A stretch of DNA of 64,000 nucleotides from Rhizobiales bacterium NRL2 (lineage in GTDB: Bacteria; Pseudomonadota; Alphaproteobacteria; Minwuiales; Minwuiaceae): contig CP016093.1 of the NCBI GenBank assembly GCA_001664005.1, positions 1,743,001-1,807,000 of the forward strand, given 5' to 3'. The notes beneath the pieces were generated by a model. It did no database searches. It was given only the letters and a program-made list of their open reading frames with translations, and was not told where the DNA came from. The translations under genes and the position numbers were made by a program. Below, one piece after another: positions 1 to 64,000 of the stretch. The stretch's first letter is position 1. Each line of letters starts with the position of its first letter.

Positions 1-468
1 GCGGCAGGTGGTCAGGAACGTGTTCACGGCGCGGACGCCGGTATCCAGCGGCTCGCCCACGCGGTCGCGGAGATGCGCCGACGGCGGGCGGGCACGCAAC
101 AGGCAGGTACGGGGGCCGGCGATGAGCGGCGGGCCGCCGTCGATGGGCTCGCCCAGAGCGTTGACCACCCGGCCGAGCCAGGAAACGTCGGGACGGATTT
201 CCGGCTGGTCCGACTTGACGGCGGCCTTGCAGCCGATGCCGACGCCATCCAGCGCGCCGAAGGGCAGGGCGAGCGCCTGATCGCCGCGGAAGCCGACGAT
301 CTCGGCCTCTACCGGGCGGCCGTCGCGGGCCGCCAGCTCCACGCGCGCACCGACGCTGAGGCGCCAGGCGATGCCGGCGATTTCGACCATCAGTCCCTGG
401 ACGGCGGAAACCCGTCCGTAGTGGCTGCGGGACGAGATCCGATCAAGTTCAGCCAGCAAAGTCCGCAA
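1..468 (-). CDS. fliI: Flagellar protein export ATPase FliI, N-terminal part (cut by window edge)
   Basis: FliI is the ATPase of the flagellar type III export apparatus. It acts at the cytoplasmic face of the basal body with FliH and FliJ. The visible 156 residues carry the N-terminal beta-barrel domain and the start of the ATPase domain, including LGRVVNALGEPIDGG, typical of F1/FliI-type ATPases. The Walker A region lies beyond the window edge. No ATG fits: the frame opens after a TAG, and I chose the TTG at 468, which gives an N-terminus MRTLLAELDR similar to other alphaproteobacterial FliI proteins. The gene is divergent from ctrA, and the intervening CtrA box suggests control by CtrA. Identity is firm; the start codon is inferred. 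Confidence 0.87.
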   Translation of the reverse strand, partial: MRTLLAELDRISSRSHYGRVSAVQGLMVEIAGIAWRLSVGARVELAARDGRPVEAEIVGFRGDQALALPFGALDGVGIGCKAAVKSDQPEIRPDVSWLGRVVNALGEPIDGGPPLIAGPRTCLLRARPPSAHLRDRVGEPLDTGVRAVNTFLTTCR

Positions 469-587
469 CGCGCCGATCCCCTATCTCCGGTCCCGATGAC
501 TGGAGCGATGATTCTCCGGTCAGGCTTAATTCCGGGTAAACGCGATACAGGTCACGGTTATCCCGGCGTTCAGAATTGTTAACGGCG

Positions 588-602
588 TTAACCCTCGGTT
601 AA
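588..602. promoter_or_regulatory. CtrA-binding box TTAA-N7-TTAA
   Basis: TTAA at 588-591 and TTAA at 599-602 are separated by exactly seven bases, which matches the canonical CtrA box. Further TTAA half-sites lie at 579-582, 605-608 and 622-625. The site sits in the 189-bp gap between the divergent fliI and ctrA genes, so it could serve autoregulation of ctrA and cell-cycle control of fliI. Site recognition is direct; the function is inferred. Confidence 0.75.
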
Positions 603-657
603 GATTAATCGCGCAGATTGCTTAACCAAGGTCGTTGTCTTTGCGAGGAACCTCAGG

Positions 658-1353
658 ATGCGTGTGCTGTTGATTGAAGACGACATGGCGATGTCGCGCG
701 GCATCGAGACGATGCTGGCTTCGGACGGGTTCAACGTCTATGCGACGGATCTGGGCGAGGAAGGCCTCGATCTGGGCAAGCTGTACGACTACGACATCAT
801 CCTGCTGGACCTGAACCTGCCCGACATGCACGGCTACGATGTGCTGAAGCGTCTTCGGGTTTCCAAGGTCGATACCCCGGTTCTGATCCTCTCCGGCATG
901 GGCGACGTGGGCGATATCGTGAAGGGGCTCGGCTTCGGCGCTGACGACTACATCACCAAGCCGTTCCGCCGCGAGGAACTGGTCGCCCGCATTCATGCGA
1001 TCGTGCGCCGCTCCAAGGGTCACGCCCAGTCGGTCATCCGCACCGGCAAGCTGACGGTCAACCTGGACACCAAGTCCGTCGAGGTCGAGGCCCAGCGCAT
1101 CCATCTGACCGGCAAGGAATACGCGATGCTGGAGCTGCTTTCGCTCCGCAAGGGCACGACGCTGACAAAGGAGATGTTCCTCAACCATCTCTATGGCGGC
1201 CTCGACGAGCCGGAGCTGAAGATCATCGACGTCTTCATCTGCAAGCTGCGCAAGAAGCTTGCCTCGGCCACCGGCGGCGACCACTACATCGAGACGGTGT
1301 GGGGCCGCGGCTACGTGCTGCGCGATCCGGAGGCGGCCGAAGCCGCCGCCTGA
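658..1353 (+). CDS. ctrA: Cell-cycle response regulator CtrA
   Basis: This 231-residue protein is the master response regulator of alphaproteobacterial cell cycle, motility and development genes. It has an N-terminal receiver domain (about 1-120) with acidic pocket E7-D8-D9, phosphoacceptor D51 in LLDLNLPD and the TKPF lysine. An OmpR-type winged-helix DNA-binding domain follows (about 125-225, ending in [13 protein letters not shown]). Length and sequence pattern are those of CtrA rather than of a generic OmpR regulator, and the neighbouring fliI and CtrA box support this. Phosphorylation through CckA-ChpT is known for the family but not visible here. A strong intrinsic terminator follows. 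Confidence 0.96.
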
Positions 1354-1384
1354 CGGCGCACCGTTCTTATCCGCTGAATTCGGG

Positions 1385-1420
1385 AACGCTCCGGCCTTCG
1401 GGCCGGGGCGTTTCTCATTT
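1385..1420 (+). terminator. Intrinsic terminator of ctrA
   Basis: A 12-bp stem (1385-1396 with 1401-1412, one G-U wobble) closes on a TTCG tetraloop and runs into a T-rich tail, TTTCTCATTT. It lies 31 bases after the ctrA stop and overlaps the end of the convergent gene. Confidence 0.85.
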
Positions 1421-2017
1421 CGGGCGGCGCCAGGCCTTCAGATCTTTCGCCAGCAGGCGCCGCGCGTCCGGCGGCAGGGTCTGGAGCCAGCGCCGGAAGC
1501 CGTTGCGGATGTCGGCTTCGTCGATCTCCTCGTGATGGGCGTGGACCAGGACATCCCTGTAGTCCTCGATGTCCTCGATGCCCCACTCGTTGTCCTTCGG
1601 ATCGAAGGCTTCGAGCTTCGCCCGGATGGCGGGCCGCGCCAGGACGGCGGCGGCCAGAAGTTCATCCTCCAGCTCGTAGCCGGCCCATTCGCGCCACCAG
1701 ATCGTGCTCTGCGGGCGATCCAGCAGATAGGCATAGGTCAGGGCCGCCTCGACGGGTACAGCCCGCGCCCGCGCCACGGCTTCCAGTTTCTGGTTGCTGC
1801 GCGTCTCGTCCACCTCGATGACGGCGAACTTGAACTGGGTCAGCCCGTCGTCCCGCCAGACGGTCAGCGCGTCCTTCGGGACGATGAGGTCGTCGCCGCG
1901 GCCGCGGCCACGCGCGCCGGGCGCCCCGTGCCGGGCGCCTGTAGGGGCGCGCCGGGGACCGGACGGGCCCTGCCGCCGCTCGCCGCCGCTGTGGTTCTTC
2001 TTCGGACCGTTCGCCAA
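1415..2017 (-). CDS. Hypothetical protein, 200 aa
   Basis: I do not recognise a named family. The first 40 residues are basic and rich in Gly, Pro and Arg. The remainder is a compact, acidic, probably alpha-helical cytoplasmic domain with a WWREWAGYELEDELL segment and a C-terminal GFRRWLQTLPPDARRLLAKDL segment. I chose a TTG start at 2017 because GGGAG lies seven bases upstream. The in-frame ATG at 2053 falls inside the hairpin loop of the ilvE terminator and is unlikely. No signal peptide or membrane segment is seen. The gene is convergent with ctrA, and its stop overlaps the ctrA terminator. Confidence 0.65.
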   Translation of the reverse strand: MANGPKKNHSGGERRQGPSGPRRAPTGARHGAPGARGRGRGDDLIVPKDALTVWRDDGLTQFKFAVIEVDETRSNQKLEAVARARAVPVEAALTYAYLLDRPQSTIWWREWAGYELEDELLAAAVLARPAIRAKLEAFDPKDNEWGIEDIEDYRDVLVHAHHEEIDEADIRNGFRRWLQTLPPDARRLLAKDLKAWRRPK

Positions 2018-2035
2018 GGGATGTCTCCCGCAAAT

Positions 2036-2070
2036 GAAAGGGGCGGCCTCCATATAGGAGAACCGCCCCT
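2036..2070 (-). terminator. Intrinsic terminator downstream of ilvE
   Basis: The outer arms AGGGGCGG (2039-2046) and CCGCCCCT (2063-2070) are perfectly complementary. An inner CTCC/GGAG stem closes on a five-base loop. Read on the minus strand, the hairpin is followed by TTCATTT. It lies between ilvE and the next leftward gene. Confidence 0.7.
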
Positions 2071-2094
2071 CCGGCGAAAGGTGAATGCCGTGGT

Positions 2095-2982
2095 TCAGGC
2101 CGCGGCGGCGCTGTTCTTGCGGCGCACTTCGGCGTCATAGTCGGCGATGAGCTGCTCGCAGATCGTCCCCGGCTGGAAGCTGTAGGGCCCGATCTCGCGC
2201 ACCGGCGTCACCTCGGCGGCGGTGCCGGTCAGGAAGCATTCCTCGAAATCGGCCATCTCCTCGGGCATGATCGGCCGCTCGACCACCTTGATGCCGCGCC
2301 GGCCGGCGAGTTCGATCGCCGTGCGGCGGGTGATGCCGTCCAGGAAGCAGTCCGGCGTCGGCGTGTGCAGCACGCCGGCCTTGGAGAAGAAGATGTTGGC
2401 GCCGGTCGCCTCGGCCACCCGGCCGCGCCAGTCCAGCATCAGCGCGTCCTGATAGCCTTCCGATTCCGCCCGGTGCTTCGACAGGGTGCAGATCATGTAG
2501 AGGCCGGCGGCCTTGGAGTCCGTGGGCGCCGTGGCCGGGTCGGGCCGGCGCCATTTGGAGATCTGCAGCCTGATGCCGCGCAGACGTTCCTCCGGCGCGA
2601 AGTAGCTCGGCCACTCCCAGACGGCGATGGCGAGGTTGATGCGATTGGCCTGGGCGGAGACGCCCATCATCTCGCTGCCGCGCCAGGCCACGGGCCGGAC
2701 ATAGCCGTCGACGATGCTGTTGGCCTCGACCGTCTGACGGCAGGCCGCGTCGATCTCCTCCACCGAGTAGGGGATCTCGAAGTCCAGCAGTTCGGCGGAT
2801 CGGACCAGGCGCTGGCTGTGCTCCGTCAGCTTGAAGATCTCGCCGCCATAAACCCGTTCACCCTCGAATACGCAACTGGCATAGTGCAGGCCATGCGTCA
2901 GCACGTGCACATTGGCGTCCTGCCACGGAACGAGTTCTCCGTTGTACCAGATCAGACCGTCCAGGTCGGCGAAGTTGCTCAT
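2095..2982 (-). CDS. ilvE: Branched-chain amino acid aminotransferase
   Basis: A fold-type IV PLP enzyme of 295 residues that interconverts Leu, Ile and Val with their 2-oxo acids in the cytoplasm. Family features are HYASCVFEGERVY near residue 33, the PLP lysine K157 in TDSKAAGLY, GRVAEATGANIF and FLTGTAAEVTPV near the C-terminus. Length fits the family. The gene is divergent from a MarR-type regulator across a 72-bp gap that also carries a palindrome, so that regulator may influence it. Confidence 0.93.
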   Translation of the reverse strand: MSNFADLDGLIWYNGELVPWQDANVHVLTHGLHYASCVFEGERVYGGEIFKLTEHSQRLVRSAELLDFEIPYSVEEIDAACRQTVEANSIVDGYVRPVAWRGSEMMGVSAQANRINLAIAVWEWPSYFAPEERLRGIRLQISKWRRPDPATAPTDSKAAGLYMICTLSKHRAESEGYQDALMLDWRGRVAEATGANIFFSKAGVLHTPTPDCFLDGITRRTAIELAGRRGIKVVERPIMPEEMADFEECFLTGTAAEVTPVREIGPYSFQPGTICEQLIADYDAEVRRKNSAAAA

Positions 2983-3048
2983 TTTCGGCCTCGTTTGTAC
3001 GAATGTGTCTCCAAAGGCATGCGTTTCGTAACATTGTGAGGAATATAT

Positions 3049-3063
3049 GTCAACATGGTTGAC
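3049..3063. promoter_or_regulatory. Palindrome over the start codon of the MarR gene
   Basis: GTCAAC (3049-3054) and GTTGAC (3058-3063) form a perfect 6-bp inverted repeat whose three-base centre is the ATG of the MarR gene. Size and symmetry fit a winged-helix dimer operator. An autoregulatory role is inferred. Confidence 0.45.
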
Positions 3064-3552
3064 TTAAATAAGTTGAGCTCGGCCAGCCTGGCGCCGGAGG
3101 AGCCCGCGGTGCGTCAGGCGATCGAACTCCTGTTCTTCGCCTACCGCGATTTCACGTCCGGCCCCGACGAGGTCCTCGCCGATTTCGGCTATGGGCGCGC
3201 GCACCATCGCGTGATCCATTTCGTGGGCCGGAATCCGGGGATCACGGTGCAACAGCTGCTGCGGATCCTGCGGATAACCAAGCAGTCGCTCTCGCGTGTG
3301 CTGGGCGCGCTGATCCACGACGGCTACATCGAACAGGTCAAGGGCCGGCGCGACAAGCGGCTGCGGCACCTGCACCTGACCGATCGCGGACGGGAGCTGG
3401 AGGCGGCCTGCTCGGCGCCGCAACGCCGCCTGGTCGCCGAGGCTTTCGCCGAAGCCGGCATCGACGCCGTGCACGGCTATACCGCTGTACTCAAGGCGTT
3501 GATCGATCCGGGCGACCGGGCCGATGTGCTGGCCATGATCGAAAAGGACTGA
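3055..3552 (+). CDS. MarR-family transcriptional regulator (PetP-like)
   Basis: A 165-residue winged-helix regulator. Helix-turn-helix and wing are clear (PGITVQQLLRILRITKQSLSRVLGALIHDGYIEQ, roughly residues 62-96, then RRDKRLRHLHLTDRG). It is the first gene of a likely operon with a response regulator (5-bp gap) and a histidine kinase. A MarR gene next to an OmpR-type regulator resembles the petP-petR pair of Rhodobacter, but the specific function is inference. A palindrome covers its start codon. Confidence 0.85.
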   Translation: MVDLNKLSSASLAPEEPAVRQAIELLFFAYRDFTSGPDEVLADFGYGRAHHRVIHFVGRNPGITVQQLLRILRITKQSLSRVLGALIHDGYIEQVKGRRDKRLRHLHLTDRGRELEAACSAPQRRLVAEAFAEAGIDAVHGYTAVLKALIDPGDRADVLAMIEKD

Positions 3553-3557
3553 CCGGA

Positions 3558-4259
3558 TTGGAGGACGCGGCCCACATCCTGATCGTCGATGACGACAGCC
3601 GGCTGCGCGATCTGCTGAAACGCTATCTCGGCGCCAACGGCTACCGCGTTTCCGAGGCGCCGGACACCGCCGACGCCGAAGGCCGGCTTCGGGGCATCGT
3701 CTTCGATCTGCTGATCCTCGACGTCATGCTGCCCGGCGAGGACGGGCGTAGTTTCGCACAGCGGCTGAGGAAGCTGGGCCATGACGTGCCGATCCTGATG
3801 CTGACCGCGCTGGGGGAGGCCGCCGACCGCATCTCCGGGCTCGAGGCCGGCGTCGACGACTACATGCCGAAGCCGTTCGAGCCGAAGGAACTGCTGCTCA
3901 GGGTCCAGGCCATCCTGCGCCGCGAGCGGCGTCTCAGAACGGAGCGCGTCATCCGCTTCGGCGTCTACAGCTTCGACCGCAGCTCGAAGCGCCTGTCGCG
4001 GGAGGGCGAGCCGGTGCGGCTGACCTCCGGCGAGGCCGCGCTGCTGTTCCTGCTCTCTGCCCGGCCCGGCGAGACGCTCAGCCGGGAGGCCCTGGCTGGC
4101 AATATCGGCAATGACGGCGACGCCTCGGGACGCGCCATAGACGTGCAGATCACCCGGCTCAGGCGCAAGCTGGAGCGCGACCCGCGCAATCCCGTGCATC
4201 TGCAGACCGTTCGCGGCGAAGGCTACGTCCTGCACGCGGAGCCGGCGGACCAGGCCTGA
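3558..4259 (+). CDS. OmpR-family response regulator (PetR-like)
   Basis: This 233-residue two-component output regulator has a receiver domain (acidic D11-D12-D13, phosphoacceptor D55 in LLILDVMLPGEDG, PKPFEPKELL) and a C-terminal OmpR winged helix ending QTVRGEGYVLH. The start is TTG, with AAGGA nine bases upstream. The stop overlaps the kinase start as TGATG, so the two are co-translated. The cognate kinase is almost certainly the next gene. Targets are unknown. Confidence 0.92.
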   Translation: MEDAAHILIVDDDSRLRDLLKRYLGANGYRVSEAPDTADAEGRLRGIVFDLLILDVMLPGEDGRSFAQRLRKLGHDVPILMLTALGEAADRISGLEAGVDDYMPKPFEPKELLLRVQAILRRERRLRTERVIRFGVYSFDRSSKRLSREGEPVRLTSGEAALLFLLSARPGETLSREALAGNIGNDGDASGRAIDVQITRLRRKLERDPRNPVHLQTVRGEGYVLHAEPADQA

Positions 4260-5608
4260 TGCGCATCCCCTTTCCGTTCGATCTGGGCCTCCGGCGCGCG
4301 CTGCCCAAGCGGCTGTTTCCCAGAGCGCTGCTGATCATCATCATGCCCATGATCGTGCTGCAGGCGATCGTCGCCTGGCTGTTCTACGAACGGCACTGGA
4401 AGTCCGTCTCCGCCCACATGGCCTATGGCGTGGCCGGCGAGATCGTGATGATCATCGAGCAGATCCGGCGCGATCCGGACCCGGAGTCGCGCGAATACAT
4501 CTTCAACGTCGCCGCGCGCAGCCTCGGCCTGCGGGTGCAGTACTTCCCCGGCGACACGCTGGACAACCCGGTCACGCCGACGACCTACGACGAATCCGAG
4601 TTCTCGCTGAAGGACCGGATGCTGGCGCGCTTTCTGGTGCAGCGGTTGCAGCGGCCGTTCCTGATCGACACGGAAACCGAGCCGCGCAACTTCATCGTCT
4701 CCGTCGAGATGGCCGACGGCGTGCTGCGCATGACCACCCGCGACACCCGGCTCTATACGCTGACCCTGGAGGTGGTGATCGTCGGCATGTTGCTGACCTC
4801 CGTGGTGGCGCTGATCATCGCCATCCTGTTCCTGCGCAACCAGGTGCGCCCGATCCGCTGGCTGGCCTCGGCGGCGGAGAAGTTCGGCAAGGGACAGGAG
4901 GCGCCGGACTTCCGGCCCAGCGGCGCGGCGGAGGTGCGCCAGGCGGCGCGCAACCTGCTGGAGATGAAGAACCGCCTGACCCGCCAGATCGAGCAGCGCA
5001 GCGAGATGCTGGCAGGAGTCAGCCACGACCTGCGCGCGCCGCTCACGCGGATGAAGCTGCAGCTCGCCATGCTGGGGGAATCGCCGGAGATCGAGGCGCT
5101 GCGCAGCGACGTCGCCGACATGCAGCGCATGGTCGACGACTATCTCGCCTTCGCCCGCGGCCAGGATCAGGAGCCGGCGGAGCCGCTCGACCTGCGCGAC
5201 CTGATCGCCGCGGTCGAGGCCGACATGCTGCGCCAGGGCGTCGGCATCGAGACGCGCGTGACGGGCGACATGCAGATGATGGGGCGGCCGAACGCGCTGA
5301 AACGGTGTCTGGTCAACCTGCTCGACAACAGCCGGCGCTTCGCCACCTCCATCGTGCTTCAGGCGGAGCGGCGGGCGAACCAGATTCTCATCCGCATCGA
5401 CGACAACGGGCCGGGCATTCCCGCCAACCAGCGCGTCGAGGTCTTCCGGCCCTTCCGCCGCCTCGACAATGCCCGCGGTCCCGACCAGAGCGGCGCCGGG
5501 CTGGGCCTGACCATCGCGCGCGACGTTGTGCGCCGCCATGGCGGCGACATCCGCCTGCTCGACGCTCCGGGCGGCGGCCTGCGCGTCGAGATGCGGATAC
5601 CGGTCTGA
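4259..5608 (+). CDS. Inner-membrane sensor histidine kinase (EnvZ-like)
   Basis: A 449-residue kinase. TM1 lies near residues 23-43 and TM2 near 170-192, framing a periplasmic sensor of about 125 residues. HAMP and HisKA follow (GVSHDLRAPLTR, phosphoacceptor H256). The HATPase domain has an N box (LVNLLDNSRRF), G1 (DDNGPGIP) and G2 (GAGLGLTIARDVV). All catalytic boxes are present. It is translationally coupled to the response regulator upstream. The signal sensed cannot be told from sequence. Confidence 0.92.
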   Translation: MRIPFPFDLGLRRALPKRLFPRALLIIIMPMIVLQAIVAWLFYERHWKSVSAHMAYGVAGEIVMIIEQIRRDPDPESREYIFNVAARSLGLRVQYFPGDTLDNPVTPTTYDESEFSLKDRMLARFLVQRLQRPFLIDTETEPRNFIVSVEMADGVLRMTTRDTRLYTLTLEVVIVGMLLTSVVALIIAILFLRNQVRPIRWLASAAEKFGKGQEAPDFRPSGAAEVRQAARNLLEMKNRLTRQIEQRSEMLAGVSHDLRAPLTRMKLQLAMLGESPEIEALRSDVADMQRMVDDYLAFARGQDQEPAEPLDLRDLIAAVEADMLRQGVGIETRVTGDMQMMGRPNALKRCLVNLLDNSRRFATSIVLQAERRANQILIRIDDNGPGIPANQRVEVFRPFRRLDNARGPDQSGAGLGLTIARDVVRRHGGDIRLLDAPGGGLRVEMRIPV

Positions 5609-5618
5609 GGACTACTCG

Positions 5619-5650
5619 GCGGCCCGGGTCTCGCGCAGGCGGCGGGCCGC
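5619..5650. terminator. GC-rich hairpin between convergent genes
   Basis: GCGGCCCG (5619-5626) and CGGGCCGC (5643-5650) pair perfectly across a 16-base loop in the 45-bp gap between the kinase gene and the convergent oxidoreductase gene. There is no T-run, so a terminator role is only possible. Confidence 0.3.
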
Positions 5651-5653
5651 GGA

Positions 5654-6736
5654 TCAGGAGAGGCGGGTCAGCGTTCCTTCGGCCTCTGTGACCAGTTCGG
5701 CGACCACGTTCGCCACGGACTTGCGTTCCCGGCTGTAGGCGATGGACTGGCCGGCCGGGTGGTGCATCAGAGGCTCGACGCCGTGCTCGTCGATGGCGCC
5801 CAGCAGATCGCCGACCAGAATATCCTGATAGGGCATCTTCAGCGGCGCCGGGGCATCCGGCGCGGCCCATTCCTCTGACCAGGCGGAGCGGATCTGGCGC
5901 AGTGTCTTGCCGGAATCGGCGCGGCTGATGACGGTGTCGTCGCTGCCCGCGGCGAGCAGCTTCCCGACCAGGACGTCTTGCAGCGCATGTTCGTGGGTGG
6001 TCAGCCAGGCCGTGCCGAGCCAGACGCCCTGTGCGCCGAGCGCGTAGGATGCGGCGATATGGCGGCCCGTGGCGACGCCGCCGGCGGCCAGCACGGGGAT
6101 GTCGCCACAGGCGTCGACCACCTGCGGTATGAGCGAGAAGGTGCCGATCTGTCCGGTATGGGCGCCGGCGTCATAGCCCTGGGCCACGATGATCTCCGCG
6201 CCGTTGCGGATTGCGGCCTCGGCATGGCGGGCGCTGCCGACCAACGCGAGGGTGGTCTTGCCGTCGGATTTCGCATGGGCGACCGCCTCCGCCGGCGCGC
6301 CGATACCGCAGGCGAACAGGTCGACGTCGGAGGCCAGTACGGCGGCGATCTGCGCCTCGGCGACCTCGTCGGAGCGCAGGAACCGCGAGCGCATGCCGGG
6401 CTTCGTCGCCGCCGGCACGCCGTACTTCTCGTAGATACCCTTCACGAAGGCCTTGTGGTCTTCGGGCAGTTCCGCCTCGATGGCGGCCTTGTCGGCAGTC
6501 TTCGGCATTCCCCGCGGCAGCACCAGGTCGATGCCGAAGGGACGGCCGCCGACGCGGCGGCGGATCTCGGCCAGGCCACGCTCGATCTCCTCCGGCGTCT
6601 CCCGCGTCGCCCCCCAGACGCCCATGCAGCCGGCCTCCGCCAGCGCGCAGACGACGTCGATGGAGTGGGCAAAACCGAAGATCGGATATTTGAGGCCGAA
6701 GCGCTCGCCGATCGGTGTCTGCAGGGAAGAGGTCAT
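5654..6736 (-). CDS. Nitronate monooxygenase-like FMN oxidoreductase
   Basis: A 360-residue TIM-barrel flavoprotein of the 2-nitropropane dioxygenase / nitronate monooxygenase family. N-terminal YPIFGF, then EIIVAQGYDAGAHTGQIGT near residue 190 and DIPVLAAGGVATGRHIA near 220 match the FMN phosphate-binding region. Members oxidise alkyl nitronates or act as flavin-dependent enoyl reductases; the substrate here is unknown. It starts one base after the stop of the acyl-CoA synthetase gene (TGA-A-ATG), so the two are coupled and probably serve one pathway. Confidence 0.85.
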   Translation of the reverse strand: MTSSLQTPIGERFGLKYPIFGFAHSIDVVCALAEAGCMGVWGATRETPEEIERGLAEIRRRVGGRPFGIDLVLPRGMPKTADKAAIEAELPEDHKAFVKGIYEKYGVPAATKPGMRSRFLRSDEVAEAQIAAVLASDVDLFACGIGAPAEAVAHAKSDGKTTLALVGSARHAEAAIRNGAEIIVAQGYDAGAHTGQIGTFSLIPQVVDACGDIPVLAAGGVATGRHIAASYALGAQGVWLGTAWLTTHEHALQDVLVGKLLAAGSDDTVISRADSGKTLRQIRSAWSEEWAAPDAPAPLKMPYQDILVGDLLGAIDEHGVEPLMHHPAGQSIAYSRERKSVANVVAELVTEAEGTLTRLS

Positions 6737-6737
6737 T

Positions 6738-8834
6738 TCAGGCGTCCTTCAACTCGATCACGGCGTCGAGCGCCATGGCGCCCTGGCCGGCCGGCAGCAC
6801 GACGAAGGGATTGACGTCGACCGAGGTCAGCCGGTCGCGGTGAGCGGCGGCGAAGCGCGACATTGCCGCCAGCGCTTCGGCCAGCGCGTCGATGTCCGCG
6901 GGCGGGGCGCCGCGCACGCCGTCCAGCATGGCGCGGCCCCTGATCCCGTCGATCATGCGCCGCGCTTCCGCGGCGTCGAAAGGCGCGACGCGGAAGGTCA
7001 CGTCCTTCAGCACTTCGACGAAGACGCCGCCCAGGCCGAACATCACCGCCGGCCCGAAGATCGGATCGACATGGACGCCCATGATCGTTTCGACGCCGCC
7101 GGAAATCATCGGAGCGAGCAGCACGCCTTCCAGCTTCGCTTTCGGCGCCCTGGCCGCGACGGCCGTCATCATCTCCTCGAAGGCCGCGCGGACTTCCTCC
7201 GCCGAACCGACGCTCAGACGCACGCCGCCGACGTCGGTCTTGTGAACGATATCGGGTGAGACGATCTTCATCACCACGGGAAAGCCAAGCGCCTCAGCCG
7301 CTGCAGCCGCCGCCTCGGCGCTGCCGGCGAGCCGGGTCGGCATGACCGGAACCCCGGCGGCGGCCAGCGTCTCCAGGGCCTTCGCCTCGGTATAGGGGCC
7401 TGCGGCCAGCGGCGCCGCTTTCCCGACTTCCGGGTTCCAGGCGAAGTCCGTGGCGAATGCCCGGCTGAAATAGGCCCCGGCGGCGACGTAGCGGGTCGCG
7501 TGGGTGGCTTCCCGGAAGGCCGGCACGCCCGCGCCCTCGAACAGATGCTGGGCATCGTCGGACATCAGGCTCGAGACGGCGAAGGTCTTGTCCGGGTAGT
7601 CGGCCTTCAGCGAGCGCCACATCTGCAGGCTGGGCTCGACGTTCTCCGGGACCGACAGCGTCGCGCCCTGGAAGCCCACGACCGAATCGTAGTCGCCTTC
7701 GTCCAGCACCAGTCGCATCGCCTTTTCGAACAGGTCGGGCTGGTTGATGATCTGGCCGGTCACGTCCAGCGGGTTGTTGACGCCCGCATACGGCACGATT
7801 TCCTTGAATTTGGCCTGGGTGGGAGCGGGCAGCTCGGCAACGTCGAGGCCGCGCGCCGCGGCGTCGTCGGCCATCAGAACACCGACGCCGCCAGAGACGG
7901 TGACCAGCGCCGTGCGGTCGCCTGGCGGGCGGCCGCCGACGGCGATCGACGCGCCGAGGTCGAAGAATTCCTCGATCGAGCTGACCCGGTGAACGCCGAA
8001 CTGGTGGAACACGGCGTCGTAGATCGCGTCCGCACCGGCCAGCGCCGACGTGTGCGACTGGGCGGCGCGCGCGCCGGCGTCGGTGCGGCCGAGCTTGACT
8101 GCGACGACCGGCTTCTGCGCCTTCCGCGCGCGGGCGAGGGCGTCGAGGAAGGCCGGCCCGTCGCGCACGCCCTCGATATAGAGCAGGATGACCTCGGTGC
8201 CCGGATCGTCGACCAGGTAGTCGAGGCAGTCGGCGACGCCGACGTCGCCCTCATTGCCCGTCGTCAGCACGTGGCGGAAGCCGACGCCGCGGTCCATCGC
8301 CATGATGGCCGACAGTCCCCCGAACGCGCCGGACTGGCTGACCAGGCCGATGCGGCCTTCCGGCATCGGCCGCGCGAAGGCGGGATGGAAACTGGCCGGC
8401 ATGTTCAGCGCGAAGTTGGCGAAGCCCATGCAGTTCGGGCCGATGATGCGCATATCCGCTTCACGGCCGATCGCGGCCAGCCGGGCCTGCGCCTCGACGC
8501 CTTCGCCGCCGACCTCGGCGAAGCCCCCGGCGAAGACGATGACGCCGGCGACGCCCCTGGCGGCGCATTGTTTCAGCACGTCCTCGACCAGCGCGCCGGG
8601 CACAGCGCAGATGGCCAGATCGACGGCGCCGGGCACTTCGGCGATCGACGGATAGGCCTTCAGGCCCTGCACTTCGTCGCGATTGGGGTTGATCGGGTGA
8701 AGCTCGCCCCGGTAGCCCATGGACTTCAGCATGGCGACCGGCCGGCCGCCGATCCGCGTGGCGTCGCCCGAGGCGCCGATCACGGCGATCGAGCGCGCCT
8801 CGAACATGCGCTTCAGGTTCTGTTTTCTCGACAT
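6738..8834 (-). CDS. Acetate-CoA ligase family protein, NDP-forming acyl-CoA synthetase
   Basis: A 698-residue protein in which both functional halves of NDP-forming acyl-CoA synthetases are fused. It has a CoA-binding Rossmann domain (IAVIGASGDATRIGG near residue 15), a succinyl-CoA-ligase-like domain with the probable phosphohistidine in AAQSHTSALAGAD, and a C-terminal ATP-grasp domain (VMKIVSPDIVHKTDVGGV). It would convert a carboxylic acid to its CoA thioester or the reverse. I chose the ATG at 8834. A longer GTG frame to 8888 would start inside the terminator of the upstream gene. It is coupled to the oxidoreductase downstream. Confidence 0.9.
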   Translation of the reverse strand: MSRKQNLKRMFEARSIAVIGASGDATRIGGRPVAMLKSMGYRGELHPINPNRDEVQGLKAYPSIAEVPGAVDLAICAVPGALVEDVLKQCAARGVAGVIVFAGGFAEVGGEGVEAQARLAAIGREADMRIIGPNCMGFANFALNMPASFHPAFARPMPEGRIGLVSQSGAFGGLSAIMAMDRGVGFRHVLTTGNEGDVGVADCLDYLVDDPGTEVILLYIEGVRDGPAFLDALARARKAQKPVVAVKLGRTDAGARAAQSHTSALAGADAIYDAVFHQFGVHRVSSIEEFFDLGASIAVGGRPPGDRTALVTVSGGVGVLMADDAAARGLDVAELPAPTQAKFKEIVPYAGVNNPLDVTGQIINQPDLFEKAMRLVLDEGDYDSVVGFQGATLSVPENVEPSLQMWRSLKADYPDKTFAVSSLMSDDAQHLFEGAGVPAFREATHATRYVAAGAYFSRAFATDFAWNPEVGKAAPLAAGPYTEAKALETLAAAGVPVMPTRLAGSAEAAAAAAEALGFPVVMKIVSPDIVHKTDVGGVRLSVGSAEEVRAAFEEMMTAVAARAPKAKLEGVLLAPMISGGVETIMGVHVDPIFGPAVMFGLGGVFVEVLKDVTFRVAPFDAAEARRMIDGIRGRAMLDGVRGAPPADIDALAEALAAMSRFAAAHRDRLTSVDVNPFVVLPAGQGAMALDAVIELKDA

Positions 8835-8861
8835 GGATGCGTACTCGTCAATGAAAGGCAC

Positions 8862-8892
8862 AAAAAAGGGGGCGCGGACGGACCGCACCCCC
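8862..8892 (-). terminator. Intrinsic terminator after the TAXI gene
   Basis: On the minus strand a 10-bp GC stem (8883-8892 with 8868-8877, one wobble pair) with a five-base loop is followed by six T residues (8867-8862). It lies 15 bases past the TAXI stop and separates this transport operon from the CoA ligase gene. Confidence 0.85.
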
Positions 8893-8907
8893 CAAAGGTG
8901 GTCGTGA

Positions 8908-9933
8908 CTATTTCGCCTCGGGCGGGATCTGGTCCTCGGGCACGTCGAAGCCGGCTTCCTTGTAATAGCGGTAGGCGCCGATATGCAGCGGGATGTTGCT
9001 TTCGCGGAAGATGTTGTCCTTGTTGATGATCTTCATCCACTCGGCGGTGCCGTAGAGCTCCTCGATATTCTCCCAGAGCGTCCTGGTGATGTTGTAGACC
9101 GTCTCTTCGTCCATCCACTTGTGCGTGCCGAGCCCGACCCATGATTCGACGGTCTTCACAGCGGATTCGTTGACCTGGTTCTCGTAGACCTTGGGCGGAA
9201 TCTCGGAGATCGTGCGGCCCGGAGGGGCAAGGGCGGCCTGCAGAGAAGGCTTGTCCCAGGCGTCGTCCGGCACGCCGAGAATGCGGATCTTCGACACCAG
9301 CGCGAACTGCTGGATGGACGGACTTGGCACCGTAGTCGGACCGATATAGACGTCCATCTGGCGGTCGAGGAAGGCCGTTTCGGCGGACTGCCAGTCATAG
9401 CGCATGACCTCGAAATCCTCACCGGGCACGAGGTCGGTCGCCGCCTCCATGATCTGGGTCGCGATCTTGGTCGCCGCGCCGGCGGGCGGGCCCAGGAAGA
9501 CCTTCTTGCCCTTGAAGTCGTTGAGCGACTTGATGCCGGAATCCTCGTAGACGACGATATGATACGGGCCGAGCGGATAGTTCAGGATATTGCGCAGGTT
9601 GCTGTTCAGCTCCGGCGCATTCTCGACCTTGGCGAACATCGCCGTCTTGGTCTGCATGAACTGGTTGATCGATGGCGCCGTGAGGAACAGGTCGACCTTC
9701 TGCTGCGACGCGTCCACCGCCGACTTGGTGGCCGGCTTGCCCACCGACACCTGAATTTCGATCGGCAGGTGCTTCTGCACGATCTGGGTGAAGGCGATGC
9801 TGAACTGTCCCGGCGTCGATCCTGCCGGGAAGCTGTCCATCGTGATGAACTTCTTGTCCTGGGCCTGGGCGCCGCTCAGCGCCAGGGCCGTGGTCATGAC
9901 CGCCGCAGCGGCAAGGAATGTCCGTCGCTTCAT
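8908..9933 (-). CDS. TAXI-family TRAP transporter solute-binding protein
   Basis: A periplasmic binding protein of 341 residues. It has a typical signal peptide (MKRRTFLAAAAVMTTALALS, cleavage after AQA) and the TAXI fold. It delivers a small carboxylate-type solute to the fused TRAP permease encoded just upstream (43-bp gap). I chose the ATG at 9933, preceded by GGGAGG, over a longer frame. Ligand unknown. A strong terminator follows. Confidence 0.88.
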   Translation of the reverse strand: MKRRTFLAAAAVMTTALALSGAQAQDKKFITMDSFPAGSTPGQFSIAFTQIVQKHLPIEIQVSVGKPATKSAVDASQQKVDLFLTAPSINQFMQTKTAMFAKVENAPELNSNLRNILNYPLGPYHIVVYEDSGIKSLNDFKGKKVFLGPPAGAATKIATQIMEAATDLVPGEDFEVMRYDWQSAETAFLDRQMDVYIGPTTVPSPSIQQFALVSKIRILGVPDDAWDKPSLQAALAPPGRTISEIPPKVYENQVNESAVKTVESWVGLGTHKWMDEETVYNITRTLWENIEELYGTAEWMKIINKDNIFRESNIPLHIGAYRYYKEAGFDVPEDQIPPEAK

Positions 9934-9976
9934 TCTTTGGGTTCCTCCCTGTTGAAGACGGTTGGTCGTGCGGGGG

Positions 9977-11959
9977 TCAGTCGTCGCCGCCCCCCTGCTG
10001 GGCGGCCAGCCGCCGGCGCACGGCAAAGGTCTCGGCGGCGATGAGAACGGCCCCGAGCGCAATGCCGGCGAACTGGAGTTGGGTGTAGTCGACGATCAGC
10101 AGGAAGCCGGCCGCCAGCCGGGCGGCGCGCGCCCAGAGGGGCAGCCGGTCGATCTCGCAGCCGATCAGCGCCGTCGAGAGCAGCCATATGGCGAACAACA
10201 GCCGCGCCATGACCCAGATGAAGGCGACCGGATCGAACTCCACCACTACCAGCAGGATCGTCGGTTCGTAGATGAATACGAACGGAATGATGAAGCCCAC
10301 CAGCGAGAGTTTCAGCGCGTCGATCCCGGTTCTGACCGGTTCGGCGTCGGCAATTGGCGCGGCGGCCACGGCGGCGAGCGCCACTGGTGGCGTTACTGCG
10401 GACAGGACGCCGAAGTAGAACACGAACAGGTGGATCGAGAGGTCCGGCACGCCCAGCTTCTTCATCGCCAGGCCGAGCACCAGGACGATGATCAGATAGG
10501 CCGGAAGTGTCGGCATGCCCATGCCGAGGATCAGGCACGACCCGGCCGCCAGCAGCAGCGCGATGAACAGCGACTGGTCGCCCAGCAGCGCCACCTGGGT
10601 GGCGAACTTGAGCCCCAGGCCGGTCAGGTTGAAGACACCGATCAGGACGCCGATGGTGCCGACCGCCATCATGATCCGCGCGCCGGCGACGCCGCCCTTG
10701 GCGAGCGCGGTCAGCAGCCGCGCCGGATCGCGCCGGAGCGCGGCGTTGAGCACGAAGCCGGCCACGATGGTTGCGACCACGGCCCAGAAACCGGCCATCG
10801 ACGGCGAGCGGCCGGCCGCGAGCGTGCCGATGATCGCGCCGATGGGTATGAAGAACATCAACGACTTCAGCCAGTCGTTGGCGGTGATCTTCAGCCGTTC
10901 GGCCTTGGGCGTCGGCTTCAGGCCGAGGCGGCGGGCCTCCAGACCGACCGAGACGAACAGGTTGCCGTAGTACAGCAGCGCCGGAATCAGTGCGGCGATG
11001 CAGATGGTCTGATAGGGGACGCCGGCCAGACTGACCATCAGGAAGGCGGCGGCGCCCATCACCGGCGGCATGATCTGGCCGCCTGTCGAGGCGGCGGCCT
11101 CCACCGCGCCGGCGAAGGATCCCTTGAAGCCGCGGCGCTTGATCAGCGGTATGGTGACCACGCCCGTGCCGACGACGTTCGCCACCACCGAACCCGACGA
11201 CATGCCGAAGATGGAGGAGGCGATGATTGCGGAGTGCGCAGGCCCGCCGCGCGTGCCCGCGGTCGCGGCCAGCGCCATTCTGATCATGACGTTGCCCGCG
11301 CCGGTGCCCTCCAACAGGGCGCCGAAGACGATGAAGATGAAGATCAGCAGCACGACGATGCCCACGGGATCGCCGAAGATGCCCTGCACGCCGAACCAGA
11401 TGATCTCCATGGTCAGTTCCAGGCTGAAGCCCGAATGGCGGAATATCCAGGGCAGGTCCTGGCCGAACAGGCAGTAGAGCAGGGTGATCAGCCCGACGCT
11501 GGCCAGCACGATGCCGAAGGCGCGGCGGGTCAGTTCCAGCAGGGTCAGCACCGCAAGCAGCGCCGTCGCCTGATCGAAGGCCGAGAAGGAAACGACGAGA
11601 TTCTCAATGTCGTCGATCTTGTCGAGGAAGTTCCAGCACGCGAAGCCCAGATTGGCGAGCAGCACGAGGTCCACGGCCCAGAGCAGGATCACCATTGGCG
11701 CCGCCGTGACCTTCAGGTTGGCCGCCAGCGGCGAGGTGAAGACGACGATGGCGGCGCAGATGAACAGGGCGCCGGCCCGGATCAGTTCCGGACTGACATA
11801 CTGACCGACAAAGGCGACGTAGATCGCGTGAACGGCGATCAGCGCCGCCAGCGTCAGGCCGACGAACCGGAAAGCTCGGGAGATCGGGTCGGCCGGCGGC
11901 GGGATCGCCCCGTCGTCAGGCAACGGCTGATCGGGCTCCAGGTCGGAACGTGTGCTCAT
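9977..11959 (-). CDS. TRAP transporter fused permease (DctQM type, TAXI class)
   Basis: A polytopic inner-membrane protein of 660 residues that fuses the small and large TRAP membrane subunits. The large-subunit signature includes EGTGAGNVMIRMALAATAG, HSAIIASSIFGMSSGS and GGQIMPPVMGAAAFLM. It would drive Na+ or H+ coupled uptake with the adjacent TAXI protein. The start at 11959 has GAGG six bases upstream. The TauD-like gene stops seven bases before it, so all three form an operon. Confidence 0.92.
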   Translation of the reverse strand: MSTRSDLEPDQPLPDDGAIPPPADPISRAFRFVGLTLAALIAVHAIYVAFVGQYVSPELIRAGALFICAAIVVFTSPLAANLKVTAAPMVILLWAVDLVLLANLGFACWNFLDKIDDIENLVVSFSAFDQATALLAVLTLLELTRRAFGIVLASVGLITLLYCLFGQDLPWIFRHSGFSLELTMEIIWFGVQGIFGDPVGIVVLLIFIFIVFGALLEGTGAGNVMIRMALAATAGTRGGPAHSAIIASSIFGMSSGSVVANVVGTGVVTIPLIKRRGFKGSFAGAVEAAASTGGQIMPPVMGAAAFLMVSLAGVPYQTICIAALIPALLYYGNLFVSVGLEARRLGLKPTPKAERLKITANDWLKSLMFFIPIGAIIGTLAAGRSPSMAGFWAVVATIVAGFVLNAALRRDPARLLTALAKGGVAGARIMMAVGTIGVLIGVFNLTGLGLKFATQVALLGDQSLFIALLLAAGSCLILGMGMPTLPAYLIIVLVLGLAMKKLGVPDLSIHLFVFYFGVLSAVTPPVALAAVAAAPIADAEPVRTGIDALKLSLVGFIIPFVFIYEPTILLVVVEFDPVAFIWVMARLLFAIWLLSTALIGCEIDRLPLWARAARLAAGFLLIVDYTQLQFAGIALGAVLIAAETFAVRRRLAAQQGGGDD

Positions 11960-11966
11960 TTTCGCC

Positions 11967-12812
11967 TCAGAAAGGACGGTCGCCGTTGACGGTGACGCGG
12001 TGCATCTCGCGGGTGGCGTCGCCATAGTCGGCGATGGCGTAGTGCTGGGTGCAGCGGTTGTCCCAGAAGGCGACCGAGCCTTTCCGCCAGCGGAAGCGGC
12101 AGGTGAACTCCGGCTTCTTCAGATGGTCGAACAGGTAGTCGAGGATCGCCCGGGATTCCTTGCTGGAGACGCCGGCGATCTTTTGGGTGAAGATCGAATT
12201 GACGTAGAGCGCCTTGCGTCCGGTCACCGGATGGGTGCGGACGATGGGGTGCTCGACGCCGCCTTCCGACATGCGGCCGGCCTTGATTTCGGCCTGCTCT
12301 TCCTTCGAAAGGTTGTCATAGGCCTTCTCGAAGCTGGCCCGGCCGGCGGTGTTCAGGGCCTTCATTCCCTCGAGGTAGCGCTTCATCGGCGCCGACAGTG
12401 TCTCGTAGGCGTCGTACATGTTGGCCCACATCGTGTCGCCGCCGGTCTCCGGGACCTCCCGCGCCAGCAGGATCGAGCCCAGCGGCGGTTCTTCCTGGAA
12501 GGTCACGTCCGAATGCCAGGCGTTAGCCGCGCTGCGATTGGCCTTTGACGACTTCAGGATCAGCACCTCCGGATGGTCGGGATGGCTCGGCGCATAGGGG
12601 TGCACGTGCAGTGTTCCGAACTGGCGCGCGAAGGCGACATGGTCGCCCGGCGTGATGTCCTGATCGCGGAAGAAGATGACCTGATGCGCCATCAGCGCGT
12701 CATGCACCTCCTTGAAGGCCTGGTTGCCGAGCGGCTTCGACATGTCGATGCCCTCGATCTCGGCGCCGAGCGCGCCGGCGATCGGCTTCACGTCGATAAG
12801 GTCGTAGGTCAC
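11967..12812 (-). CDS. TauD/TfdA-family Fe(II)/2-oxoglutarate dioxygenase
   Basis: A 281-residue non-haem iron dioxygenase. The facial triad is visible as H100 and D102 (AWHSDVTF) and H257 (TQHYAIADYG), with the 2-oxoglutarate-binding R272 (REMHRVTV). Relatives hydroxylate taurine, alkylsulfates, phenoxyacetates and similar compounds, releasing succinate and CO2. The linked TRAP transporter suggests it acts on an imported substrate. It follows the TetR gene by 16 bases. The precise substrate cannot be assigned; calling it TauD proper would be too strong. Confidence 0.88.
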   Translation of the reverse strand: MTYDLIDVKPIAGALGAEIEGIDMSKPLGNQAFKEVHDALMAHQVIFFRDQDITPGDHVAFARQFGTLHVHPYAPSHPDHPEVLILKSSKANRSAANAWHSDVTFQEEPPLGSILLAREVPETGGDTMWANMYDAYETLSAPMKRYLEGMKALNTAGRASFEKAYDNLSKEEQAEIKAGRMSEGGVEHPIVRTHPVTGRKALYVNSIFTQKIAGVSSKESRAILDYLFDHLKKPEFTCRFRWRKGSVAFWDNRCTQHYAIADYGDATREMHRVTVNGDRPF

Positions 12813-12828
12813 GATGTCTCCTCCCCAA

Positions 12829-13524
12829 TTACGCAGCGGCCGTTCGTCTGGCGGCTTCCTTCTTCTGCAGCGATTCGAGCGTCTCCTCGCTCACCGGCGC
12901 GGACACCGCGCCGACCCAGATGTCGACCAGGTTGTTGATGGCCTGGTCCAGATCGAGATCGCGTCCCGCCGCCTGCTGCCGCTGGCGGGTCGCGTGAATA
13001 TCGGCGATGGCGTAGCTGCCGGCGTGCATGATCAGCGGCAGGCGCTGGCGCAGGATCGCGGCCGGCATCTCGCCCAGGTTCTTCTCGATCATGCGGAAGG
13101 CGCGGCCGACGCCATGGTTCAGGCGGCCCTCGACCATCTTCGCGATATCGAAATCGGGCGTCAGGAACATCTCGGTGAGGAAACGGACGTAGTTGGCGCC
13201 CTCTTCCTCATGGGCCATGACTTCCGCCAGCGGCCAGACGATTGTCTCGGCAATGGCGCGCAGATCGTCCGTGCGGCCCTCGGCTTCGATGCGGTCGAGC
13301 ATCTCCATCCGGCGCTTCTCGATCGCGCGCATGCGCTTGTCGAAGATCGCGTCGATCAGCCCTTCGCGGGAGCCGAAATGGTAATGCAGGGCAGAGGCGT
13401 TGCGCTGGCCGGCGGCGCGCACGATCTCGCGCAGGGAAACCCCGTTGATTCCCCGTTGGCCGAACAGCTTCTCCGCTGTCAGCAGCAATCGTTCGCGGGT
13501 GTCCAACCGTCCGCTCCCCGTCAT
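12829..13524 (-). CDS. TetR-family transcriptional regulator
   Basis: A 231-residue regulator with an N-terminal TetR helix-turn-helix (LLLTAEKLFGQRGINGVSLREIVRAAGQRNASALHYHFGSREGLIDAIF, split here only as a description of residues 14-62) and a helical ligand-binding domain. It is the first gene of the leftward dioxygenase/TRAP operon and is divergent from the acyl-CoA dehydrogenase operon, with 151 bp between. This is the usual position for a local repressor controlling both directions. The inducer is probably a pathway intermediate, possibly an acyl-CoA (inference). Confidence 0.9.
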   Translation of the reverse strand: MTGSGRLDTRERLLLTAEKLFGQRGINGVSLREIVRAAGQRNASALHYHFGSREGLIDAIFDKRMRAIEKRRMEMLDRIEAEGRTDDLRAIAETIVWPLAEVMAHEEEGANYVRFLTEMFLTPDFDIAKMVEGRLNHGVGRAFRMIEKNLGEMPAAILRQRLPLIMHAGSYAIADIHATRQRQQAAGRDLDLDQAINNLVDIWVGAVSAPVSEETLESLQKKEAARRTAAA

Positions 13525-13675
13525 CTCGTTCGGATGTCCGCGATCTCGCGCCGCTTGCCCACCAGATTAATGCGACTGAATTATACACGCAAGCGGGATT
13601 TTCATTTCATCATCGGTGCATATGGGGCTCTAATCCGATTGCATTAATACAACCGGCAGCCTGAGGGGAGGAACG
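13525..13675. promoter_or_regulatory. Divergent promoter region of the TetR-centred cluster
   Basis: This AT-richer gap separates tetR from the acyl-CoA dehydrogenase gene. ATTAATGC (13566-13573) and GCATTAAT (13641-13648) are perfectly complementary half-sites 67 bases apart, one near each gene. They may be TetR operator halves or chance. GAGGGGAGG upstream of 13676 is a strong ribosome binding site. No convincing -10/-35 pair was assigned. Confidence 0.35.
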
Positions 13676-14920
13676 ATGGATTTCGAAGCCGATGCCATGA
13701 CGCAGGAAATCGCTGACCGGGTGGAGACGATCTTCCGCGCCGAGATCCTGCCGCGACGGGCCGACTATGACCGTGCCGTCGACGTCGACGGTGACCTGGA
13801 GCCCGAGTTCCTGAAGGCCCTCAAGCGCCGCGCCTTCGCGGAGGGGCTGTGGAACATGGCGCTGCCGCGGCTGGCGGATGACGAGCCGGGCACGCGGCTC
13901 ACCAACCTGCAGTTCGCGCCCATCGCCGAGATACTGGGGCGCGTCGGCTGGGCGTCGGAGGTCTTCAACTGTCACGCACCCGACGTGCCCAACATGGAGA
14001 TCCTGCAGATGTTCGCCACGCCCGAGCAGAAGGCGCGCTACCTGGCGCCGCTCCTGCTTGGCGAGACGCGCTCCTCCTTCGCCATGACCGAGCCGGACGT
14101 GGCGTCTTCGGACGCCAACAACATCGCCACACGGATCGAGCGCCGCGGCGACCGTTATGTCGTCAACGGCCGCAAGTGGTTCGCCACCGGCGCGGCCAAT
14201 CCGAAGTGCAGCTTCCTGATCGTCGTCGGCGTCACCGATCCGGGCGCGCCGCGGGGGCGCACGCACTCCATGGTGTTGGTGCCCAAGGATGCGCCAGGCG
14301 TCACTGTGGTCCGCAAGATTCCGGTGATGAACCATGTCGAGCACGTCACCCCGCACACGGAACTGCTGCTGGCAGACGTCGAGGTGCCCGTCGAGAACCG
14401 CCTGGGCGATGAGGGGGCGGGCTTCCTGATCGGCCAGGCGCGGCTGGGCCCGGCCCGCGTGCACCACTGCATGCGCGCCATCGGCCGCTGCGAGGTGCTG
14501 ATCCGCCTGATGGTGGAGCGCGCGGCGAGCCGCCGGACCTTCGGCACGGACCTGCGGGACTACAGTTCCGTGCAGGACGCCATTGCCGACTCGCGTCTCG
14601 CTCTGGAGCAGGCCCGCCTGCTGGTACAGCGCACCGCCTGGCGGCTCGACCGGGAAGGCAACAAGCTGGCGCGCAAGGATATCTCGCTCATCAAGATCGC
14701 CGTTGCCCGCGCTTATCACGACATCTGCCAGCGCGGCATCCAGATCTTCGGGGCCATGGGCCTGACCGACGAGACGCCCTTCGCCGAGTCGCTCTCCCAG
14801 GCGCGGGCCTTCCGCATCTATGACGGTCCCGACGAAGTGCACCTGCGCACCGTCTTCCGCCTTGAAGAGAAGGAGGGGGATGGGCTCAACTGTTCGAAGG
14901 ACTACCTGGGGAGGGCCTGA
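13676..14920 (+). CDS. Acyl-CoA dehydrogenase (ACAD10/11-like)
   Basis: An FAD enzyme of 414 residues that introduces an alpha,beta double bond into an acyl-CoA. Features include FAMTEPDVASSDANN near residue 138 and NGRKWFATGA near 163 (FAD binding), RRTFGTDLRDY in the helical C-terminal domain and the terminal YDGPDEVHLRTVFRLE segment with the likely catalytic glutamate. A strong ribosome binding site precedes the ATG. The alcohol dehydrogenase starts one base after its stop, so the genes are coupled. Confidence 0.92.
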   Translation: MDFEADAMTQEIADRVETIFRAEILPRRADYDRAVDVDGDLEPEFLKALKRRAFAEGLWNMALPRLADDEPGTRLTNLQFAPIAEILGRVGWASEVFNCHAPDVPNMEILQMFATPEQKARYLAPLLLGETRSSFAMTEPDVASSDANNIATRIERRGDRYVVNGRKWFATGAANPKCSFLIVVGVTDPGAPRGRTHSMVLVPKDAPGVTVVRKIPVMNHVEHVTPHTELLLADVEVPVENRLGDEGAGFLIGQARLGPARVHHCMRAIGRCEVLIRLMVERAASRRTFGTDLRDYSSVQDAIADSRLALEQARLLVQRTAWRLDREGNKLARKDISLIKIAVARAYHDICQRGIQIFGAMGLTDETPFAESLSQARAFRIYDGPDEVHLRTVFRLEEKEGDGLNCSKDYLGRA

Positions 14921-14921
14921 G

Positions 14922-15974
14922 ATGAAGGCGCAGCAGATCATCGAGTGGGGCGAGCCCCTGCAGGAGCGGGACTACGAGACCCCGGAGCCGCAGGGCGGCG
15001 AGATCCTGATCCGGATCACCGCCTGCGGCGTCTGCCACAGCGACCTTCACCTCCACGAGGGCGGCTTCAACATGGGGCAGGGCAATTTCGCACGCCTCGC
15101 CGACATGGGCGTCGAACTGCCCATGACCATGGGCCACGAGATCGGCGGCGTGGTCGAGGCGGTCGGTCCCGACGTCGAGGGCGTGGAAGTCGGCAAATCG
15201 TACGTCGTCTATCCCTGGATCGGCTGCGGCGACTGCGAACATTGCCGGAAGGGCCGCGATATCGATTGCCTGACGACGCGGCCGCTGGGTACGCGCCGCG
15301 ACGGCGGCTACGCCAGCCACGTGATCTGTCCCGACAAGCGCTACCTTTTCGATCATGGCGACGCGCCGATCGACCTTGCCTGCACCTACGCCTGCTCGGG
15401 GCTGACCGCCTACAGCGCGCTGAAGAAGCTCGACTACCTGACCGAGAACGATCATCTCGTGATCATCGGGGCGGGCGGTGTCGGCCTTTCGGGCGTGATG
15501 CTGGCGAAGCACGTGACGAAGGCGAAGGTGATCGTCGCCGACACCGACCCGGAAAAGCGCTCTGTCGCGCGCCAGGCCGGGGCCTTCGACACCTTCGACA
15601 ACGGCCAGCCGGACGCGGCGGAAAAGCTGAAAGCGAAATGCGGCGGTGGCCTGCGCGGCGTCATCGACTTCGTCGGCCGTCCGGAGACCGCCGGCTTCGG
15701 CCTCGACTGCCTCGGCAAGACCGGCAAGCTGGTTCTGGTCGGGCTCTATGGCGAGGCCCTGCCGCTGGCGCTGCCGCGCATGCCGATCTTCCAGCTCACC
15801 GTCCAGGGCTCCTATGTCGGCGACCTGCAGGACATGACGGAACTGATGGAATTGGTCCGGGCGGGCAAGGTGCCGCCGATCCCGGTGAAGCCACGGCCAC
15901 TGGCCGAGGCCAACCAGGCGCTGCAGGATCTGATCGACGGCCGGGTGAGCGGGCGGCAGGTCCTGAAGCCATGA
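14922..15974 (+). CDS. Zinc-dependent alcohol dehydrogenase (MDR family)
   Basis: A cytoplasmic NAD(P)-dependent dehydrogenase of 350 residues. Catalytic zinc ligands lie in CGVCHSDLHLH and GHEIGG, structural zinc is bound by CGDCEHCRKGRDIDC, and the Rossmann motif is IGAGGVGLSG. It probably oxidises an alcohol intermediate of the same pathway. I chose the ATG at 14922, directly after the acyl-CoA dehydrogenase stop, over a longer overlapping frame. Its stop overlaps the next start as ATGA. Confidence 0.92.
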   Translation: MKAQQIIEWGEPLQERDYETPEPQGGEILIRITACGVCHSDLHLHEGGFNMGQGNFARLADMGVELPMTMGHEIGGVVEAVGPDVEGVEVGKSYVVYPWIGCGDCEHCRKGRDIDCLTTRPLGTRRDGGYASHVICPDKRYLFDHGDAPIDLACTYACSGLTAYSALKKLDYLTENDHLVIIGAGGVGLSGVMLAKHVTKAKVIVADTDPEKRSVARQAGAFDTFDNGQPDAAEKLKAKCGGGLRGVIDFVGRPETAGFGLDCLGKTGKLVLVGLYGEALPLALPRMPIFQLTVQGSYVGDLQDMTELMELVRAGKVPPIPVKPRPLAEANQALQDLIDGRVSGRQVLKP

Positions 15975-16957
15975 CAGGGCGCGCCTTCGACGGGCGGGTG
16001 CTGGAGGCCACGATCGATCCCGAGCAACTGCCGCTGATGCCGGACGTCTCGGGCAACGCGATCAATGGCCTCGGCGAGAGCGAGATGCGGCAGCCGACGC
16101 CGATCTACTGGCACAATCCGCGCGAACTCGCCTGGGGCGCGCTTCAGAGCTGGATGCTGAAGAAGACCGCCGATGAGGTCCCCGAGACCCGGGCGCTGGA
16201 CCACAATCTGGGCGGCCGCGGCGCGAAGGAGCGCGCGCCGCTCGCCGACGAGCCGGTCAGGAAATCCGCCGAGGAATTCACCGAGGCCGCGAAAGCCTTC
16301 GCCCTGGCGCACGAAGCTGACCAGGCGGGCGTCGCGCGGCTGCGGACGGAGTGGTTCTTCGAAGGCATGGAGGAGGACCTGCCCTGGATCGTCGTCATGG
16401 CGGTGCGCATGGACCATGCGGATCTTGCCGCGGCGCCCGATCCGCCCTCGATCATCGAGGTCATGCGCCAGTACAATCGCGGCACCCGCGCCGCCCGGGC
16501 GCTGGCGGACTGGATCCGGGGGCAGGGCTACCGGGCCGAGCCTCATGGCGGCCCGACGGCGGGACCGTTGACGCTGATTCCGCCCGCGATCGCCGCGGGC
16601 TTCGGCGAACTGGGCAAGCACGGCTCCATCATCAACCGCGAGTTCGGCGCCTCGTTCCGGCTCGCCGGCGTGCTGACCGACATGCCGCTGGTCGCGGACA
16701 GTCCCGACAGCTTCGGCGTCGACGACTTCTGCATGAACTGCCGGATCTGCGAGCAGGCCTGCCCGCCGGACGCCATCGCGCCCGCCAAGCAGACGGTGCG
16801 CGGCGTCGAAAAGTGGTATGTCGATTTCGACCGCTGCGTGCCCTACTTCAACCAGACCTATGGCTGCGGCATCTGCATCGCCGTCTGCCCCTGGAGCCGG
16901 CCGGAGGTCGGACCGAAGCTGCTGCAGAAGATGCTCCGGCGGCTTCAGCGGGCGTAG
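15971..16957 (+). CDS. Reductive dehalogenase-like corrinoid/iron-sulfur protein
   Basis: A 328-residue protein with two C-terminal [4Fe-4S] motifs: C254, C257, C260, C264 (CMNCRICEQACP) and C289, C299, C302, C306 (GCGICIAVCPWSRP). The preceding segment GFGELGKHGSIINREFGASF near 211-229 and LAGVLTDMPL resemble the corrinoid-binding core of reductive dehalogenases (RdhA). The second motif differs from the epoxyqueuosine reductase QueG, which has a much longer first spacing. There is no Tat signal and no fused reductase domain, so it should be cytoplasmic and need an external electron donor. ATGA overlap couples it to the alcohol dehydrogenase. Dehalogenation itself is not proven; another corrinoid-dependent reduction is possible. 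Confidence 0.75.
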   Translation: MTGRAFDGRVLEATIDPEQLPLMPDVSGNAINGLGESEMRQPTPIYWHNPRELAWGALQSWMLKKTADEVPETRALDHNLGGRGAKERAPLADEPVRKSAEEFTEAAKAFALAHEADQAGVARLRTEWFFEGMEEDLPWIVVMAVRMDHADLAAAPDPPSIIEVMRQYNRGTRAARALADWIRGQGYRAEPHGGPTAGPLTLIPPAIAAGFGELGKHGSIINREFGASFRLAGVLTDMPLVADSPDSFGVDDFCMNCRICEQACPPDAIAPAKQTVRGVEKWYVDFDRCVPYFNQTYGCGICIAVCPWSRPEVGPKLLQKMLRRLQRA

Positions 16958-17025
16958 AGCAAATGCGCCATCCTGAAACGGCGCCCTTGGGCATGACCCA
17001 GGGGCCCAGCAAGCCGAAGGACTGG

Positions 17026-17048
17026 GTCCTCGGGTCAAGCCCGAGGAC
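17026..17048. repeat. REP-like palindrome
   Basis: GTCCTCGGG-TCAAG-CCCGAGGAC forms a perfect 9-bp stem with a five-base loop between the stops of two convergent genes. Loop and context match the palindrome at 36796-36820. This is a typical dispersed intergenic repeat; it may also end transcription. Confidence 0.6.
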
Positions 17049-17062
17049 ACCGAAGTGATCGT

Positions 17063-17707
17063 TCAAGCTGCGTCCGGCTGGTTCCCCGGCGCGGCGTCGG
17101 CGAAGGCGGGGATTTCCTGGCACGCCGCATCGATCCGCAGCACCGTCGGGTAGGCGGAGAGATCGAGGTCGAAGCGCCGGGCGAAGAAAACCTGCGGCGC
17201 CAGGCAGATGTCGGCCAGGCTGGGCTGGTCTCCGTGGCAGAAGCGACCGGTCGCCGGTTCGGCAGACAGCCGCGCCTCCAGCCCTTCCAGACCCACATGG
17301 CACCAGTGGGCGAGCCATTTCATGCGGCCCTCCTTGCCCGCGCCCAGATCGTTCTCGACGAAGTTGAGGACTCTGAGATTGTTCAGCGGGTGGATGTCGG
17401 CGGCGATGGCCAGCGCCAGCCCCTGGACCCGCGCCCGGCCGGCCGGGTCTGCGGGCAGCACCGGCGGCTCGGGATGGAGGTCGTCGAGGTAGTCGATGAT
17501 CGCCAGCGACTGGTAGATGCGTTGTCCGTCGTGTTCGAGCACGGGCACGAGGCCCGCGGGGCTGACCGAGCGGAACTCGGGATTGGCCTGCTCGCCGCGG
17601 AACAGGTTCACGTAGGACCGTTCCGCCTGAACCCCCTTCAGGTTCATGGCGATGCGGACCCGGTAGGCCGCCGAGGAGCGGAAATAGTCGTAGAGATGCA
17701 GGCTCAT
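17063..17707 (-). CDS. maiA: Maleylacetoacetate isomerase (zeta-class GST)
   Basis: A 214-residue glutathione-S-transferase-fold enzyme that isomerises maleylacetoacetate to fumarylacetoacetate in tyrosine/homogentisate degradation. YFRSSAAYRVRIAMNLKG at 8-25 holds the catalytic serine region, and the thioredoxin-fold to helical transition (YQSLAIIDYLD) and C-terminal SLADICLAPQVF are standard. The other pathway genes (hppD, hmgA, fah) lie about 25 kb to the right. Here the gene overlaps a PhyH dioxygenase stop by four bases (ATGA). Confidence 0.88.
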   Translation of the reverse strand: MSLHLYDYFRSSAAYRVRIAMNLKGVQAERSYVNLFRGEQANPEFRSVSPAGLVPVLEHDGQRIYQSLAIIDYLDDLHPEPPVLPADPAGRARVQGLALAIAADIHPLNNLRVLNFVENDLGAGKEGRMKWLAHWCHVGLEGLEARLSAEPATGRFCHGDQPSLADICLAPQVFFARRFDLDLSAYPTVLRIDAACQEIPAFADAAPGNQPDAA

Positions 17708-18516
17708 CCGACCATGCGCCTCTCGGGTGGCCAGACGACGGGGAATGTATCGCTGTCCATTGGATCGCCGGGCTTCAGCGTGACCTCTTCGAATGGCGGC
17801 GACATGCGACCCTCGCGCCGCGCGAAACGGGCGTCGTCGCCGGTCCAGCGATAGGCCACCGCGCGGCGGCGGTGCTGGCCGCGGTTGCCGGGCGCGGCGT
17901 GCAGTGTGCGCGCGTGGAAGACGACGCAGTCGCCGGGCTCGAGGTCCCAGTTGAGAATGCGGTAGGCCGCGCGGTTGCCGTCGATATCCGGCGCCGAGGG
18001 GCCGTGATGGTCCTCGAAATCGCGCTGATCGATGAAATAGCGGGGATTGTAATGGGTGCCGTCCAGGTGTGAGCCGGCGACGAACTCCATGCCGACGTCG
18101 GCCGGCACCGGGTCGAGCGCGATCCAGGTCGAGAGAACCTGATCGCCGTCGACGACCCAGTAGGGCTGGTCGTGGTGCCACGGCGTCGGGTTCTCGGTGC
18201 CCGGATCCTTCACCAGTACGTGCTCGTGGAACAGGTTGACCTTCGACGAGCCCATCAGAGCCGCCACCGCTTCGGCGATGCCGCTTTCGACCGCGAAGTC
18301 GAGATAGCCGGAGAAACGGTTCCAGTTGCAGTAGTCGCCGAAGTAGAAGCCCGCCTCGCCCGGTTGCGTGTAGATCTTCCCGAACGGGCCGGGGTCGGCG
18401 ATGTTGGCCTCCAGCGCGCCGCGCAGGCGTTCGAGCCAGCCGGCGTCGGCCACCCCGCGCAGCGCCACGGCGCCGTCGCGGCGGAAATCCTCGATCAGCC
18501 TGTCGTCCGGAATCAT
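17704..18516 (-). CDS. Phytanoyl-CoA dioxygenase (PhyH) family protein
   Basis: A 270-residue Fe(II)/2-oxoglutarate oxygenase. Iron ligands are H114 and D116 (PWHHDQPYW) and probably H206 (ARTLHAAPGN). The substrate is unknown; PhyH relatives hydroxylate many small molecules. I chose the ATG at 18516, which has GGGGA upstream, over longer frames. It is translationally coupled to maiA, which is unusual, as PhyH is not a known step of tyrosine degradation. Confidence 0.87.
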   Translation of the reverse strand: MIPDDRLIEDFRRDGAVALRGVADAGWLERLRGALEANIADPGPFGKIYTQPGEAGFYFGDYCNWNRFSGYLDFAVESGIAEAVAALMGSSKVNLFHEHVLVKDPGTENPTPWHHDQPYWVVDGDQVLSTWIALDPVPADVGMEFVAGSHLDGTHYNPRYFIDQRDFEDHHGPSAPDIDGNRAAYRILNWDLEPGDCVVFHARTLHAAPGNRGQHRRRAVAYRWTGDDARFARREGRMSPPFEEVTLKPGDPMDSDTFPVVWPPERRMVG

Positions 18517-18590
18517 GGCTTTCGTCCCCACAAATGCGTGCACGACAGTTTGCCAGCGAAATCGCGGGCCGCAAGGCATGTGGCGTCGCT

Positions 18591-19472
18591 TCAGGGCTGC
18601 GGATTGGCGGGCGGACGCGCCCTCGCGAGTCGCGACTCCCGGCGTGTCGTGTAGACCGTCGCCGCGAAGATCACCGCCGCGCCGGCCCACATCCACGGGT
18701 CGGGCACTTCGGAGAAGGCCCACCAGGCGCCGATGACGGCCAGCGGCAGGCGCACGAAGTCGAAGACCTGGCTCAGGCTGGCGTCGCCGGCGGAGATGGC
18801 GCGCTGGATGCCGTACATGTTCATGTTGGCGGCGACGCCGAGGGCGGCGAGAAGCCACCACTCGTTGCCCGACGGCATGTCCCAGACGAAGGACGCGGGC
18901 ACCGCCGAGACCGGGATGTTCCAGATCGCCAGCATCAGGATCACCAGTTCCGGGCTTTCGCTCGCTGCTAGTTGCTTGCCCATGATGACGACGAAGGCGA
19001 AGACCACCGAGGCGCCGATGGCCATGGCCGCGCCGAGACCGACGGCCTCCACGCCGGGCCGGAGCATGATCAGGACGCCGCAGAATCCGACCGCCAGCGC
19101 CATCGCCCGCCGCCAGCCGACCTGCTCCTTCAGCAGCAGCGCCGCAAGCAGGGTGGTGAACAGGGGCGCGGTGAAGGTGATCGCCGTCGCCTCCCCGATC
19201 GGCATCAGCACCGCCGAGTAGAACAGCATGATCGATGACGTGACCATGATCAGGGAGCGGAGCGCGAAGAGCGGCATCCGCTTCGTTCTGAGGCCCGCGG
19301 TCCCGACGCGGAAGACCCAGGGCAGGAAGATCGCCACCGCGAAGATGTTGCGCCAGAAGTTGAGGACGAAGACGTGCAGGTCCTGTGACAGCTCGCGCAC
19401 GATCACCAGGATCGCTGCGAAGCCGACCGCGCCGAAGAACATCCAGAAGGCGACGATGACAGGCGTGGGCAT
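18591..19472 (-). CDS. EamA/DMT-family transporter
   Basis: A 293-residue inner-membrane protein with about ten hydrophobic segments arranged as two EamA repeats (first repeat ends near LLLKEQVGWRRAMALAVGFCGV, second near PLAVIGAWWAFSEVPDPWMWAGAAVIF). DMT carriers usually export amino acids or metabolites. It follows dgcA by 12 bases and is probably in the same operon, so a D-amino-acid or peptide-derived substrate is possible (inference). Confidence 0.87.
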   Translation of the reverse strand: MPTPVIVAFWMFFGAVGFAAILVIVRELSQDLHVFVLNFWRNIFAVAIFLPWVFRVGTAGLRTKRMPLFALRSLIMVTSSIMLFYSAVLMPIGEATAITFTAPLFTTLLAALLLKEQVGWRRAMALAVGFCGVLIMLRPGVEAVGLGAAMAIGASVVFAFVVIMGKQLAASESPELVILMLAIWNIPVSAVPASFVWDMPSGNEWWLLAALGVAANMNMYGIQRAISAGDASLSQVFDFVRLPLAVIGAWWAFSEVPDPWMWAGAAVIFAATVYTTRRESRLARARPPANPQP

Positions 19473-19484
19473 GATCTCGGTCCG

Positions 19485-20468
19485 TCAGCCCCAGAGGTCG
19501 CGGCCGGCGGGCCGCACGGTGGAGCCGTCGAAGACGAGACCGGGCACGCGGTCCCGCTTCAGCATCAGCGGCCCGTCGACATCCACGAAGTCCGCGCCCT
19601 GCGCCACCAGCAGGGCCGGCGCCATGGCCAGGCTGGTGGCGACCATGCAGCCGACCATCACCTGAAAGCCCGCTTCGCGGGCCGCGGTGCGCAGGCGCAG
19701 GGCCTCGGTCAGACCGCCGGTCTTGTCGAGCTTGATGTTGACGATGTCGTATCGGCCCTTCAGCCCGGCGAGGCTGGCGCTGTCGTGACAGCTCTCGTCG
19801 GCGCAGATCGGCACGGCGCGGGAGACCCGTTCCAGCGCCTCATCGCGCCCGGCGGTCAGCGGCTGTTCGATCATGCGGACGTCGAGTTCGGCGAAGGCGG
19901 CGAACAGTTCGTCCAGCTGTTCCGGCTTCCAGCCCTCGTTGGCGTCGACGATCAGCGTCGCCTCGGGCGCGGCCTCCCGCACGGCCCGAGCGCGCTCGAT
20001 ATCACCCGCGGTCTCGCCCAGCTTCAGTTTCAGCAGCGGCCGTTGCGCTTCGGCCCGCGCCACCTCGGCCATCTTCGCCGGGTCGTCCAGGGTGATGGTG
20101 TAGGCGGTGGTCACCGGTCCCGGCGCGGGCAGGCCCGCCAGTTCGTGCACGGGCCGGCCGGCCTGTTTCGATTCCAGATCCCAGAGCGCGCAGTCGACGG
20201 CGTTGCGCGCCGCGCCCGCGGGCAGCAGCGACAGCAGGTCCTCGCGGCTGGCGCCGTCCTCGATCGCGGACTTTGCGCCGGCGATCTGCTCCTCGACCTT
20301 CTCGAAGGTCTCGCCATAGCGGCGATAGGGCACGCACTCGCCGCGCCCGGCCGCGCCGCCGGCCTCGACGGTGGCGACGAGCACCTCGGCTTTCGTCTTG
20401 GTTCCCCGCGATATCCGGAAGGCCCCGCGAATGGGCCATTCCTCCCGCGCGACGGCGAGCCGCCTCAA
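19485..20468 (-). CDS. dgcA: N-acetyl-D-glutamate racemase DgcA / dipeptide epimerase-like enolase-superfamily enzyme
   Basis: An enolase-superfamily protein of 327 residues. It carries the LLKLKLG lysine motif, metal ligands in LIVDANEGW, MIEQPL and ICADES, and the second acid/base lysine in NIKLDKTGGLTEA. This is the muconate-lactonizing group that includes L-Ala-D/L-Glu epimerases. The coupled DUF1611 gene matches the described DgcN-DgcA pathway, where DgcN N-acetylates D-glutamate and DgcA racemises the product. The start is a TTG overlapping the dgcN stop (TTGA). The dipeptide epimerase function remains possible. Confidence 0.82.
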   Translation of the reverse strand: MRRLAVAREEWPIRGAFRISRGTKTKAEVLVATVEAGGAAGRGECVPYRRYGETFEKVEEQIAGAKSAIEDGASREDLLSLLPAGAARNAVDCALWDLESKQAGRPVHELAGLPAPGPVTTAYTITLDDPAKMAEVARAEAQRPLLKLKLGETAGDIERARAVREAAPEATLIVDANEGWKPEQLDELFAAFAELDVRMIEQPLTAGRDEALERVSRAVPICADESCHDSASLAGLKGRYDIVNIKLDKTGGLTEALRLRTAAREAGFQVMVGCMVATSLAMAPALLVAQGADFVDVDGPLMLKRDRVPGLVFDGSTVRPAGRDLWG

Positions 20469-21472
20469 GACAATGCGTCCACCAGGCGCGCCACGCCGGT
20501 GCGCACGGGGTCGACCGCGGGCAGGCCGGTCTCGTCCTCGATCCGCTTCAGGCAATCGGCCGACACGGCGTCGTCGAGCGCGCTGGTGTTCACGGCGATG
20601 CCGATGCAGCGGCAGTCCGGGTTGGTCAGCGTCGCCGCCTCGACATGCCAGTCGATGCACTTCGCCAGAGGCGGGATGGGATGCTGGACATTGCGCATCT
20701 TCGTCCGGGTCGGTTCGTGGCACATGACCAGGGCGTCGGGCTGGCTGCCGTGGATCAGCCCGATGGTGACGCCGGCGAAGGAGGGATGGAACAATGAACC
20801 CTGGCCCTCCATGACGTCCCAGTGGTCGGGGTCGTTCGCCGGGCAGAGCGTCTCGGTCGCGCCCGAGATGAAGTCGGAAACCACGGCGTCGACGGAGACG
20901 CCGGAGCCGGCGATCAGGATGCCCGTCTGGCCGGTGGCGCGGAAGTCCGCCTTCCAGCCGCGCTGCCGCATCTCCTCGGTGATCGCCAGCGAGGTGTACA
21001 TCTTGCCGACCGAACAGTCGGTGCCGACGGTGAGCAGCCGTTTGCCGGGCCGCTTCTCGCCCTTGCCGGTCGGGAAGGCGCCGCGCGGGTGACGTACGTC
21101 GAAGAGCTGGCGCCCCCTCTCGGCGGCGCGGCCGGCGATGACCGGATTGTCGGTGAGCCGCATGTGCAGGCCCGAGGCCACGTCCATGCCGGAGTCGAGC
21201 GCCTCCAGGACCGCGCTCTCCCAGTGTCGGGGCAGCACCCCGCCGGGGTTCACTGCGCCGATCACCAGCGTGCGCGCGCCGGCCGCCGCGCCGTCGGCCA
21301 CGGTCATGTCCGGCAGGCCCAGATTGGCCTGACAGCCATCGAAGCGCACCTGGCCGATGCAGTCGGCGCGCCGCCAGTGCACCACGCCGGTCGCCGTCTT
21401 GGCGGCAAGCTGATCGTGCACGTCGCCCAGGAACATCAGGTAGGGCGCGGCGATCTCGATGGCGTCGGTCAT
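20465..21472 (-). CDS. dgcN: D-glutamate N-acetyltransferase DgcN (DUF1611)
   Basis: A 335-residue protein with an N-terminal Rossmann-like domain and a C-terminal P-loop domain (VGTDCSVGKMYTSLAI near residue 148, a Walker A-like motif). This architecture and the coupled dgcA gene fit DgcN, reported in marine bacteria to acetylate D-glutamate. It overlaps dgcA (TTGA) and the upstream carbonic-anhydrase-like gene (ATGA). The acetyltransferase role comes from the family, not from motifs I can verify. Confidence 0.82.
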   Translation of the reverse strand: MTDAIEIAAPYLMFLGDVHDQLAAKTATGVVHWRRADCIGQVRFDGCQANLGLPDMTVADGAAAGARTLVIGAVNPGGVLPRHWESAVLEALDSGMDVASGLHMRLTDNPVIAGRAAERGRQLFDVRHPRGAFPTGKGEKRPGKRLLTVGTDCSVGKMYTSLAITEEMRQRGWKADFRATGQTGILIAGSGVSVDAVVSDFISGATETLCPANDPDHWDVMEGQGSLFHPSFAGVTIGLIHGSQPDALVMCHEPTRTKMRNVQHPIPPLAKCIDWHVEAATLTNPDCRCIGIAVNTSALDDAVSADCLKRIEDETGLPAVDPVRTGVARLVDALS

Positions 21473-22062
21473 TTTCCTGCTTCCGCCTCCCGGGCCATTT
21501 CCGCCTTCAGGCGGTCCATCTCGTCCGCTGCGAGCTGCCAGAAGCTGTCGTCACTCCAGCGCCGGTAGTAGCCGTTCGAATAGGCGATGGCGTTCTCGTA
21601 GTAGAGAAACGCGTTCATGCTGTTGGGGATGCGGCTGTTGCGCTCCGCCTTCACCGCGGCCGGCACGCCGACGACGATGGAGTTCGGCGGGATCTCCTGA
21701 TTCTCGCGCACAAAGGCGTTCTGGCCGACGATCGAGTTCTCGCCGATCACCGCGCCGTCCATGATCACGGCGTTGATGCCGATCAGGCAGGCGTCGCCGA
21801 TGGTGCAGCCGTGGATTGTGCAGTGATGGGTGATGGAGCAGTCCTGGCCGATGATCGACCCGCTGGCCGAGCCGACATGCACCATGGTGAAGTCCTGGAT
21901 GTTGGTGCGCCGGCCGACGACGATCTCATGCTGCTCGGCGCGCATGACGACATTGGGCCAGACGGAGGCGCCATCCCCGATCGTGACCTTGCCGAAGATG
22001 CGCACGGTCTCGTCGATATAGGCTGGGTTGTCGAGCGTGACGTCGGGCCCGTAGATCGGCAT
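21469..22062 (-). CDS. Gamma-carbonic anhydrase family protein
   Basis: A left-handed beta-helix protein of 197 residues with hexapeptide repeats (for example VTIGDGASVWPNVVM, SIIGQDCSI, CTIGDACLIGINAVI). Likely zinc ligands are H62, H79 and H84, matching the three-histidine pattern of gamma-carbonic anhydrases. A C-terminal helical tail of about 45 residues follows. Many such proteins lack proven hydratase activity. It is the first gene of the dgcN-dgcA transcription unit. Confidence 0.87.
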   Translation of the reverse strand: MPIYGPDVTLDNPAYIDETVRIFGKVTIGDGASVWPNVVMRAEQHEIVVGRRTNIQDFTMVHVGSASGSIIGQDCSITHHCTIHGCTIGDACLIGINAVIMDGAVIGENSIVGQNAFVRENQEIPPNSIVVGVPAAVKAERNSRIPNSMNAFLYYENAIAYSNGYYRRWSDDSFWQLAADEMDRLKAEMAREAEAGK

Positions 22063-22153
22063 GAATCTCCCCCTGTTTCATGTTCGTTGCGGGCGGCAGC
22101 GTGGCATGCGCCGCGCCGGCTTGCCAAGCGGAACCGCCCGGCGCGGCGCCCGG

Positions 22154-23020
22154 CTATTCCTCGCCGGCCGGGGTCTCTGCGCGCGCTTCGAATCCGTCCG
22201 CGGCCCGGAAGGCGGCATCGAGTTCCTCGATCGTCAGCTCCTTCCGGATTTCCTCCGCCAGCGCCGCCGCATCCTCGACGCCGGCGCGCATCGCCAGCAC
22301 GGCGAAGGTCATGGCGCGCACCGGATCCTTTTCCAGACCCTCGCCGCTGGCGAGACGGCGGGCATAGTGATCCTGCGCGCCGGCATGACCGCGCAGTGCG
22401 GCCTGTCCGAACCATTCCGCGGCCCGTGCGGCGTCCTGTTCGACGCCGCTGCCATCGCGATAGGCCTTGCCCAGGCTGTACTGAGCCTTGGCGAGGCCGC
22501 CTTCGGCCGCCGCCCGGATATGCTCGACCGCCGCCGCAGGGTCCTCCGCCACGCCGACGCCGTACTGATAGATCTTGCCGAGTGTGTAGCGCGCGGGCAG
22601 ATGGCCGGCCTCGGCGGTCTTCCGCAGGTCGGCCAGCGCCCGTTTGATGTCGCCGCCGCCGGTATCTGCAGTGGCCTGTTCGATTTCCAGCAGCGCCAGA
22701 TTGTAGCCGGCCGTCAGCAACCCCTGTTCGGCTGCCATGGACCACCATTCGCGCGCCTTTTCGCGGTCGCGGTCGACGCCCAGGCCCTCGTCATAGATCA
22801 GGCCGACGTTGAACTGCGCGCGCGCGTCGCCCTCCTCGGCCATGGGCTGCCAAATCTCGAGCGCCTTCGCATAGTCGCCGGCCACGAAGGCTTCCCGGCC
22901 CGGCTCCTCGGCCTGGACGGCGAATGCGGCGATCAGTGCGAAAGCGGCCGGAACGGCGGTCCGGAGACGGTTGAGAACGTTCTGCGGTGTGACGAGGAAG
23001 CGCTGCTTTCCCCGGTTCAT
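22154..23020 (-). CDS. Exported Sel1-repeat protein
   Basis: A 288-residue solenoid protein. An N-terminal hydrophobic stretch (VPAAFALIAAFAVQA) should be a signal sequence. Sel1-like repeats follow, with the pattern A-x2-GxxxAxxxLGxxY (for example DARAQFNVGLIYDEGLGV, LPARYTLGKIYQYGVGV and LAKAQYSLGKAYRDGSGV). Such proteins mediate protein contacts in the periplasm. I chose the ATG at 23020, because GGAGGG stands just upstream, over the ATG four codons earlier. That ribosome binding site lies in a short hairpin. Confidence 0.82.
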   Translation of the reverse strand: MNRGKQRFLVTPQNVLNRLRTAVPAAFALIAAFAVQAEEPGREAFVAGDYAKALEIWQPMAEEGDARAQFNVGLIYDEGLGVDRDREKAREWWSMAAEQGLLTAGYNLALLEIEQATADTGGGDIKRALADLRKTAEAGHLPARYTLGKIYQYGVGVAEDPAAAVEHIRAAAEGGLAKAQYSLGKAYRDGSGVEQDAARAAEWFGQAALRGHAGAQDHYARRLASGEGLEKDPVRAMTFAVLAMRAGVEDAAALAEEIRKELTIEELDAAFRAADGFEARAETPAGEE

Positions 23021-23023
23021 TCG

Positions 23024-23043
23024 GCCCTCCATCGAAGGAGGGC
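23024..23043 (-). promoter_or_regulatory. Hairpin covering the ribosome binding site of the Sel1 gene
   Basis: GCCCTCC (minus strand 23043-23037) and GGAGGGC (23030-23024) form a perfect 7-bp stem with a six-base loop. The GGAGGG ribosome binding site of the Sel1 gene is in the right arm. Folding would mask it; regulation is inferred. Confidence 0.35.
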
Positions 23044-23050
23044 ATAGATG

Positions 23051-24847
23051 TCACGAACCGGCGGTCAGGTGCAACTGGTGAACATTGTCGCCCTCTTTCG
23101 CCGAGGGGCGGAGCCTGAGCGCGCTTTCCGGTCCCCAGGGCGAGTTGACCAGCCAGCCCACCAGGTCGTCGGCGGGCAGGGGGCGGGACATGTGGTATCC
23201 CTGAGCCACGTCGCAGCCGAGTTCGGTCAGCGCCGCCAGGGTGCGGGCGTCCTCGACGCCCTCGGCGACCACCGACAGGCCAAGATTGTGTCCCAGCTCG
23301 ATCAGCGAGGAGACGATCACCCAGTCGTCGGGCGATTTCGACATGCCCATGACGAAGGACTTGTCCACCTTGATCTCCTCCACCGGCAGACGGCGGATGT
23401 AGGACAGGCAGGTATAGCCTGTGCCGAAGTCGTCGATGGAGATGCCGACGCCCAGGCGGTCGAGACCCTGCAGCGTCGCGGTGGCGCGTTCGACGTCCAG
23501 GATGATGGCGCTCTCGGTGATTTCGAAGATCACCCGCGAGGGATCGGCGGACCAGGCCTCGATCATGTTCTTGGCGTGCAGCGGCAGGCGCGGGTTCTGG
23601 AGCGTCTTGGCCGAGACGTTGACCGCGATCGACAGGTCGATGCCTTCGGCGCGCCAGGCGGCCTGCTGAGCCAGCGAATGGTTCAGCACGTGCAGCGTCA
23701 GGCGGTCGATCAGCCCGGCGTCCTCGGCCAGCGGGATGAAGGCGTCGGGGAAGACCAGGCCACGTGCCGGATGGCGCCAGCGGACCAGCGCCTCGACACC
23801 GTCGACGCGGCCCTTGCGCAGGTCGATCTTGGGCTGGAAGGTGACGAAGAGCTGGCGGTCGCCGTCGTTCAGCGCCCGGCGCAGATCTTCCACCAGCGGG
23901 CGGTTGCTGGCCTCGTGCGCGCCATCGCCGGCGATGTTGATCGCGAAGCGGCTGTTGGTGCGCCGGCCATCGCGCATGGCGTTCTCCGCGCGGATCATCA
24001 GGTCGGAGGCGCAGGTCGCGTGCTGCGGATAGAAGGCGAGGCCGATGCGCACGCCGATGGTGAAGCTGTGGTCGTTGATCTCGAAGGGAACTTCGAGGGC
24101 GTTGATCAGTTTTCTGGCGGCCTTCTCGGCGCCTTTGTTCGTGGCGCCCGTGGGCAGTATGCCGGCGAACTCGTCATCGCCGATCCGCGCCAGGGTGTCG
24201 GAGCGGCGCAGCGCCGTCTTCATCCGGTCGGCGAGCTGCTGCAGCAGGATGTCGCCGATCTTGTGCCCCATCTCGCCATTGATGCGGTTGAAGCCGTTGA
24301 TGTTCAGCGTCAGCAGCGCGACCGGCTCCCGCTGGCGCTCGGCGAAGGTGATGGCCTGATCCAGCCGGTCGAAGAAGAGCGAGCGGTTGGGCAGGCCGGT
24401 CAGGCCGTCGTGCAGCGCATTGAAGGAGCGCTGGGACTCTGCCATGTCGAGCGCGCGTTCGGTGCGGCTCGCCCGCGTCGCGTTCCAGATCGCGCGCACC
24501 AGACGGTCGATCTTGAGTTCATCGGAACTGATGCAGTCGGCGATATCGGAGCGGAGCAGATCGACCATGTCGTTGGAGGCGAGCCGGTCCGAGATCACCA
24601 GCAGCGGAATCTTCTTCTTGCTGTCCAGCAGGCTGGCCTGCAGTTCCTTGGCCGGCGCCGGGTCACTGCCGACGTCGAAGAGGATGCAGTCATAGTCGCT
24701 GACGTCCAGGGCGATGGCGGCTTCCTCGGCCGAGGTCACGCGCTCCGTGACGACGCGCGCGCCGGAGATACTCAGGCGCGGTGCGACGTTGTCCAGCACG
24801 CTGGCGCCCTTCGCGATCGTCAGAACCTGGAATCGGCCCTTAATCAT
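23051..24847 (-). CDS. GGDEF-EAL protein, probable c-di-GMP phosphodiesterase
   Basis: A 598-residue protein with an N-terminal receiver-like domain (about 1-125), a GGDEF domain (about 140-300) and an EAL domain (about 320-580). The cyclase motif is GDDEF (223-227), and the metal-binding aspartates of the usual DxD segment are asparagines (LNINGFNRIN), so synthesis is unlikely. The RxxD site (R214-D217) remains. The EAL half keeps EALVRW, NVSAK, EITES, DDFGTGY, EIKVDKSF and VAEGVED, so hydrolysis of c-di-GMP is expected. An upstream TTG at 24916 is a possible alternative start. Confidence 0.87.
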   Translation of the reverse strand: MIKGRFQVLTIAKGASVLDNVAPRLSISGARVVTERVTSAEEAAIALDVSDYDCILFDVGSDPAPAKELQASLLDSKKKIPLLVISDRLASNDMVDLLRSDIADCISSDELKIDRLVRAIWNATRASRTERALDMAESQRSFNALHDGLTGLPNRSLFFDRLDQAITFAERQREPVALLTLNINGFNRINGEMGHKIGDILLQQLADRMKTALRRSDTLARIGDDEFAGILPTGATNKGAEKAARKLINALEVPFEINDHSFTIGVRIGLAFYPQHATCASDLMIRAENAMRDGRRTNSRFAINIAGDGAHEASNRPLVEDLRRALNDGDRQLFVTFQPKIDLRKGRVDGVEALVRWRHPARGLVFPDAFIPLAEDAGLIDRLTLHVLNHSLAQQAAWRAEGIDLSIAVNVSAKTLQNPRLPLHAKNMIEAWSADPSRVIFEITESAIILDVERATATLQGLDRLGVGISIDDFGTGYTCLSYIRRLPVEEIKVDKSFVMGMSKSPDDWVIVSSLIELGHNLGLSVVAEGVEDARTLAALTELGCDVAQGYHMSRPLPADDLVGWLVNSPWGPESALRLRPSAKEGDNVHQLHLTAGS

Positions 24848-25015
24848 GCCGGGTCTCAAATCCGTGTGCCCCGTGACTCTGCCCGCGTTTCTGCGGTGAT
24901 TGGGGGTGCGGGACAATTCTTCGTCCCCGTGCGGCGAGCGGGAGTGGCCCGTTTCGTCATGTCACCTTTAGGCGCAGGGAGTAAAAAAGGACTTAACCTT
25001 TCGGGCCGGCGTGGC

Positions 25016-26011
25016 TCAGTACGTCTTCTCCAGCTTGAGGTAGCGGTAGCGGTCGCCTGAGACGATCCGGACCCGGGTAACGTGGTCTTCGCGGCCCAGG
25101 GTCAGCGGCACGGTCACCCCCGGTTTCCCTCGTTTCCACACGGCCCGATAGAATTCCGCCATGGACCGCACGGGCTGGTCGCCGACTTCCAGGATGATGT
25201 CGCCGCGCCGCAGGCCGGCGGTTGCCGCCGGCCCGTCGGGCGAGACGTATGTCACCACGACATAGCCGCTATGATCTGCGGAAAAGATGCCGAGCCACGG
25301 CCGGTCTGAGGCCGGCGCCCGGCCGGCCGTCAGCAGATCGCCGAGTACCGCCTTCAGTGCGTTCACAGGCACGAACATGTTGCCCTGTCGCCGTCGGGGA
25401 CGGCGCTGGGCGTCGTTGGCGAACAGGGATCCGATTCCCAGCAGGCGGCCGTCCGGGCCGACCAGGGCCGCGCCCTGCCAGTCCGGATGCGGCGGATAGG
25501 CGAAAACCGCACTCTCCAGCAGGTACTCCCAGTAGCCGGTGAAGCGCCGGATATCGGCGATCGTCACCGGCAGGGCCGCCGATCGTCCGGGGCTGGCAAC
25601 CACCAGCACGGAATCGCCCGGCGACAGCGTCCCGGAATCGCCCAGGCGAATCGATGGCCGCCGCAGCGGCGTCACCGCCCGGAGTAGCCCGAGGCCGGTG
25701 TCGTGGTCATAGGCGACGATCTCGGCGGCGACCGCGTGGCCGTCGATATCGCTCAGGGTGACGGCCATGGCTTCGAGAATCAGGTAGCCGATCGTCAGCA
25801 CCAGACCAGAATCGTCGATCACGACGCCGGTGCCGGCGCGCTCGGTGCCCAGCGCTTCCGCGGTGCGTGCGTCGGCCGGAACCTCGGCCGTCACGGCGGT
25901 CACCGCGTCGAACACGCGCCCCGGGTCGCGTTCGGACTGGGCGGCCGCCCGGCCTGCCGGCGCCAGGGCCAGCAGCACCATGACGATCGCAACATACGCC
26001 TTGCAGGTCAT
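25016..26011 (-). CDS. Periplasmic S1C-like PDZ protein lacking the protease triad (pseudoprotease)
   Basis: A 331-residue exported protein with a signal peptide (about 1-24, AAAQ), a trypsin-like domain and a C-terminal PDZ domain (GIFSADHSGYVVVTYVSP and GLRRGDIILEVGDQPV). Compared with DegP-type proteases, the catalytic His is Tyr76 (TIGYLI), Asp is Gly106 (DHDTGLGLL) and Ser is Gln179 (PDWQGAALV). All three are lost while the fold motifs remain, which suggests a non-proteolytic scaffold or chaperone. I chose the ATG at 26011 before the signal peptide. Confidence 0.8.
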   Translation of the reverse strand: MTCKAYVAIVMVLLALAPAGRAAAQSERDPGRVFDAVTAVTAEVPADARTAEALGTERAGTGVVIDDSGLVLTIGYLILEAMAVTLSDIDGHAVAAEIVAYDHDTGLGLLRAVTPLRRPSIRLGDSGTLSPGDSVLVVASPGRSAALPVTIADIRRFTGYWEYLLESAVFAYPPHPDWQGAALVGPDGRLLGIGSLFANDAQRRPRRRQGNMFVPVNALKAVLGDLLTAGRAPASDRPWLGIFSADHSGYVVVTYVSPDGPAATAGLRRGDIILEVGDQPVRSMAEFYRAVWKRGKPGVTVPLTLGREDHVTRVRIVSGDRYRYLKLEKTY

Positions 26012-26108
26012 CGGATAGTCTCCACGGACACATCGTATCCGCTCGCCGATGCGCATACCATGCGCCATCGTTCACGAACCGGCGACATCGAAGGGAGGCT
26101 TCCGGATC

Positions 26109-27224
26109 ATGTCACTGCCGCCGCCGGCGCGGGTCGGCGATCCTCTCGAATCGGTGGACACGCCTGCGCTGGTCGTCGACCTGGAGGTCCTCGATCGCAA
26201 CATCGCCGCAATGCAGGATATCGCCGACGCCCGTGGCGTCGCGCTCCGGCCCCATGCGAAGAGTCACAAGTCGGCCGACATCGCCCGGCGGCAGGTGGCG
26301 CGCGGCGCGGTGGGTATCTGCTGCCAGAAGATTTCCGAGGCGGAACTGATGGCCACCGGCGGCGCCGATGACATCCTGGTCACGAACCAGATCGTCGGCG
26401 CGCGCAAGATCGGCCGGCTGTCGCGGCTCGCGCGGCATGTCCGGCTGGGGGTCTGCGTCGACGATGCCGACAACCTCGCCGAGATCGCGGCGGCGGCGCG
26501 GCATTCGGGGGCCGAACTGGACATCTATGTCGAGGTCGAGGTCGGCATGGGCCGCTGCGGTGTGACGCCCGAGAAGGCGGGGGCGTTGTGCCGTGCCGCC
26601 GCCGCCGAAGAGGGTGTCCGGTTCGCCGGGCTGCAGGCCTATAACGGCCGGGCGCAGCACATCCGCGATCACCGGGAACGGGGCGCGGCGATCGCCCGTG
26701 CGGGCGAAGCGGTACGCGTTGTACTGGCCGATCTGGAGGAGGCGGGCCTTCGCGGCGTCCGGGTGACCGGCGCCGGGACCGGCAGCTTCGAGTTCGAAGC
26801 CGGGAGCGGCCTGTGGCACGAGCTGCAGGCGGGCTCCTATGTCTTCATGGACGCCGACTACGCCCGCAATCTCGGGTCCGAGGGGAGGCCGGAGACGACG
26901 TTCGGCTACAGCCTCTTCGTGCTGGCCGGCGTGCTCAGCACGGCGCCGAAGGGGCGGGTGGTCGTCGACGCCGGGCTGAAGGCGCTGGCGGTGGATTCCG
27001 GCCTGCCGCTGGTCGCCGGTCCGGAAGGCGCGGCCTATCTCGGCGCGTCCGATGAACACGGCGTCGTCGATCCCGGCGGGGCGGCCCTCGGCCCGGGCGA
27101 TCATGTCCGGCTGATACCCGGCCATTGCGACCCGACGGTGAACCTGCATGACTGGATCGTCGGCGTGCGCGATGGCTTCGTGGCCGATATCTGGCCGGTG
27201 ACCGCCCGCGGCGCCGTCTTCTGA
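26109..27224 (+). CDS. DSD1-family PLP enzyme (D-threonine/3-hydroxyaspartate aldolase or D-serine dehydratase-like)
   Basis: A fold-type III (alanine racemase-like) PLP enzyme of 371 residues. The PLP lysine lies in LRPHAKSHKS near residue 45, and IYVEVEVGMGRCGV, TGAGTGSFEFEA and the C-terminal metal site region PGHCDPTVNLHDWIVG are standard for the DSD1 / D-threonine aldolase group. The last segment holds His and Cys residues that bind a metal in relatives. GGGAGG precedes the ATG. It is followed closely by an aminotransferase and a TAXI gene, suggesting catabolism of an imported amino acid. Aldolase versus dehydratase activity cannot be decided. Confidence 0.85.
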   Translation: MSLPPPARVGDPLESVDTPALVVDLEVLDRNIAAMQDIADARGVALRPHAKSHKSADIARRQVARGAVGICCQKISEAELMATGGADDILVTNQIVGARKIGRLSRLARHVRLGVCVDDADNLAEIAAAARHSGAELDIYVEVEVGMGRCGVTPEKAGALCRAAAAEEGVRFAGLQAYNGRAQHIRDHRERGAAIARAGEAVRVVLADLEEAGLRGVRVTGAGTGSFEFEAGSGLWHELQAGSYVFMDADYARNLGSEGRPETTFGYSLFVLAGVLSTAPKGRVVVDAGLKALAVDSGLPLVAGPEGAAYLGASDEHGVVDPGGAALGPGDHVRLIPGHCDPTVNLHDWIVGVRDGFVADIWPVTARGAVF

Positions 27225-27234
27225 GGGAACGGGA

Positions 27235-28568
<1,334 letters not shown>

Positions 28569-28572
<4 letters not shown>

Positions 28573-29507
28573 GAGGGCTGCTGCTCGCCTGTGCGCTGGC
28601 GCTGGCCGCCTGGCCGGGAAGGGCGGCGGACGTCGAGCAGCGCTTCGTCACCATCGGCACCGACAGCGTGACCAGCAGCTACTACGCCGCCGGCGGCGCT
28701 GTCTGCCGAATGGTCAACCGCGCCCGGGAGAGCCACGGCCTGCGCTGCGCCGTCGAGCCGACCGGGGGCTCCGTCTACAACCTCAACACCATCCGGAGCG
28801 GCGAACTGGACTTCGGCATCGTGCGTTCCGACAGATCCTTCGAGGCGCAGAACGGCGCGGCGCGGTTCGAGGCCCAGAGCCCTTTCACCGAGCTTCGTGC
28901 GGTATTCGCGCTCCATTCCGAGCCGCTTACCGTTCTGGTGCGCGCCGATTCGGCCGTGCGCCGCTTCGCCGACCTCCGCTACCGCCGCATCGCCCTGGCC
29001 GATCCGCTGTCCAGCGCGCGGCTGTCGACGCAGGCGGTGCTGGCGGCGTTCGGCTGGACCGCGGTGGACGACGTCGACACCGGCGCGGGGCCGCTCTGCG
29101 ACGGACGGGTCGGCGCCCTTGCCTTCACCGCCGCCCACCCTTCGGCCGCAGTGCGGCAGGCGTTCCGCTGCGACCTTCGTGTCCTGCCGGTGACGGGACG
29201 GTCGGTGGATCAGGTTCTGGCGGAATACCCCTATTACCGGAGGGCCGAGGTTCCGGGCGGCCTTTATCCCGGAAATCCCGCCTACGCCGCCAGCATGGGG
29301 CCGGGCGCCGTGCTGATGACCTCGACCGCCATGCCGGAGGAAGCCGTTCACGCGCTGGTCCGCTCCGTCTTCGGCGATTTCGCCCGCTTCCACAGACTGC
29401 ACCCGACGCTCTATCATCTTCGGGCCGAGGACATGGCGACGCGCGGATACACGGCCCCCCTGCACCCAGGCGCGCTGCGCTATTATCGGGAGCAGGGCTG
29501 GCGCTGA
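28569..29507 (+). CDS. TAXI-family solute-binding protein without adjacent permease
   Basis: A 312-residue periplasmic binding protein with a signal peptide (MRGLLLACALALAAWPGRAA) and TAXI hallmarks (IGTDSVTSSYYAAGGAVCRMVN, GSVYNLNTIRSGELDFGIV). Unlike the first TAXI gene in the window, no TRAP permease gene lies beside it. It is coupled to the aminotransferase by an ATGA overlap. It may use a permease encoded elsewhere or sense its ligand. Confidence 0.87.
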
Positions 29508-29527
29508 GACGACCAGGGAGAAGCACG

Positions 29528-29890
29528 ATGCAGGACCGGCCGACGGTCGATGAACTGCTGGACGCGGTTGAGGGCTTTCTGCGCGACGATGCCGCCATGC
29601 ACCTGGAAGGACAGCCCCGGTTCCATGCCCGCGTCGCCGCCAACGCTGTCGCCATCGTGCGCCGGGAACTGGCCGGTGACGCGGCGCTGGCGGAAGCGGA
29701 AACGGCGAGGCTCACGGACATCCTGGGCCGGCCCGGCGGCCGCGCGGACCTGAACGCCGCGCTGGCCGGGGCCATCGCCGCCGGCGACCTCGACGGCGAG
29801 GACGGCCGCGTGCTGGAGCATCTGCGCCGCACCGTCCGCGAGAAGCTGCAGGTGGCCAACCCGAAATATCTCGAGCGGAGCGGCGGATGA
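29528..29890 (+). CDS. DUF6285-like small protein, 120 aa
   Basis: A small cytoplasmic, helical protein. The pattern PTVDELLDAVEGFL, then FHARVAANAVAIVRRELAG and the C-terminal NPKYLER resembles DUF6285 proteins, which usually sit with acyl-CoA dehydrogenases and aminoglycoside phosphotransferase-like kinases. Neither partner is adjacent here. It overlaps the next gene (ATGA). The function is unknown. Confidence 0.72.
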   Translation: MQDRPTVDELLDAVEGFLRDDAAMHLEGQPRFHARVAANAVAIVRRELAGDAALAEAETARLTDILGRPGGRADLNAALAGAIAAGDLDGEDGRVLEHLRRTVREKLQVANPKYLERSGG

Positions 29891-30741
29891 GTCTTCGCCT
29901 GCCGCGCATCCTGCTGGCGGCGCTGCTGCTCGCCTCGGCGGCCGCCGCGCCGGCCGCGGCGATGAGCCTCTGGGAGAGGCTGTTCGGCTCGGACGAGGCT
30001 GCGAAGGTCACGCCGGGGAAGGGGTTCGCCGCCTTCGATGCGGAGAGTGCGCGTATCGAGGACTCCTTCGACTGCGAGAGCGTGGTCGAACGCGGCGCCA
30101 CGGAGTTCGACGACCGGCGGCGGCACTGCATGATCGGCGAACACCGCACGGCGCGGGTAACGATCTACGAGCCTGTGGGCTTCGAGGGTCTGGTCAAGCG
30201 GGTCAAGTTCACCTGGCTGGACAACGAGCGCCGCAACGCCCGTGGCGACGATGCGCCGGCGCATGCGGACCGGGAGGCCGCCCGACAGGCGGTGCGGCGC
30301 CTCGGCGAGATCTACGTGCCCGGCCATGTCGAGCAGCTGATGGAGCTCTTCACCGCCGCCCGGCCGGGTCTCGTATCGGAAGGCGAGTTCATCGCCATCC
30401 TCGCCGTCCTGCCGCGGGGCGGCTTCCGTCAACAGGTCATCGATCTGCGCGACGCGAACTTCCAGCGGCTGTCAGGGGCGGAGGCGGAACGGGCCCGGCC
30501 CGGCTACGAGAAATGCATATTCATCCTGAACAACATGCCGCCGCTGAAGGGCCAGAGCTTCGAGGGCGACCCGATTCCGGAGCGCAACGACCTCTACGTC
30601 ACCTATTTCATCAATTCGGCGCGCGGCGAACGGTTCCTCTGCGAGTTGCACAACGCGGGCTACTACCGCATCCGGGTGAGCCAGCAGCAGGGCCAGCCGT
30701 TCCGCACCATGGCGCACGGCAATCTGGGGCGCGTCGATTGA
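29887..30741 (+). CDS. Hypothetical exported protein, 284 aa
   Basis: I do not recognise a family. An N-terminal signal peptide (MSLRLPRILLAALLLASAAAAPAAA) indicates export. The mature part has four cysteines (DCES, HCMI, KCIF and LCEL), which could form disulfides, and a conserved-looking NNMPPLKGQSF segment. It is coupled by ATGA to the DUF6285-like gene. No transmembrane segment follows the signal. Confidence 0.7.
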   Translation: MSLRLPRILLAALLLASAAAAPAAAMSLWERLFGSDEAAKVTPGKGFAAFDAESARIEDSFDCESVVERGATEFDDRRRHCMIGEHRTARVTIYEPVGFEGLVKRVKFTWLDNERRNARGDDAPAHADREAARQAVRRLGEIYVPGHVEQLMELFTAARPGLVSEGEFIAILAVLPRGGFRQQVIDLRDANFQRLSGAEAERARPGYEKCIFILNNMPPLKGQSFEGDPIPERNDLYVTYFINSARGERFLCELHNAGYYRIRVSQQQGQPFRTMAHGNLGRVD

Positions 30742-30817
30742 CCTGAACGTCACCGGAGCCTAGTTTCCGCCGCGCCCCGAAAGGGCCGGTTTTCCGCCTG
30801 TACAGAGAAGTTTGACC

Positions 30818-32401
30818 ATGTCCGAACTGCGCGACCTCGCCCTGGAATCGAACGCCTGGCCGTTCAAGGAGGCGCGCGACCTGCTGAAACGGCTCGACAC
30901 GGTGAAGAACGACAAGGGCCATGTGCTGTTCGAGACCGGCTACGGGCCGTCGGGTCTGCCGCACATCGGCACCTTCGGCGAAGTGGCGCGGACCACCATG
31001 GTGCGCCGCGCCTTCGAGATCCTCGCGCCCGACGTGCCGACCCGTCTGATCGCCTTCTCCGACGACATGGACGGCCTGCGCAAGGTGCCGGGCAACATCC
31101 CGAACCCGGAACTGCTGGAGCCGCATCTGGGCAAGCCGCTGACCGAGGTGCCGGACCCCTTCGGCACCCATGACAGCTTCGGCCGCCACAACAATGCCCG
31201 GCTGCGCGCCTTCCTCGACCGCTTCGGCTTCGACTACGAATTCCGCTCGGCCACCGATTGCTACCGCGCCGGCGAGTTCGACGAGGTCCTCAAGCTGTTC
31301 CTGGTTCACTACGACAAGGTCGTGAACGTCATCCTGCCGACGCTGGGCCCGGAACGGCGCGCGACCTACAGCCCGTTCCTGCCGGTCTGTCCGGAGACGG
31401 GCCGCGTGCTGATGGCGCCCGTGATCGCGCGCGACGTGGATGCGGGCACGATCGTCTACCAGCGCGAGGACGGAAAGAAGATCGAGACGCCGGTCACCGG
31501 CGGCCGGGTGAAGATGCAGTGGAAGGCCGACTGGGCCATGCGCTGGGTCGCCCTCGGCGTGGACTATGAAATGTCGGGCAAGGACCTGATCGATTCGGTC
31601 CGCCTGTCCGGTCAGATCTGCCGCATCCTGGGCGGCCAGCCGCCCCAGGGTTTCACCTACGAGCTGTTCCTGGACCAGAACGGCGAGAAGATCTCCAAGA
31701 CCAGGGGCAACGGTCTTTCGATCGAGGACTGGCTGACCTACGCCAGCCCGGAGAGCCTGGCGCTGTTCATGTTCCAGCAGCCCCGCCGGGCGAAGCGGCT
31801 CTATTTCGACGTCATTCCCAAGGCCGTCGACGAGTACCTGGCCTTCTGCGCGAAATACGCCGAGGAAGACGCCGCGAAACGCCTGCAGAACCCGGCCTGG
31901 CACATCCACGGCAACGAGGAGGTGCCGGCCCACGACATGCCGGTCAGCTACGGGATGCTGCTGAACCTCGCCAGCGTCTGCAACACCGAGGACAAGTCGG
32001 TGCTGTGGGGCTTCATCACCCGCTACGCGCCCGACGCCACGCCGGAGAGCAATCCGACGCTGGACCGGCTCGTCGGCTATGCGCTGGCCTATTTCCGGGA
32101 TTTCGTGAAGCCGGAGAAGGCCTATCGCGACCCGACCGATCAGGAGCGGGCGGCGATGGCCGACCTTGCCGGCCGGCTTCGCAACATGACGCCCGGCCTC
32201 ACAGGCGAGGAGATCCAGAACGAGGTCTACGAGGTCGGCAAGGATCATGGCTTCGAGAACCTGCGCGACTGGTTCCGCGCCCTCTACGAGGTCCTGTTCG
32301 GCCAGTCCCAGGGGCCGCGTTTCGGCAGCTTCGTGGCGCTCTACGGCATCGAGGAAAGCGTCGACCTGATCGAAGGCGCGCTGGCCCGCAACGCCGCCTG
32401 A
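30818..32401 (+). CDS. lysS: Class I lysyl-tRNA synthetase
   Basis: A 527-residue cytoplasmic enzyme that charges tRNA-Lys. It belongs to the class I (archaeal-type) LysRS common in alphaproteobacteria. The HIGH-type motif is PHIGT (48-52) in [17 protein letters not shown], the KMSKS-type loop is KISKT near 290, and [16 protein letters not shown] lies in the C-terminal helical region. The start at 30818 is preferred over the TTG two codons upstream. Confidence 0.95.
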
Positions 32402-32471
32402 GGGCCCCCTGGTTCGACAAACGGGCCTGGATCGCTAGGCTTGTCCCTTTCGTGTGAAGGGGAGGCAGGAC

Positions 32472-33113
32472 ATGTCCAGCGACAAGGTGATCCGCGGCGA
32501 CGGGGCCGTTTCGATGAAGGGGCCGGAGAACGCCGAGCACTATGATGCGCTGGCGGACGACTACGACCGCCAGCTCCGCGAGTGGGGCTACGAGGCGCCC
32601 GAACGCGCGGCCGGCTTTCTGGCGGCGGAACTCGAGGACTTCGCCAGCGCGCGCATTCTCGACTGCGGCTGCGGCACGGGCATGACCGGTCAGGCGCTGC
32701 GCGCAGCGGGCGCGAAGGGATCGCTGACCGGCGTCGACGTCTCCACTCACAGCCTGGAACTGGCGGCGGCCAAGAACGTCTATGACACGACGCAGGAAGT
32801 CGATCTGAACAAGGCGCTGCCGTTCGGGGGCAACAGCTTCGATGGCGTGCTCTGCGTTGGCGTGCTGTCCTATGTCGAGGCCGAGCCGCTGTTCCGCGAA
32901 TGGACCCGCGTGGTCCGGCCGGGCGGCGTCGTGGTCTTCACCTGCCGCGAGGACTTCTTCGAGCCGCGCGGCTATCCGGGGCTGATGGAGGCGCTGGAGC
33001 GGGAAGGGCAGTGGGCGAAGATCGAGGTCACCAGGCCGCTTCCCTATCTCGCGCTGCATGAGGACTTCGCCGACAAGATCGGCGTGATCTACGGCGTCTT
33101 CCGCATCGGCTGA
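32472..33113 (+). CDS. SAM-dependent methyltransferase (class I)
   Basis: A 213-residue protein with the Rossmann methyltransferase fold: motif I ILDCGCGTGMTGQAL near residue 60, GVDVSTHSLELA, DGVLCVGVLSYVE and a late VRPGGVVVFTCRE. The acceptor substrate is unknown. A strong GGGGAGG lies before the ATG at 32472. It follows lysS by 70 bases and is convergent with the class II aldolase-like gene. Confidence 0.87.
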   Translation: MSSDKVIRGDGAVSMKGPENAEHYDALADDYDRQLREWGYEAPERAAGFLAAELEDFASARILDCGCGTGMTGQALRAAGAKGSLTGVDVSTHSLELAAAKNVYDTTQEVDLNKALPFGGNSFDGVLCVGVLSYVEAEPLFREWTRVVRPGGVVVFTCREDFFEPRGYPGLMEALEREGQWAKIEVTRPLPYLALHEDFADKIGVIYGVFRIG

Positions 33114-33155
33114 GTCCCGAAGGAATCCCGGGGACGGCCTGGCCGGACGGCCCGT

Positions 33156-33926
33156 TCAGTTGCGGTAGCCGGCGTGGTTGCGCTCCAGCCGGCGCCGCAT
33201 GCCGGGCCACTCGACCGAGCCGTCATAGGCGTAGTCGTCGGAGCCGTACATGGCGTCCTGGAAACGCGCCATTTCCTGGGGCCCGATGACGTGGGGCGTC
33301 AGGCCCATGGAGAGCGTGCGGATCTGCACGCTGCACGCCTGGCGCAGATAATAGGCGCGGAAGAAAGCCTCGGCCGGGGTCTTCCCCAGCGTGTAATAGC
33401 CGTGATTGCGGCTGATCAGGATGTCGTGGCGGGCGATGTGGTCCTCGAACTTCTCGCCGAATTCATCGTCCTCGGAAAATTCGTAGTCGATATAGCCGAC
33501 CAGGTGCATCAGGTAAACGGCGGGCTGGGAGAAGGCCATCAGCCCCTCCCGCGTCGAGCCGACCGCCATGACCTCCTCGCAGTGGCCGTGGACGAAATAG
33601 TTCGCGTCCGGCCGCGCCCCGAAGATCCACTTCGCCAGGTTCTGGCCGCCGTCGTTGAGACGCGGCGTGTCCGGGTCGATCGGCTGGCCTTCCGTGTCGA
33701 CGCGGACCAGCGAGGAAGCGGTGACCTCGTCGTAGAACAGGCCGTAAGGGTGCAGCAGGTACTCGTCCGCGGCGCCCTCGATGCGCGCGCCGACGACCTG
33801 GTTTGCGATATCGGTCATGCCGTGGTCGTGCAGCACCCGGAACAGCGCGGCGAGTTCCTCCCGGGTCCGGCGTTCGCCCGGCGGGCAGTCGCTGCGGCGA
33901 TAGCTGGCGGCGGCGGCGACGTCCAT
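33156..33926 (-). CDS. Class II aldolase/adducin-family protein
   Basis: A 256-residue protein of the fuculose-phosphate aldolase/adducin fold. The metal site histidines appear in YFVHGHCEEVMAV and a third lies in ILISRNHGYYTLGKTPAEAFF. The family includes sugar-phosphate aldolases, epimerases and decarboxylases. Context does not identify the substrate. It may form a leftward pair with the TrmH-family gene (83-bp gap). Confidence 0.85.
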   Translation of the reverse strand: MDVAAAASYRRSDCPPGERRTREELAALFRVLHDHGMTDIANQVVGARIEGAADEYLLHPYGLFYDEVTASSLVRVDTEGQPIDPDTPRLNDGGQNLAKWIFGARPDANYFVHGHCEEVMAVGSTREGLMAFSQPAVYLMHLVGYIDYEFSEDDEFGEKFEDHIARHDILISRNHGYYTLGKTPAEAFFRAYYLRQACSVQIRTLSMGLTPHVIGPQEMARFQDAMYGSDDYAYDGSVEWPGMRRRLERNHAGYRN

Positions 33927-34009
33927 GGCTCTCTCCTCGGCGCGGGTTGGATCGCCGATTGGGTCAGAGCCGCAGGCCCGGCGTCAATACTTGTAGCCTC
34001 GCAACGGTC

Positions 34010-34561
34010 TCAGCGTTCTGCCCGTCTTGGCCGTTGCACCGGACCGCCATGGACATGGGCTTCGCGCTCGGGCGGGGCGCTGGCGTTGGTCAGGGCGCGC
34101 TGACCGAACTGGCCGTGGACCAGGGCGCGGTCGTACATGACGATGGCGCCCGCGGTTGCGACGTTGACGCAGAACTTGGTCGGGATGCGCACCACATGGT
34201 CGCAGCGCGACAGCAGCGGCTCGGTCAGTGAGCCGCGCTCCGGCCCCAGGATATAGGCCGCCGAGACCGGGTGATGGAAACGCGGCAGGTCGATGGCCTC
34301 GTCAGTCAGTTCGATGCCGATCAGCCGGCAGCCCTTCGGCGTCTGGAAGGCCTCCGGGCTTTCGTAGTCGTACCAGGGGATGTTACGGGGCGCGACGGAG
34401 GTGTCGGAACGGGCGCGGCGGACGTCGTAATCCGCCTGGATGGTGAACACGAAGCTGGCGCCGAAGGCATGCGCCGTGCGGAAAAGGTTGCCCGCGTTCA
34501 TCGGCTTGGAAAACCGCCAGACGCCGATACCGAAATAGCCACGCACGAATTCTTGCTCCAT
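34010..34561 (-). CDS. TrmH/SpoU-family RNA methyltransferase, short form
   Basis: A SPOUT-fold RNA ribose methyltransferase of 183 residues. Motif 1 is NAGNLFRTAHAFGA near residue 22, motif 2 AYILGPERGSL, and motif 3 IPTKFCVNVATAGAIVMYD, which make the knotted SAM site. There is no N-terminal substrate-binding extension as in RlmB, so it resembles short tRNA-type enzymes. The tail of about 25 residues is charged and probably disordered. The start at 34561 excludes a longer overlapping frame. Confidence 0.87.
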   Translation of the reverse strand: MEQEFVRGYFGIGVWRFSKPMNAGNLFRTAHAFGASFVFTIQADYDVRRARSDTSVAPRNIPWYDYESPEAFQTPKGCRLIGIELTDEAIDLPRFHHPVSAAYILGPERGSLTEPLLSRCDHVVRIPTKFCVNVATAGAIVMYDRALVHGQFGQRALTNASAPPEREAHVHGGPVQRPRRAER

Positions 34562-34598
34562 ATATGCCGCCCCAGACCTATGGACCCGGAGTAGCGGA

Positions 34599-35612
34599 AT
34601 GACAAGCAGCGGCCCGATCGAGATCGTCGCCACCCGCGGCGGCGCCGTCGAGAGCCGGCACCGCGTGCATGCGGTCGTGGCGGGGCCGGACGGCGACCTG
34701 GTCTCCGTTCACGGCGAGGCCGGTCTGGTCGCCTTCCCCCGCTCCTCGCTGAAGGCGATGCAGGCGCTGTCCTTCGTGGAGACAGGCGCCGCCGATCGTT
34801 TCGAGTGTTCGCCGGTCGAACTGGCGCTCGCCTGCGCATCCCACGAGGGCGAGGACATGCACGCGGACGCCGTCGGCGCCTGGCTCGCGCGGATGGGCCT
34901 CGATCCGTCGGCGCTGGCCTGCGGCCCGCAATGGCCCAGGCGGGAGGCCGACATGGCGCGGATGATCCGCGACGGCGGCCAGCCGGGGCGGGTTCACAAC
35001 AACTGTTCCGGCAAGCATGCGGGCATGCTGGCTACCGCGCTTCACATGGGGGAGTCGCTCGAGGGCTATGCCGATCGTGCGCATCCGGTGCAGCGCCGCG
35101 TCTTCGACACCGTGAGCGCCATGACGGGCATGGACCTTTCCGGCGCCCCGGTGGGGATCGACGGCTGTTCGGCGCCCAATCCGGCGCTGCCGCTGGGGGT
35201 CATGGCGGTCGCCGCGGCGCGCTTCGCCGAAGCCGATCCGGCGCGGCTGGGCGATGTCCGCGCCGCCGCCTGCCGGCGGCTTCAGGCGGCGATGGCCGCG
35301 GCGCCGGAGATGGTCGGCGGCACCGGCCGCGTCGACACCGATCTGATCCGCGCCTTTGCCGGCCGGGTGTTCAGCAAGACCGGGGCCGAGGGCGTCTACT
35401 TCATCTACATGCCGGAAAAGCGTCTCGGCGCCGTGCTGAAGGCTGAGGACGGCGCGCCGCGCGCGTCGGCGGCGGCGATCTGGAACGTGTTGGCCGAACT
35501 CGGACTGCTGGATGGCCAGGCGGAAGCGGCGCTGCGTCGCCATTGCCGGCCCGACATCCGCAACTGGGACGGTCTGGTCACCGGCCGCGTCGCCGAGGCG
35601 AGCGAGGTTTGA
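34599..35612 (+). CDS. L-asparaginase, SxxK (Rhizobium etli ReAV) type
   Basis: A 337-residue cytoplasmic asparaginase of the PF06089 family, related to beta-lactamase-type SxxK enzymes rather than to E. coli asparaginases. The probable catalytic pair is S49 and K52 (FPRSSLKAM). NNCSGKHAGML near residue 137 and GIDGCSAPNPALP near 187 are family signatures, including the metal-binding cysteine region. It would hydrolyse L-asparagine to aspartate and ammonia. It is divergent from the TrmH-family gene with 37 bp between. Confidence 0.9.
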   Translation: MTSSGPIEIVATRGGAVESRHRVHAVVAGPDGDLVSVHGEAGLVAFPRSSLKAMQALSFVETGAADRFECSPVELALACASHEGEDMHADAVGAWLARMGLDPSALACGPQWPRREADMARMIRDGGQPGRVHNNCSGKHAGMLATALHMGESLEGYADRAHPVQRRVFDTVSAMTGMDLSGAPVGIDGCSAPNPALPLGVMAVAAARFAEADPARLGDVRAAACRRLQAAMAAAPEMVGGTGRVDTDLIRAFAGRVFSKTGAEGVYFIYMPEKRLGAVLKAEDGAPRASAAAIWNVLAELGLLDGQAEAALRRHCRPDIRNWDGLVTGRVAEASEV

Positions 35613-35667
35613 CCGGCCACGGGCCGCGCGCTATCGAAGCGCGGTTCACGCGAAGGGGAGAGAGATC

Positions 35668-36645
35668 GTGAAAGCAATGCTGTGCAAGGCCTGGGGCGGG
35701 CCGGACGACCTGGTGTTCGAGGAGACGGCGGACCCGAAAGCCGGACCGGGCGAAGTGGTGATCGACGTGCACGCCTGCGGGGTGAATTTCCCCGACATCC
35801 TGCTGATCGGCGGCAAGTACCAGTTCAAGCCGGACTTTCCCTTCTCGCCCGGCATGGAAGTCGGCGGCGTGGTGGCCGAGATCGGCCAGGGCGTGACCGA
35901 CGTGGCGGTGGGCGACCGGGTCATGGCGGCCTGCGGCGACGGCGGTTTCGCCGAGAAGGTCTCGGCCCCGGCCAAGAAGACCTTCAAGCTGCCCGACGGC
36001 GTGAGCTTCGAGCAGGCGGCCGGCTTTCCGGTCACCTATGGCACCACCTATCATGCGCTGAAGGATCGGGGGCAGCTGAAGCCCGGCGAGGTGCTGCTGG
36101 TCCATGGCGCCTCGGGTGGCGTCGGCCTCAACGCGGTCGAACTCGGCAAGCTGATGGGCGCGACCGTCATCGGCACGGTCGGTTCGGACGAGAAGATGGA
36201 CATCGTCAGGAAATACGGCGCCGACCACGTCTTCAACTATTCGAAGCAGTCGATCCGCGACACGGTGAAGGAACTGACCGGCGGCAAGGGCGCGGACGTC
36301 ATCTATGATCCCGTCGGCGGCGACGCCTTCGACGAATCGCTCCGCTGCATCAACTGGGACGGGCGGCTGCTGGTCATCGGTTTCGCCTCGGGCCGCATTC
36401 CGGAGGCCAAGGCCAATCTGGTGCTGCTGAAGCAGTGCCAGATCGTCGGCGTCTTCTGGGGCGCGTGGACCGAGCGCTATCCCGACCGCTGCCGCGAGCA
36501 GTTCGACACGCTGCTCAACTGGTGCGCCCAGGGCAAGCTCAACCCCCATGTCTCCATGCGCTTCCCGCTGGAGAAGTCGCCGGACGCGCTGAAGGCGCTG
36601 GCCGCGCGCAAGGCCACCGGCAAGGTGATCGTCAACGTGCGGTAG
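35668..36645 (+). CDS. NADPH:quinone oxidoreductase family protein (MDR)
   Basis: A zinc-free medium-chain reductase of 325 residues. The N-terminal GroES-like domain contains ACGVNFPDIL, and the Rossmann motif is LVHGASGGVGLNAV near residue 146. It lacks the zinc-binding cysteines of alcohol dehydrogenases. It likely reduces quinones or enoyl-type substrates with NADPH. The start is GTG at 35668 with GGGGAG upstream. Confidence 0.9.
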   Translation: MKAMLCKAWGGPDDLVFEETADPKAGPGEVVIDVHACGVNFPDILLIGGKYQFKPDFPFSPGMEVGGVVAEIGQGVTDVAVGDRVMAACGDGGFAEKVSAPAKKTFKLPDGVSFEQAAGFPVTYGTTYHALKDRGQLKPGEVLLVHGASGGVGLNAVELGKLMGATVIGTVGSDEKMDIVRKYGADHVFNYSKQSIRDTVKELTGGKGADVIYDPVGGDAFDESLRCINWDGRLLVIGFASGRIPEAKANLVLLKQCQIVGVFWGAWTERYPDRCREQFDTLLNWCAQGKLNPHVSMRFPLEKSPDALKALAARKATGKVIVNVR

Positions 36646-36711
36646 TTTCAGGTTGGCGCGCGAGGGCTGGATGGGCCGGCTCGCTTCTCCCGTCGCTGCC
36701 CTTCCGTTCTT

Positions 36712-36820
36712 CCCGGGGCTCGACCCCGGGATCCAGACGGACAGTGACGCGGAAACAAAAGGCCGGCCGATCGACGCGGTGGCCCGGCCGGACTGGGCCC
36801 CGGGATCAAGTCCCGGGGCC
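36712..36820. repeat. REP-like pair of palindromes
   Basis: Two hairpins lie in a 186-bp intergenic region: CCCGGGG-CTCGA-CCCCGGG (36712-36730) and a 10-bp stem GGCCCCGGGA/TCCCGGGGCC with loop TCAAG (36796-36820). The second shares the loop and stem end with the palindrome at 17026-17048. They separate convergent genes. No protein-coding signal is seen here. Confidence 0.6.
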
Positions 36821-36831
36821 TCAATCTGGAT

Positions 36832-37203
36832 TCAATCGCCAACCACCACGTGCTCCTCGCCGAACCAGAGCGGCGAGTTGGGCAGGTCGATGAACTTCGC
36901 CTCGTCCTCCAGCAGGATCCGGCCGGCCTCGCGCGCAGCCGGATCGTCGAGGGACTTTTCCAGTTCCTCGACCGATTCCCACCAGAGCTCGGCCACGCCG
37001 TCGAAACCCTCGGGCGCCTTGCGCGCGCCCTGCATGCCGGCCGACAGTTTCGTCCGGATCGTGTGCACCTGGACGTAGCGGACCATGCGCAGCGCCTTCT
37101 GGTGTTTCCGCACCAGCGGGCCGTGCCGGTTCAGCCAGTAGTCGTGGAATTCCTCCAGGCTCATGCCCGGCTTGCGGCGCAGGCAGAAGGTGATCTTGAT
37201 CAT
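36832..37203 (-). CDS. EthD-domain protein
   Basis: A 123-residue dimeric ferredoxin-like-fold protein. ITFCLRRKPGMSLEEFHDYWLNRHGPLV at the N-terminus is the EthD signature, and FDGVAELWWESVEELEKSL continues it. EthD-like proteins include small oxygenases and decarboxylases of polyketide and ether degradation. It is divergent from the first DUF3237 gene (76-bp gap), so it probably belongs to that catabolic cluster. Confidence 0.85.
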   Translation of the reverse strand: MIKITFCLRRKPGMSLEEFHDYWLNRHGPLVRKHQKALRMVRYVQVHTIRTKLSAGMQGARKAPEGFDGVAELWWESVEELEKSLDDPAAREAGRILLEDEAKFIDLPNSPLWFGEEHVVVGD

Positions 37204-37279
37204 CGGTCGGCACTCCCCTGTTTCCCGTCGCTGATCGGTCCCTATAATGGCGGCACACAAGCGGGGAGGGGGCAGAAAA

Positions 37280-37741
37280 ATGTCCGAAATCAAGACGGAA
37301 CCGCTGTTCACCGTACGGTTCGACGTACCGCAGATCCGCGATCTGGGCCGAGGGCCCTTCGGCGGACGGCGCATCGCGACGGTGACCGGCGGGCGATTCG
37401 AGGGACCGGCGATGAAGGGCGAGGCGCTGCCCAGCCCCGGCGGCGACTGGCTGCTGTTCACCGATGACGGCTCGACCCATCTCGATGTGCGGGTGACGCT
37501 GAAGACCGACGACGACTGCCTGATCTACATGACCTATGGCGGCCGCCGCCACGGTCCGAAGGAGGTGATGGAGCGTCTGGCCGCGGGCGAGGAGGTCGAC
37601 CCCTCGCTCTACTATTTCCGCATCGCGCCCCGCTTCGAGACGGCGGCGGAGAAGTACGATTTCCTGAACCACAACATCTACATCGGCACCGGGCACCGCA
37701 CGCCGGGCGGGCCCGTGTACCAGATTCACAAGATTCTCTGA
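37280..37741 (+). CDS. DUF3237 protein, paralogue 1
   Basis: A 153-residue beta-barrel-type protein of the DUF3237 family, often linked to aromatic or steroid catabolism. Signatures are GGRFEGPAMKGEALPSPGGDWLL, YGGRRHGPKEVMERL and VDPSLYYFRIAPRFET. GGGGAGGGGG precedes the ATG. The next gene is a clear paralogue, 10 bases downstream. Confidence 0.85.
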   Translation: MSEIKTEPLFTVRFDVPQIRDLGRGPFGGRRIATVTGGRFEGPAMKGEALPSPGGDWLLFTDDGSTHLDVRVTLKTDDDCLIYMTYGGRRHGPKEVMERLAAGEEVDPSLYYFRIAPRFETAAEKYDFLNHNIYIGTGHRTPGGPVYQIHKIL

Positions 37742-37751
37742 GGAGGCGGGC

Positions 37752-38213
37752 ATGGGCGAACTGCAGTTCGAGCACCTGTTCGATCTCTCCATCGACGTCG
37801 CCGGGCTGACGCTGATCGGTCAGACCTTCAACGGCTACCGGCTGATCGCCGACGTCGGCGGCGGCACGGTGGAAGGGCCACGGCTGAAGGGCACGGTGCT
37901 GACCGGGGCGTCGGGCGACTGGATCGTCGTCCGCAAGGGCGGGGTGTCCGTTCTCGACGTCCGGATCACGATCGAGAGCGATGACGGCGCGCTGATCCTG
38001 ATGAAGTATCACGGCTTCCGCCACGGACCCCGCGAGGTGCTGAAACGCCTCGATGCGGGCGAGAAGGTGGACCCGTCAGAATACTACATGCGCATCGCAC
38101 CGAGCTTCGAGACCGGCGACGAGCGCTATTACTGGATGAACAACATCGTCGCCGTCGGCATGGGCGAGGCGCGCGCCAAGGGGCCGCGCTACAGCGTCCA
38201 CCAGGTACTCTGA
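37752..38213 (+). CDS. DUF3237 protein, paralogue 2
   Basis: Also 153 residues. It aligns end to end with the preceding protein: GGTVEGPRLKGTVLTGASGDW, YHGFRHGPREVLKRL and VDPSEYYMRIAPSFET match the same positions. A tandem duplication with divergence explains the pair; they may form heteromers or act on different substrates. The Ldh-type oxidoreductase starts 14 bases later. Confidence 0.85.
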   Translation: MGELQFEHLFDLSIDVAGLTLIGQTFNGYRLIADVGGGTVEGPRLKGTVLTGASGDWIVVRKGGVSVLDVRITIESDDGALILMKYHGFRHGPREVLKRLDAGEKVDPSEYYMRIAPSFETGDERYYWMNNIVAVGMGEARAKGPRYSVHQVL

Positions 38214-38227
38214 GGGGACGGGCGGCG

Positions 38228-39295
38228 ATGAGCGAACGCTACGACGCCGCCCGGCTCAAACGCTTCGCCGCCGACCTGTTCCGCAAGGCCGGCATGCCCG
38301 CCGACCGCGCCGGGGTCGTGGCCGAGATGCTCGTCGACGCCGATCTGATGGGCCACGACACCCACGGCCTGAACCTGGCGCCGCAATATCTCGAGGCGCT
38401 GGCCAGACGCGAGATGCCGCGCACGGGCGAGCCGAAGGTGCTCTCCGACACCGGCCCGGCGGTGCTGTGGGACGGCAATTACCTCTCCGGCGTCTGGCTG
38501 GTCCGGCACGCCATGGACACGGCGATGGCGCGGGCGCGGGAGTACGGCCTCTGCGCGCTCTCCATCCGGCGTTCCGGCCACATCGCCTGCCTGGCCAGCT
38601 TCCTGCCCGTGGCGACGGCGCGCGGCTTCATGATGCTGCTGTTCTCCTCCGACCCGGCCAATCGGGGTGTCGCGCCCCATGGCGCCACGGAGCCCGTCTA
38701 CACCCCCAACCCCATCGGCGTCGGCATCCCGACGCCGGGCGATCCGGTGCTGATCGACATATCGGCCTCGATCACCACCATGGGCCTGACCGGACGCGCG
38801 GGCGCCGATGGCGAGAAGCTGGCCGGCAAATGGCTGGTCGACCGGGACGGCGAGGCGAGCGACGATCCGGCCGTCTTCGGCGATGGCGGCGCGCTGCTGC
38901 CGCTGGGCGGGCTGGACAGCGGCCACAAGGGATTCGGCCTGGGCCTGATGGTGGAGGCGATGACGTCCGGCCTTGCCGGCTTCGGGCGGCGCGAGAAGCC
39001 CGGCCAGCACGGCGCCTCCGTCATGGTCATGATGATCGACCCGGAGGCCTTCGGCGGTCTGGAGTCCTTCGCCGCCGAGACGGGCTTCCTGGCCGAGGCG
39101 TGCCGGGCGGCGGGCCGGCCGAAGGGCGCGCCGGCGGTGCGCCTGCCGGGCGAACGGGCGCTGAAACTGAAACGCGAGCAGGAAAAGCGGGGCGTCGAGC
39201 TCTATCCCGACATCATGCCGCGGCTAACCGAATGGGCGGAGCGCCTGCGGGTGCCCGCACCGAATCCGATCCGAGGGAAGGGAAGCGAAACATGA
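38228..39295 (+). CDS. Malate/L-lactate dehydrogenase (Ldh) family oxidoreductase
   Basis: An NAD(P)-dependent 2-hydroxyacid or imine reductase of 355 residues with the unusual Ldh/YlbC fold. MGHDTHGL near residue 41, the catalytic-histidine segment RRSGHIACLASF near 117 and PNPIGVGIPTPGDPVLIDIS near 160 are family signatures. It overlaps the aldolase gene (ATGA). The pair could reduce or oxidise a 2-oxo acid produced by the aldolase. Confidence 0.88.
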   Translation: MSERYDAARLKRFAADLFRKAGMPADRAGVVAEMLVDADLMGHDTHGLNLAPQYLEALARREMPRTGEPKVLSDTGPAVLWDGNYLSGVWLVRHAMDTAMARAREYGLCALSIRRSGHIACLASFLPVATARGFMMLLFSSDPANRGVAPHGATEPVYTPNPIGVGIPTPGDPVLIDISASITTMGLTGRAGADGEKLAGKWLVDRDGEASDDPAVFGDGGALLPLGGLDSGHKGFGLGLMVEAMTSGLAGFGRREKPGQHGASVMVMMIDPEAFGGLESFAAETGFLAEACRAAGRPKGAPAVRLPGERALKLKREQEKRGVELYPDIMPRLTEWAERLRVPAPNPIRGKGSET

Positions 39296-40050
39296 GAACC
39301 AACAGGGTCCGCGAGATCTGGAACGCGGGAGGCAATGTCGTGAACGGCTGGCTGGCCAGTTCCAGCAGCTATTCGGCCGAGATCATGGCCTCGCTGGATT
39401 TCGATTCGGTGGGCGTGGACCTGCAGCACGGCATGATCGACTTCGACCAGGCCCTGCCGATCCTGCAGGCCATCTCGGTACAGCCGGCGACGCCGCTGGC
39501 GCGCATCCCCTGGAACGACCCGGTCTGGATCATGAAGGTGCTCGACGCCGGCGCGCTGGGCCTGATCTGCCCGATGGTCAACACCGCCGCGGAGGCCGAG
39601 CATCTGGTGCAGGCCATGCGCTATCCGCCGCACGGCTTCCGTTCCTTCGCCAGTGTGCGCGGGCCCCTCTACATGGGCCCGGACTACGCGAAGAACGCCA
39701 ATGACACGGTCATCGCCTTCGCCATGATCGAGACCAAGACCGCACTCGACAACATCGCCGAGATCGTTTCGGTCGAAGGTCTGGACGCCATCTACATCGG
39801 CCCATCCGACCTGGCGCTCGGCATCGGCCATCCGCCGGTGCCGGATCCGACCGAAAGGGAAGTGCTGGAGGCGATCGAGCATGTCCGCCGCACGGCCGCC
39901 GACGCCGGCGTCGTGCCCTGCATCCACACCGCCGGCGGCGACCACGCGAAGCGTTGCTTCGAACAGGGATTCCGGCTCTGCACCATCGCCAACGACATCT
40001 CCCTGATGCGCAAGGCCGCGACGGCCGAAATCGCGCTGGCGCGCAAGTAG
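39292..40050 (+). CDS. HpcH/HpaI-family aldolase
   Basis: A class II, metal-dependent pyruvate aldolase of 252 residues. The catalytic histidine is in VGVDLQHGMID near residue 43, and metal ligands are in AMIETKTALDN (Glu) and YIGPSDLALGIG (Asp). It cleaves 4-hydroxy-2-oxo acids to pyruvate plus an aldehyde in aromatic catabolism. Coupled to the Ldh gene upstream and the HIT gene downstream. Confidence 0.9.
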   Translation: MRTNRVREIWNAGGNVVNGWLASSSSYSAEIMASLDFDSVGVDLQHGMIDFDQALPILQAISVQPATPLARIPWNDPVWIMKVLDAGALGLICPMVNTAAEAEHLVQAMRYPPHGFRSFASVRGPLYMGPDYAKNANDTVIAFAMIETKTALDNIAEIVSVEGLDAIYIGPSDLALGIGHPPVPDPTEREVLEAIEHVRRTAADAGVVPCIHTAGGDHAKRCFEQGFRLCTIANDISLMRKAATAEIALARK

Positions 40051-40476
40051 ATGGCCGCCGGATTCCGGATCGATCCCCGGCTGGCCGACATGAGCCTGGC
40101 GGTCGGCGACTGGCCGCTGTGCCATGTGCGGCTGGTCGACGACGGCCGCTGGCCATGGCTGCTGCTGATCCCGCGCCGCGAGGGCGCGGTGGAGCTGTTC
40201 GACTTGTCGAAGGCGGACCGGGCGGCGCTGATCGAGGAGGCGGCCGAGGCCGCGCGCGCAGTCCGGGAGCTGATCGGGGCTGACAAGACCAACGTCGCCA
40301 CGCTGGGCAACCAGGTGCCGCAGATGCACGTCCATGTCATCGGACGGCTGAAAGGCGACGCCGCCTGGCCCGGCCCGATCTGGGGTGTCGGCGAGCAGGA
40401 ACCCATGGAGCCCGAGGCCGCGCACGAACTGGTGGAGCGGCTGCGCGATATGGTTGATATCCGATTCACCTTTTGA
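40051..40476 (+). CDS. HIT-family protein
   Basis: A 141-residue histidine triad nucleotide hydrolase/transferase. The triad reads Q-M-H-V-H-V-I (VPQMHVHVIGR near residue 91): the first histidine is Gln while the middle and last are kept, as in a subset of proteobacterial HIT proteins. It starts directly after the aldolase stop (TAG-ATG). The nucleotide substrate is unknown. Confidence 0.87.
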   Translation: MAAGFRIDPRLADMSLAVGDWPLCHVRLVDDGRWPWLLLIPRREGAVELFDLSKADRAALIEEAAEAARAVRELIGADKTNVATLGNQVPQMHVHVIGRLKGDAAWPGPIWGVGEQEPMEPEAAHELVERLRDMVDIRFTF

Positions 40477-40492
40477 GAGGGCAGCACGAATC

Positions 40493-40876
40493 GTGATCGA
40501 TTTCGCGACCTTCGAACTCAACCGGAAGCCGAACCAGTTCCTCCTGGCGCCGGATGGTCTGTGTCAGAATGCGACACCGCATGAGCGCGCGCCGAGCTTC
40601 GACATGCCCGCCGACATGCTGATCAACCGCTTCCGCACGGTGGCGCTGGCGGAGCCGCGGGTGCGGGTGCTGGAGGACGAACGCCGGCGGGGGCAGATGG
40701 TGTTCGTCCAGAAATCCAAGGTCTTCCGCTTTCCCGACCGTGTCGATGTCCTGGCCATCGAAATGCCCGAGGGCCGGTCGACCATCGCGGTCTACAGCCG
40801 TTCGCGCCTTGGATACCGCGATTTCGGGGTCAACCGCCGGCGCGTGCACGACTGGCTCGCAAAGCTGGAAAACTGA
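40493..40876 (+). CDS. DUF1499-like protein
   Basis: A 127-residue protein resembling DUF1499: the segments NQFLLAPDGLCQNATPHERAPSF, VFVQKSKVFRFPDRVDVLAIE and STIAVYSRSRLGYRDFGVNRRRVHDWLA (about 99-125) match the family pattern. I chose GTG at 40493 after GAGAGGGC, since no ATG fits. There is no signal peptide, unlike many relatives. Function unknown. Confidence 0.75.
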   Translation: MIDFATFELNRKPNQFLLAPDGLCQNATPHERAPSFDMPADMLINRFRTVALAEPRVRVLEDERRRGQMVFVQKSKVFRFPDRVDVLAIEMPEGRSTIAVYSRSRLGYRDFGVNRRRVHDWLAKLEN

Positions 40877-40978
40877 ACCGAAATTGCAAAAATCATGACC
40901 GTGGCGTGAATCCGGCCCGCTCTGGCTCGCCCGTTGCGAGACAGCTTCCATCTGGAAATCCAGATAGGGAGTGGGACA

Positions 40979-41449
40979 ATGTCATCCGGAGTGGGCGCCA
41001 TGCTGCGGGCCTACTGGCTTTCGAAACAGCGCGAAGGGGCGCTGCCGAAACGCCAGGATATCGATCCCGGTGAGATCCGCGGGCTGTTGCCCGATCTTGC
41101 CCTGTTGGAGAGCCTCGAAGGCGGGAGATACTTCCGTTTTCGGCTGATCGGCACGTCGGCCGAACGCTGCCTCGGTCACATCGCCATGCGCCGGACATTC
41201 GACGGCGACAGCGAGGGCGGACGCTATCGCGATCTGGTGGCCTTCCTGCGGCGCGCCGGGGACACGTGCGATTGTCTTGAGACCCGCATCCCCAATTTCG
41301 GCAACAACGCCGTCTACGAGGCGATCGAGGCGACCGTCGCGCCGCTGGTCGACCAGGACGGCCAGCCCGTCAGATTTCTCATCGCGATGGAATTCGTCAT
41401 CTCCGCCAGCGCCGCCATCGAGGCCCGCGCCTGCCGGATGGAGCGCTGA
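40979..41449 (+). CDS. PAS-domain protein (PAS_5 type)
   Basis: A single-domain protein of 156 residues. LRAYWLSKQREGALPKRQDIDPGEIRGLLPDLALLE and the YFRFRLIGTSAERCLGH segment are typical of alphaproteobacterial PAS_5 proteins. It has no output domain, so it may bind a ligand or partner protein. GGGAG lies before the ATG. Convergent with the MarR gene, six bases apart. Confidence 0.82.
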   Translation: MSSGVGAMLRAYWLSKQREGALPKRQDIDPGEIRGLLPDLALLESLEGGRYFRFRLIGTSAERCLGHIAMRRTFDGDSEGGRYRDLVAFLRRAGDTCDCLETRIPNFGNNAVYEAIEATVAPLVDQDGQPVRFLIAMEFVISASAAIEARACRMER

Positions 41450-41455
41450 GGGCGC

Positions 41456-41890
41456 TCAGCCGTCCGCGAGCAGTTTCTGAAGGGCGCGGCGTAGCGCCGC
41501 CAGTTCCTCCGGCGCCAGCTCCGCCATCACGCTGCGCTCGAACCGCCGCGCCAGCGGCACGATTTCCGCGTAGATCGCCCGGCCTGCCTCCGAAAGCCTC
41601 AGTTCCGTCCGCCGCCGGTCCTCCGGGTCGGTTCGCCGCTCCAGCCGCCCGGCGTTCAACAGCCGCGAGACGGCGCGGCTGACACGCACCTTGTCCATCG
41701 CCGTGCGCTCGGCCACCTCGACTGCCGATAGACCGGGGAAACGGCCGAGCACCGCCATGACCCGCCATTCGGGAATGGTCAGGTCGAAACGGTCGGCATA
41801 GATGCGGGCGAGGCGGTTGCTCACGCGGTTCGCGGCGACCGAAAGCTGGTAGGGGAGGAAGGCGGGCAGGTCGAGAGTCGGTTCATTCAT
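41456..41890 (-). CDS. MarR-family regulator of the tyrosine catabolic operon
   Basis: A 144-residue MarR regulator. The helix-turn-helix is [34 protein letters not shown], roughly residues 63-96, with the wing [16 protein letters not shown]. It is divergent from hppD with 70 bp between. A perfect palindrome begins three bases upstream of its ATG, leaving no room for a ribosome binding site, so the mRNA may be leaderless. It probably represses hppD-hmgA-fah and itself. Confidence 0.88.
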
Positions 41891-41891
41891 C

Positions 41892-41921
41892 TTGATAATA
41901 GTTTCAATTGAAACTATTATC
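41892..41921 (+). promoter_or_regulatory. hppD promoter embedded in a perfect 28-bp palindromic operator
   Basis: Bases 41894-41921 form a perfect inverted repeat with 14-base arms (GATAATAGTTTCAA and TTGAAACTATTATC). On the plus strand TTGATA (41892-41897) and TATTAT (41915-41920) are separated by exactly 17 bases, a near-consensus sigma-70 promoter for hppD. By symmetry a TATTAT box also faces the MarR gene. MarR binding would cover the -10 and almost all of the -35 element. Binding is inferred from position. Confidence 0.75.
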
Positions 41922-41960
41922 GGGGCAAGGAAAAACTCCAGCCTGGGAAGGATCTCCCCC

Positions 41961-43040
41961 ATGCCTGATCTCTGGGACAACCCGATGGGCACCGACGGCT
42001 TCGAGTTCATCGAATTCACCGCGCCCGAGCCGGGACCGCTGGGCGATCTGTTCGAGAAGCTGGGCTTCACTGCCGTCGGCCGCCACCGTTCCAAGAACGT
42101 GACCCTGTACCGCCAGGGCGACATCAACCTGATCCTGAACGCCGAGGAGACGGGCTTCCCGCGCTCCTTCTCGCGCCTGCATGGCCCCAGCGCCTGCGCC
42201 ATCGCCTTCCGCGTGAAGGACGCGGCCAAGGCCTATCGCCGCGCCCTCGACAACGGCGCCTGGGGCGTCGAGACGAAGGTCGGGCCGATGGAGCTTTCTA
42301 TTCCCGCCATCAAGGGCATCGGCGACAGCCTGATCTATCTTGTCGACCGCTATGGCGAAAAGGGGTCGATCTACGAGGTGGATTTCGAGCCCATTCCCGG
42401 CGCCGGGCACAAGCCGAAGGGCGCGGGGCTGACCTATATCGATCACCTGACCCACAACGTGCACCGCGGCCGGATGGCCGAATGGGCGGACTTCTACGAG
42501 CGGCTGTTCAATTTCCGCGAGGTCCGTTTCTTCGACATCGAGGGCAAGGTGACGGGGCTGAAATCCAAGGCCATGACCAGCCCCTGCGGCAAGATCCGCA
42601 TCCCGATCAACGAGAGTTCCGACGACAAGTCCCAGATCCACGAATATCTGGAACAGTACCGCGGCGAGGGCATCCAGCACGTGGCGCTGGGAACCGACGA
42701 CATCTACGCGACCGTCGAACACCTCAGGAAACTCGGCATGCCCTTCCAGGAAACGCCCGAGACCTATTACGAGGGCGTCGACGCCCGCGTGCCCGATCAT
42801 GGCGAGGATCTGGCGCGGCTGAAGCGGAACTCGATCCTGGTCGACGGCGGCCCGGACCAGGGCGGCGGTCTGCTGCTGCAGATCTTCACCCAGACGGTGA
42901 TCGGCCCGATCTTCTTCGAACTCATCCAGCGCAAGGGCAACGAGGGGTTCGGCGAAGGCAATTTCAAGGCGCTGTTCGAGAGTATCGAGCTCGATCAGAT
43001 CCGCCGCGGCTACATCAAGGACGGCGCGGAGAAGCAGTAG
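41961..43040 (+). CDS. hppD: 4-Hydroxyphenylpyruvate dioxygenase
   Basis: A 359-residue non-haem iron enzyme that converts 4-hydroxyphenylpyruvate to homogentisate, the first ring step of tyrosine degradation. It has two vicinal-oxygen-chelate domains. Iron ligands are H162 (YIDHLTHNV), H240 (GIQHVALGT) and E320 ([10 protein letters not shown]), all in place. Length and ligand spacing match bacterial HPPD. Controlled from the palindromic promoter upstream. Confidence 0.96.
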
Positions 43041-43054
43041 CGCCGGCAAGTCAT

Positions 43055-43096
43055 GGATGTCGTCCCCGGGCGCCGCTTCGCGTCATCGGGGATGAC
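43055..43096. repeat. Intergenic palindrome between hppD and hmgA
   Basis: ATGTCGTCCCCG (43055-43066) pairs with CGGGGATGACAT (43085-43096) with one wobble pair across an 18-base GC-rich loop. It resembles dispersed REP-like elements and could affect mRNA stability between the two cistrons. Confidence 0.5.
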
Positions 43097-43116
43097 ATGA
43101 AGGGAGGAAGCGGAGA

Positions 43117-44283
43117 ATGGCGAAGAACTGGATCCAGTTCCCGAGGATGGAAGGCGAGGTCTCCAGACAGGCCCATGCCGACCTGCCGGACGGCACCTAT
43201 GAGCGTGAGTTCGGCAAGGAGGGCTTCTTCGGCCCCGCAAGCCACATCTATCACCGCAACCCGCCGACGGGCTGGGTCGACTGGGAGGGACCGCTGAGGC
43301 CCCGTGCCTTCGACACCCAGAAGCTCAATGGCGGCCATGAAGGCCCATGGGACGCGGACCTGCTGCTCCACAACGCCTCCGTGAAGGTGCGTTTCTGGCG
43401 TCAGGACACCGCCATGAAGGCCCTGGCGCGGAACGGCGACGGCGACGACCTGATCTTCGTCCACAAGGGCGCGGGCGAGCTGTTCTGCGATTTCGGTCAC
43501 ATGAGCTTCCGCGATGGCGACTACATCATGCTGCCCCGGGCGACGACCTGGCGTATCGAACCCTCGGAGCCGGTCGAGGCGCTGCTGATGGAGGCGAGCA
43601 ACGAGTCCTATGTCCTTCCCGACAAGGGCCTGGTCGGCAACCACGCCATCTTCGATCCGGCCATGCTGGAGACGCCGAAGCTGGACGAGATCTTCCGCGC
43701 GCAGCAGGGCGACGGCGAATGGCGCATGGAGATCAAGGCGCGCGGCGGCGTCTCCACGGTGACCTATCCGTTCAATCCGCTGGACGCCGCCGGCTGGAAG
43801 GGCGACCTCTGCCCGGTGAAGGTCAACTGGCGCGATATCCGTCCGCTGATGAGCGCGCGCTACCACGTGCCGCCCAGCGCCCACACCACCTTCCTGGCCG
43901 GCCGCTTCGTCGTCTGCACCTTCTGCCCGCGTCCCTTCGAGAGCGATCCGGGCGCGCTGAAGGTGCCCTTCTTCCATTCGAACAACGATTACGACGAGGT
44001 GCTGTTCTATCACGCGGGCGACTTCTTCAGCCGGGACAACATCGATGCCGGCATGATCACCCTGCACCCCTGCGGCTTCCCGCACGGGCCGCAGCCGGGT
44101 GCGTTGAAGAACGCCTTCACGCCGAAGAAGGCAGCCACTGACGAGGTCGCGGTGATGATTGACACCCGCGATCCCCTGCTGGTCGCGGAAGCGGCGGAGG
44201 CTACCGAGAACCCTGACTACGTGAAGAGCTGGGGCATGGCCAACCGCGCCGCCCGCGGTGCAGCGGATCAAACCGGCCGATGA
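43117..44283 (+). CDS. hmgA: Homogentisate 1,2-dioxygenase
   Basis: A 388-residue cupin-fold iron dioxygenase that opens the ring of homogentisate to maleylacetoacetate. PFFHSNNDYDEVLFYHAG near residue 288 and HPCGFPHGPQPG near 313 carry iron-binding and catalytic residues. It is somewhat shorter than the roughly 430-residue classical enzymes. GGGAGG lies before the start. It overlaps fah (ATGA). Confidence 0.93.
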   Translation: MAKNWIQFPRMEGEVSRQAHADLPDGTYEREFGKEGFFGPASHIYHRNPPTGWVDWEGPLRPRAFDTQKLNGGHEGPWDADLLLHNASVKVRFWRQDTAMKALARNGDGDDLIFVHKGAGELFCDFGHMSFRDGDYIMLPRATTWRIEPSEPVEALLMEASNESYVLPDKGLVGNHAIFDPAMLETPKLDEIFRAQQGDGEWRMEIKARGGVSTVTYPFNPLDAAGWKGDLCPVKVNWRDIRPLMSARYHVPPSAHTTFLAGRFVVCTFCPRPFESDPGALKVPFFHSNNDYDEVLFYHAGDFFSRDNIDAGMITLHPCGFPHGPQPGALKNAFTPKKAATDEVAVMIDTRDPLLVAEAAEATENPDYVKSWGMANRAARGAADQTGR

Positions 44284-45296
44284 AACTCGCTTCGCTGAAG
44301 GACGGGCGCGACGGTCGGCTGGTCGTCGTCTCGAAGGACCTGACGAAGGCCGCGCCGGCCACCGATGTCGCGCCCACGCTGCAGGCGGCGCTGGACGACT
44401 GGGCGCACTGCCGACCCCTGCTGGACGCCATGTACCATTCGCTCAATGTCGGCGGCGGTCGGGAGATCTTCGATATCGATCCAACCCGGTGCGCCTCGCC
44501 GCTGCCGCGCGCCTACCAATGGGCGGATGGATCGGCCTATGTGAACCACGTCGAGCTGGTCCGGAAGGCCCGCGGCGCGGAGATGCCGGAGAGTTTCTGG
44601 ACCGATCCGCTGATGTATCAGGGCGGCTCCGACAGCTTTCTCGGCCCGACCGACGACATTCCTGCGATTTCCGAGGACCACGGCATCGACTTCGAGGCCG
44701 AGATCGCGGTGATCACCGACGACGTGCCCATGGCGACGGCGCCGGAAGCGGCGGCGGACCACATCCAGCTCCTGATGCTGGTGAACGACGTTTCCCTCCG
44801 CGGCCTGATCCCGGCCGAACTGGCCAAGGGCTTCGGCTTCTTCCACGGCAAGCCGTCCAGCGCCTTCAGCCCCGTGGCGGTGACCCCGGACGAACTGGGC
44901 GGCGCCTGGGCGGACGGCAGGGTGCATCGCCCGCTGCTGTCCTGGCTCAACGAGAAGCCGTTCGGCCGCCCCGAAGCCGGCGTCGACATGACCTTCTCGT
45001 TTCCCGAACTGGTGGCGCACGCGGCGAAGACCCGGGCGCTATCGGCCGGCACGATCGTCGGTTCGGGCACCGTCTCCAACCGCGGCTCCGATGGCGGGGC
45101 GGGCAGGCCGGTGAGCGAAGGCGGCGCGGGCTACTCCTGCATTGCCGAAATCCGCACCATCGAGACGATCGCCCAGGGCAAGCCTTCGACCCCGTTCATG
45201 AAATTCGGCGACCGTATCCGGATCGACATGCAGGACGCGGACGGCCGCTCCATCTTCGGGTCCATCGACCAGACGGTTGTCCGCTACGGGCGCTGA
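44280..45296 (+). CDS. fah: Fumarylacetoacetate hydrolase
   Basis: A 338-residue FAH-family hydrolase that splits fumarylacetoacetate to fumarate and acetoacetate, the last step of tyrosine degradation. Metal-binding acidic residues lie in DFEAEIAVITDD, and LLMLVNDVSLRGL and FGFFHGKPSSAFSPVAV are typical. Coupled to hmgA by ATGA. Its last 13 bases overlap the end of the convergent MFS gene. maiA, the intervening isomerase step, is encoded about 25 kb away. Confidence 0.9.
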   Translation: MKLASLKDGRDGRLVVVSKDLTKAAPATDVAPTLQAALDDWAHCRPLLDAMYHSLNVGGGREIFDIDPTRCASPLPRAYQWADGSAYVNHVELVRKARGAEMPESFWTDPLMYQGGSDSFLGPTDDIPAISEDHGIDFEAEIAVITDDVPMATAPEAAADHIQLLMLVNDVSLRGLIPAELAKGFGFFHGKPSSAFSPVAVTPDELGGAWADGRVHRPLLSWLNEKPFGRPEAGVDMTFSFPELVAHAAKTRALSAGTIVGSGTVSNRGSDGGAGRPVSEGGAGYSCIAEIRTIETIAQGKPSTPFMKFGDRIRIDMQDADGRSIFGSIDQTVVRYGR

Positions 45297-46597
45297 TCCC
45301 CGGGCTTCGCCGCAGAGCCTTCCGAGGGTGTTTCGGGCGTCGCTTCCGGCGCGGTGTCTGCTGCGTTCGGAGTCGTGGTGACATCCACCGGCGCCAGTGT
45401 CGTGCCGGCGTTGATGGCATCCACGAAGTGGCCCTTGTCCTCGACAGCCTGCGCGCCGCGCCGCCGCATTCTCATGAGCACGAAGATGACCAGCATCAGA
45501 TGCGTCGCCGCCGTGAAGTAGAACAGGCCCGCCTGTCCCGCGCCCGCGATCAGCGCCGAGGCGATGACGGGGCCGATCACCGCACCCGCCGCCCAGGTCA
45601 GCAGCAGGCCGCTTGCCGCCTCGACGAAGCTGTCGGCGCCGACGAAGTCGTTGGCGTGGGCGACACAGAGAGCGTAGAGCGGGAACGCGAACATGCCGAA
45701 ACCGAAGACCGCCAGCAGCATCACCGTCGGCGAGATGTCCCCGAACAGCGCCAGCGCCAGGCCAGACATGCCGGCCAGCGCGGCGGCGGCGACGATCACC
45801 TTGCGCCGGTCGATGCGGTCCGAGAGCAGGCCGAGCGGCCACTGACCCAGCGCGCCGGCGGCCACGGAAATGCCGATGAAGAGCGCGATGAAGCCTGTGC
45901 CGACGTCGACGCCGCTCTGCTGCGCGAAGATCGGCGCCAGCGCCCAGAAGGCGCCGTTGGTCATGCCGACGGCGAGACAGCCGAAGAAGCCCACCGGAGA
46001 GAGCTGGAACAGCCTGCCGATGCGGAGTTCGATACGGTCGATGGGCGCCGGGCTCTCCGACCGGGAAAGCGCCACGGGGACCGCCGCGAGGGACACGAGG
46101 ATGGAGGCCATGAGGAAAAGCGGGAAGCCGCCCGGATCGCCGGTCGCCAGCAGCATCTGGCCGGCCGCGATCATCGCCAGGTTGATCGCGGAGTAGACCG
46201 AGAAGACCGTGCCGCGGGTCTCGTTGGTCGCCTTCTCGTTCAGCCAGCTCTCGATGATCATGAACAGGATCGCGACGCAGGCGCCGGTAAGGAAGCGGAT
46301 GAACCACCACAGCACCGGTTCCTGGATCAGGGAGTGGACGAGCGCCGAGGTGGAGGCGATGGCGACCACCGCGGCGAAGGCGCGTATATGGCCTGCGCGA
46401 CGCACCACGGCCGCGCCGCGCCAGCAGCCGAGAGCGAAGCCCACGAAATAGGCCGAACCCAGGACGCCGATCTGCACCGAGCTGAACTGCTCGATTCCGG
46501 CGCGCAGCGGCAGCAGGGTGGATTGCAGGCCATTGCCCACCAGCAGCATGGCGACGCTGAGAAGCAGGGCTGCGACGGGCGCGAGGGCGGCGATCAT
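45284..46597 (-). CDS. MFS transporter (YcaD-like)
   Basis: A 437-residue inner-membrane carrier with about twelve transmembrane segments. Motif A-like loops are visible (GCWRGAAVVRRAGHIRAF and GLLSDRIDRRKVI), and MIIESWLNEKATNETRG is characteristic of the YcaD group. A hydrophilic tail of about 55 residues rich in Thr, Pro and Glu follows the last segment. The substrate is unknown. Divergent from pelA by 87 bp. Confidence 0.88.
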   Translation of the reverse strand: MIAALAPVAALLLSVAMLLVGNGLQSTLLPLRAGIEQFSSVQIGVLGSAYFVGFALGCWRGAAVVRRAGHIRAFAAVVAIASTSALVHSLIQEPVLWWFIRFLTGACVAILFMIIESWLNEKATNETRGTVFSVYSAINLAMIAAGQMLLATGDPGGFPLFLMASILVSLAAVPVALSRSESPAPIDRIELRIGRLFQLSPVGFFGCLAVGMTNGAFWALAPIFAQQSGVDVGTGFIALFIGISVAAGALGQWPLGLLSDRIDRRKVIVAAAALAGMSGLALALFGDISPTVMLLAVFGFGMFAFPLYALCVAHANDFVGADSFVEAASGLLLTWAAGAVIGPVIASALIAGAGQAGLFYFTAATHLMLVIFVLMRMRRRGAQAVEDKGHFVDAINAGTTLAPVDVTTTPNAADTAPEATPETPSEGSAAKPGDQRP

Positions 46598-46684
46598 GAC
46601 GGAGACCCTGTTATGGCTATTGTTGCGGGCGGCGGATCATGACACTCCCCTTTGGCAGGAGAGTTGCTTAGACCATAGACATCC

Positions 46685-48910
46685 ATGACCGGTTTTGTGA
46701 AATCCCTTCTGAGCCTGCTCGTCGTGCCGGCGGTCCTGTTGACCGCGGTCGCATTGCCGTCGCTTGCCGCGGAGGCGCCGCGCAAGGTGATTGCCCTGCA
46801 CCATCCGCATGACGACACGCTGAAACGGCACAACCTGCACCGCCTGGCGGAGATGCCGCTGAACTGGCTCGGCCTGCGCGTCGAGTATCACGAACTCGAG
46901 GATCCGCTGCCGCAGGACGCCATCGACGACCCGGCGGTCGCCGGCGTCGTGAGCTGGTTCGAGCAGGGGAGCATGAACCAGCCGGAACTGTTTCTGGACT
47001 GGGCCATCCGGATGGCCGATGCGGGCAAGAAGTTCGTGTTCCTGGGGGATCTCGGGTTTCTCGCCAACGAGCAGGGCCGCCAGACCGACCGGGGCCTGGT
47101 CAACGCCTTTCTCGGGCGCCTGGGCTTCCGGCTCGGCGGCGACTGGATCGATGTCACCTTCGATACCGAGATCGTTCACCGCGACCCCGACTTCTACGAT
47201 TTCGAACGGCGCATGGGCGGGCGGCTGCCGTCCTATGAACTCTACGAGCCGGTCTCCGACGACACCCGCGTCCTGCTGAAGGTGCGCAACCGCCTGTCAG
47301 GCGTCGAAAGCGCGCTGTTCATGATCTCGCCGGCCGGGGCCTTCGTGGAGGGCGGCTGGGAGTACTACAAGGACCCGGTCCTGTTCCGCACCCAGTGGTA
47401 CGTCAATCCGTTCCGCCTGTTCGCCGAGGTGTTCGACACCGACGCCTTGCCGAAGCCGGATGTGACCACACTGTCGGGCCGGCGGATTTATTTCAGCCAT
47501 ATCGACGGGGACGGCTGGCGCAATGTCAGTCTGGTGCGCGCCTACCGGAACAAGGAAGCCTATTCGGCGCAGGTGGTGATGGAAAAGGTGATCGAGCCCT
47601 TTCCCGATCTGCCTATCACCGTCGGGCCGATCGCCGCCGATCTTGATCCCGAATGGTCGGGCGACGAGAAGGCGCAGGAGATCGCCCGCGAAATCTTCCG
47701 CCTGCCGCAGGTCGAGACCGCGCACCACACCTTCAGCCATCCCTTCGAATGGCGGTTCTTCGAGGACTATACGCCGGAGAAGGAGGCGCCCTTTGTCCGT
47801 CTCTATCCCAATCCGGATATCGAGGCCTGGGGCGCCGATGTGGTGAAGACAGCGTCCAACCGAGTGGTGAGCCTGAAGGAAGCCTATGACCAGCCGCGGG
47901 GCTTCGGGCACGTCCCCTTCGATATCGACCTCGAGTTCGAGGGCGCCTCCGAAGTCGTGAACCGTTTCACCCCGCCGGGCAAGGAGGTCGGGCTGGTGCT
48001 CTGGTCGGGCGATACCTCGCCGTCCGCGCGGATGATACGGGCCTCGCGCGAGGCCGGTCTGCTCAACCTCAATGGCGGCGATTCGCGCTTCGATCCCGAA
48101 TACCCCTCGGTAGGCTATGTGCCGCCCGTCGGTTTCGAGATCGGCGGCGAGCGCCAGATCTACGCCGCCAACAGCAATGAGAACACCTATACGGATCTCT
48201 GGTCGGGCCGCTATTTCGGCTTCCGCGACCTGGTTCACACGCTGAAGAACACCGAGAACCCGCGGCGGCTGAAACCGATCAACGTCTACTATCACATGTA
48301 TTCCGGTGAGCGGGACGCGGCGCTGAATGCCCTGCTCGCCAATATCGAATACGCCCGCAGCCAGCGCATCGCGCCGGTCACCGCCTCTCACTACACGCGG
48401 ATGGCGGAAGGTTTCTACACCACGCGTTTCGAGCCGCTGGGCGCGCGCCGCTGGCGGGTGCTGGACCGCGGGGCGCTGGAGACCGTGCGCTTCGACAAGG
48501 CGGACGGGATCACCGTCGATGTTTCCCGCTCCGAGGGGGTGCTGGGCTTCAACCGTCACCAGGGCAGCCTCTACGTCGCCCTGGACGGTGAGGTGGCGCA
48601 GCCGGTGATCACCCTGGCCGACGCAGGCCCGGCCCCCGGCGCACCATGGCTGATCGACGCCCGCTGGCGCATCCGCGGCCTTGAACGGGGAGCGGACCGG
48701 CTGGCCTTCACCGGCGAAGGCTTCGGGCCGGCCGAGATGCGCTGGGGCGGGATGGCGCCCGGACGATGGCGCGTCGAGGCCATGCTGCCCGACGGCGAGA
48801 CGGTGGGCGTGGATGCCGTCGTCGGCCGCAACGGCATCCTGGACGTGACGCTGCCGGTCCAGGTCTACGGGCCGGTACCGGTGACCCTCTCGCGTCTCGG
48901 CGGGAACTGA
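46685..48910 (+). CDS. pelA: PelA-type exopolysaccharide deacetylase lacking the hydrolase domain
   Basis: A 741-residue exported protein. After the signal peptide (about 1-29) come a Rossmann-like domain, a polysaccharide deacetylase domain with SHIDGDGW (D274 or D276) and AHHTFSHPF (H348, H352), and a C-terminal beta-rich domain near 590-741. These correspond to the reductase-like, deacetylase and jelly-roll parts of PelA. The N-terminal glycoside hydrolase domain of Pseudomonas PelA is absent; Gram-positive Pel loci encode a similar deacetylase-only form. It would de-N-acetylate Pel during export. It heads the pel locus. Confidence 0.85.
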   Translation: MTGFVKSLLSLLVVPAVLLTAVALPSLAAEAPRKVIALHHPHDDTLKRHNLHRLAEMPLNWLGLRVEYHELEDPLPQDAIDDPAVAGVVSWFEQGSMNQPELFLDWAIRMADAGKKFVFLGDLGFLANEQGRQTDRGLVNAFLGRLGFRLGGDWIDVTFDTEIVHRDPDFYDFERRMGGRLPSYELYEPVSDDTRVLLKVRNRLSGVESALFMISPAGAFVEGGWEYYKDPVLFRTQWYVNPFRLFAEVFDTDALPKPDVTTLSGRRIYFSHIDGDGWRNVSLVRAYRNKEAYSAQVVMEKVIEPFPDLPITVGPIAADLDPEWSGDEKAQEIAREIFRLPQVETAHHTFSHPFEWRFFEDYTPEKEAPFVRLYPNPDIEAWGADVVKTASNRVVSLKEAYDQPRGFGHVPFDIDLEFEGASEVVNRFTPPGKEVGLVLWSGDTSPSARMIRASREAGLLNLNGGDSRFDPEYPSVGYVPPVGFEIGGERQIYAANSNENTYTDLWSGRYFGFRDLVHTLKNTENPRRLKPINVYYHMYSGERDAALNALLANIEYARSQRIAPVTASHYTRMAEGFYTTRFEPLGARRWRVLDRGALETVRFDKADGITVDVSRSEGVLGFNRHQGSLYVALDGEVAQPVITLADAGPAPGAPWLIDARWRIRGLERGADRLAFTGEGFGPAEMRWGGMAPGRWRVEAMLPDGETVGVDAVVGRNGILDVTLPVQVYGPVPVTLSRLGGN

Positions 48911-48919
48911 TTCCGGGCC

Positions 48920-51900
48920 ATGCGCATCAACCTGATCCTGCTGGCCATCGTCGTGCTGCTCGGAATCGGTCTGAGCTTCCTGCTGATCCCGCGCGAAAAG
49001 GACGTGGCCCTGCTGCAGCTCAGCAGTCAGGACACGGATCTTGCCGGCCGCGAGACCCTGCTGCAGCGCTACCGCGAAGGCGACCGGTCGGTCCAGGTCA
49101 TCGCCCCGCTCGCCGACCTGGCGCTCAACCTGGGTGAGATCGACGACGCGATCACGCTGCTGGAGGACTATCTGGCGCGCAATCCGAACGACGTCGCGGC
49201 CCGTCGGAAACTGGCCGAATACTATCGGTTCGATCAGCGCCGGGACGCGTTCGTCGCCGCACTGGCCGAAATCGTGGCCCGCGCGGGCACGCCGCAGGAG
49301 CGCCGGCAACTCGTCGACCTGTACCGGGCGCGCGGCGACTACGAGCGGTTGCTGCCCGCTCTGACGGAGCTGGTCGACCGCGGTCTGGCGAAACCGGCCG
49401 ACTACATGGAAGCCGCCGAGCTGGCCGCCTCGTCCGGCAGCCTCGACCAGGCGCTTGCGATCCTGGAGACGATGTGGCGCGTTCACCCGGCTTCGCTGGA
49501 GGCACGCTCGGTCCGGCTCTACGTCCTGGCCGCCGCGGCGGCGGGCGAGACGGCGCGGGCGCAGGAGGTGGTCGCCCTGATGGCCCAGATCAACGGTCCG
49601 GCGGCCATCGTGCCAGTGATCCGCGGCATCGCGGACCGGGGCCAGGCAGCCTTCGGGCTGCGCCTGCTCGAGAGCTTCGAGGATAATCTGCATCTGACGC
49701 CGCCGCTGCTGGTCGCCTGGGCCGACATGCAGCGGGCGCTCGACCGGGAGCAGGTGGCGCTGCAGAAGCTGCTGGAACTGGAAAGGCGGGGCGAGTTGCC
49801 CTCCCTGGCCGTGCCCGTGCTGCTCGACCTGGCGCTGCTGGCCGAGGCCATCGACCTGCTGGAACGCCTGCTGAAGGACCGCGACCTGACCGGCATCGTC
49901 GACTTCCGGCTTGCGGCGATCGGCGACGCGGCCGTGGCCTGGCGGCGCAACGCTCTGCTGGAGCAGATCCATGCCCAGGCCTCCGAGAGTTTCCGGCGTG
50001 GCTATCCGGCGCTGATGGCGGAAGTCCTGATCGGCATCGGCAAGCCGGAGGAAGCGCGGGCGGAGGTGGCGCGGGCGCAGGCGAAGGATGATCTCCGCGC
50101 CCGCCAGCTCATCCGGCTCGCCCGGGCGGAGTTCCGGCTCGGCGAGGACGAGGCGGCGGCGCGGACGCTGGAACGGATCGCAATGGCCCGAGACCTGGAC
50201 GAGGACGCGATCCGCGCGCTCGCCGGTCTCTATCTTTCGGCCGAGCGGACCCGGGCGGGGCTGCGCGCATTCGAACGTCTTCGCCGCGAACGGCCGTCGC
50301 CGGCGGCCGAGGCCGGCTGGGCCCGTATGGCTGCGCGCGAAGGGCGGGACAGCGAGCTGCTCGACTGGCTGCAAGCCAACACTGTCGTGGATCGCGATCT
50401 GCTGGCCGACATCGTGTTCCTCTCGCAGCCCGGACTGGCGCCCAGATCGGCGCTGGCCGCGGCCGAGCGGTTGTACAGGGAGCACCCCGACCGGGAGGCC
50501 CGCCGCCTCTACGGCGACGCGCTGGTCGCCAATGGCCGCGCCGCCGAAGCCGTGCCGGTGCTGGAAGAACTGCTGCCGGGCACGGCGGAGGACGCCGAGA
50601 GTTATGTCGCCGCGCTGGTTGCGGCCGGCCGGAAGATCGAAGCGCTGGCTTGGCTGCGGTCCCGCGCCGAGGAGGACCCCCTGCCGGTGCTGATCGCCGA
50701 CGACTACATGGCGCTGGCGATCGAGCTGGACCAGCCGAAGCTCGCCTATGCCGAGGCCCGGCGCCAGGACCTGCGGAAGTTCGATGACGACACCATCGCC
50801 TCGCTGGCCGAGAACGCCGCCCAGGATGGCGATTTCGCGCTGGTCGACGAGATCGTCGCCGAGGTGGGGGCGCAGTTCATGGCGGCGCGGCCGGTAATGG
50901 CGGCGCGCATCGAGCTGGCCCGCGGCGACGAGACGGCCGCGCAGGAATGGGCGGAGAAGGCAGCGGCCCGTGCCGATCTGCGCAATGCGGACCGGCTCGA
51001 TCTGGCGCGGGTGTGGTCGCTGCTGGGCGAGGACGAGCGCTCCCTGGCCCTGCTGGAAGGCCTTGCGGAGGATCCGGCGACACCCGCCTTTGCCATCGCC
51101 GACCTTGCGGCGCAGTACCTTGAACTGGGCAGGGCGAAGCAGGGCCTGCCGGTGTTCCGCGGCCTGATCGAGCGCCGGCGGGAGCCGCAGGTGCTGGAAG
51201 GCTGGGCCAGGCTGGAAACCCGTTCGGGGGAGCCGTCGCGGGTTCTGGACTGGTTGCGCGGCGGCGATACCGTCAGCCGCCAGGCGCTGGCCGATATCTA
51301 CTATCTGGCGCAGGAGCGCGGCGCGGCGAAAACGGCCTTCGCCGCCGCCGAGCGGCTGTTCGAGGCCTATCCGGGCGACGAGGCGCGGCTGATCTGGGGC
51401 AGGGCACTGACCGACGCCGGCCGGGCCGGAGAAGCCGTGACCGTGCTCCGGCCGCTGCTGCCAGGCGACAGGGAGGTGCGGTCGGCCTATGTCGCTGCCC
51501 TCGGGCGGGGCGGGGATGCCGAGGATCTGAAGGCCTTCGCGCGCACCGCTCTCGACGATCCCGATCTCGATCCGGAAGTGCGCTCGGCGCTGCTGTTCGC
51601 ATTGCTCGAAGGCGGCGCGGCCGATATCGCCCTGCCGCTCCTGCGGGACCTGGCGGAGCGGGATCCGAAGCAGTGGGAAGCCGCCTACCTGGACGCCTTG
51701 CGTCAAACGCAATCCGACGAGGAGCGCGCCCGGGTGCTGATGTCGAAGCTGGACGGCGATCCCCCGCCGGCGCAGCGCGATCCGCTGCTGTTCGAACTGC
51801 TGGAAGTCGGCGGACCGGCGAAGGCGTTGCCCTATCTGAAGGCGGCGGCCGGAGCCGATCCTCTGGGCGCCTGGCCCTCCACCTACGAGGCGGCGCTGTC

Positions 51901-52876
51901 GGATATGGGCCGCCGCCCGGAACTCGTGGAATGGCTGGAACGCCGCGCCCGTCTGCCCGAACTGCCGCGGCAGCAGCGCCGGGAGGCCGCGTTCAGGCTG
52001 CTCGACCTGGAGGCGAAGCCCGAAGCGGTGGCCTCGTTCCGCCGGCTGGCGGAGGATCAGCCCCCTTCCTCGCCCGACGTGCAGCAGCTTCTCTTCCTCT
52101 GGGGCCCGCGGCCGCCGGAGGCAGGGGTCGATTGGCTGGAACAGCGCGCCAGGGCCGCCGCCGGCGATGACCGGGCGGAATGGCTGCAGTTTCTGAACAA
52201 TGCCGGCGCGCCGGGCCGCGTTGTCGCCATTGCCGCCGACCCGCCGCCCGGCCGTCCGGATGATCCTGCGCTGGCGCCGCTGGTCCAGGCACTGGTGACG
52301 GAACGGCGGTTCGATCGCGTCGGCGAAATTCTCTCGCCGCTCGTCGCCCGCGCCGACGACGGGAAGACGCTGCTCAGGCTTGCCGACTGGGCCGAGCAGG
52401 CCGACCAGGGCCGCGTCGCGGTGGCCGCCTACGACCGTGCGCTGGGCATGATCGGCGACGATCCGGCGGCGCTCCTCCGGGCCGGCAGGGCCTTCACCTT
52501 CCAGGGTCGGGCGGAGAAGGCGGTGCAGACGCTGGAGCGCTATTTCGCTGTCGCCGACGTGAAGGGGCGGGCCGATCACCGCCCCTGGTACTACTACGCC
52601 CAGTCCCTCTCGCTGATGGAACGCCAGGAGGCGGCGCGCGGCGCCTACCGTGAAATGCTGTCGCGCATCGAGGCCGGCGACACCAATGATTTCGAGACCC
52701 GGCGCATGCGCGCGACGGGGCTGGAGGCGACCGGCCGGACCGAGGCGGCGATCGCGCTCTACGAGCAGCTTCGCGCCGAGCGGCCGCGTGACCGGTCCCT
52801 GCTGGCCGACTTCGTCTCGCTGCTGATCGAGACCGGCGCCTATGAACGCGCCGATCGTCTGCTGCGGGAGAACTGA
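48920..52876 (+). CDS. PelB-like inner-membrane TPR scaffold (N-terminal part of PelB as separate protein)
   Basis: A 1318-residue protein with one N-terminal membrane helix (about 4-23) and a periplasmic superhelix of TPR-type repeats to the end. It ends in a TPR (IETGAYERADRLLREN) with no beta-barrel. In Pseudomonas PelB the TPR region and outer-membrane barrel are one chain; here the barrel is at 54994-57126. Three related modules recur about every 295 residues (Y438, Y733, L1027 are equivalent). The TPR part of PelB is known to bind PelA. It starts nine bases after pelA. Confidence 0.8.
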   Translation: MRINLILLAIVVLLGIGLSFLLIPREKDVALLQLSSQDTDLAGRETLLQRYREGDRSVQVIAPLADLALNLGEIDDAITLLEDYLARNPNDVAARRKLAEYYRFDQRRDAFVAALAEIVARAGTPQERRQLVDLYRARGDYERLLPALTELVDRGLAKPADYMEAAELAASSGSLDQALAILETMWRVHPASLEARSVRLYVLAAAAAGETARAQEVVALMAQINGPAAIVPVIRGIADRGQAAFGLRLLESFEDNLHLTPPLLVAWADMQRALDREQVALQKLLELERRGELPSLAVPVLLDLALLAEAIDLLERLLKDRDLTGIVDFRLAAIGDAAVAWRRNALLEQIHAQASESFRRGYPALMAEVLIGIGKPEEARAEVARAQAKDDLRARQLIRLARAEFRLGEDEAAARTLERIAMARDLDEDAIRALAGLYLSAERTRAGLRAFERLRRERPSPAAEAGWARMAAREGRDSELLDWLQANTVVDRDLLADIVFLSQPGLAPRSALAAAERLYREHPDREARRLYGDALVANGRAAEAVPVLEELLPGTAEDAESYVAALVAAGRKIEALAWLRSRAEEDPLPVLIADDYMALAIELDQPKLAYAEARRQDLRKFDDDTIASLAENAAQDGDFALVDEIVAEVGAQFMAARPVMAARIELARGDETAAQEWAEKAAARADLRNADRLDLARVWSLLGEDERSLALLEGLAEDPATPAFAIADLAAQYLELGRAKQGLPVFRGLIERRREPQVLEGWARLETRSGEPSRVLDWLRGGDTVSRQALADIYYLAQERGAAKTAFAAAERLFEAYPGDEARLIWGRALTDAGRAGEAVTVLRPLLPGDREVRSAYVAALGRGGDAEDLKAFARTALDDPDLDPEVRSALLFALLEGGAADIALPLLRDLAERDPKQWEAAYLDALRQTQSDEERARVLMSKLDGDPPPAQRDPLLFELLEVGGPAKALPYLKAAAGADPLGAWPSTYEAALSDMGRRPELVEWLERRARLPELPRQQRREAAFRLLDLEAKPEAVASFRRLAEDQPPSSPDVQQLLFLWGPRPPEAGVDWLEQRARAAAGDDRAEWLQFLNNAGAPGRVVAIAADPPPGRPDDPALAPLVQALVTERRFDRVGEILSPLVARADDGKTLLRLADWAEQADQGRVAVAAYDRALGMIGDDPAALLRAGRAFTFQGRAEKAVQTLERYFAVADVKGRADHRPWYYYAQSLSLMERQEAARGAYREMLSRIEAGDTNDFETRRMRATGLEATGRTEAAIALYEQLRAERPRDRSLLADFVSLLIETGAYERADRLLREN

Positions 52877-52974
52877 GCGCCCGGACCGGCAGGGCGGAAC
52901 CGTGTTCCATCGGGCCCGGAGTTGATCTAGGTTCCCACGCCGCTGACTGAGACGCGGGGAAATCGGGGGTCTGA

Positions 52975-53883
52975 ATGTTCTACGAATCCGGCGAGGCGTT
53001 CCGCCAGGATCCGCACAAGTCCATCACGCTGCTCGGCATGTCGGGCGTCGGCAAGACCATGCTGGCCAACAAGCTGCCCAAGCTGGAATGGTTCCACTAC
53101 TCGGCCGACTACCGCATCGGCACGAAGTATCTGGAAGAAGACATCCTCGACAACATCAAGCGCAAGGCGATGCAGGTGCCGTTCCTGCGCAACCTGCTGC
53201 TGAGCGACTCGATCTACATCTGCTCCAACATAACCGTGAACAACCTCGACCCGATTTCGACCTTTCTCGGCAAGATCGGCAATCCGGCCTCTCCCGCCGG
53301 CGAGGAAGGCGGGTTGAGCTATGCGGAGTTCCGGCGCCGTCAGGACCTTCACGAACAGGGCGAGATCAACTCGATGTTCGACGTGGAGCGGTTCAAGAAC
53401 AAGGCGATGGACATCTACGGCTACCCGAACTTCATCAACGATGCCTCAGGCAGCATCTGCGAGATCGTCAATCCCTTCGGCGCGGATGACGACCCTGTCC
53501 TGGCCGCCCTGTCCGCGGGCACGCTGCTGCTCTATATCCGCGCAGGCGAAGCGGACTACAAGCGGGTCGAAACGGCAGCGATGCGGAATCCCAAACCATT
53601 GTTCTACAGGGATGATTTCCTGCGCCACGCCATTCCGGAGTACCGCCGGGATGCGGGGCTGCAGGCGGCCGACGTGGACCAGGTGGACGACATCGATCCC
53701 GACGATTTCGTGAAATGGGTGTTTCCGCGCCTCTGGCGGCACCGCATTCCGCGCTACCAGGCGATCGTGGATCGCCACGGCTACGTCGTCGAGGCCGGTG
53801 AGGTCGCCGAGGTGCAGGACGAGGCCGGTTTCGTGGACCTCGTCGCTCGCGCCATCGACCGTCGCAATCGCGAAGCGGCCTGA
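52975..53883 (+). CDS. P-loop ATPase of unknown function
   Basis: A 302-residue cytoplasmic protein with a clear Walker A motif, GMSGVGKT (21-28), in a kinase-like N-terminal half. I see no recognisable substrate site. Pattern segments are YSADYRIGTKYLEEDILDNI, GLSYAEFRRRQDLH and FINDASGSICEIVNPF. It lies eight bases before the homoserine acyltransferase gene and is likely co-transcribed, pointing to a metabolic or regulatory role with it rather than in Pel. Its position between the two pelB halves is odd. Confidence 0.75.
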   Translation: MFYESGEAFRQDPHKSITLLGMSGVGKTMLANKLPKLEWFHYSADYRIGTKYLEEDILDNIKRKAMQVPFLRNLLLSDSIYICSNITVNNLDPISTFLGKIGNPASPAGEEGGLSYAEFRRRQDLHEQGEINSMFDVERFKNKAMDIYGYPNFINDASGSICEIVNPFGADDDPVLAALSAGTLLLYIRAGEADYKRVETAAMRNPKPLFYRDDFLRHAIPEYRRDAGLQAADVDQVDDIDPDDFVKWVFPRLWRHRIPRYQAIVDRHGYVVEAGEVAEVQDEAGFVDLVARAIDRRNREAA

Positions 53884-53891
53884 GGCTGACG

Positions 53892-54818
53892 ATGAGCGCG
53901 CTGTTGCCGAAAGGCCTGCCGGCTGCGGAGGTCCTGTCGCAGGAAGGCCTCGACATCGAGACCTTCGAGCCGTCCGGCCGTGCGCGCGATCCCGATATCG
54001 TCATCGCGATCCTGAACCTGATGCCCGACAAGCTGGCCACGGAACTTCAACTCATCCGCATGCTGGCGGGCGGGCCGCGCCGCGTCGAGATCGTCCTGTT
54101 CGCCACCGACAGCTACATGGCGCGGGTGCGCGACCCCGCCTACAGCTCCGCCAACACGCCCGTCGAGCATCTGCGGACCTACTACCGCAGTTTCTCGGAA
54201 GTCCGGGATCTGGAGATCGACGGCCTCATCATCACCGGCGCGCCGGTGGAGAAGGAACCCTTCGAGGCGGTGCCCTACTGGGAGGAACTGCTGGAGGTCT
54301 TCGCCTGGGCCGAGGCACGCTCCACCGGCGTCTTCAACATCTGCTGGGCCGCGCAGGCGGCCCTCCGGCATTTCCACCAGGTTCCGAAATACGTCCTCGA
54401 GCGGAAGAAGTTCGGCGTCTACGAGCACCGTATCGAGAGCGAGAGCGAACTCCTGGCCGGCTTCGGGGAAGGTTTCCGCATCCCTGTCTCCCGGCATTCG
54501 GAGATCCATCGCGAGGATCTGCCGGAATCCCCTGACCTTGTCGTCATCGCGGATTCCGAGGGCTCCGGTCTCGGACTGCTGGAGGACCGGCGGCTGCGCC
54601 ATCACTACATGTTCAATCACTTCGAATACGACGCCGACACGCTGGCGCGCGAGTATCAGCGCGATGTGGAGGCGGGGCAGCCGATCGATCCGCCCGTGGG
54701 CTATTTCCCGGACGATGATCCGGCGCAATCGCCCGTAGCCGATTGGGTGGAGGCCGGAAGGCGGATGTACCAGAACTGGCTGGCGATCATCGCTCGGAAC
54801 AAAAATTCCGAAAAATGA
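53892..54818 (+). CDS. metA: Homoserine O-acyltransferase, MetA family
   Basis: A 308-residue class I glutamine-amidotransferase-like enzyme that activates homoserine for methionine synthesis. Catalytic Cys151 is in FNICWAAQAAL, and the HFEYDADTLAREYQRD segment holds further active-site residues. At the position that sets acyl-CoA choice the sequence is GAPVE with E120. In this family Glu is associated with acetyl-CoA and Gly with succinyl-CoA, so it is probably a homoserine O-acetyltransferase. It sits within the pel locus. Confidence 0.92.
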   Translation: MSALLPKGLPAAEVLSQEGLDIETFEPSGRARDPDIVIAILNLMPDKLATELQLIRMLAGGPRRVEIVLFATDSYMARVRDPAYSSANTPVEHLRTYYRSFSEVRDLEIDGLIITGAPVEKEPFEAVPYWEELLEVFAWAEARSTGVFNICWAAQAALRHFHQVPKYVLERKKFGVYEHRIESESELLAGFGEGFRIPVSRHSEIHREDLPESPDLVVIADSEGSGLGLLEDRRLRHHYMFNHFEYDADTLAREYQRDVEAGQPIDPPVGYFPDDDPAQSPVADWVEAGRRMYQNWLAIIARNKNSEK

Positions 54819-54854
54819 GTGGGTTGCGCCCCTTCGTTTGACTTTTCGTTTATC

Positions 54855-54884
54855 TTGACGCCTTACAATCGTGGCCAGCATATT
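54855..54884 (+). promoter_or_regulatory. Putative promoter of the second pel segment
   Basis: TTGACG (54855-54860) and CATATT (54879-54884) are 18 bases apart in the 175-bp gap after metA. They would drive the barrel gene and pelDEFG independently of the genes upstream. It is a prediction from base pattern only. Confidence 0.4.
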
Positions 54885-54993
54885 GCATAGCTGGTACGAG
54901 TTCATGGGCCGTTGGCCGGTCTATCCGGCCGCGGTCCGGGCGTGGGGGCAACGGTTTTGCGGTCCATCAGTGTCTTCGTCTGATCGACATGTG

Positions 54994-57126
54994 ATGAATG
55001 GGGAGTGGTCCGGTCGATTGCGGCGGCTGCTGGCCGGCATCCTGCTGATCCTCTCACCGCTCCCCGTGCTGTCCCAGTCGGCGCCCCTGCAGGCGCCTGT
55101 CGTTCGCGTTCTTTCCGCCGACCTCGGCGCCATGGCCCGGATCGAACTCGACTGGCCGGTGCCGTTCGAGGTTTCGGCGGACACGTCGGCCCGGCGCCTC
55201 ATCCTTGTCTTTGACCGGCCATTCAACGCGCCCGACCTGGGCGCACTTCGCATGCGTCTGGGGCACTGGATCGCGGGCGTCGACAAGCGCGCTGACCGGA
55301 TAACCCTGACCGCCGCCGAGGATGTCTATTTCGACGTCTACAGATCCCTGCGCCAGTTGACGGTGGAGATGACCATCGCGCCCGGGACCGCACCGGCCGC
55401 CGAACGAGCCGCGCCGGCCGCGCGCGCTGCGCCTGTCCTGACGCCGCCTGGCCCTCGGGACCGGGCTCCGGCTGCGCCCGGTCCTGTCGCCGGAAATACC
55501 GCGCGCCCTTCGCCGCCGCCTCCGCCGGCGAGGCCGGATGAAGCGCTGGCGGCGGAGCCGTCGGCATCGCCGTCGGCGTCCCGTCTGCGGCGCACTTCCG
55601 ACCCGTTTGCCGAAACCGTGAACCGCAGCTGGAGCGAGCGGGAAAGCAGGGTCGCACAGCTCTCGGCGCCGCCCCGGGTCACCGCGACGGGAGGCGAAGA
55701 GGGCGCGGAGATCGTCATCGACTGGGCCGGGCCGGTCCGTGTGGACGCCCGCGCGACCGGACGCGAACTGCTGCTCAGGCTGGACCGGCCGGTGGCGCCC
55801 GACATGGTGGCGGGGTTGGCCGAAGGACTGCCGGCCTGGCTGGAAAGCGCCAGCGCGGGATATGACAGCCTGCTCTTCGTCGCCGCGCGTCCCGTCGACT
55901 TCGATGCGCTCACCGAAGCGGGGCGTACGCGCGTGACCCTGGCGGCCACCGACACCGCCCGGGAGGAGCGGGACGCTGCAGACGTGCGGCTGGACGTGCT
56001 GCGCGCGCGGCTGAAAGCCCGCACCGGCGAGACTGGTGAGGCGCGGGAGGCCCTGCAGGAACTCCGGACCGAGAACCCCGAGAATCCCGACGTTCTGGTC
56101 GAGCTCGCCAATCTGGAGCAGAGCGTCGGCGCCTGGCGGCGGGCGGGAAATCTCTACGACCGGGCGGTCGGACTCGATCCCGAACGGCGCGACATCGCCG
56201 CGGCGCGCCGGGCGCTGGAACGCGAATTCGGCCCCTATGTCCGCCTCGACGCCGACTATCAGCAGGTTCAGGACGGCGATACGCAGGTCATCGCGGTGCT
56301 GAGCGGCCGGGTACTGCCGACCGAGGAAATCGACGCCGGCTTCAGCCTGGAGAACCGGTTCCTGGACGACGACGAGGTGCTGCGCGCCAACGGTGTCCTG
56401 GACTCCGTCTCGGCGCATTTCCAGCGCGGCGAGGTCTATGCGGGCGGCAGCCCTGCGCCCGGCCATCGCGTCGAGGGGGCGTTGTTGTTCGGCGCCGGAA
56501 CGCCGGGCGGTTCGCTGCGCTACAGCCATCGTACGCCTGCCTCGCTGACGACCGTGTCGGGCACTTGGCACCGGGCCTACTGGGAACTGGTCGAGGGGAT
56601 CGTCGACGACGCGGTGCAGGACCGCCTGGCGGTGCGCCACGAGCGCCAACTCGACCGCCGCTGGAGCGCCCAGGGCGAGATCGGACTGAACCGCTTCGGC
56701 ATCGCCGGCATCGACACGGCGGCGACGACCTGGGATGCGGCGTTCGCGATCCGCTATCTGGTGCCCTGGGAAGCGGCCGACCTCACTGTCGGCTATTCCT
56801 TCGACGGGCAGTATGTCGTCGCCCAGGCCCGCAGGCGCGACCAGAACGGCAACGTCTTCGAGCCCCTGCCGCTGAACGACACCGAGTTCCATTCGCTCGA
56901 TCTTTCGCTCGGCCAGGCGCTCGGCGGCGACTGGCGCTACAACGCCTTTCTCAGTCTGACCGTCGACCGTTTCGGCGGCTTCGGGCCGAGCCTTGGCGGC
57001 GAGCTGGTCTGGGACGCGGACGAGGACGTGCAGCTCGGTCTCCGCGCCGGCCATTCCCGGGTGTCGGGCCGTGGCGACGATGCCGTCCTCACCACCGTGG
57101 GCGGTCACCTGCTGGTGCGTTTCTGA
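54994..57126 (+). CDS. PelB-like TPR/outer-membrane beta-barrel protein
   Basis: A 710-residue outer-membrane protein. After a signal peptide (about 1-28) come AMIN-like beta segments, a Pro/Ala-rich linker (about 130-180), a second AMIN-like region, one or two TPRs (about 330-420) and a C-terminal antiparallel beta region (about 425-710). This region alternates aromatic strands and ends in Phe (GGHLLVRF), the usual signal for outer-membrane insertion. The barrel is shorter than in Pseudomonas PelB. It would be the Pel export pore, with the TPR scaffold upstream. The start is uncertain: ATG 54994, GTG 54991 or further upstream. Confidence 0.78.
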   Translation: MNGEWSGRLRRLLAGILLILSPLPVLSQSAPLQAPVVRVLSADLGAMARIELDWPVPFEVSADTSARRLILVFDRPFNAPDLGALRMRLGHWIAGVDKRADRITLTAAEDVYFDVYRSLRQLTVEMTIAPGTAPAAERAAPAARAAPVLTPPGPRDRAPAAPGPVAGNTARPSPPPPPARPDEALAAEPSASPSASRLRRTSDPFAETVNRSWSERESRVAQLSAPPRVTATGGEEGAEIVIDWAGPVRVDARATGRELLLRLDRPVAPDMVAGLAEGLPAWLESASAGYDSLLFVAARPVDFDALTEAGRTRVTLAATDTAREERDAADVRLDVLRARLKARTGETGEAREALQELRTENPENPDVLVELANLEQSVGAWRRAGNLYDRAVGLDPERRDIAAARRALEREFGPYVRLDADYQQVQDGDTQVIAVLSGRVLPTEEIDAGFSLENRFLDDDEVLRANGVLDSVSAHFQRGEVYAGGSPAPGHRVEGALLFGAGTPGGSLRYSHRTPASLTTVSGTWHRAYWELVEGIVDDAVQDRLAVRHERQLDRRWSAQGEIGLNRFGIAGIDTAATTWDAAFAIRYLVPWEAADLTVGYSFDGQYVVAQARRRDQNGNVFEPLPLNDTEFHSLDLSLGQALGGDWRYNAFLSLTVDRFGGFGPSLGGELVWDADEDVQLGLRAGHSRVSGRGDDAVLTTVGGHLLVRF

Positions 57127-58637
57127 TGGCGCCGGAGGGTCCCGCCCGGCAGGTTCTGGAGCACACCGACCGCGACATCGCGCCGGCGGAAGTGGCCACC
57201 GCCTATCGCGGCGGCCGACGCAGCATCGCCTATGTGGAACTCGTGCTGCTGGTGGCGCTGCTCGTGGGGCTGGATTTCCTGTTTATGCCGGTGGACGGCT
57301 TCGCCGAGGTCAATCCCAACCCCTACTGGATACCGATCATCCTGCTGGCGGTGCAGTACGGCGTGTTCGAGGGGCTGATCGCGGCCGTCGTGTGCACGGC
57401 GGTCTCCCTGCTCAGCGGCGTCGATCCGGAATTCTACCGGATTGCCCTGGAACAGGGGCCGGCGGCGGCCATGGACCAATCCGTCGGCGGCGGTTTCGCG
57501 ACCTTCAGCGACGAGGACTATTTCATCGCCTGGAGCTATGCCGCTCAGCCGATCATGTGGGTGCTCGCGGCGCTGTTCATCGGCCTGCTCCGCGAACGGC
57601 TGCGCCAGCGCAATCAGGAACTGGCTCACGACCTGGCTCAGACGAGCCATCGCGAGGAGGTTCTGTCGTCCGCCTACAACCAGTTGCTCAACACCAAGGA
57701 GCAACTCGAGATCCGCGTCGCAGGCCAACTCCGCACGGTGTTCACCCTCTATCAGGCCGCGAAGGCGATCGAGAAGCTGGGGCCTGGCGAGGTGCTGATC
57801 GGCATTGCCGACCTGGTGCGCGCGGTCATGCAGCCGACCAAGTTCTCGCTCTACCTGCTCAACGGCAACGTACTGGAAGCCGTGATCAACGACGGCTGGG
57901 AGGATGACGACGCCTATGCTCGCGTCTTCGATTCCGGCTCGCCGGTGTTCCAGCAGGTGGTCGGGCGGCGGCGCTGCCTCAGCGCGGTCAATACCGATGA
58001 GGAGAAGCTGCTGGCGGGCGAGGGGATCATGGCCGGCCCGCTGACATCGGTCGATACCGGTGAGGTCGTCGGCATGCTGAAGATCGAGAAGCTGGGTTTT
58101 CTGGACCTGCACATCTCCTCGCTGGAGAATTTCCGCATCCTCAGCGACTGGGTCGGCACGGCCTTCGCCAATGCCCGGCGTTTCCGCAAGGCGCAGTCCA
58201 ACATGTTGTTCAACGAGGAACGCAACATGTTCACCGACGTGGTCTTCAAGAGTCACAGCAAGCTTATGCGGCAGTTCGGCGAACGCTTCGGCATCGACAT
58301 GACCGCGGTGACGCTCAAGGCCGAGGGGCTGGACGTCCTGCATCCCGAGCGCCGCGCCGGGCTGGTGAAGGCCGTCCACGACGTGGTCGAACACCACATG
58401 TCGCCCGTCGTCCAGGCTTACGAGTATCGCCAGAACGGCCGTGAGTTCGCACTGATCCTGCCCGGCGTCGATCCCGAGACCATGGGCGAGGAGGCGTCTG
58501 CCGGGCTCGTTCGCGCCGTTCTGCACTATCTTCGCGTGGCCGGGCTGGACGATGTGCGGGTGACCGCGAAGGTCATGCCCATCCACCGCGTTCCGCGCGA
58601 GGCCGCGGACGAGAACCGCCGGGCCGAGGGCGCATGA
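57126..58637 (+). CDS. pelD: PelD, inner-membrane GAF/degenerate GGDEF protein
   Basis: A 503-residue membrane protein that in Pseudomonas binds c-di-GMP and activates Pel synthesis. Four hydrophobic segments lie within 35-155, then a coiled coil (158-205), a GAF domain (about 205-350) and a degenerate GGDEF domain (about 360-490). The GGDEF site reads NGREF (437-441). At the RxxD positions, nine and six residues before this motif, stand V428 and A431, so the usual c-di-GMP site is not apparent. The start overlaps the upstream stop (TGATG). Confidence 0.88.
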   Translation: MAPEGPARQVLEHTDRDIAPAEVATAYRGGRRSIAYVELVLLVALLVGLDFLFMPVDGFAEVNPNPYWIPIILLAVQYGVFEGLIAAVVCTAVSLLSGVDPEFYRIALEQGPAAAMDQSVGGGFATFSDEDYFIAWSYAAQPIMWVLAALFIGLLRERLRQRNQELAHDLAQTSHREEVLSSAYNQLLNTKEQLEIRVAGQLRTVFTLYQAAKAIEKLGPGEVLIGIADLVRAVMQPTKFSLYLLNGNVLEAVINDGWEDDDAYARVFDSGSPVFQQVVGRRRCLSAVNTDEEKLLAGEGIMAGPLTSVDTGEVVGMLKIEKLGFLDLHISSLENFRILSDWVGTAFANARRFRKAQSNMLFNEERNMFTDVVFKSHSKLMRQFGERFGIDMTAVTLKAEGLDVLHPERRAGLVKAVHDVVEHHMSPVVQAYEYRQNGREFALILPGVDPETMGEEASAGLVRAVLHYLRVAGLDDVRVTAKVMPIHRVPREAADENRRAEGA

Positions 58638-59779
58638 CCGCGCCCAGGGAAGTCCAGGCGGAACTGGAGCGCATAGAGAGCGACGCACGGCGTCACCGCC
58701 AGACCGAGCGCCAGGGACCGATCCCGACTCTGATGATCCTGGCCTTCTGCCTTGTCGCGATGGCCGGCGAGGCGGCCATGTCCTGGTTCCTGTGGATCGA
58801 GTACCGGCCGCGCTGGACTCCCGGCGCGATCCACCTGGCCACGGTCGTCGTGGTCGGCGTCGCCGCGTGGCGCTTCCGGCCCACCGGTTCGCCCTCCCGG
58901 CTGCTTACGCTGCTGGCGCTTACGACATTCTTTCTCGGCCCGTTCGGGCCTCTCGGAACGCTGCTGGCGCTCGGCCTTCACGCGCTGTTCCGGCGGCAGG
59001 CGACGCCCTTCGAGGAATGGTACGCCTCCCTGTTTCCGGAGGAGGTGGACATGCCTTCCCGGCGGCTGTTCGAGATGCTGACGCGAGGGCTCGCCGACGC
59101 CGCCGGCCAGGAGAACGTCACCTCCTTCACCGACGTGCTGCAATATGGCTCGATCGAGCAGAAGCGGGCGGTGATCTCGTTGCTGTCGCGCGACTTCCGG
59201 CCGGAGTTCGCCCCGGCGCTGCTGTCGGCGCTGTCCGATCCGAATCCGGCGGTCCGCGTGCAGGCGGCGACCGCGGCGGCCAATATCGAAAGCGACTTCC
59301 TTGAACGCGCCATCGAGCTGGAAACCCGCGCGCGGCGTCACCCCGGTGACACCGAGGCGCAGGTCCGGGTCGCGCGGCACTTCGACGACTACGCCTTCAG
59401 CGGCATCCTGGACGAGGACCGGCAGCGGGAGAACCGGGACAAGGCCCAGGCCTATTACCGCAAGGCGCTGGAACTCGATCCGGCCCGCCATGACGCGACG
59501 CTGGGCGTCGGACGGCTGCTGGTCCGGAGCGACCGGCTGGAGGAGGCGGAGGACTGGTTCGAGGAAGGCTTCCGGCGTGGCGTACTGGGGCCGAGCGAGC
59601 TTTCCTGGTACATGGAGGCGGCCTACCGTCTGGGCGATTTCGACAAGCTGCGCTATGCCGTCGCCGCCTTCGGGGACGACATCCTGGCCGGGACCGGCGC
59701 CAGCGACCGCATGCGCGACGTGATCCGCGTCTGGCAGGGTCATGGTCCGGAGAATGAGGCGGGAGCCGCGCATGCATAG
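58634..59779 (+). CDS. pelE: PelE, inner-membrane TPR protein
   Basis: A 381-residue protein with two or three hydrophobic segments (about 30-120), the YASLFPEE segment near 128, a HEAT-like stretch (FAPALLSALSDPNPAVRVQAA) and TPRs (KAQAYYRKALELDPARHDATLGVGRL near 270). The layout matches PelE, which forms the synthase complex with PelD, PelF and PelG in the inner membrane. It overlaps pelD by four and pelF by eight bases. Confidence 0.85.
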   Translation: MTAPREVQAELERIESDARRHRQTERQGPIPTLMILAFCLVAMAGEAAMSWFLWIEYRPRWTPGAIHLATVVVVGVAAWRFRPTGSPSRLLTLLALTTFFLGPFGPLGTLLALGLHALFRRQATPFEEWYASLFPEEVDMPSRRLFEMLTRGLADAAGQENVTSFTDVLQYGSIEQKRAVISLLSRDFRPEFAPALLSALSDPNPAVRVQAATAAANIESDFLERAIELETRARRHPGDTEAQVRVARHFDDYAFSGILDEDRQRENRDKAQAYYRKALELDPARHDATLGVGRLLVRSDRLEEAEDWFEEGFRRGVLGPSELSWYMEAAYRLGDFDKLRYAVAAFGDDILAGTGASDRMRDVIRVWQGHGPENEAGAAHA

Positions 59780-61337
59780 GGTCGGTAATCTGGAGCCGGT
59801 CGACGTCTGCCTGGTGCTGGAAGGTACCTATCCCTACGTCGCCGGCGGCGTTTCGACATGGGTCCACGATCTGATCAACGCGCAGAGCGGGCTGACCTTT
59901 CACATTGTCAGCCTGCTGCCGGGCACCGAGCCGCCGGAGCAGCGCTATGAGATGCCCGACAACGTGCGCGGTCTCAATCACGTCTTCCTGCAGCAGCTTC
60001 CGGTCGGCGCGCGCTGGATGATCAATCTGCGCAAGCGCCTGGCCGAGATGGAGGAGGCGTTGAGGGCAATCCAGTCCGAAGGCGACATCTTCGACCTGAA
60101 GCGCCTGATGGACGAACTGGCCAAGGGTGAGGGGCGCTACGGGCGGCGGCTGCTCATGAACTCCCGGCCGGCGTGGGAGATGCTGCTGCGGATGTATGGC
60201 AAGGACATGCCGGAGGGCTCGTTCCTGGACTATTTCTGGACCTGGCGGTCGCTGCTCGGCGGCCTGTTCAGCGTCATGCTTTCGCCCATGCCGCAGGCGA
60301 AGGTCTTCCACACCATATCGACCGGCTATGCCGGTCTGTTCGCCGCCCGCGCCAAGCTGGAGACCGGCCGGCCGGTGCTGCTCACCGAGCACGGCATCTA
60401 CACCAACGAACGGCGCATCGAGATCGCGATGGCGGACTGGCTCTACGAGGGGCCTTCGGGCAGCCTCGGTCTCGACAAGCCGAAGCGTGATCTGAAGGAT
60501 CTGTGGATCGACACCTTCGTCGCCTACAGCCGCTGCTGCTATCAGGCCTGCGACGAGATCATCACGCTCTATACCGGCAACCAGGACCTGCAGCGCCGCG
60601 ACGGCGCCGAGCCGCACAAGCTGCGCATCATTCCCAACGGCGTCGACTATGAACGGTTCTCGAAGATCCCGCGGGAGCCGCACGACCGGCCGACGGTGGC
60701 GCTGATCGGCCGCGTGGTTCCGATCAAGGACATCAAGACCTTCATCCGCGCCGTGGCCGTGCTGAAGCAGGAGGTGCCCGACGTGCTGGCCTGGATGATG
60801 GGCCCGACGGAGGAGGACGAGGACTACTACCGTGAATGCGTCCAGATGGTCGAGCATCTGGAACTGCAGGACAATTTCGAGTTCACCGGCCGCGTCAAGC
60901 TGGACGAATGGCTGGGCCGGGTCGACGTCATGGTGCTGACCTCGATCTCGGAGGCGCAGCCGCTGGTCATCCTGGAAGGCGGGGCCGCCGGTATCCCGAC
61001 GGTCGCCACCGACGTCGGGTCATGCCGCGACATGCTGCTCGGCATGCCGAAGGAGGATCCGCCGCTCGGCCGCGGCGGCGCTATCACGCCGCTCGCCAAT
61101 CCGACCGAAACGGGCCGGCAGCTCGCCGCCCTGCTGAAGGATCCGGAGGCGATGGCGCGGGCCCGGGAGGCGATCCGGGAGCGTGTGCGGCTCTACTACA
61201 ACAAGGTCGAGATCGACCGCATCTACCGCGACCTCTACGAGACGCACATGGTGCTGCCCGATCGGCCCGAAGCGGACAGGTTGCCCGCACCGGCCGGGGG
61301 AGAAGGCGGCGGCGGGAGCGAGATGGAGGCGGCCTGA
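59772..61337 (+). CDS. pelF: PelF glycosyltransferase (GT4)
   Basis: A 521-residue cytoplasmic glycosyltransferase of the Pel synthase. LVLEGTYPYVAGGVSTWVH at the N-terminus, TEHGIYTNERRIEI near 210, IIPNGVDYERF and the late SEAQPLVILEGGAAGIP motif with its E-x7-E pattern define PelF. It polymerises UDP-activated N-acetylhexosamines (in Pseudomonas mainly GalNAc). The ATG at 59772 overlaps the pelE end by eight bases and precedes the conserved N-terminus. A flexible, Gly/Glu-rich tail ends the protein. Confidence 0.93.
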   Translation: MHRVGNLEPVDVCLVLEGTYPYVAGGVSTWVHDLINAQSGLTFHIVSLLPGTEPPEQRYEMPDNVRGLNHVFLQQLPVGARWMINLRKRLAEMEEALRAIQSEGDIFDLKRLMDELAKGEGRYGRRLLMNSRPAWEMLLRMYGKDMPEGSFLDYFWTWRSLLGGLFSVMLSPMPQAKVFHTISTGYAGLFAARAKLETGRPVLLTEHGIYTNERRIEIAMADWLYEGPSGSLGLDKPKRDLKDLWIDTFVAYSRCCYQACDEIITLYTGNQDLQRRDGAEPHKLRIIPNGVDYERFSKIPREPHDRPTVALIGRVVPIKDIKTFIRAVAVLKQEVPDVLAWMMGPTEEDEDYYRECVQMVEHLELQDNFEFTGRVKLDEWLGRVDVMVLTSISEAQPLVILEGGAAGIPTVATDVGSCRDMLLGMPKEDPPLGRGGAITPLANPTETGRQLAALLKDPEAMARAREAIRERVRLYYNKVEIDRIYRDLYETHMVLPDRPEADRLPAPAGGEGGGGSEMEAA

Positions 61338-62716
61338 TGGCGGGCATCGGCTTCGCGCTCCGGCGGCTCACCAGCCGCGACGACCTGCTGGGCATCGTCC
61401 AGGGCTACACCCATTCGGCCGTGGTTTCGTCGGGACCCTGGCTGTTCACCATCCTGGCGGTGGGATCGATCAACCTGTTCGGCATCTACCTGACGACGGT
61501 CGCGGAGCTGATCACCTTCCGGGTCATCCTGATCTACAACTTCGCCTTCAGCCTCGCCTTTTCCGGACCCGTCCTGCTGGTGGCGACGCGTTATCTGGCC
61601 GACATGATCTTCCGCAAGGAGGTGGAGGAGGCGCCGGGCATGCTGCTGGCGGCGATGGTGCTGCTGCTGGGCAGTCAGGCGATGATCGTGGTGCCGTTCT
61701 ACCTGTTCGTGGTCGACCTGCCGCCCGACCTCGCGGCCGCCGGCATCGTCAACTATTTCCTTGTCGCCGCGATCTGGCTGGTGAACGTCTTTCTGACCGC
61801 GCTGAAGGACTACCGTTCGGTCACGCTGGCCTTCCTGGTCGGGATGATCACCGCGGGCGGCGCCAGCCTCTGGCTCGCCGGCGTGATCGGCGCGCTGGGC
61901 ATCACCATCGGCTTCAACATCGGCCTTGGCATCATCTTCTTCGGGCTGATCGCGCGGGTATTCGCGGAGTATCCCTACCGCATCATGCGGCCCTGGCGCT
62001 TCATGAGCTACTTTCGGAAATACTGGGACCTGGCGCTGGCGGGGCTGATCTACAATGTTGCGATCTGGGTCGACAAATGGGTGATGTGGAGCGCGCCCCA
62101 ACGCGAGGTCACCGCAGCCGGCTTCGTCACCTACCCGGCCTATGACGGCGCCATGTTCCTGGCCTATCTCACCATCGTACCGGCCATGGCGATCTTCATC
62201 GTCAACATCGAAACCCGCTTCTTCGAGCACTACCAGCGCTTCTACCGGGACATCGAGCACCACGCGAACTACCAGCGCATCGACAGCAACCATCGCAACA
62301 TCATCCAGGCGCTGCTGATGGCCTCGCGCAATGTCGTGATCCTGCAGTTCTGCATCTGCGTCACCGTGATCCTGGTGGCCGGCCGGCTGTTCGACGTGCT
62401 GTCCTTCCCGCCGCTGCAGCTCGGCATCTTCCGTTTCGGCGTGCTGGGCTCGCTGTTTCACGTCCTGCTGATGTTCGTCGGCATTGTGCTGGCCTATTTC
62501 GACCTGAGGCGGGTGATGCTGCTGGTGCAGGTGGTCTTCCTGCTGACCAACGGTCTGTTCACCTGGGCGACGATGGAAATGGGCTTCGCCTGGTATGGCT
62601 ATGGCTACTTCATGGCTTCGCTGGTGACGTTCGTCCTCGGCTACGGCCTGTGCGCCTGGTATGTCGGGCGGCTACCCTTCCTCACCTTCGTGCAGAACAA
62701 CACCTCGGTCCGGTAG
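61337..62716 (+). CDS. pelG: PelG, Pel polysaccharide transporter
   Basis: A 459-residue inner-membrane protein with about twelve hydrophobic segments, related to flippase-type exporters. MAGIGFALRRL, the GPWLFTILAVGSINL segment, EYPYRIMRPWRFMSYFRKYWDL and FFEHYQRFYRDIEHHANYQRI (about 288-308) are characteristic of PelG. It moves the growing polymer across the inner membrane. It overlaps the pelF stop (TGATG), and its last 45 bases overlap the convergent pdeM. Confidence 0.93.
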   Translation: MAGIGFALRRLTSRDDLLGIVQGYTHSAVVSSGPWLFTILAVGSINLFGIYLTTVAELITFRVILIYNFAFSLAFSGPVLLVATRYLADMIFRKEVEEAPGMLLAAMVLLLGSQAMIVVPFYLFVVDLPPDLAAAGIVNYFLVAAIWLVNVFLTALKDYRSVTLAFLVGMITAGGASLWLAGVIGALGITIGFNIGLGIIFFGLIARVFAEYPYRIMRPWRFMSYFRKYWDLALAGLIYNVAIWVDKWVMWSAPQREVTAAGFVTYPAYDGAMFLAYLTIVPAMAIFIVNIETRFFEHYQRFYRDIEHHANYQRIDSNHRNIIQALLMASRNVVILQFCICVTVILVAGRLFDVLSFPPLQLGIFRFGVLGSLFHVLLMFVGIVLAYFDLRRVMLLVQVVFLLTNGLFTWATMEMGFAWYGYGYFMASLVTFVLGYGLCAWYVGRLPFLTFVQNNTSVR

Positions 62717-63391
62717 TTCCGGGCCACGCCGCGCCAGCCGGGCGGACGGCACGGCGTAGACCTTTTCGGGCAGCAGCATCCAGGCATGGTAGGTGCGCCG
62801 GAACAGCGGCCGGAAGGCCAGGTCGGTGACGTCCAGGCCGCCGGTGTAGGCGCCGAAGGCCGGCATGACGACGCGGCTCATGTCGGTCGCGAAGCAGCGC
62901 GCGGTGACGCTCCGGCCGCGGCGGCGGATGCGCGCCTTCGGGTGCAGGTGACCGGCGACCTCGCCCGGCGCGGGGCCCGGACGCGGTTCGTGACGGAAAA
63001 CCAGCGGTCCGATGGCGATCTCCTCGCAGACGGTCCCCGCCAGTTCTGCCGGCGGTTCGGGGTCGTGGTTGCCGGCGATCCAGACCGTCGCCTGCGCCCG
63101 GCTCAGCTTTGCGATGCGTTCCCGCTCGGCGGGGGAGAGCCGGGCCCAGGCTCCCTGGTCATGAAAGGAATCGCCCAGACAGATCAGCGTCGCCGGCGCG
63201 TAGCGCTGCACCAGCAACTCGATCCGCCGAACCGTCTCGGCGGTGTCGTAGGGCGGAAGCAGGCCGTGGCCGCGGGCCGCCATGGCCGAGCCCTTCTCGA
63301 AGTGCAGGTCCGAGACTGCCAGCAGCCGTTCAGCCGGCCAGTAGAGCGCCCCGGAAGGGTCCGCCTGCAGATGCGCGCCGTTCACCAGCAT
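62672..63391 (-). CDS. pdeM: Ligase-associated DNA damage response endonuclease PdeM
   Basis: A metallophosphoesterase of 239 residues. Metal site motifs are AVSDLHFEKG near 26, CLGDSFHDQG near 71, IAGNHDPEP near 105 and GHLHPKA near 147. PdeM genes accompany a Lhr-type helicase, an exonuclease and an ATP-dependent ligase in a bacterial DNA repair module. Here the helicase gene is immediately upstream (17-bp gap), confirming the context. Convergent with pelG. Confidence 0.9.
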   Translation of the reverse strand: MLVNGAHLQADPSGALYWPAERLLAVSDLHFEKGSAMAARGHGLLPPYDTAETVRRIELLVQRYAPATLICLGDSFHDQGAWARLSPAERERIAKLSRAQATVWIAGNHDPEPPAELAGTVCEEIAIGPLVFRHEPRPGPAPGEVAGHLHPKARIRRRGRSVTARCFATDMSRVVMPAFGAYTGGLDVTDLAFRPLFRRTYHAWMLLPEKVYAVPSARLARRGPELPDRGVVLHEGEEG

Positions 63392-63408
63392 CGTCTACGC
63401 TACTCCCA

Positions 63409-64000
63409 TCAGATCAGCAGGCTCGCCTCGGCCATCAGGTCGTCGGCGGCCTCGCGCACGAGGTCTTCCATGGCCTCGCCATAGACGGGTTCCTTGCCGA
63501 TTTCCAGCATCACCGGGACGGCGAGCGGCGAGATGCGCTCCAGGCGTTTCACCCGGATATGACCGGCGACGCGGACCAGCATGTCGCCCAGACGCCGGAT
63601 ATCCAGCAGGCCCGTCGCCGCGTCGGCCCAGGTGGCGCGGAGCAGCACGTGGTCGGGCTCATGCTCGCGCAGGACGTCATAGATCAGGTCGGAGGAGACG
63701 GTCATCTGCCGCCCCGACTTCTCCTTGCCGGGGAAGCGCCGTTCGATCAGACCTGCGATGGTCGCGACGTTGCGGAAGGTCCGCTTCAGCAGCACCGATT
63801 CATTCAGCCAGCTTTCCAGGTCGTCGCCCAGCATGTCGCGGTCGAACAGCGCGTCCACGTCCTTCACGGGCCGGAGCGACCACACCGCCAGCGCATAGTC
63901 GGAGGCGACGAAGCCCATCGGCCGGAGCCGCATCCGCTCCATACGCCGGGTCAGCAGCATGCCCAGGGTCTGGTGCGCCAGCCGGCCCTCAAAGGGGTAG
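63409..64000 (-). CDS. Ligase-associated DEXH-box helicase (Lhr type), C-terminal end
   Basis: The last 196 residues of a large helicase whose start lies outside the window. YPFEGRLAHQTLGMLLTRRMER, then FVASDYALAVW and the C-terminal winged-helix-like ALFDRDMLGDDLESWLNESVLLKRTFRNVATIAGL (about 41-75) match Lhr-family C-terminal domains. The frame stays open to the window edge. It is the upstream partner of pdeM in the ligase-associated DNA damage response module. Confidence 0.85.
   Translation of the reverse strand, partial: YPFEGRLAHQTLGMLLTRRMERMRLRPMGFVASDYALAVWSLRPVKDVDALFDRDMLGDDLESWLNESVLLKRTFRNVATIAGLIERRFPGKEKSGRQMTVSSDLIYDVLREHEPDHVLLRATWADAATGLLDIRRLGDMLVRVAGHIRVKRLERISPLAVPVMLEIGKEPVYGEAMEDLVREAADDLMAEASLLI

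Follow-up and report, generated by a model that had tools for sequence, protein, structure and literature searches.

What does a protein of only 328 residues do with the hallmarks of a reductive dehalogenase (RDase), a vitamin B12 enzyme that strips halogens from organic molecules? The gene that raises this question lies in a 64,000-nucleotide stretch (the window) of the genome of Rhizobiales bacterium NRL2, a bacterium of marine type. An initial annotation, made from the DNA letters, had described an open reading frame that combines both ferredoxin-type cluster motifs with the GELGKHG and TDMPL core of RdhA proteins. We confirmed this reading frame at 15971–16957 on the plus strand, along with its length of 328 residues and each of the motifs (TDMPL at residues 236–240). 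The features on which the analysis rests are listed here, with G004 denoting the genome of the nearest relative.

13676–14920, plus strand: acyl-CoA dehydrogenase, upstream of the alcohol dehydrogenase (ORF list, domain search)
14922–15974, plus strand: medium-chain zinc alcohol dehydrogenase, whose stop (TGA) overlaps the RDase ATG
15971–16957, plus strand: compact RDase-like protein of 328 residues, P0001 (ORF and translation, HMM, PDB, model)
16019–16438, plus strand: codons 17–156, strongly diverged from G004 (nucleotide identity, dS, profile)
16052–16069, plus strand: family motif GNAING, residues 28–33, in the N-terminal segment (conservation in 83 rows)
16472–16474, plus strand: Y168, aligned with PceA Tyr246 and the NpRdhA catalytic Tyr (Tyr in 83/83 rows)
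16550–16552, plus strand: G194, aligned with PceA Asn272 and the QueG catalytic Asp130 (Gly in 83/83 rows)
16604–16624, plus strand: GELGKHG motif, residues 212–218 (sequence and alignments)
16658–16660, plus strand: R230, aligned with PceA Arg305 and NpRdhA Lys488 (Arg in 83/83 rows)
16730–16762, plus strand: first cluster motif CxxCxxCxxxC, with C254, C257, C260 and C264 (sequence; Pfam Fer4_7 above cut-off)
16835–16888, plus strand: second cluster motif, C289 followed by CxxCxxxC, with C289, C299, C302 and C306 (sequence, alignments)

In full, the cluster motifs read CxxCxxCxxxCP at C254–C264 and C289 plus CxxCxxxCP at C299–C306. The claim that the protein has neither a Tat signal nor a membrane anchor gene stands: there is no RR among its first 45 residues, hydrophobic 19-mers peak at a mean Kyte–Doolittle value of 1.07 over the whole protein, and no candidate ORF for an RdhB-type anchor lies between the gene and the opposite-strand GST gene at 17063. 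The 328 residues hold a single B12 core, with no vestigial duplication and no fused reductase (PDOR) domain. In noting the missing reductase domain, the initial annotation had contrasted the protein with NpRdhA-type enzymes; the domain is indeed missing, but NpRdhA itself also lacks one, and it is the BhbA/JtRdhA-type enzymes that carry it (PMC10463259, in part).

Several lines of evidence, namely the fold, the Tyr–Arg pair, the cluster cysteines, the tree, a separate QueG elsewhere in the genome and the presence of CobN, support placing this protein on the RDase side. The compact, soluble corrinoid and iron–sulfur reductase that the initial annotation envisaged is thus also what structure, tree, active-site residues and the separate QueG lead us to predict. 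More specifically, we think it moderately probable that it is a cytoplasmic, single-domain class III cobalamin enzyme that takes electrons from a separate donor to dehalogenate small organohalides.

First, the proposed comparisons of RdhA with QueG, by profile and by structure, both favoured the RDases. The protein scored 112.4 bits (E = 3.7e-32) against TIGR02486, the NCBIfam RDH model, which is nonetheless under the curated cut-off of 160.35, and 110 bits in the search of its own genome, compared with 55.7 bits (E = 3.8e-15) against the NCBIfam QueG model. The best matches in a sequence search of the PDB were RDases (E = 2e-26 to 7e-25; QueG, 8e-9). An AlphaFold2 model built from 73 aligned sequences had a mean pLDDT of 95.2 and a pTM of 0.92, and Foldseek ranked 36 RDase chains at the top with QueG next. 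In VIA-align superpositions, RDases reached Z scores of 26.8–28.4 over 271–292 aligned residues within the range 34–328 (best, 8q4h_A: Z 28.4, rmsd 3.2, 292 residues), whereas QueG reached 15.0–15.6 over 192–194 residues within 99–315. Because residues 34–98 superpose on RDases and have no match in QueG, the N-terminal segment is itself RDase-like. As modelled, the protein is a putative corrinoid-binding core with two [4Fe-4S] motifs in an RDase fold. The same superpositions bear on the idea that it handles corrinoids, as a decyanase or chaperone resembling CblC/CblD, or carries electrons without a substrate of its own. CblC/CblD structures do have part of the fold in common, but at Z scores of only 6–9 and over 117–164 of the 328 residues; set against an RDase match that is nearly full-length and backed by conservation of the catalytic residues and the cluster cysteines, this makes a handling role very improbable.

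Second, the protein can be told apart from QueG, the tRNA-modifying enzyme with which it shares the class III cobalamin core and the GKH motif. The DYH motif, the VDTxPVxE stretch and the C-terminal part past the clusters, all features of QueG, are absent, and Gly occupies the position of the catalytic Asp. The genome encodes a separate QueG of 377 residues (C1:3059259), and the family is missing from most genomes of the class. The initial annotation had named a best structural match to QueG, with its catalytic aspartate, as grounds for abandoning its proposal; since DYH is lacking, the Asp is replaced by Gly, QueG is encoded elsewhere and the structure is RDase-like, we find the opposite. With the longer RDase fold match and the separation in the tree described below, we reject identity with QueG, and give next to no weight to the reading as this or another tRNA-modifying enzyme, despite a common B12 and iron–sulfur core, seen in the QueG scores above.

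Third, phylogenetic analysis groups the protein with RDases. In trees with QueG as outgroup and 27 family rows chosen from 83, plus two added later, RDases and the family split from QueG at 100/100. The family branch had support of 86/94 in the first tree (100/100 counting QueG alone against the family), and with one long row removed the family formed one group at 97/94 against all other rows. By these sequence trees, it is a monophyletic family of single-domain proteins of around 330 residues. The first tree also suggested that the family is sister to all other RDases, a placement that we dropped: once the long Dehalococcoides row was taken out, support for uniting the other RDases was only 84/58, and the AU test did not reject a tree that joins the family to two other small RDases, L111 and L106 (p = 0.61). 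These two, ORFs of 322 and 343 residues from G033 and G015, form a separate small RDase-like clade with the motif GELGKHGSLI and a different N terminus, which we did not recognize in the literature on RDases examined.

The family is widespread. A scan of genome contigs gave 164 pattern matches, of which 154 encode a relative, so that a single genome collection contains the family at no fewer than 154 sites. The best 80 of these 154 loci, which we kept, contain 82 homologous ORFs, mostly full-length and 45–71% identical to the window protein, and the median length over 83 rows, with starts trimmed by our choice, is 328 residues. By their record titles, the carriers are mostly alpha- and gammaproteobacteria, largely in the form of metagenome bins; a few are labelled Bacteroidia, Saprospiraceae, Myxococcota, Acidimicrobiia or actinobacterium, for which mis-binning is possible. 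Cultured carriers include Luminiphilus syltensis NOR5-1B and Pseudomaricurvus alkylphenolicus. The gene occurs in the window genome and all six other genomes of the genus, in one of two further genomes of the same family rank (E < 1e-100) and in 16 of 241 genomes of a class sample (E = 1e-60), several with two or three copies. Two loci hold two copies close together on opposite strands, L016 (7941–8942 and 8948–9922) and L031 (7968–8960 and 4195–5277), which are 56–57% and 46–51% identical to the window protein, respectively. In a plasmid collection, none of 43 matching records covered 80% of the query, and the 40 listed were known RDases, QueG or unannotated stretches over 34–46% of it; in a phage collection, none of 14 did, and the five listed were QueG-like or unannotated. 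In the open-licence PMC literature we recognized no paper on this family of around 330 residues and no biochemical evidence for it.

Fourth, the residues expected of an RDase active site are conserved, with two departures. Y168, R230, G194 and F293 are invariant across the 83 family rows, and the cluster cysteines are conserved in 82–83 of them (the exceptions being one row with X and one with G); in the GNAING motif, N29 is kept in 81 and N32 in 82 of the 83. A profile alignment places Y168 at PceA Tyr246, R230 at PceA Arg305 and NpRdhA Lys488, G194 at PceA Asn272, and F293, which lies within the second cluster motif stretch, at NpRdhA Arg552. The placement of R230 in the Lys488 column is confirmed by the NpRdhA K488Q chain in the alignment. 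In a multiple alignment, the R230 column is Phe in all five QueG rows, and the QueG Tyr opposite Y168 is not that of the DYH motif; the multiple alignment is therefore unsure in that helix, and we relied on the alignment to PceA. By alignment, then, the family has the active-site pair of the RDase superfamily, a Tyr with an Arg or Lys. At the position of NpRdhA Arg552, a residue with a role in substrate binding, this family has Phe. With this invariant Phe and the invariant Gly at the Asn272 position, the pocket is unlike that of the characterized enzymes, and such changes argue for what may be a different substrate. In PceA, Tyr246 and Arg305 have been implicated in proton transfer; in QueG, Tyr101 falls within the DYH motif, Asp130 takes the position of Asn272, and an equivalent of Arg305 is absent (PMC4646009, in part).

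These departures also lend themselves to another explanation, in which the same redox chain serves a class III cobalamin reductase that cleaves a non-halogen bond (an epoxide, aryl ether, hydroxyl or other) of an ordinary catabolic metabolite. QueG shows that the chain can do other chemistry (PMC4646009, in part), and G194 and F293 set the active site apart from those of RDases, but the Tyr–Arg pair of RDases is invariant and the superposition on them takes in nearly the full length, N-terminal segment included. We consider this explanation unlikely, yet a serious contender.

Comparison with known systems places the family among, but not within, the described types of RDase. It resembles NpRdhA, BhbA and JtRdhA in being cytoplasmic and without Tat signal, in its predicted corrinoid and two-[4Fe-4S] core, in its Tyr plus Lys/Arg pair and in its aerobic hosts, and it shares with NpRdhA the lack of a fused reductase. 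It differs in size, at 328 residues compared with 704–1,071 (the solved NpRdhA chain in the PDB has 704). In catabolic RDases the B12 core is duplicated in vestigial form and a PDOR domain may be present as well (PMC10463259, in part), both of which are missing here, and plasmid-borne catabolic RDases are 31–35% identical to the window protein over the core only. The published classification comprises four domain layouts (PMC10463259, in part), and the family cannot be assigned to any of these subfamilies. The same source describes NpRdhA as driven by the non-cognate pair of spinach ferredoxin and Escherichia coli flavodoxin reductase, and all catabolic RDases characterized as of 2023 as specific for ortho-halogenated phenols.

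Respiratory PceA of the Sulfurospirillum and Desulfitobacterium types has a similar fold (Z 28) and the Tyr246/Arg305 pair, but its chains are of 435–503 residues and its Tat signal and anchor are missing here. T7RdhA from Acidimicrobiaceae TMED77, reported as a corrinoid iron–sulfur protein, has adjacent Lys258 and His259 near a cluster, reminiscent of K216 and H217 here, although it is longer, with residues to at least 343; this comparison is with its published description (PMC10008544, in part). Parallels in design are Ros_A3X954 from a Roseobacter and a related Pararhodobacter enzyme, both cytosolic and without Tat signal. Ros_A3X954 debrominates 2,6-dibromophenol, and the position of its cluster motifs, residues 283–345, corresponds to a single domain in length as far as the clusters (PMC13101508, in part). 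Such debromination by Tat-less cytosolic relatives supports the RDase-side reading (PMC13101508, in part), and with these two enzymes in print, a minimal cytoplasmic RDase is as such not new; what is new is this clade with its uncharacterized substrate. By motif spacing, Ros_A3X954 probably belongs to another clade: its cluster motifs are 54 residues apart, compared with 45 here, and rows of 408–421 residues that share its spacing fall with PceA in the tree.

The gene neighbourhood offers little guidance on function. The translational coupling to the alcohol dehydrogenase described by the initial annotation is real, an ATGA overlap at 15971–15974, and G004 keeps the alcohol dehydrogenase, acyl-CoA dehydrogenase and GST neighbours. 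The coupling is restricted, however, to these two of the seven genus genomes and so says little about function, and the proposed catabolic operon was not borne out as a meaningful link. No such dehydrogenase lies beside the gene in the other five genus genomes (3.7–4 kb each, around 1.5-kb flanks), nor within 3 kb in any of the best 80 loci. The upstream gene in L003 and L006 is instead a class I/II aminotransferase by Pfam scan, which rules out the same alcohol dehydrogenase in L003, and aminotransferases also lie upstream in L005 and L019 (by clustering) and L004 (by BLAST). In L003, L005 and L019, the RDase start overlaps the aminotransferase stop by four bases, as it does with the unrelated alcohol dehydrogenase in the window. 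A dedicated partnership with the overlapping enzyme, for instance to dehalogenate and oxidize a haloalcohol, would account for the overlap, the shared strand with both dehydrogenases and the retention in G004, but given the different upstream gene in other genus members we regard it as quite improbable. Beyond these genes, the window holds a TAXI/TRAP transporter, a TauD-family dioxygenase (340 bits, above the NCBIfam taurine dioxygenase cut-off of 313) and a TetR regulator at 8908–13524, adjoining the acyl-CoA and alcohol dehydrogenase genes.

Across the 80 loci, gene calling recovered 74 of the 80 target genes; 430 ORFs were called among the three genes on each side, neighbour ORFs were clustered and 60 were chosen for Pfam scanning. 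The commonest partner recurring across lineages was a CoA ligase (6 of 80 loci, Pfam-confirmed in two of the six), and other neighbours included 3-hydroxyacyl-CoA dehydrogenase, P450, aldehyde dehydrogenase and FAD monooxygenase, as well as the housekeeping genes for RNase R, DNA polymerase III and pyruvate carboxylase. Among the scanned ORFs there was neither a common dehalogenation pathway nor a recurrent ferredoxin partner. An aromatic amino acid theme was considered and dropped, as each gene was confined to one lineage or a few (Trp/Tyr permease at two loci, kynureninase and an indolepyruvate-type oxidoreductase at one each, aminotransferases mainly in the window genus). General catabolic neighbours of this kind, the CoA ligase and, in one lineage or a few, the aminotransferase, kynureninase, permease, monooxygenase and P450, would also suit a reductase acting on non-halogen bonds. 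We conclude that the RDase-like gene is accessory and tied to no fixed pathway, its link to the alcohol dehydrogenase being local.

Fifth, the cofactor appears to be available. The window genome encodes the cobaltochelatase CobN (1,646 bits, above cut-off) and can therefore probably make corrinoid. CobN is above cut-off in 11 of the 16 carrier genomes, compared with 87 of 241 in the whole class sample, but the enrichment is weak, with a Fisher p of 0.006 by genome and 0.13 by genus (the latter count using matches at E = 0.001). All five carriers without CobN have a B12-dependent MetH above cut-off and a TonB-B12-like receptor with a score under cut-off, so that corrinoid salvage is possible in them.

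Finally, the gene appears to be a mosaic. Over an alignment of around 19.7 kb to G004, most 200-base bins are 90–99% identical, whereas identity drops to 67% in the first half of the RDase gene: the segment at 16019–16438 has 67% nucleotide identity to G004 (L118) between flanks of around 96%. Codons 17–156 have a dS of 0.98 and a dN of 0.31, compared with 0.30 and 0.05 for codons 157–328 and 0.17 and 0.004 for the adjacent alcohol dehydrogenase. We discarded diversifying selection as the source of the divergence from G004, since dS is elevated along with dN and the import of a diverged allele is the better fit; judged from these sequences, recombination in one lineage probably brought in the segment. 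Family-wide, too, variability is higher in the first half (around 44–59% versus 64–81% identity, 12 homologues), which may shape substrate choice. A second, smaller island of divergence lies at 9000–9400 of the window (77–79% identity to G004, where the genomes are otherwise around 96% identical), inside a gene for an NMT1/TAXI-type binding protein (ORF 8908–10062, minus strand).

Returning to dehalogenation of small organohalides as the preferred reading, a mechanism can be sketched in which we infer corrinoid binding, a halide as the leaving group and the nature of the donor. A soluble donor of the ferredoxin or flavodoxin type, separate from the enzyme, would supply two electrons in single steps, and the two [4Fe-4S] clusters would relay them to a corrinoid in its base-off form. 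Its Co(I)/Co(II) centre would then remove the leaving group, most likely the halide of a small natural organohalide, with a proton given by Y168, which R230 would hold. Aerobic heterotrophs would use this catabolic step for scavenging or detoxification rather than for respiration. Against this reading stand the sub-cut-off RDH score, the altered pocket, the lack of a common neighbour pathway and the weak CobN enrichment.

The carriers are mostly bacteria with aerobic-type metabolism. A broader and more doubtful proposal, which we put forward tentatively, is that they share a widespread, undescribed class III branch whose substrates extend beyond ortho-halophenols and chloroethenes and are possibly not halogenated at all, with the variable pocket half swapped between alleles by recombination and specificity changing as a result. 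Should the family not dehalogenate, it would add a further chemistry to those of B12 with iron–sulfur clusters. If it does dehalogenate, a small soluble enzyme of around 330 residues would take part in marine halogen turnover, and its size would make it convenient for studies of mechanism and for engineering.

Follow-up and report, generated by a model that had tools for sequence, protein, structure and literature searches.

Pel is an adhesive exopolysaccharide of biofilms, in P. aeruginosa an alpha-1,4-linked polymer of GalNAc and GalN. The pelABCDEFG system of P. aeruginosa, with its PelBC complex (PMC12141448; PDB 9h80), shares with the locus described here the PelD-E-F-G order, a deacetylase PelA and, in PelB, a 16-strand barrel with plug-loop positions, a stalk, the last two TPRs and an inner-membrane anchor at the start of the scaffold, but differs from it in having a single-chain PelB without an AMIN-like domain, a PelC dodecamer, a hydrolase domain in PelA and an RxxD motif in PelD. 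PelC, regarded as a hallmark of Pel secretion in Gram-negative bacteria, is essential in P. aeruginosa, yet its exact role is described as unclear (PMC12141448); it has also served as bait for finding pel operons (PMC7112168). In P. aeruginosa and B. cereus, c-di-GMP is bound by the RxxD motif of PelD (PMC7112168). A two-locus PelB like that of our locus has been described, as fission of pelB, for a clade of aquatic thermophiles (Bundalovic-Torma et al., 2020; PMC7112194, legend to Fig. 5iii), and free-living Rickettsiales have been reported to carry an alphaproteobacterial 'derived pel' cluster in which the equivalents of PelB and PelE are altered (PMC9352585, Extended Data Fig. 3). We found no mention of PelC loss, of a junction domain or of unlinked halves in PMC7112194, and a text search of open-licence papers returned nothing further on a PelC-less Pel, though earlier reports may exist elsewhere. 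The fission of pelB was hence known before; the breadth of the split and the recurrent loss of PelC were not found described in the open-licence papers searched.

The locus lies in a stretch of 64,000 nucleotides (the window; 1743001-1807000 of the complete 4.70-Mb genome of Rhizobiales bacterium NRL2, G000) and comprises nine genes on the + strand, in the following order (positions counted from the first nucleotide of the window):

46685..48910, + strand, pelA, 741 aa: mixed alpha/beta and CE21 deacetylase domains, without the N-terminal GH166 hydrolase domain
48920..52876, + strand, pelB1, 1318 aa: uncleaved N-terminal membrane anchor, then a TPR scaffold; the C-terminal end is a TPR
52975..53883, + strand, P-loop NTPase, 302 aa: interposed among the pel genes without being one of them; weakly similar to homoserine kinase (E=0.002)
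53892..54818, + strand, HTS/MetA-family homoserine acyltransferase, 308 aa: interposed metabolic gene (PF04204, E=8.4e-88)
54994..57126, + strand, pelB2, 710 aa, C-terminal Phe: outer-membrane half of PelB
57126..58637, + strand, pelD, 503 aa: GAF and degenerate GGDEF domains (PF13492, E=1.6e-8; pelD profile)
58634..59779, + strand, pelE, 381 aa: HEAT and TPR
59742..61337, + strand, pelF, 531 aa: GT4 glycosyltransferase (NF038011, E=3.2e-138)
61337..62716, + strand, pelG, 459 aa (PF16933, E=4.7e-123)

The adjacent pelF and pelG both match their family profiles, PelF being a full-length PelF equivalog, and homologues of PelD and PelE occur in the same order across dozens of pel loci. A preliminary description of this DNA had recognised pelA, pelD, pelE, pelF and pelG, which the reading frames, the PF16933 and NF038011 matches and the similarity of PelA to the PDB PelA 9cgy bear out; the frames are also exactly those of the 1318-aa TPR protein ending in a TPR and the 710-aa protein ending in Phe that it had listed, and the second does run directly into pelD, the two overlapping by TGATG with the start of pelD at 57126. 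Its coordinates were right, but it overlooked the NTPase and HTS/MetA genes between the pelB halves; the two beta-domains of PelB2, the loss of the PelA hydrolase domain and that of the PelD c-di-GMP motif likewise escaped it. In each of the five non-Minwuia loci that were checked the NTPase adjoins an HTS gene; the two genes are thus a unit of their own, paired in other alphaproteobacteria, and since the pair is also found in genera without a pel match we rejected a role for them as Pel parts.

The outer-membrane half, PelB2, was modelled with AlphaFold2 using 24 homologues (mean pLDDT 80.9), and is predicted to be a 16-strand outer-membrane porin with TPRs, organised as follows:

55105..55377, + strand, AMIN-like beta-domain 1 (aa 38-128), an extra copy: profile match, E=9e-11
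55675..55947, + strand, AMIN-like beta-domain 2 (aa 228-318), the copy common to the subtype: AlphaFold2 pLDDT 93.5
55951..56229, + strand, stalk helix and two TPRs (aa 320-412): Pfam TPR search and AlphaFold2 model
56236..57120, + strand, 16-strand barrel (aa 415-709): AlphaFold2 strand list

The top PDB match of this model is P. aeruginosa PelB itself (9h80 chain M, from the structure of PelBC solved by cryo-EM; E=1.6e-15, TM by target length 0.73), which outranks BcsC and the polysaccharide secretin 4y25, and hhalign aligns the split-type barrel with the single-chain PelB barrel over 280 columns (prob 95.7, E=9.6e-9). A helix between strands 7 and 8, a long loop between strands 11 and 12 and a Gly-containing loop between strands 15 and 16 of the modelled barrel occupy the places of Plug-I, Plug-O and Plug-S, respectively, in P. 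aeruginosa PelB (PMC12141448). The beta-domain reaches a pLDDT of 93.5 when modelled alone, and its Foldseek matches are weak (E about 0.03-0.09): small heat-shock proteins outrank AmiC and PilQ by E-value but superpose poorly, whereas the AmiC (4bin) and PilQ (4aqz, 4av2) domains superpose with an rmsd under 4 and TMq of 0.64-0.69. The latter are AMIN domains; as the families listed for 24 PelB2 proteins did not include Pfam AMIN, we use 'AMIN-like' strictly as a statement about the predicted fold. Domains 1 and 2 align with a BLOSUM score of 93, against a maximum of 42 in 300 shuffles, and by this comparison are a true internal duplication. The duplicated state occurs only in Minwuia, the genus of the window genome, and in one further locus (L036), which has PelC.

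PelB1 begins with a hydrophobic helix lacking an evident cleavage site and has Pfam TPR matches up to residue 1316. Its profile matches that of the single-chain PelB scaffold with prob 92.9, as against prob 93.2 for a control with the TPRs of PelE, so that the profile does not tell homology to the PelB scaffold apart from general TPR likeness; that homology is indicated instead by its position, its N-terminal anchor and eight natural fusions of PelB1 to PelB2 (L021, L118, L131, L149, L151, L154, L161, L164). The earlier proposal that both proteins are homologous to parts of PelB is thus directly upheld for the outer-membrane half, by the 9h80 match, and for the inner half only by way of these three features. 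PelB1 homologues are present in both split and fused loci; in the window locus scaffold and porin are separate chains. The beta-domain stands at the start of PelB2 in most loci, at the end of PelB1 in L022, and mid-chain in four of the eight fusions; no match to it was found in eight single-chain PelB loci. Taken together, the fusions and the placement in L022 therefore locate the break at this junction. We rejected a frameshift or assembly artefact as the source of the split because Minwuia and the wider subtype have the two-piece arrangement in common, and its boundaries are the same in independent genomes.

The separateness of the halves goes further in four other Minwuia genomes (G001, G002, G003, G005), in which pelA-pelB1 is encoded apart from NTPase-HTS-pelB2DEFG; in the complete G003 (CP018227) the two pel blocks lie at 1.20-1.21 Mb and 4.13-4.14 Mb. 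Hence in these genomes PelB1 and PelB2 come from different transcripts and must work as separate proteins. The NTPase-HTS pair between linked pelB halves is the state of the window genome and of G004, and as related families have all pel genes in one row, the gene order suggests that the likely course was an insertion of NTPase-HTS between the halves followed by separation there in the other Minwuia branch. The frames are open across the genus, with PelG about 78% and PelF about 75% identical between its subgroups.

We collected further loci by searching about 800 genomes for PelG and an 84,980-species genome collection for PelF, and annotated them with iterated profiles. In a quick tree of PelF+PelG from 83 loci, 77 are set apart with an SH-aLRT of 100 from the six with a single-chain PelB, and come from Alphaproteobacteria, Magnetococcales, Nitrospinota and some Gammaproteobacteria. 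Eight of these 77 have the fused PelB and the rest are split (PelB1 falling beyond the stretch covered in some), and, as judged from this tree, the split PelB, with its eight fused exceptions, is the mark of a monophyletic Pel subtype. The rearrangement, initially taken as peculiar to this locus, is the normal state in a large group. PelC is present in 37 of the 77 loci, encoded between pelB2 and the next pel gene, and absent from 40, all eight fused ones among them, with at least 8 changes of state on the tree. Two classes of spacing separate pelB2 from the pel gene after it, either about 50-200 or over 600 bases, three Nitrospinota loci being the exception, and loci without PelC keep open frames. 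Azospirillum loci (L092, L094-L101, L103, L112, L115, L166) resemble that of the window in their split PelB, but have contiguous pel genes (pelA-pelB1-pelB2-(pelC)-pelD-E-F-G), mostly keep pelC, keep the PelD RxxD, and have one AMIN-like domain instead of two. Within this genus two sisters on short branches differ in this respect: A. canadense (L112) has PelC and A. rugosum (L115) lacks it, a search of the A. rugosum genome having found none (best E=0.18). Two Rickettsiales-titled loci (L154, L164) lack pelC in the locus, as does the window, but unlike it have PelB1 and PelB2 fused. Since 37 loci of the subtype keep pelC, the split and the loss of PelC are independent: on sequence grounds the split is a trait of the subtype and PelC loss a separate, repeated event. 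The neighbourhood search around pelF/pelG that the preliminary description had envisaged thus shows a lineage trait in the split, but not in the absence of PelC.

Our profile, built from nine PelC proteins, recovers the PDB PelC of P. aeruginosa at 4e-37 and, with E-values of 3e-74 or better, the PelC of four control genomes, and finds nothing credible in the seven Minwuia genomes (G000-G006), which led us to reject a PelC encoded elsewhere in them; the best match in the window genome (E=1.27) falls within a 704-aa BTAD/TolB-like regulator. The outer-membrane lipoprotein was found neither in the locus, where the lone lipobox-like short ORF is antisense and inside pelE, nor in the whole complete genome. 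The same search shows PelC to be missing from the entire genomes of several further bacteria with a split PelB, with weak matches in some PelC-less genomes (5.5e-9 in G052 and 1.1e-6 in G676). The preliminary description was therefore correct that pelC is missing from its usual place and from the rest of the locus; its statement that there is no room for the gene holds but understates the case, which extends to the entire genomes of the genus, and the genome-wide search it had proposed yields no homologue. Its suggestion of a different periplasm-spanning export route is also right with respect to P. aeruginosa, given the two-piece PelB and a genome without PelC. Two candidate correlates of the loss did not hold up: the rim arginines of PelB2, the contacts of PelC Asp119, show no difference in number without PelC (mean 9.1 vs 8.75), and the rims are less acidic without PelC, a link that independent pairs do not support.

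PelA matches 9cgy by phmmer (E=3.1e-64) over residues 244-346, 434-562 and 585-857 and keeps the CE21 deacetylase motifs HIDGDG and HTFSHPF. No GH166 hydrolase domain was found, there being no match to 9cgy before residue 244. In other members of the subtype a GH114/166-type gene often immediately precedes pelA; the only one in Minwuia is not near the pel genes (at 3844181 in the window genome, about 2 Mb away), and the G000 GH114-like protein resembles Thermotoga TM1410 more closely than PelA. In PelD the divergence affects the I-site:

58401..58412, + strand, position of the PelD I-site: SPVV in place of RxxD

RxxD is present in 72 of 96 PelD rows, but every Minwuia row that includes pelD has SPVV or SPMV; going by this alignment, Minwuia PelD has lost the c-di-GMP-binding motif, even as the window genome has nine GGDEF matches. 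Some other PelC-less lineages (the Telmatospirillum group, L106, L134, L148) lack the whole PelD GGDEF domain. RxxD is missing from 18 of 40 PelC-less as against one of 40 PelC-bearing PelD rows, but the independent pairs on the tree are too few for a test (median p=1), and we set aside a link between the two losses for that reason.

We regard the locus as a real and, from its gene content and predicted structures, probably functional PelC-less, two-piece variant of the known Pel system and not as a new kind of system. It is likely that it belongs to the split-PelB subtype, has lost PelC, and exports its polymer without it through PelB1 and PelB2 joined in trans. A GalNAc-type polymer made by PelF would pass the inner membrane by way of PelD-PelE-PelG; PelB1, held in that membrane by its anchor, would span the periplasm as a TPR superhelix and dock PelA, which would deacetylate the chain before it is passed from PelB1 to the exported outer-membrane porin PelB2. 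The AMIN-like module at the junction of the halves may hold PelB2 to peptidoglycan, to the end of PelB1, or both, and the complex would form in trans and work without the 12-subunit PelC funnel. With the c-di-GMP motif gone from PelD, Pel output in Minwuia would probably be under the control of transcription or another signal. The gene content, the lack of PelC, the predicted folds and the unlinked halves come directly from the analysis; the docking, the route of the chain, the binding to peptidoglycan and the independence from c-di-GMP we infer. A more elaborate version of this proposal, namely an exporter independent of PelC and uncoupled from c-di-GMP, with the PelB halves arranged end to end and the duplicated peptidoglycan-binding AMIN-like module assuming the positioning role of the PelC ring, is one that we advance tentatively, as possible but doubtful. 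Because the domain is also present in PelC-containing loci, Minwuia being special only in its duplication, it cannot simply be a substitute for PelC, and that idea is unsupported as it stands.

Of the competing explanations, the replacement of PelC by another outer-membrane lipoprotein of the CsgG/LpoB/GNA1162 fold, encoded elsewhere and ringing PelB2 in the periplasm, draws on the placement of PelC by Pfam in a broad CsgG/LpoB-like fold group, in which a stand-in could have little sequence likeness, and on the weak matches in several PelC-less genomes such as G052 and G676; we nevertheless hold it to be unlikely, given that the best match in the window genome is the BTAD/TolB-like regulator and that pelB2 almost abuts the next pel gene in PelC-less operons, with no extra gene conserved there. 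Somewhat less probable still is a polymer related to Pel but different from it, for example less deacetylated and less cationic, that would make PelC needless. Its appeal lies in the proposed role of PelC as an anionic funnel for cationic Pel (PMC12022489, PMC12141448) and in the suggestion that divergent pel operons make different polymers (PMC7112194), but PelA retains its CE21 motifs, PelF is an unabridged equivalog, and PelC comes and goes between relatives as close as L112 and L115, where a change of polymer each time is improbable. The several missing parts and motifs (the split PelB, PelC, the PelD motif, the PelA hydrolase) and the breaking of congener loci into two places could also be seen as the degeneration of an unused Pel system. 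This we consider the least probable account, and very unlikely, in view of frames that stay open genus-wide at the PelG and PelF identities given above, intact deacetylase motifs and predicted barrel, and a split common to diverse lineages and hence not a product of decay.

The main interest of these loci is the recurrent absence of PelC and not the split. Its repeated loss suggests that a part held to be a hallmark of the system may be dispensable. For annotation, it means that operon searches with PelC as bait would miss all PelC-less loci. The two-piece PelB opens the handover from scaffold to porin to interaction tests, and the recurrence of the absence, including in sister Azospirillum species with a two-piece PelB, provides natural pairs for addressing the role of PelC.

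Three features of the Minwuia genomes are as follows:

Window 52975-54818: genes for a P-loop NTPase (302 aa) and a MetA/HTS-like acyltransferase, lying between the two PelB halves
Window 58401-58412: RxxD-motif position of PelD (aa 426-429), occupied by SP[MV]V
L179 4122-5066 (G000:C1 near 3844181): GH114-type hydrolase, kept in 7/7 Minwuia genomes

Elsewhere PelD carries RxxD, a c-di-GMP-binding motif, at this position, and its replacement by SP[MV]V extends to all the Minwuia loci compared (the window, L004-L007, L009, and L089). The window's genome has nine GGDEF matches, although the Minwuia PelD is devoid of RxxD. In a distinct set of pel loci (L020, L104, L107, L108, L110, L106, L134, and L148) the degenerate GGDEF domain is missing entirely, with PelD stopping past the GAF domain, and PelC is absent from every one of them.

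The Nitrospinota loci L128, L129, and L140 encode a three-piece PelB (784, 625-640, and ~560 aa), with the AMIN-like β-domain in two of the pieces (seen in L128 and L129), and show a 390-550-base gap upstream of pelD that may harbor a diverged PelC. In the loci L044 (G419 contig 11) and L013, pelD directly follows pelB1, and no pelB2 was found within the examined stretch of either; G419 additionally has a second, complete pel locus (L042). Gammaproteobacterial pel loci (L125, L133, L136, L139, and L141) carry a tandem pair of PelC genes, whose products might form a mixed or double ring.

The acyltransferase adjoins the 302-aa NTPase in several alphaproteobacterial genera (L174-L178). A Pfam search with the NTPase returned no family over the cut-off; because it is weakly similar to homoserine kinase (E=0.002), sequence comparison suggests that the two constitute a methionine-pathway pair. 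The GH114-type hydrolase, whose closest solved relative is TM1410, is possibly a detached Pel hydrolase.
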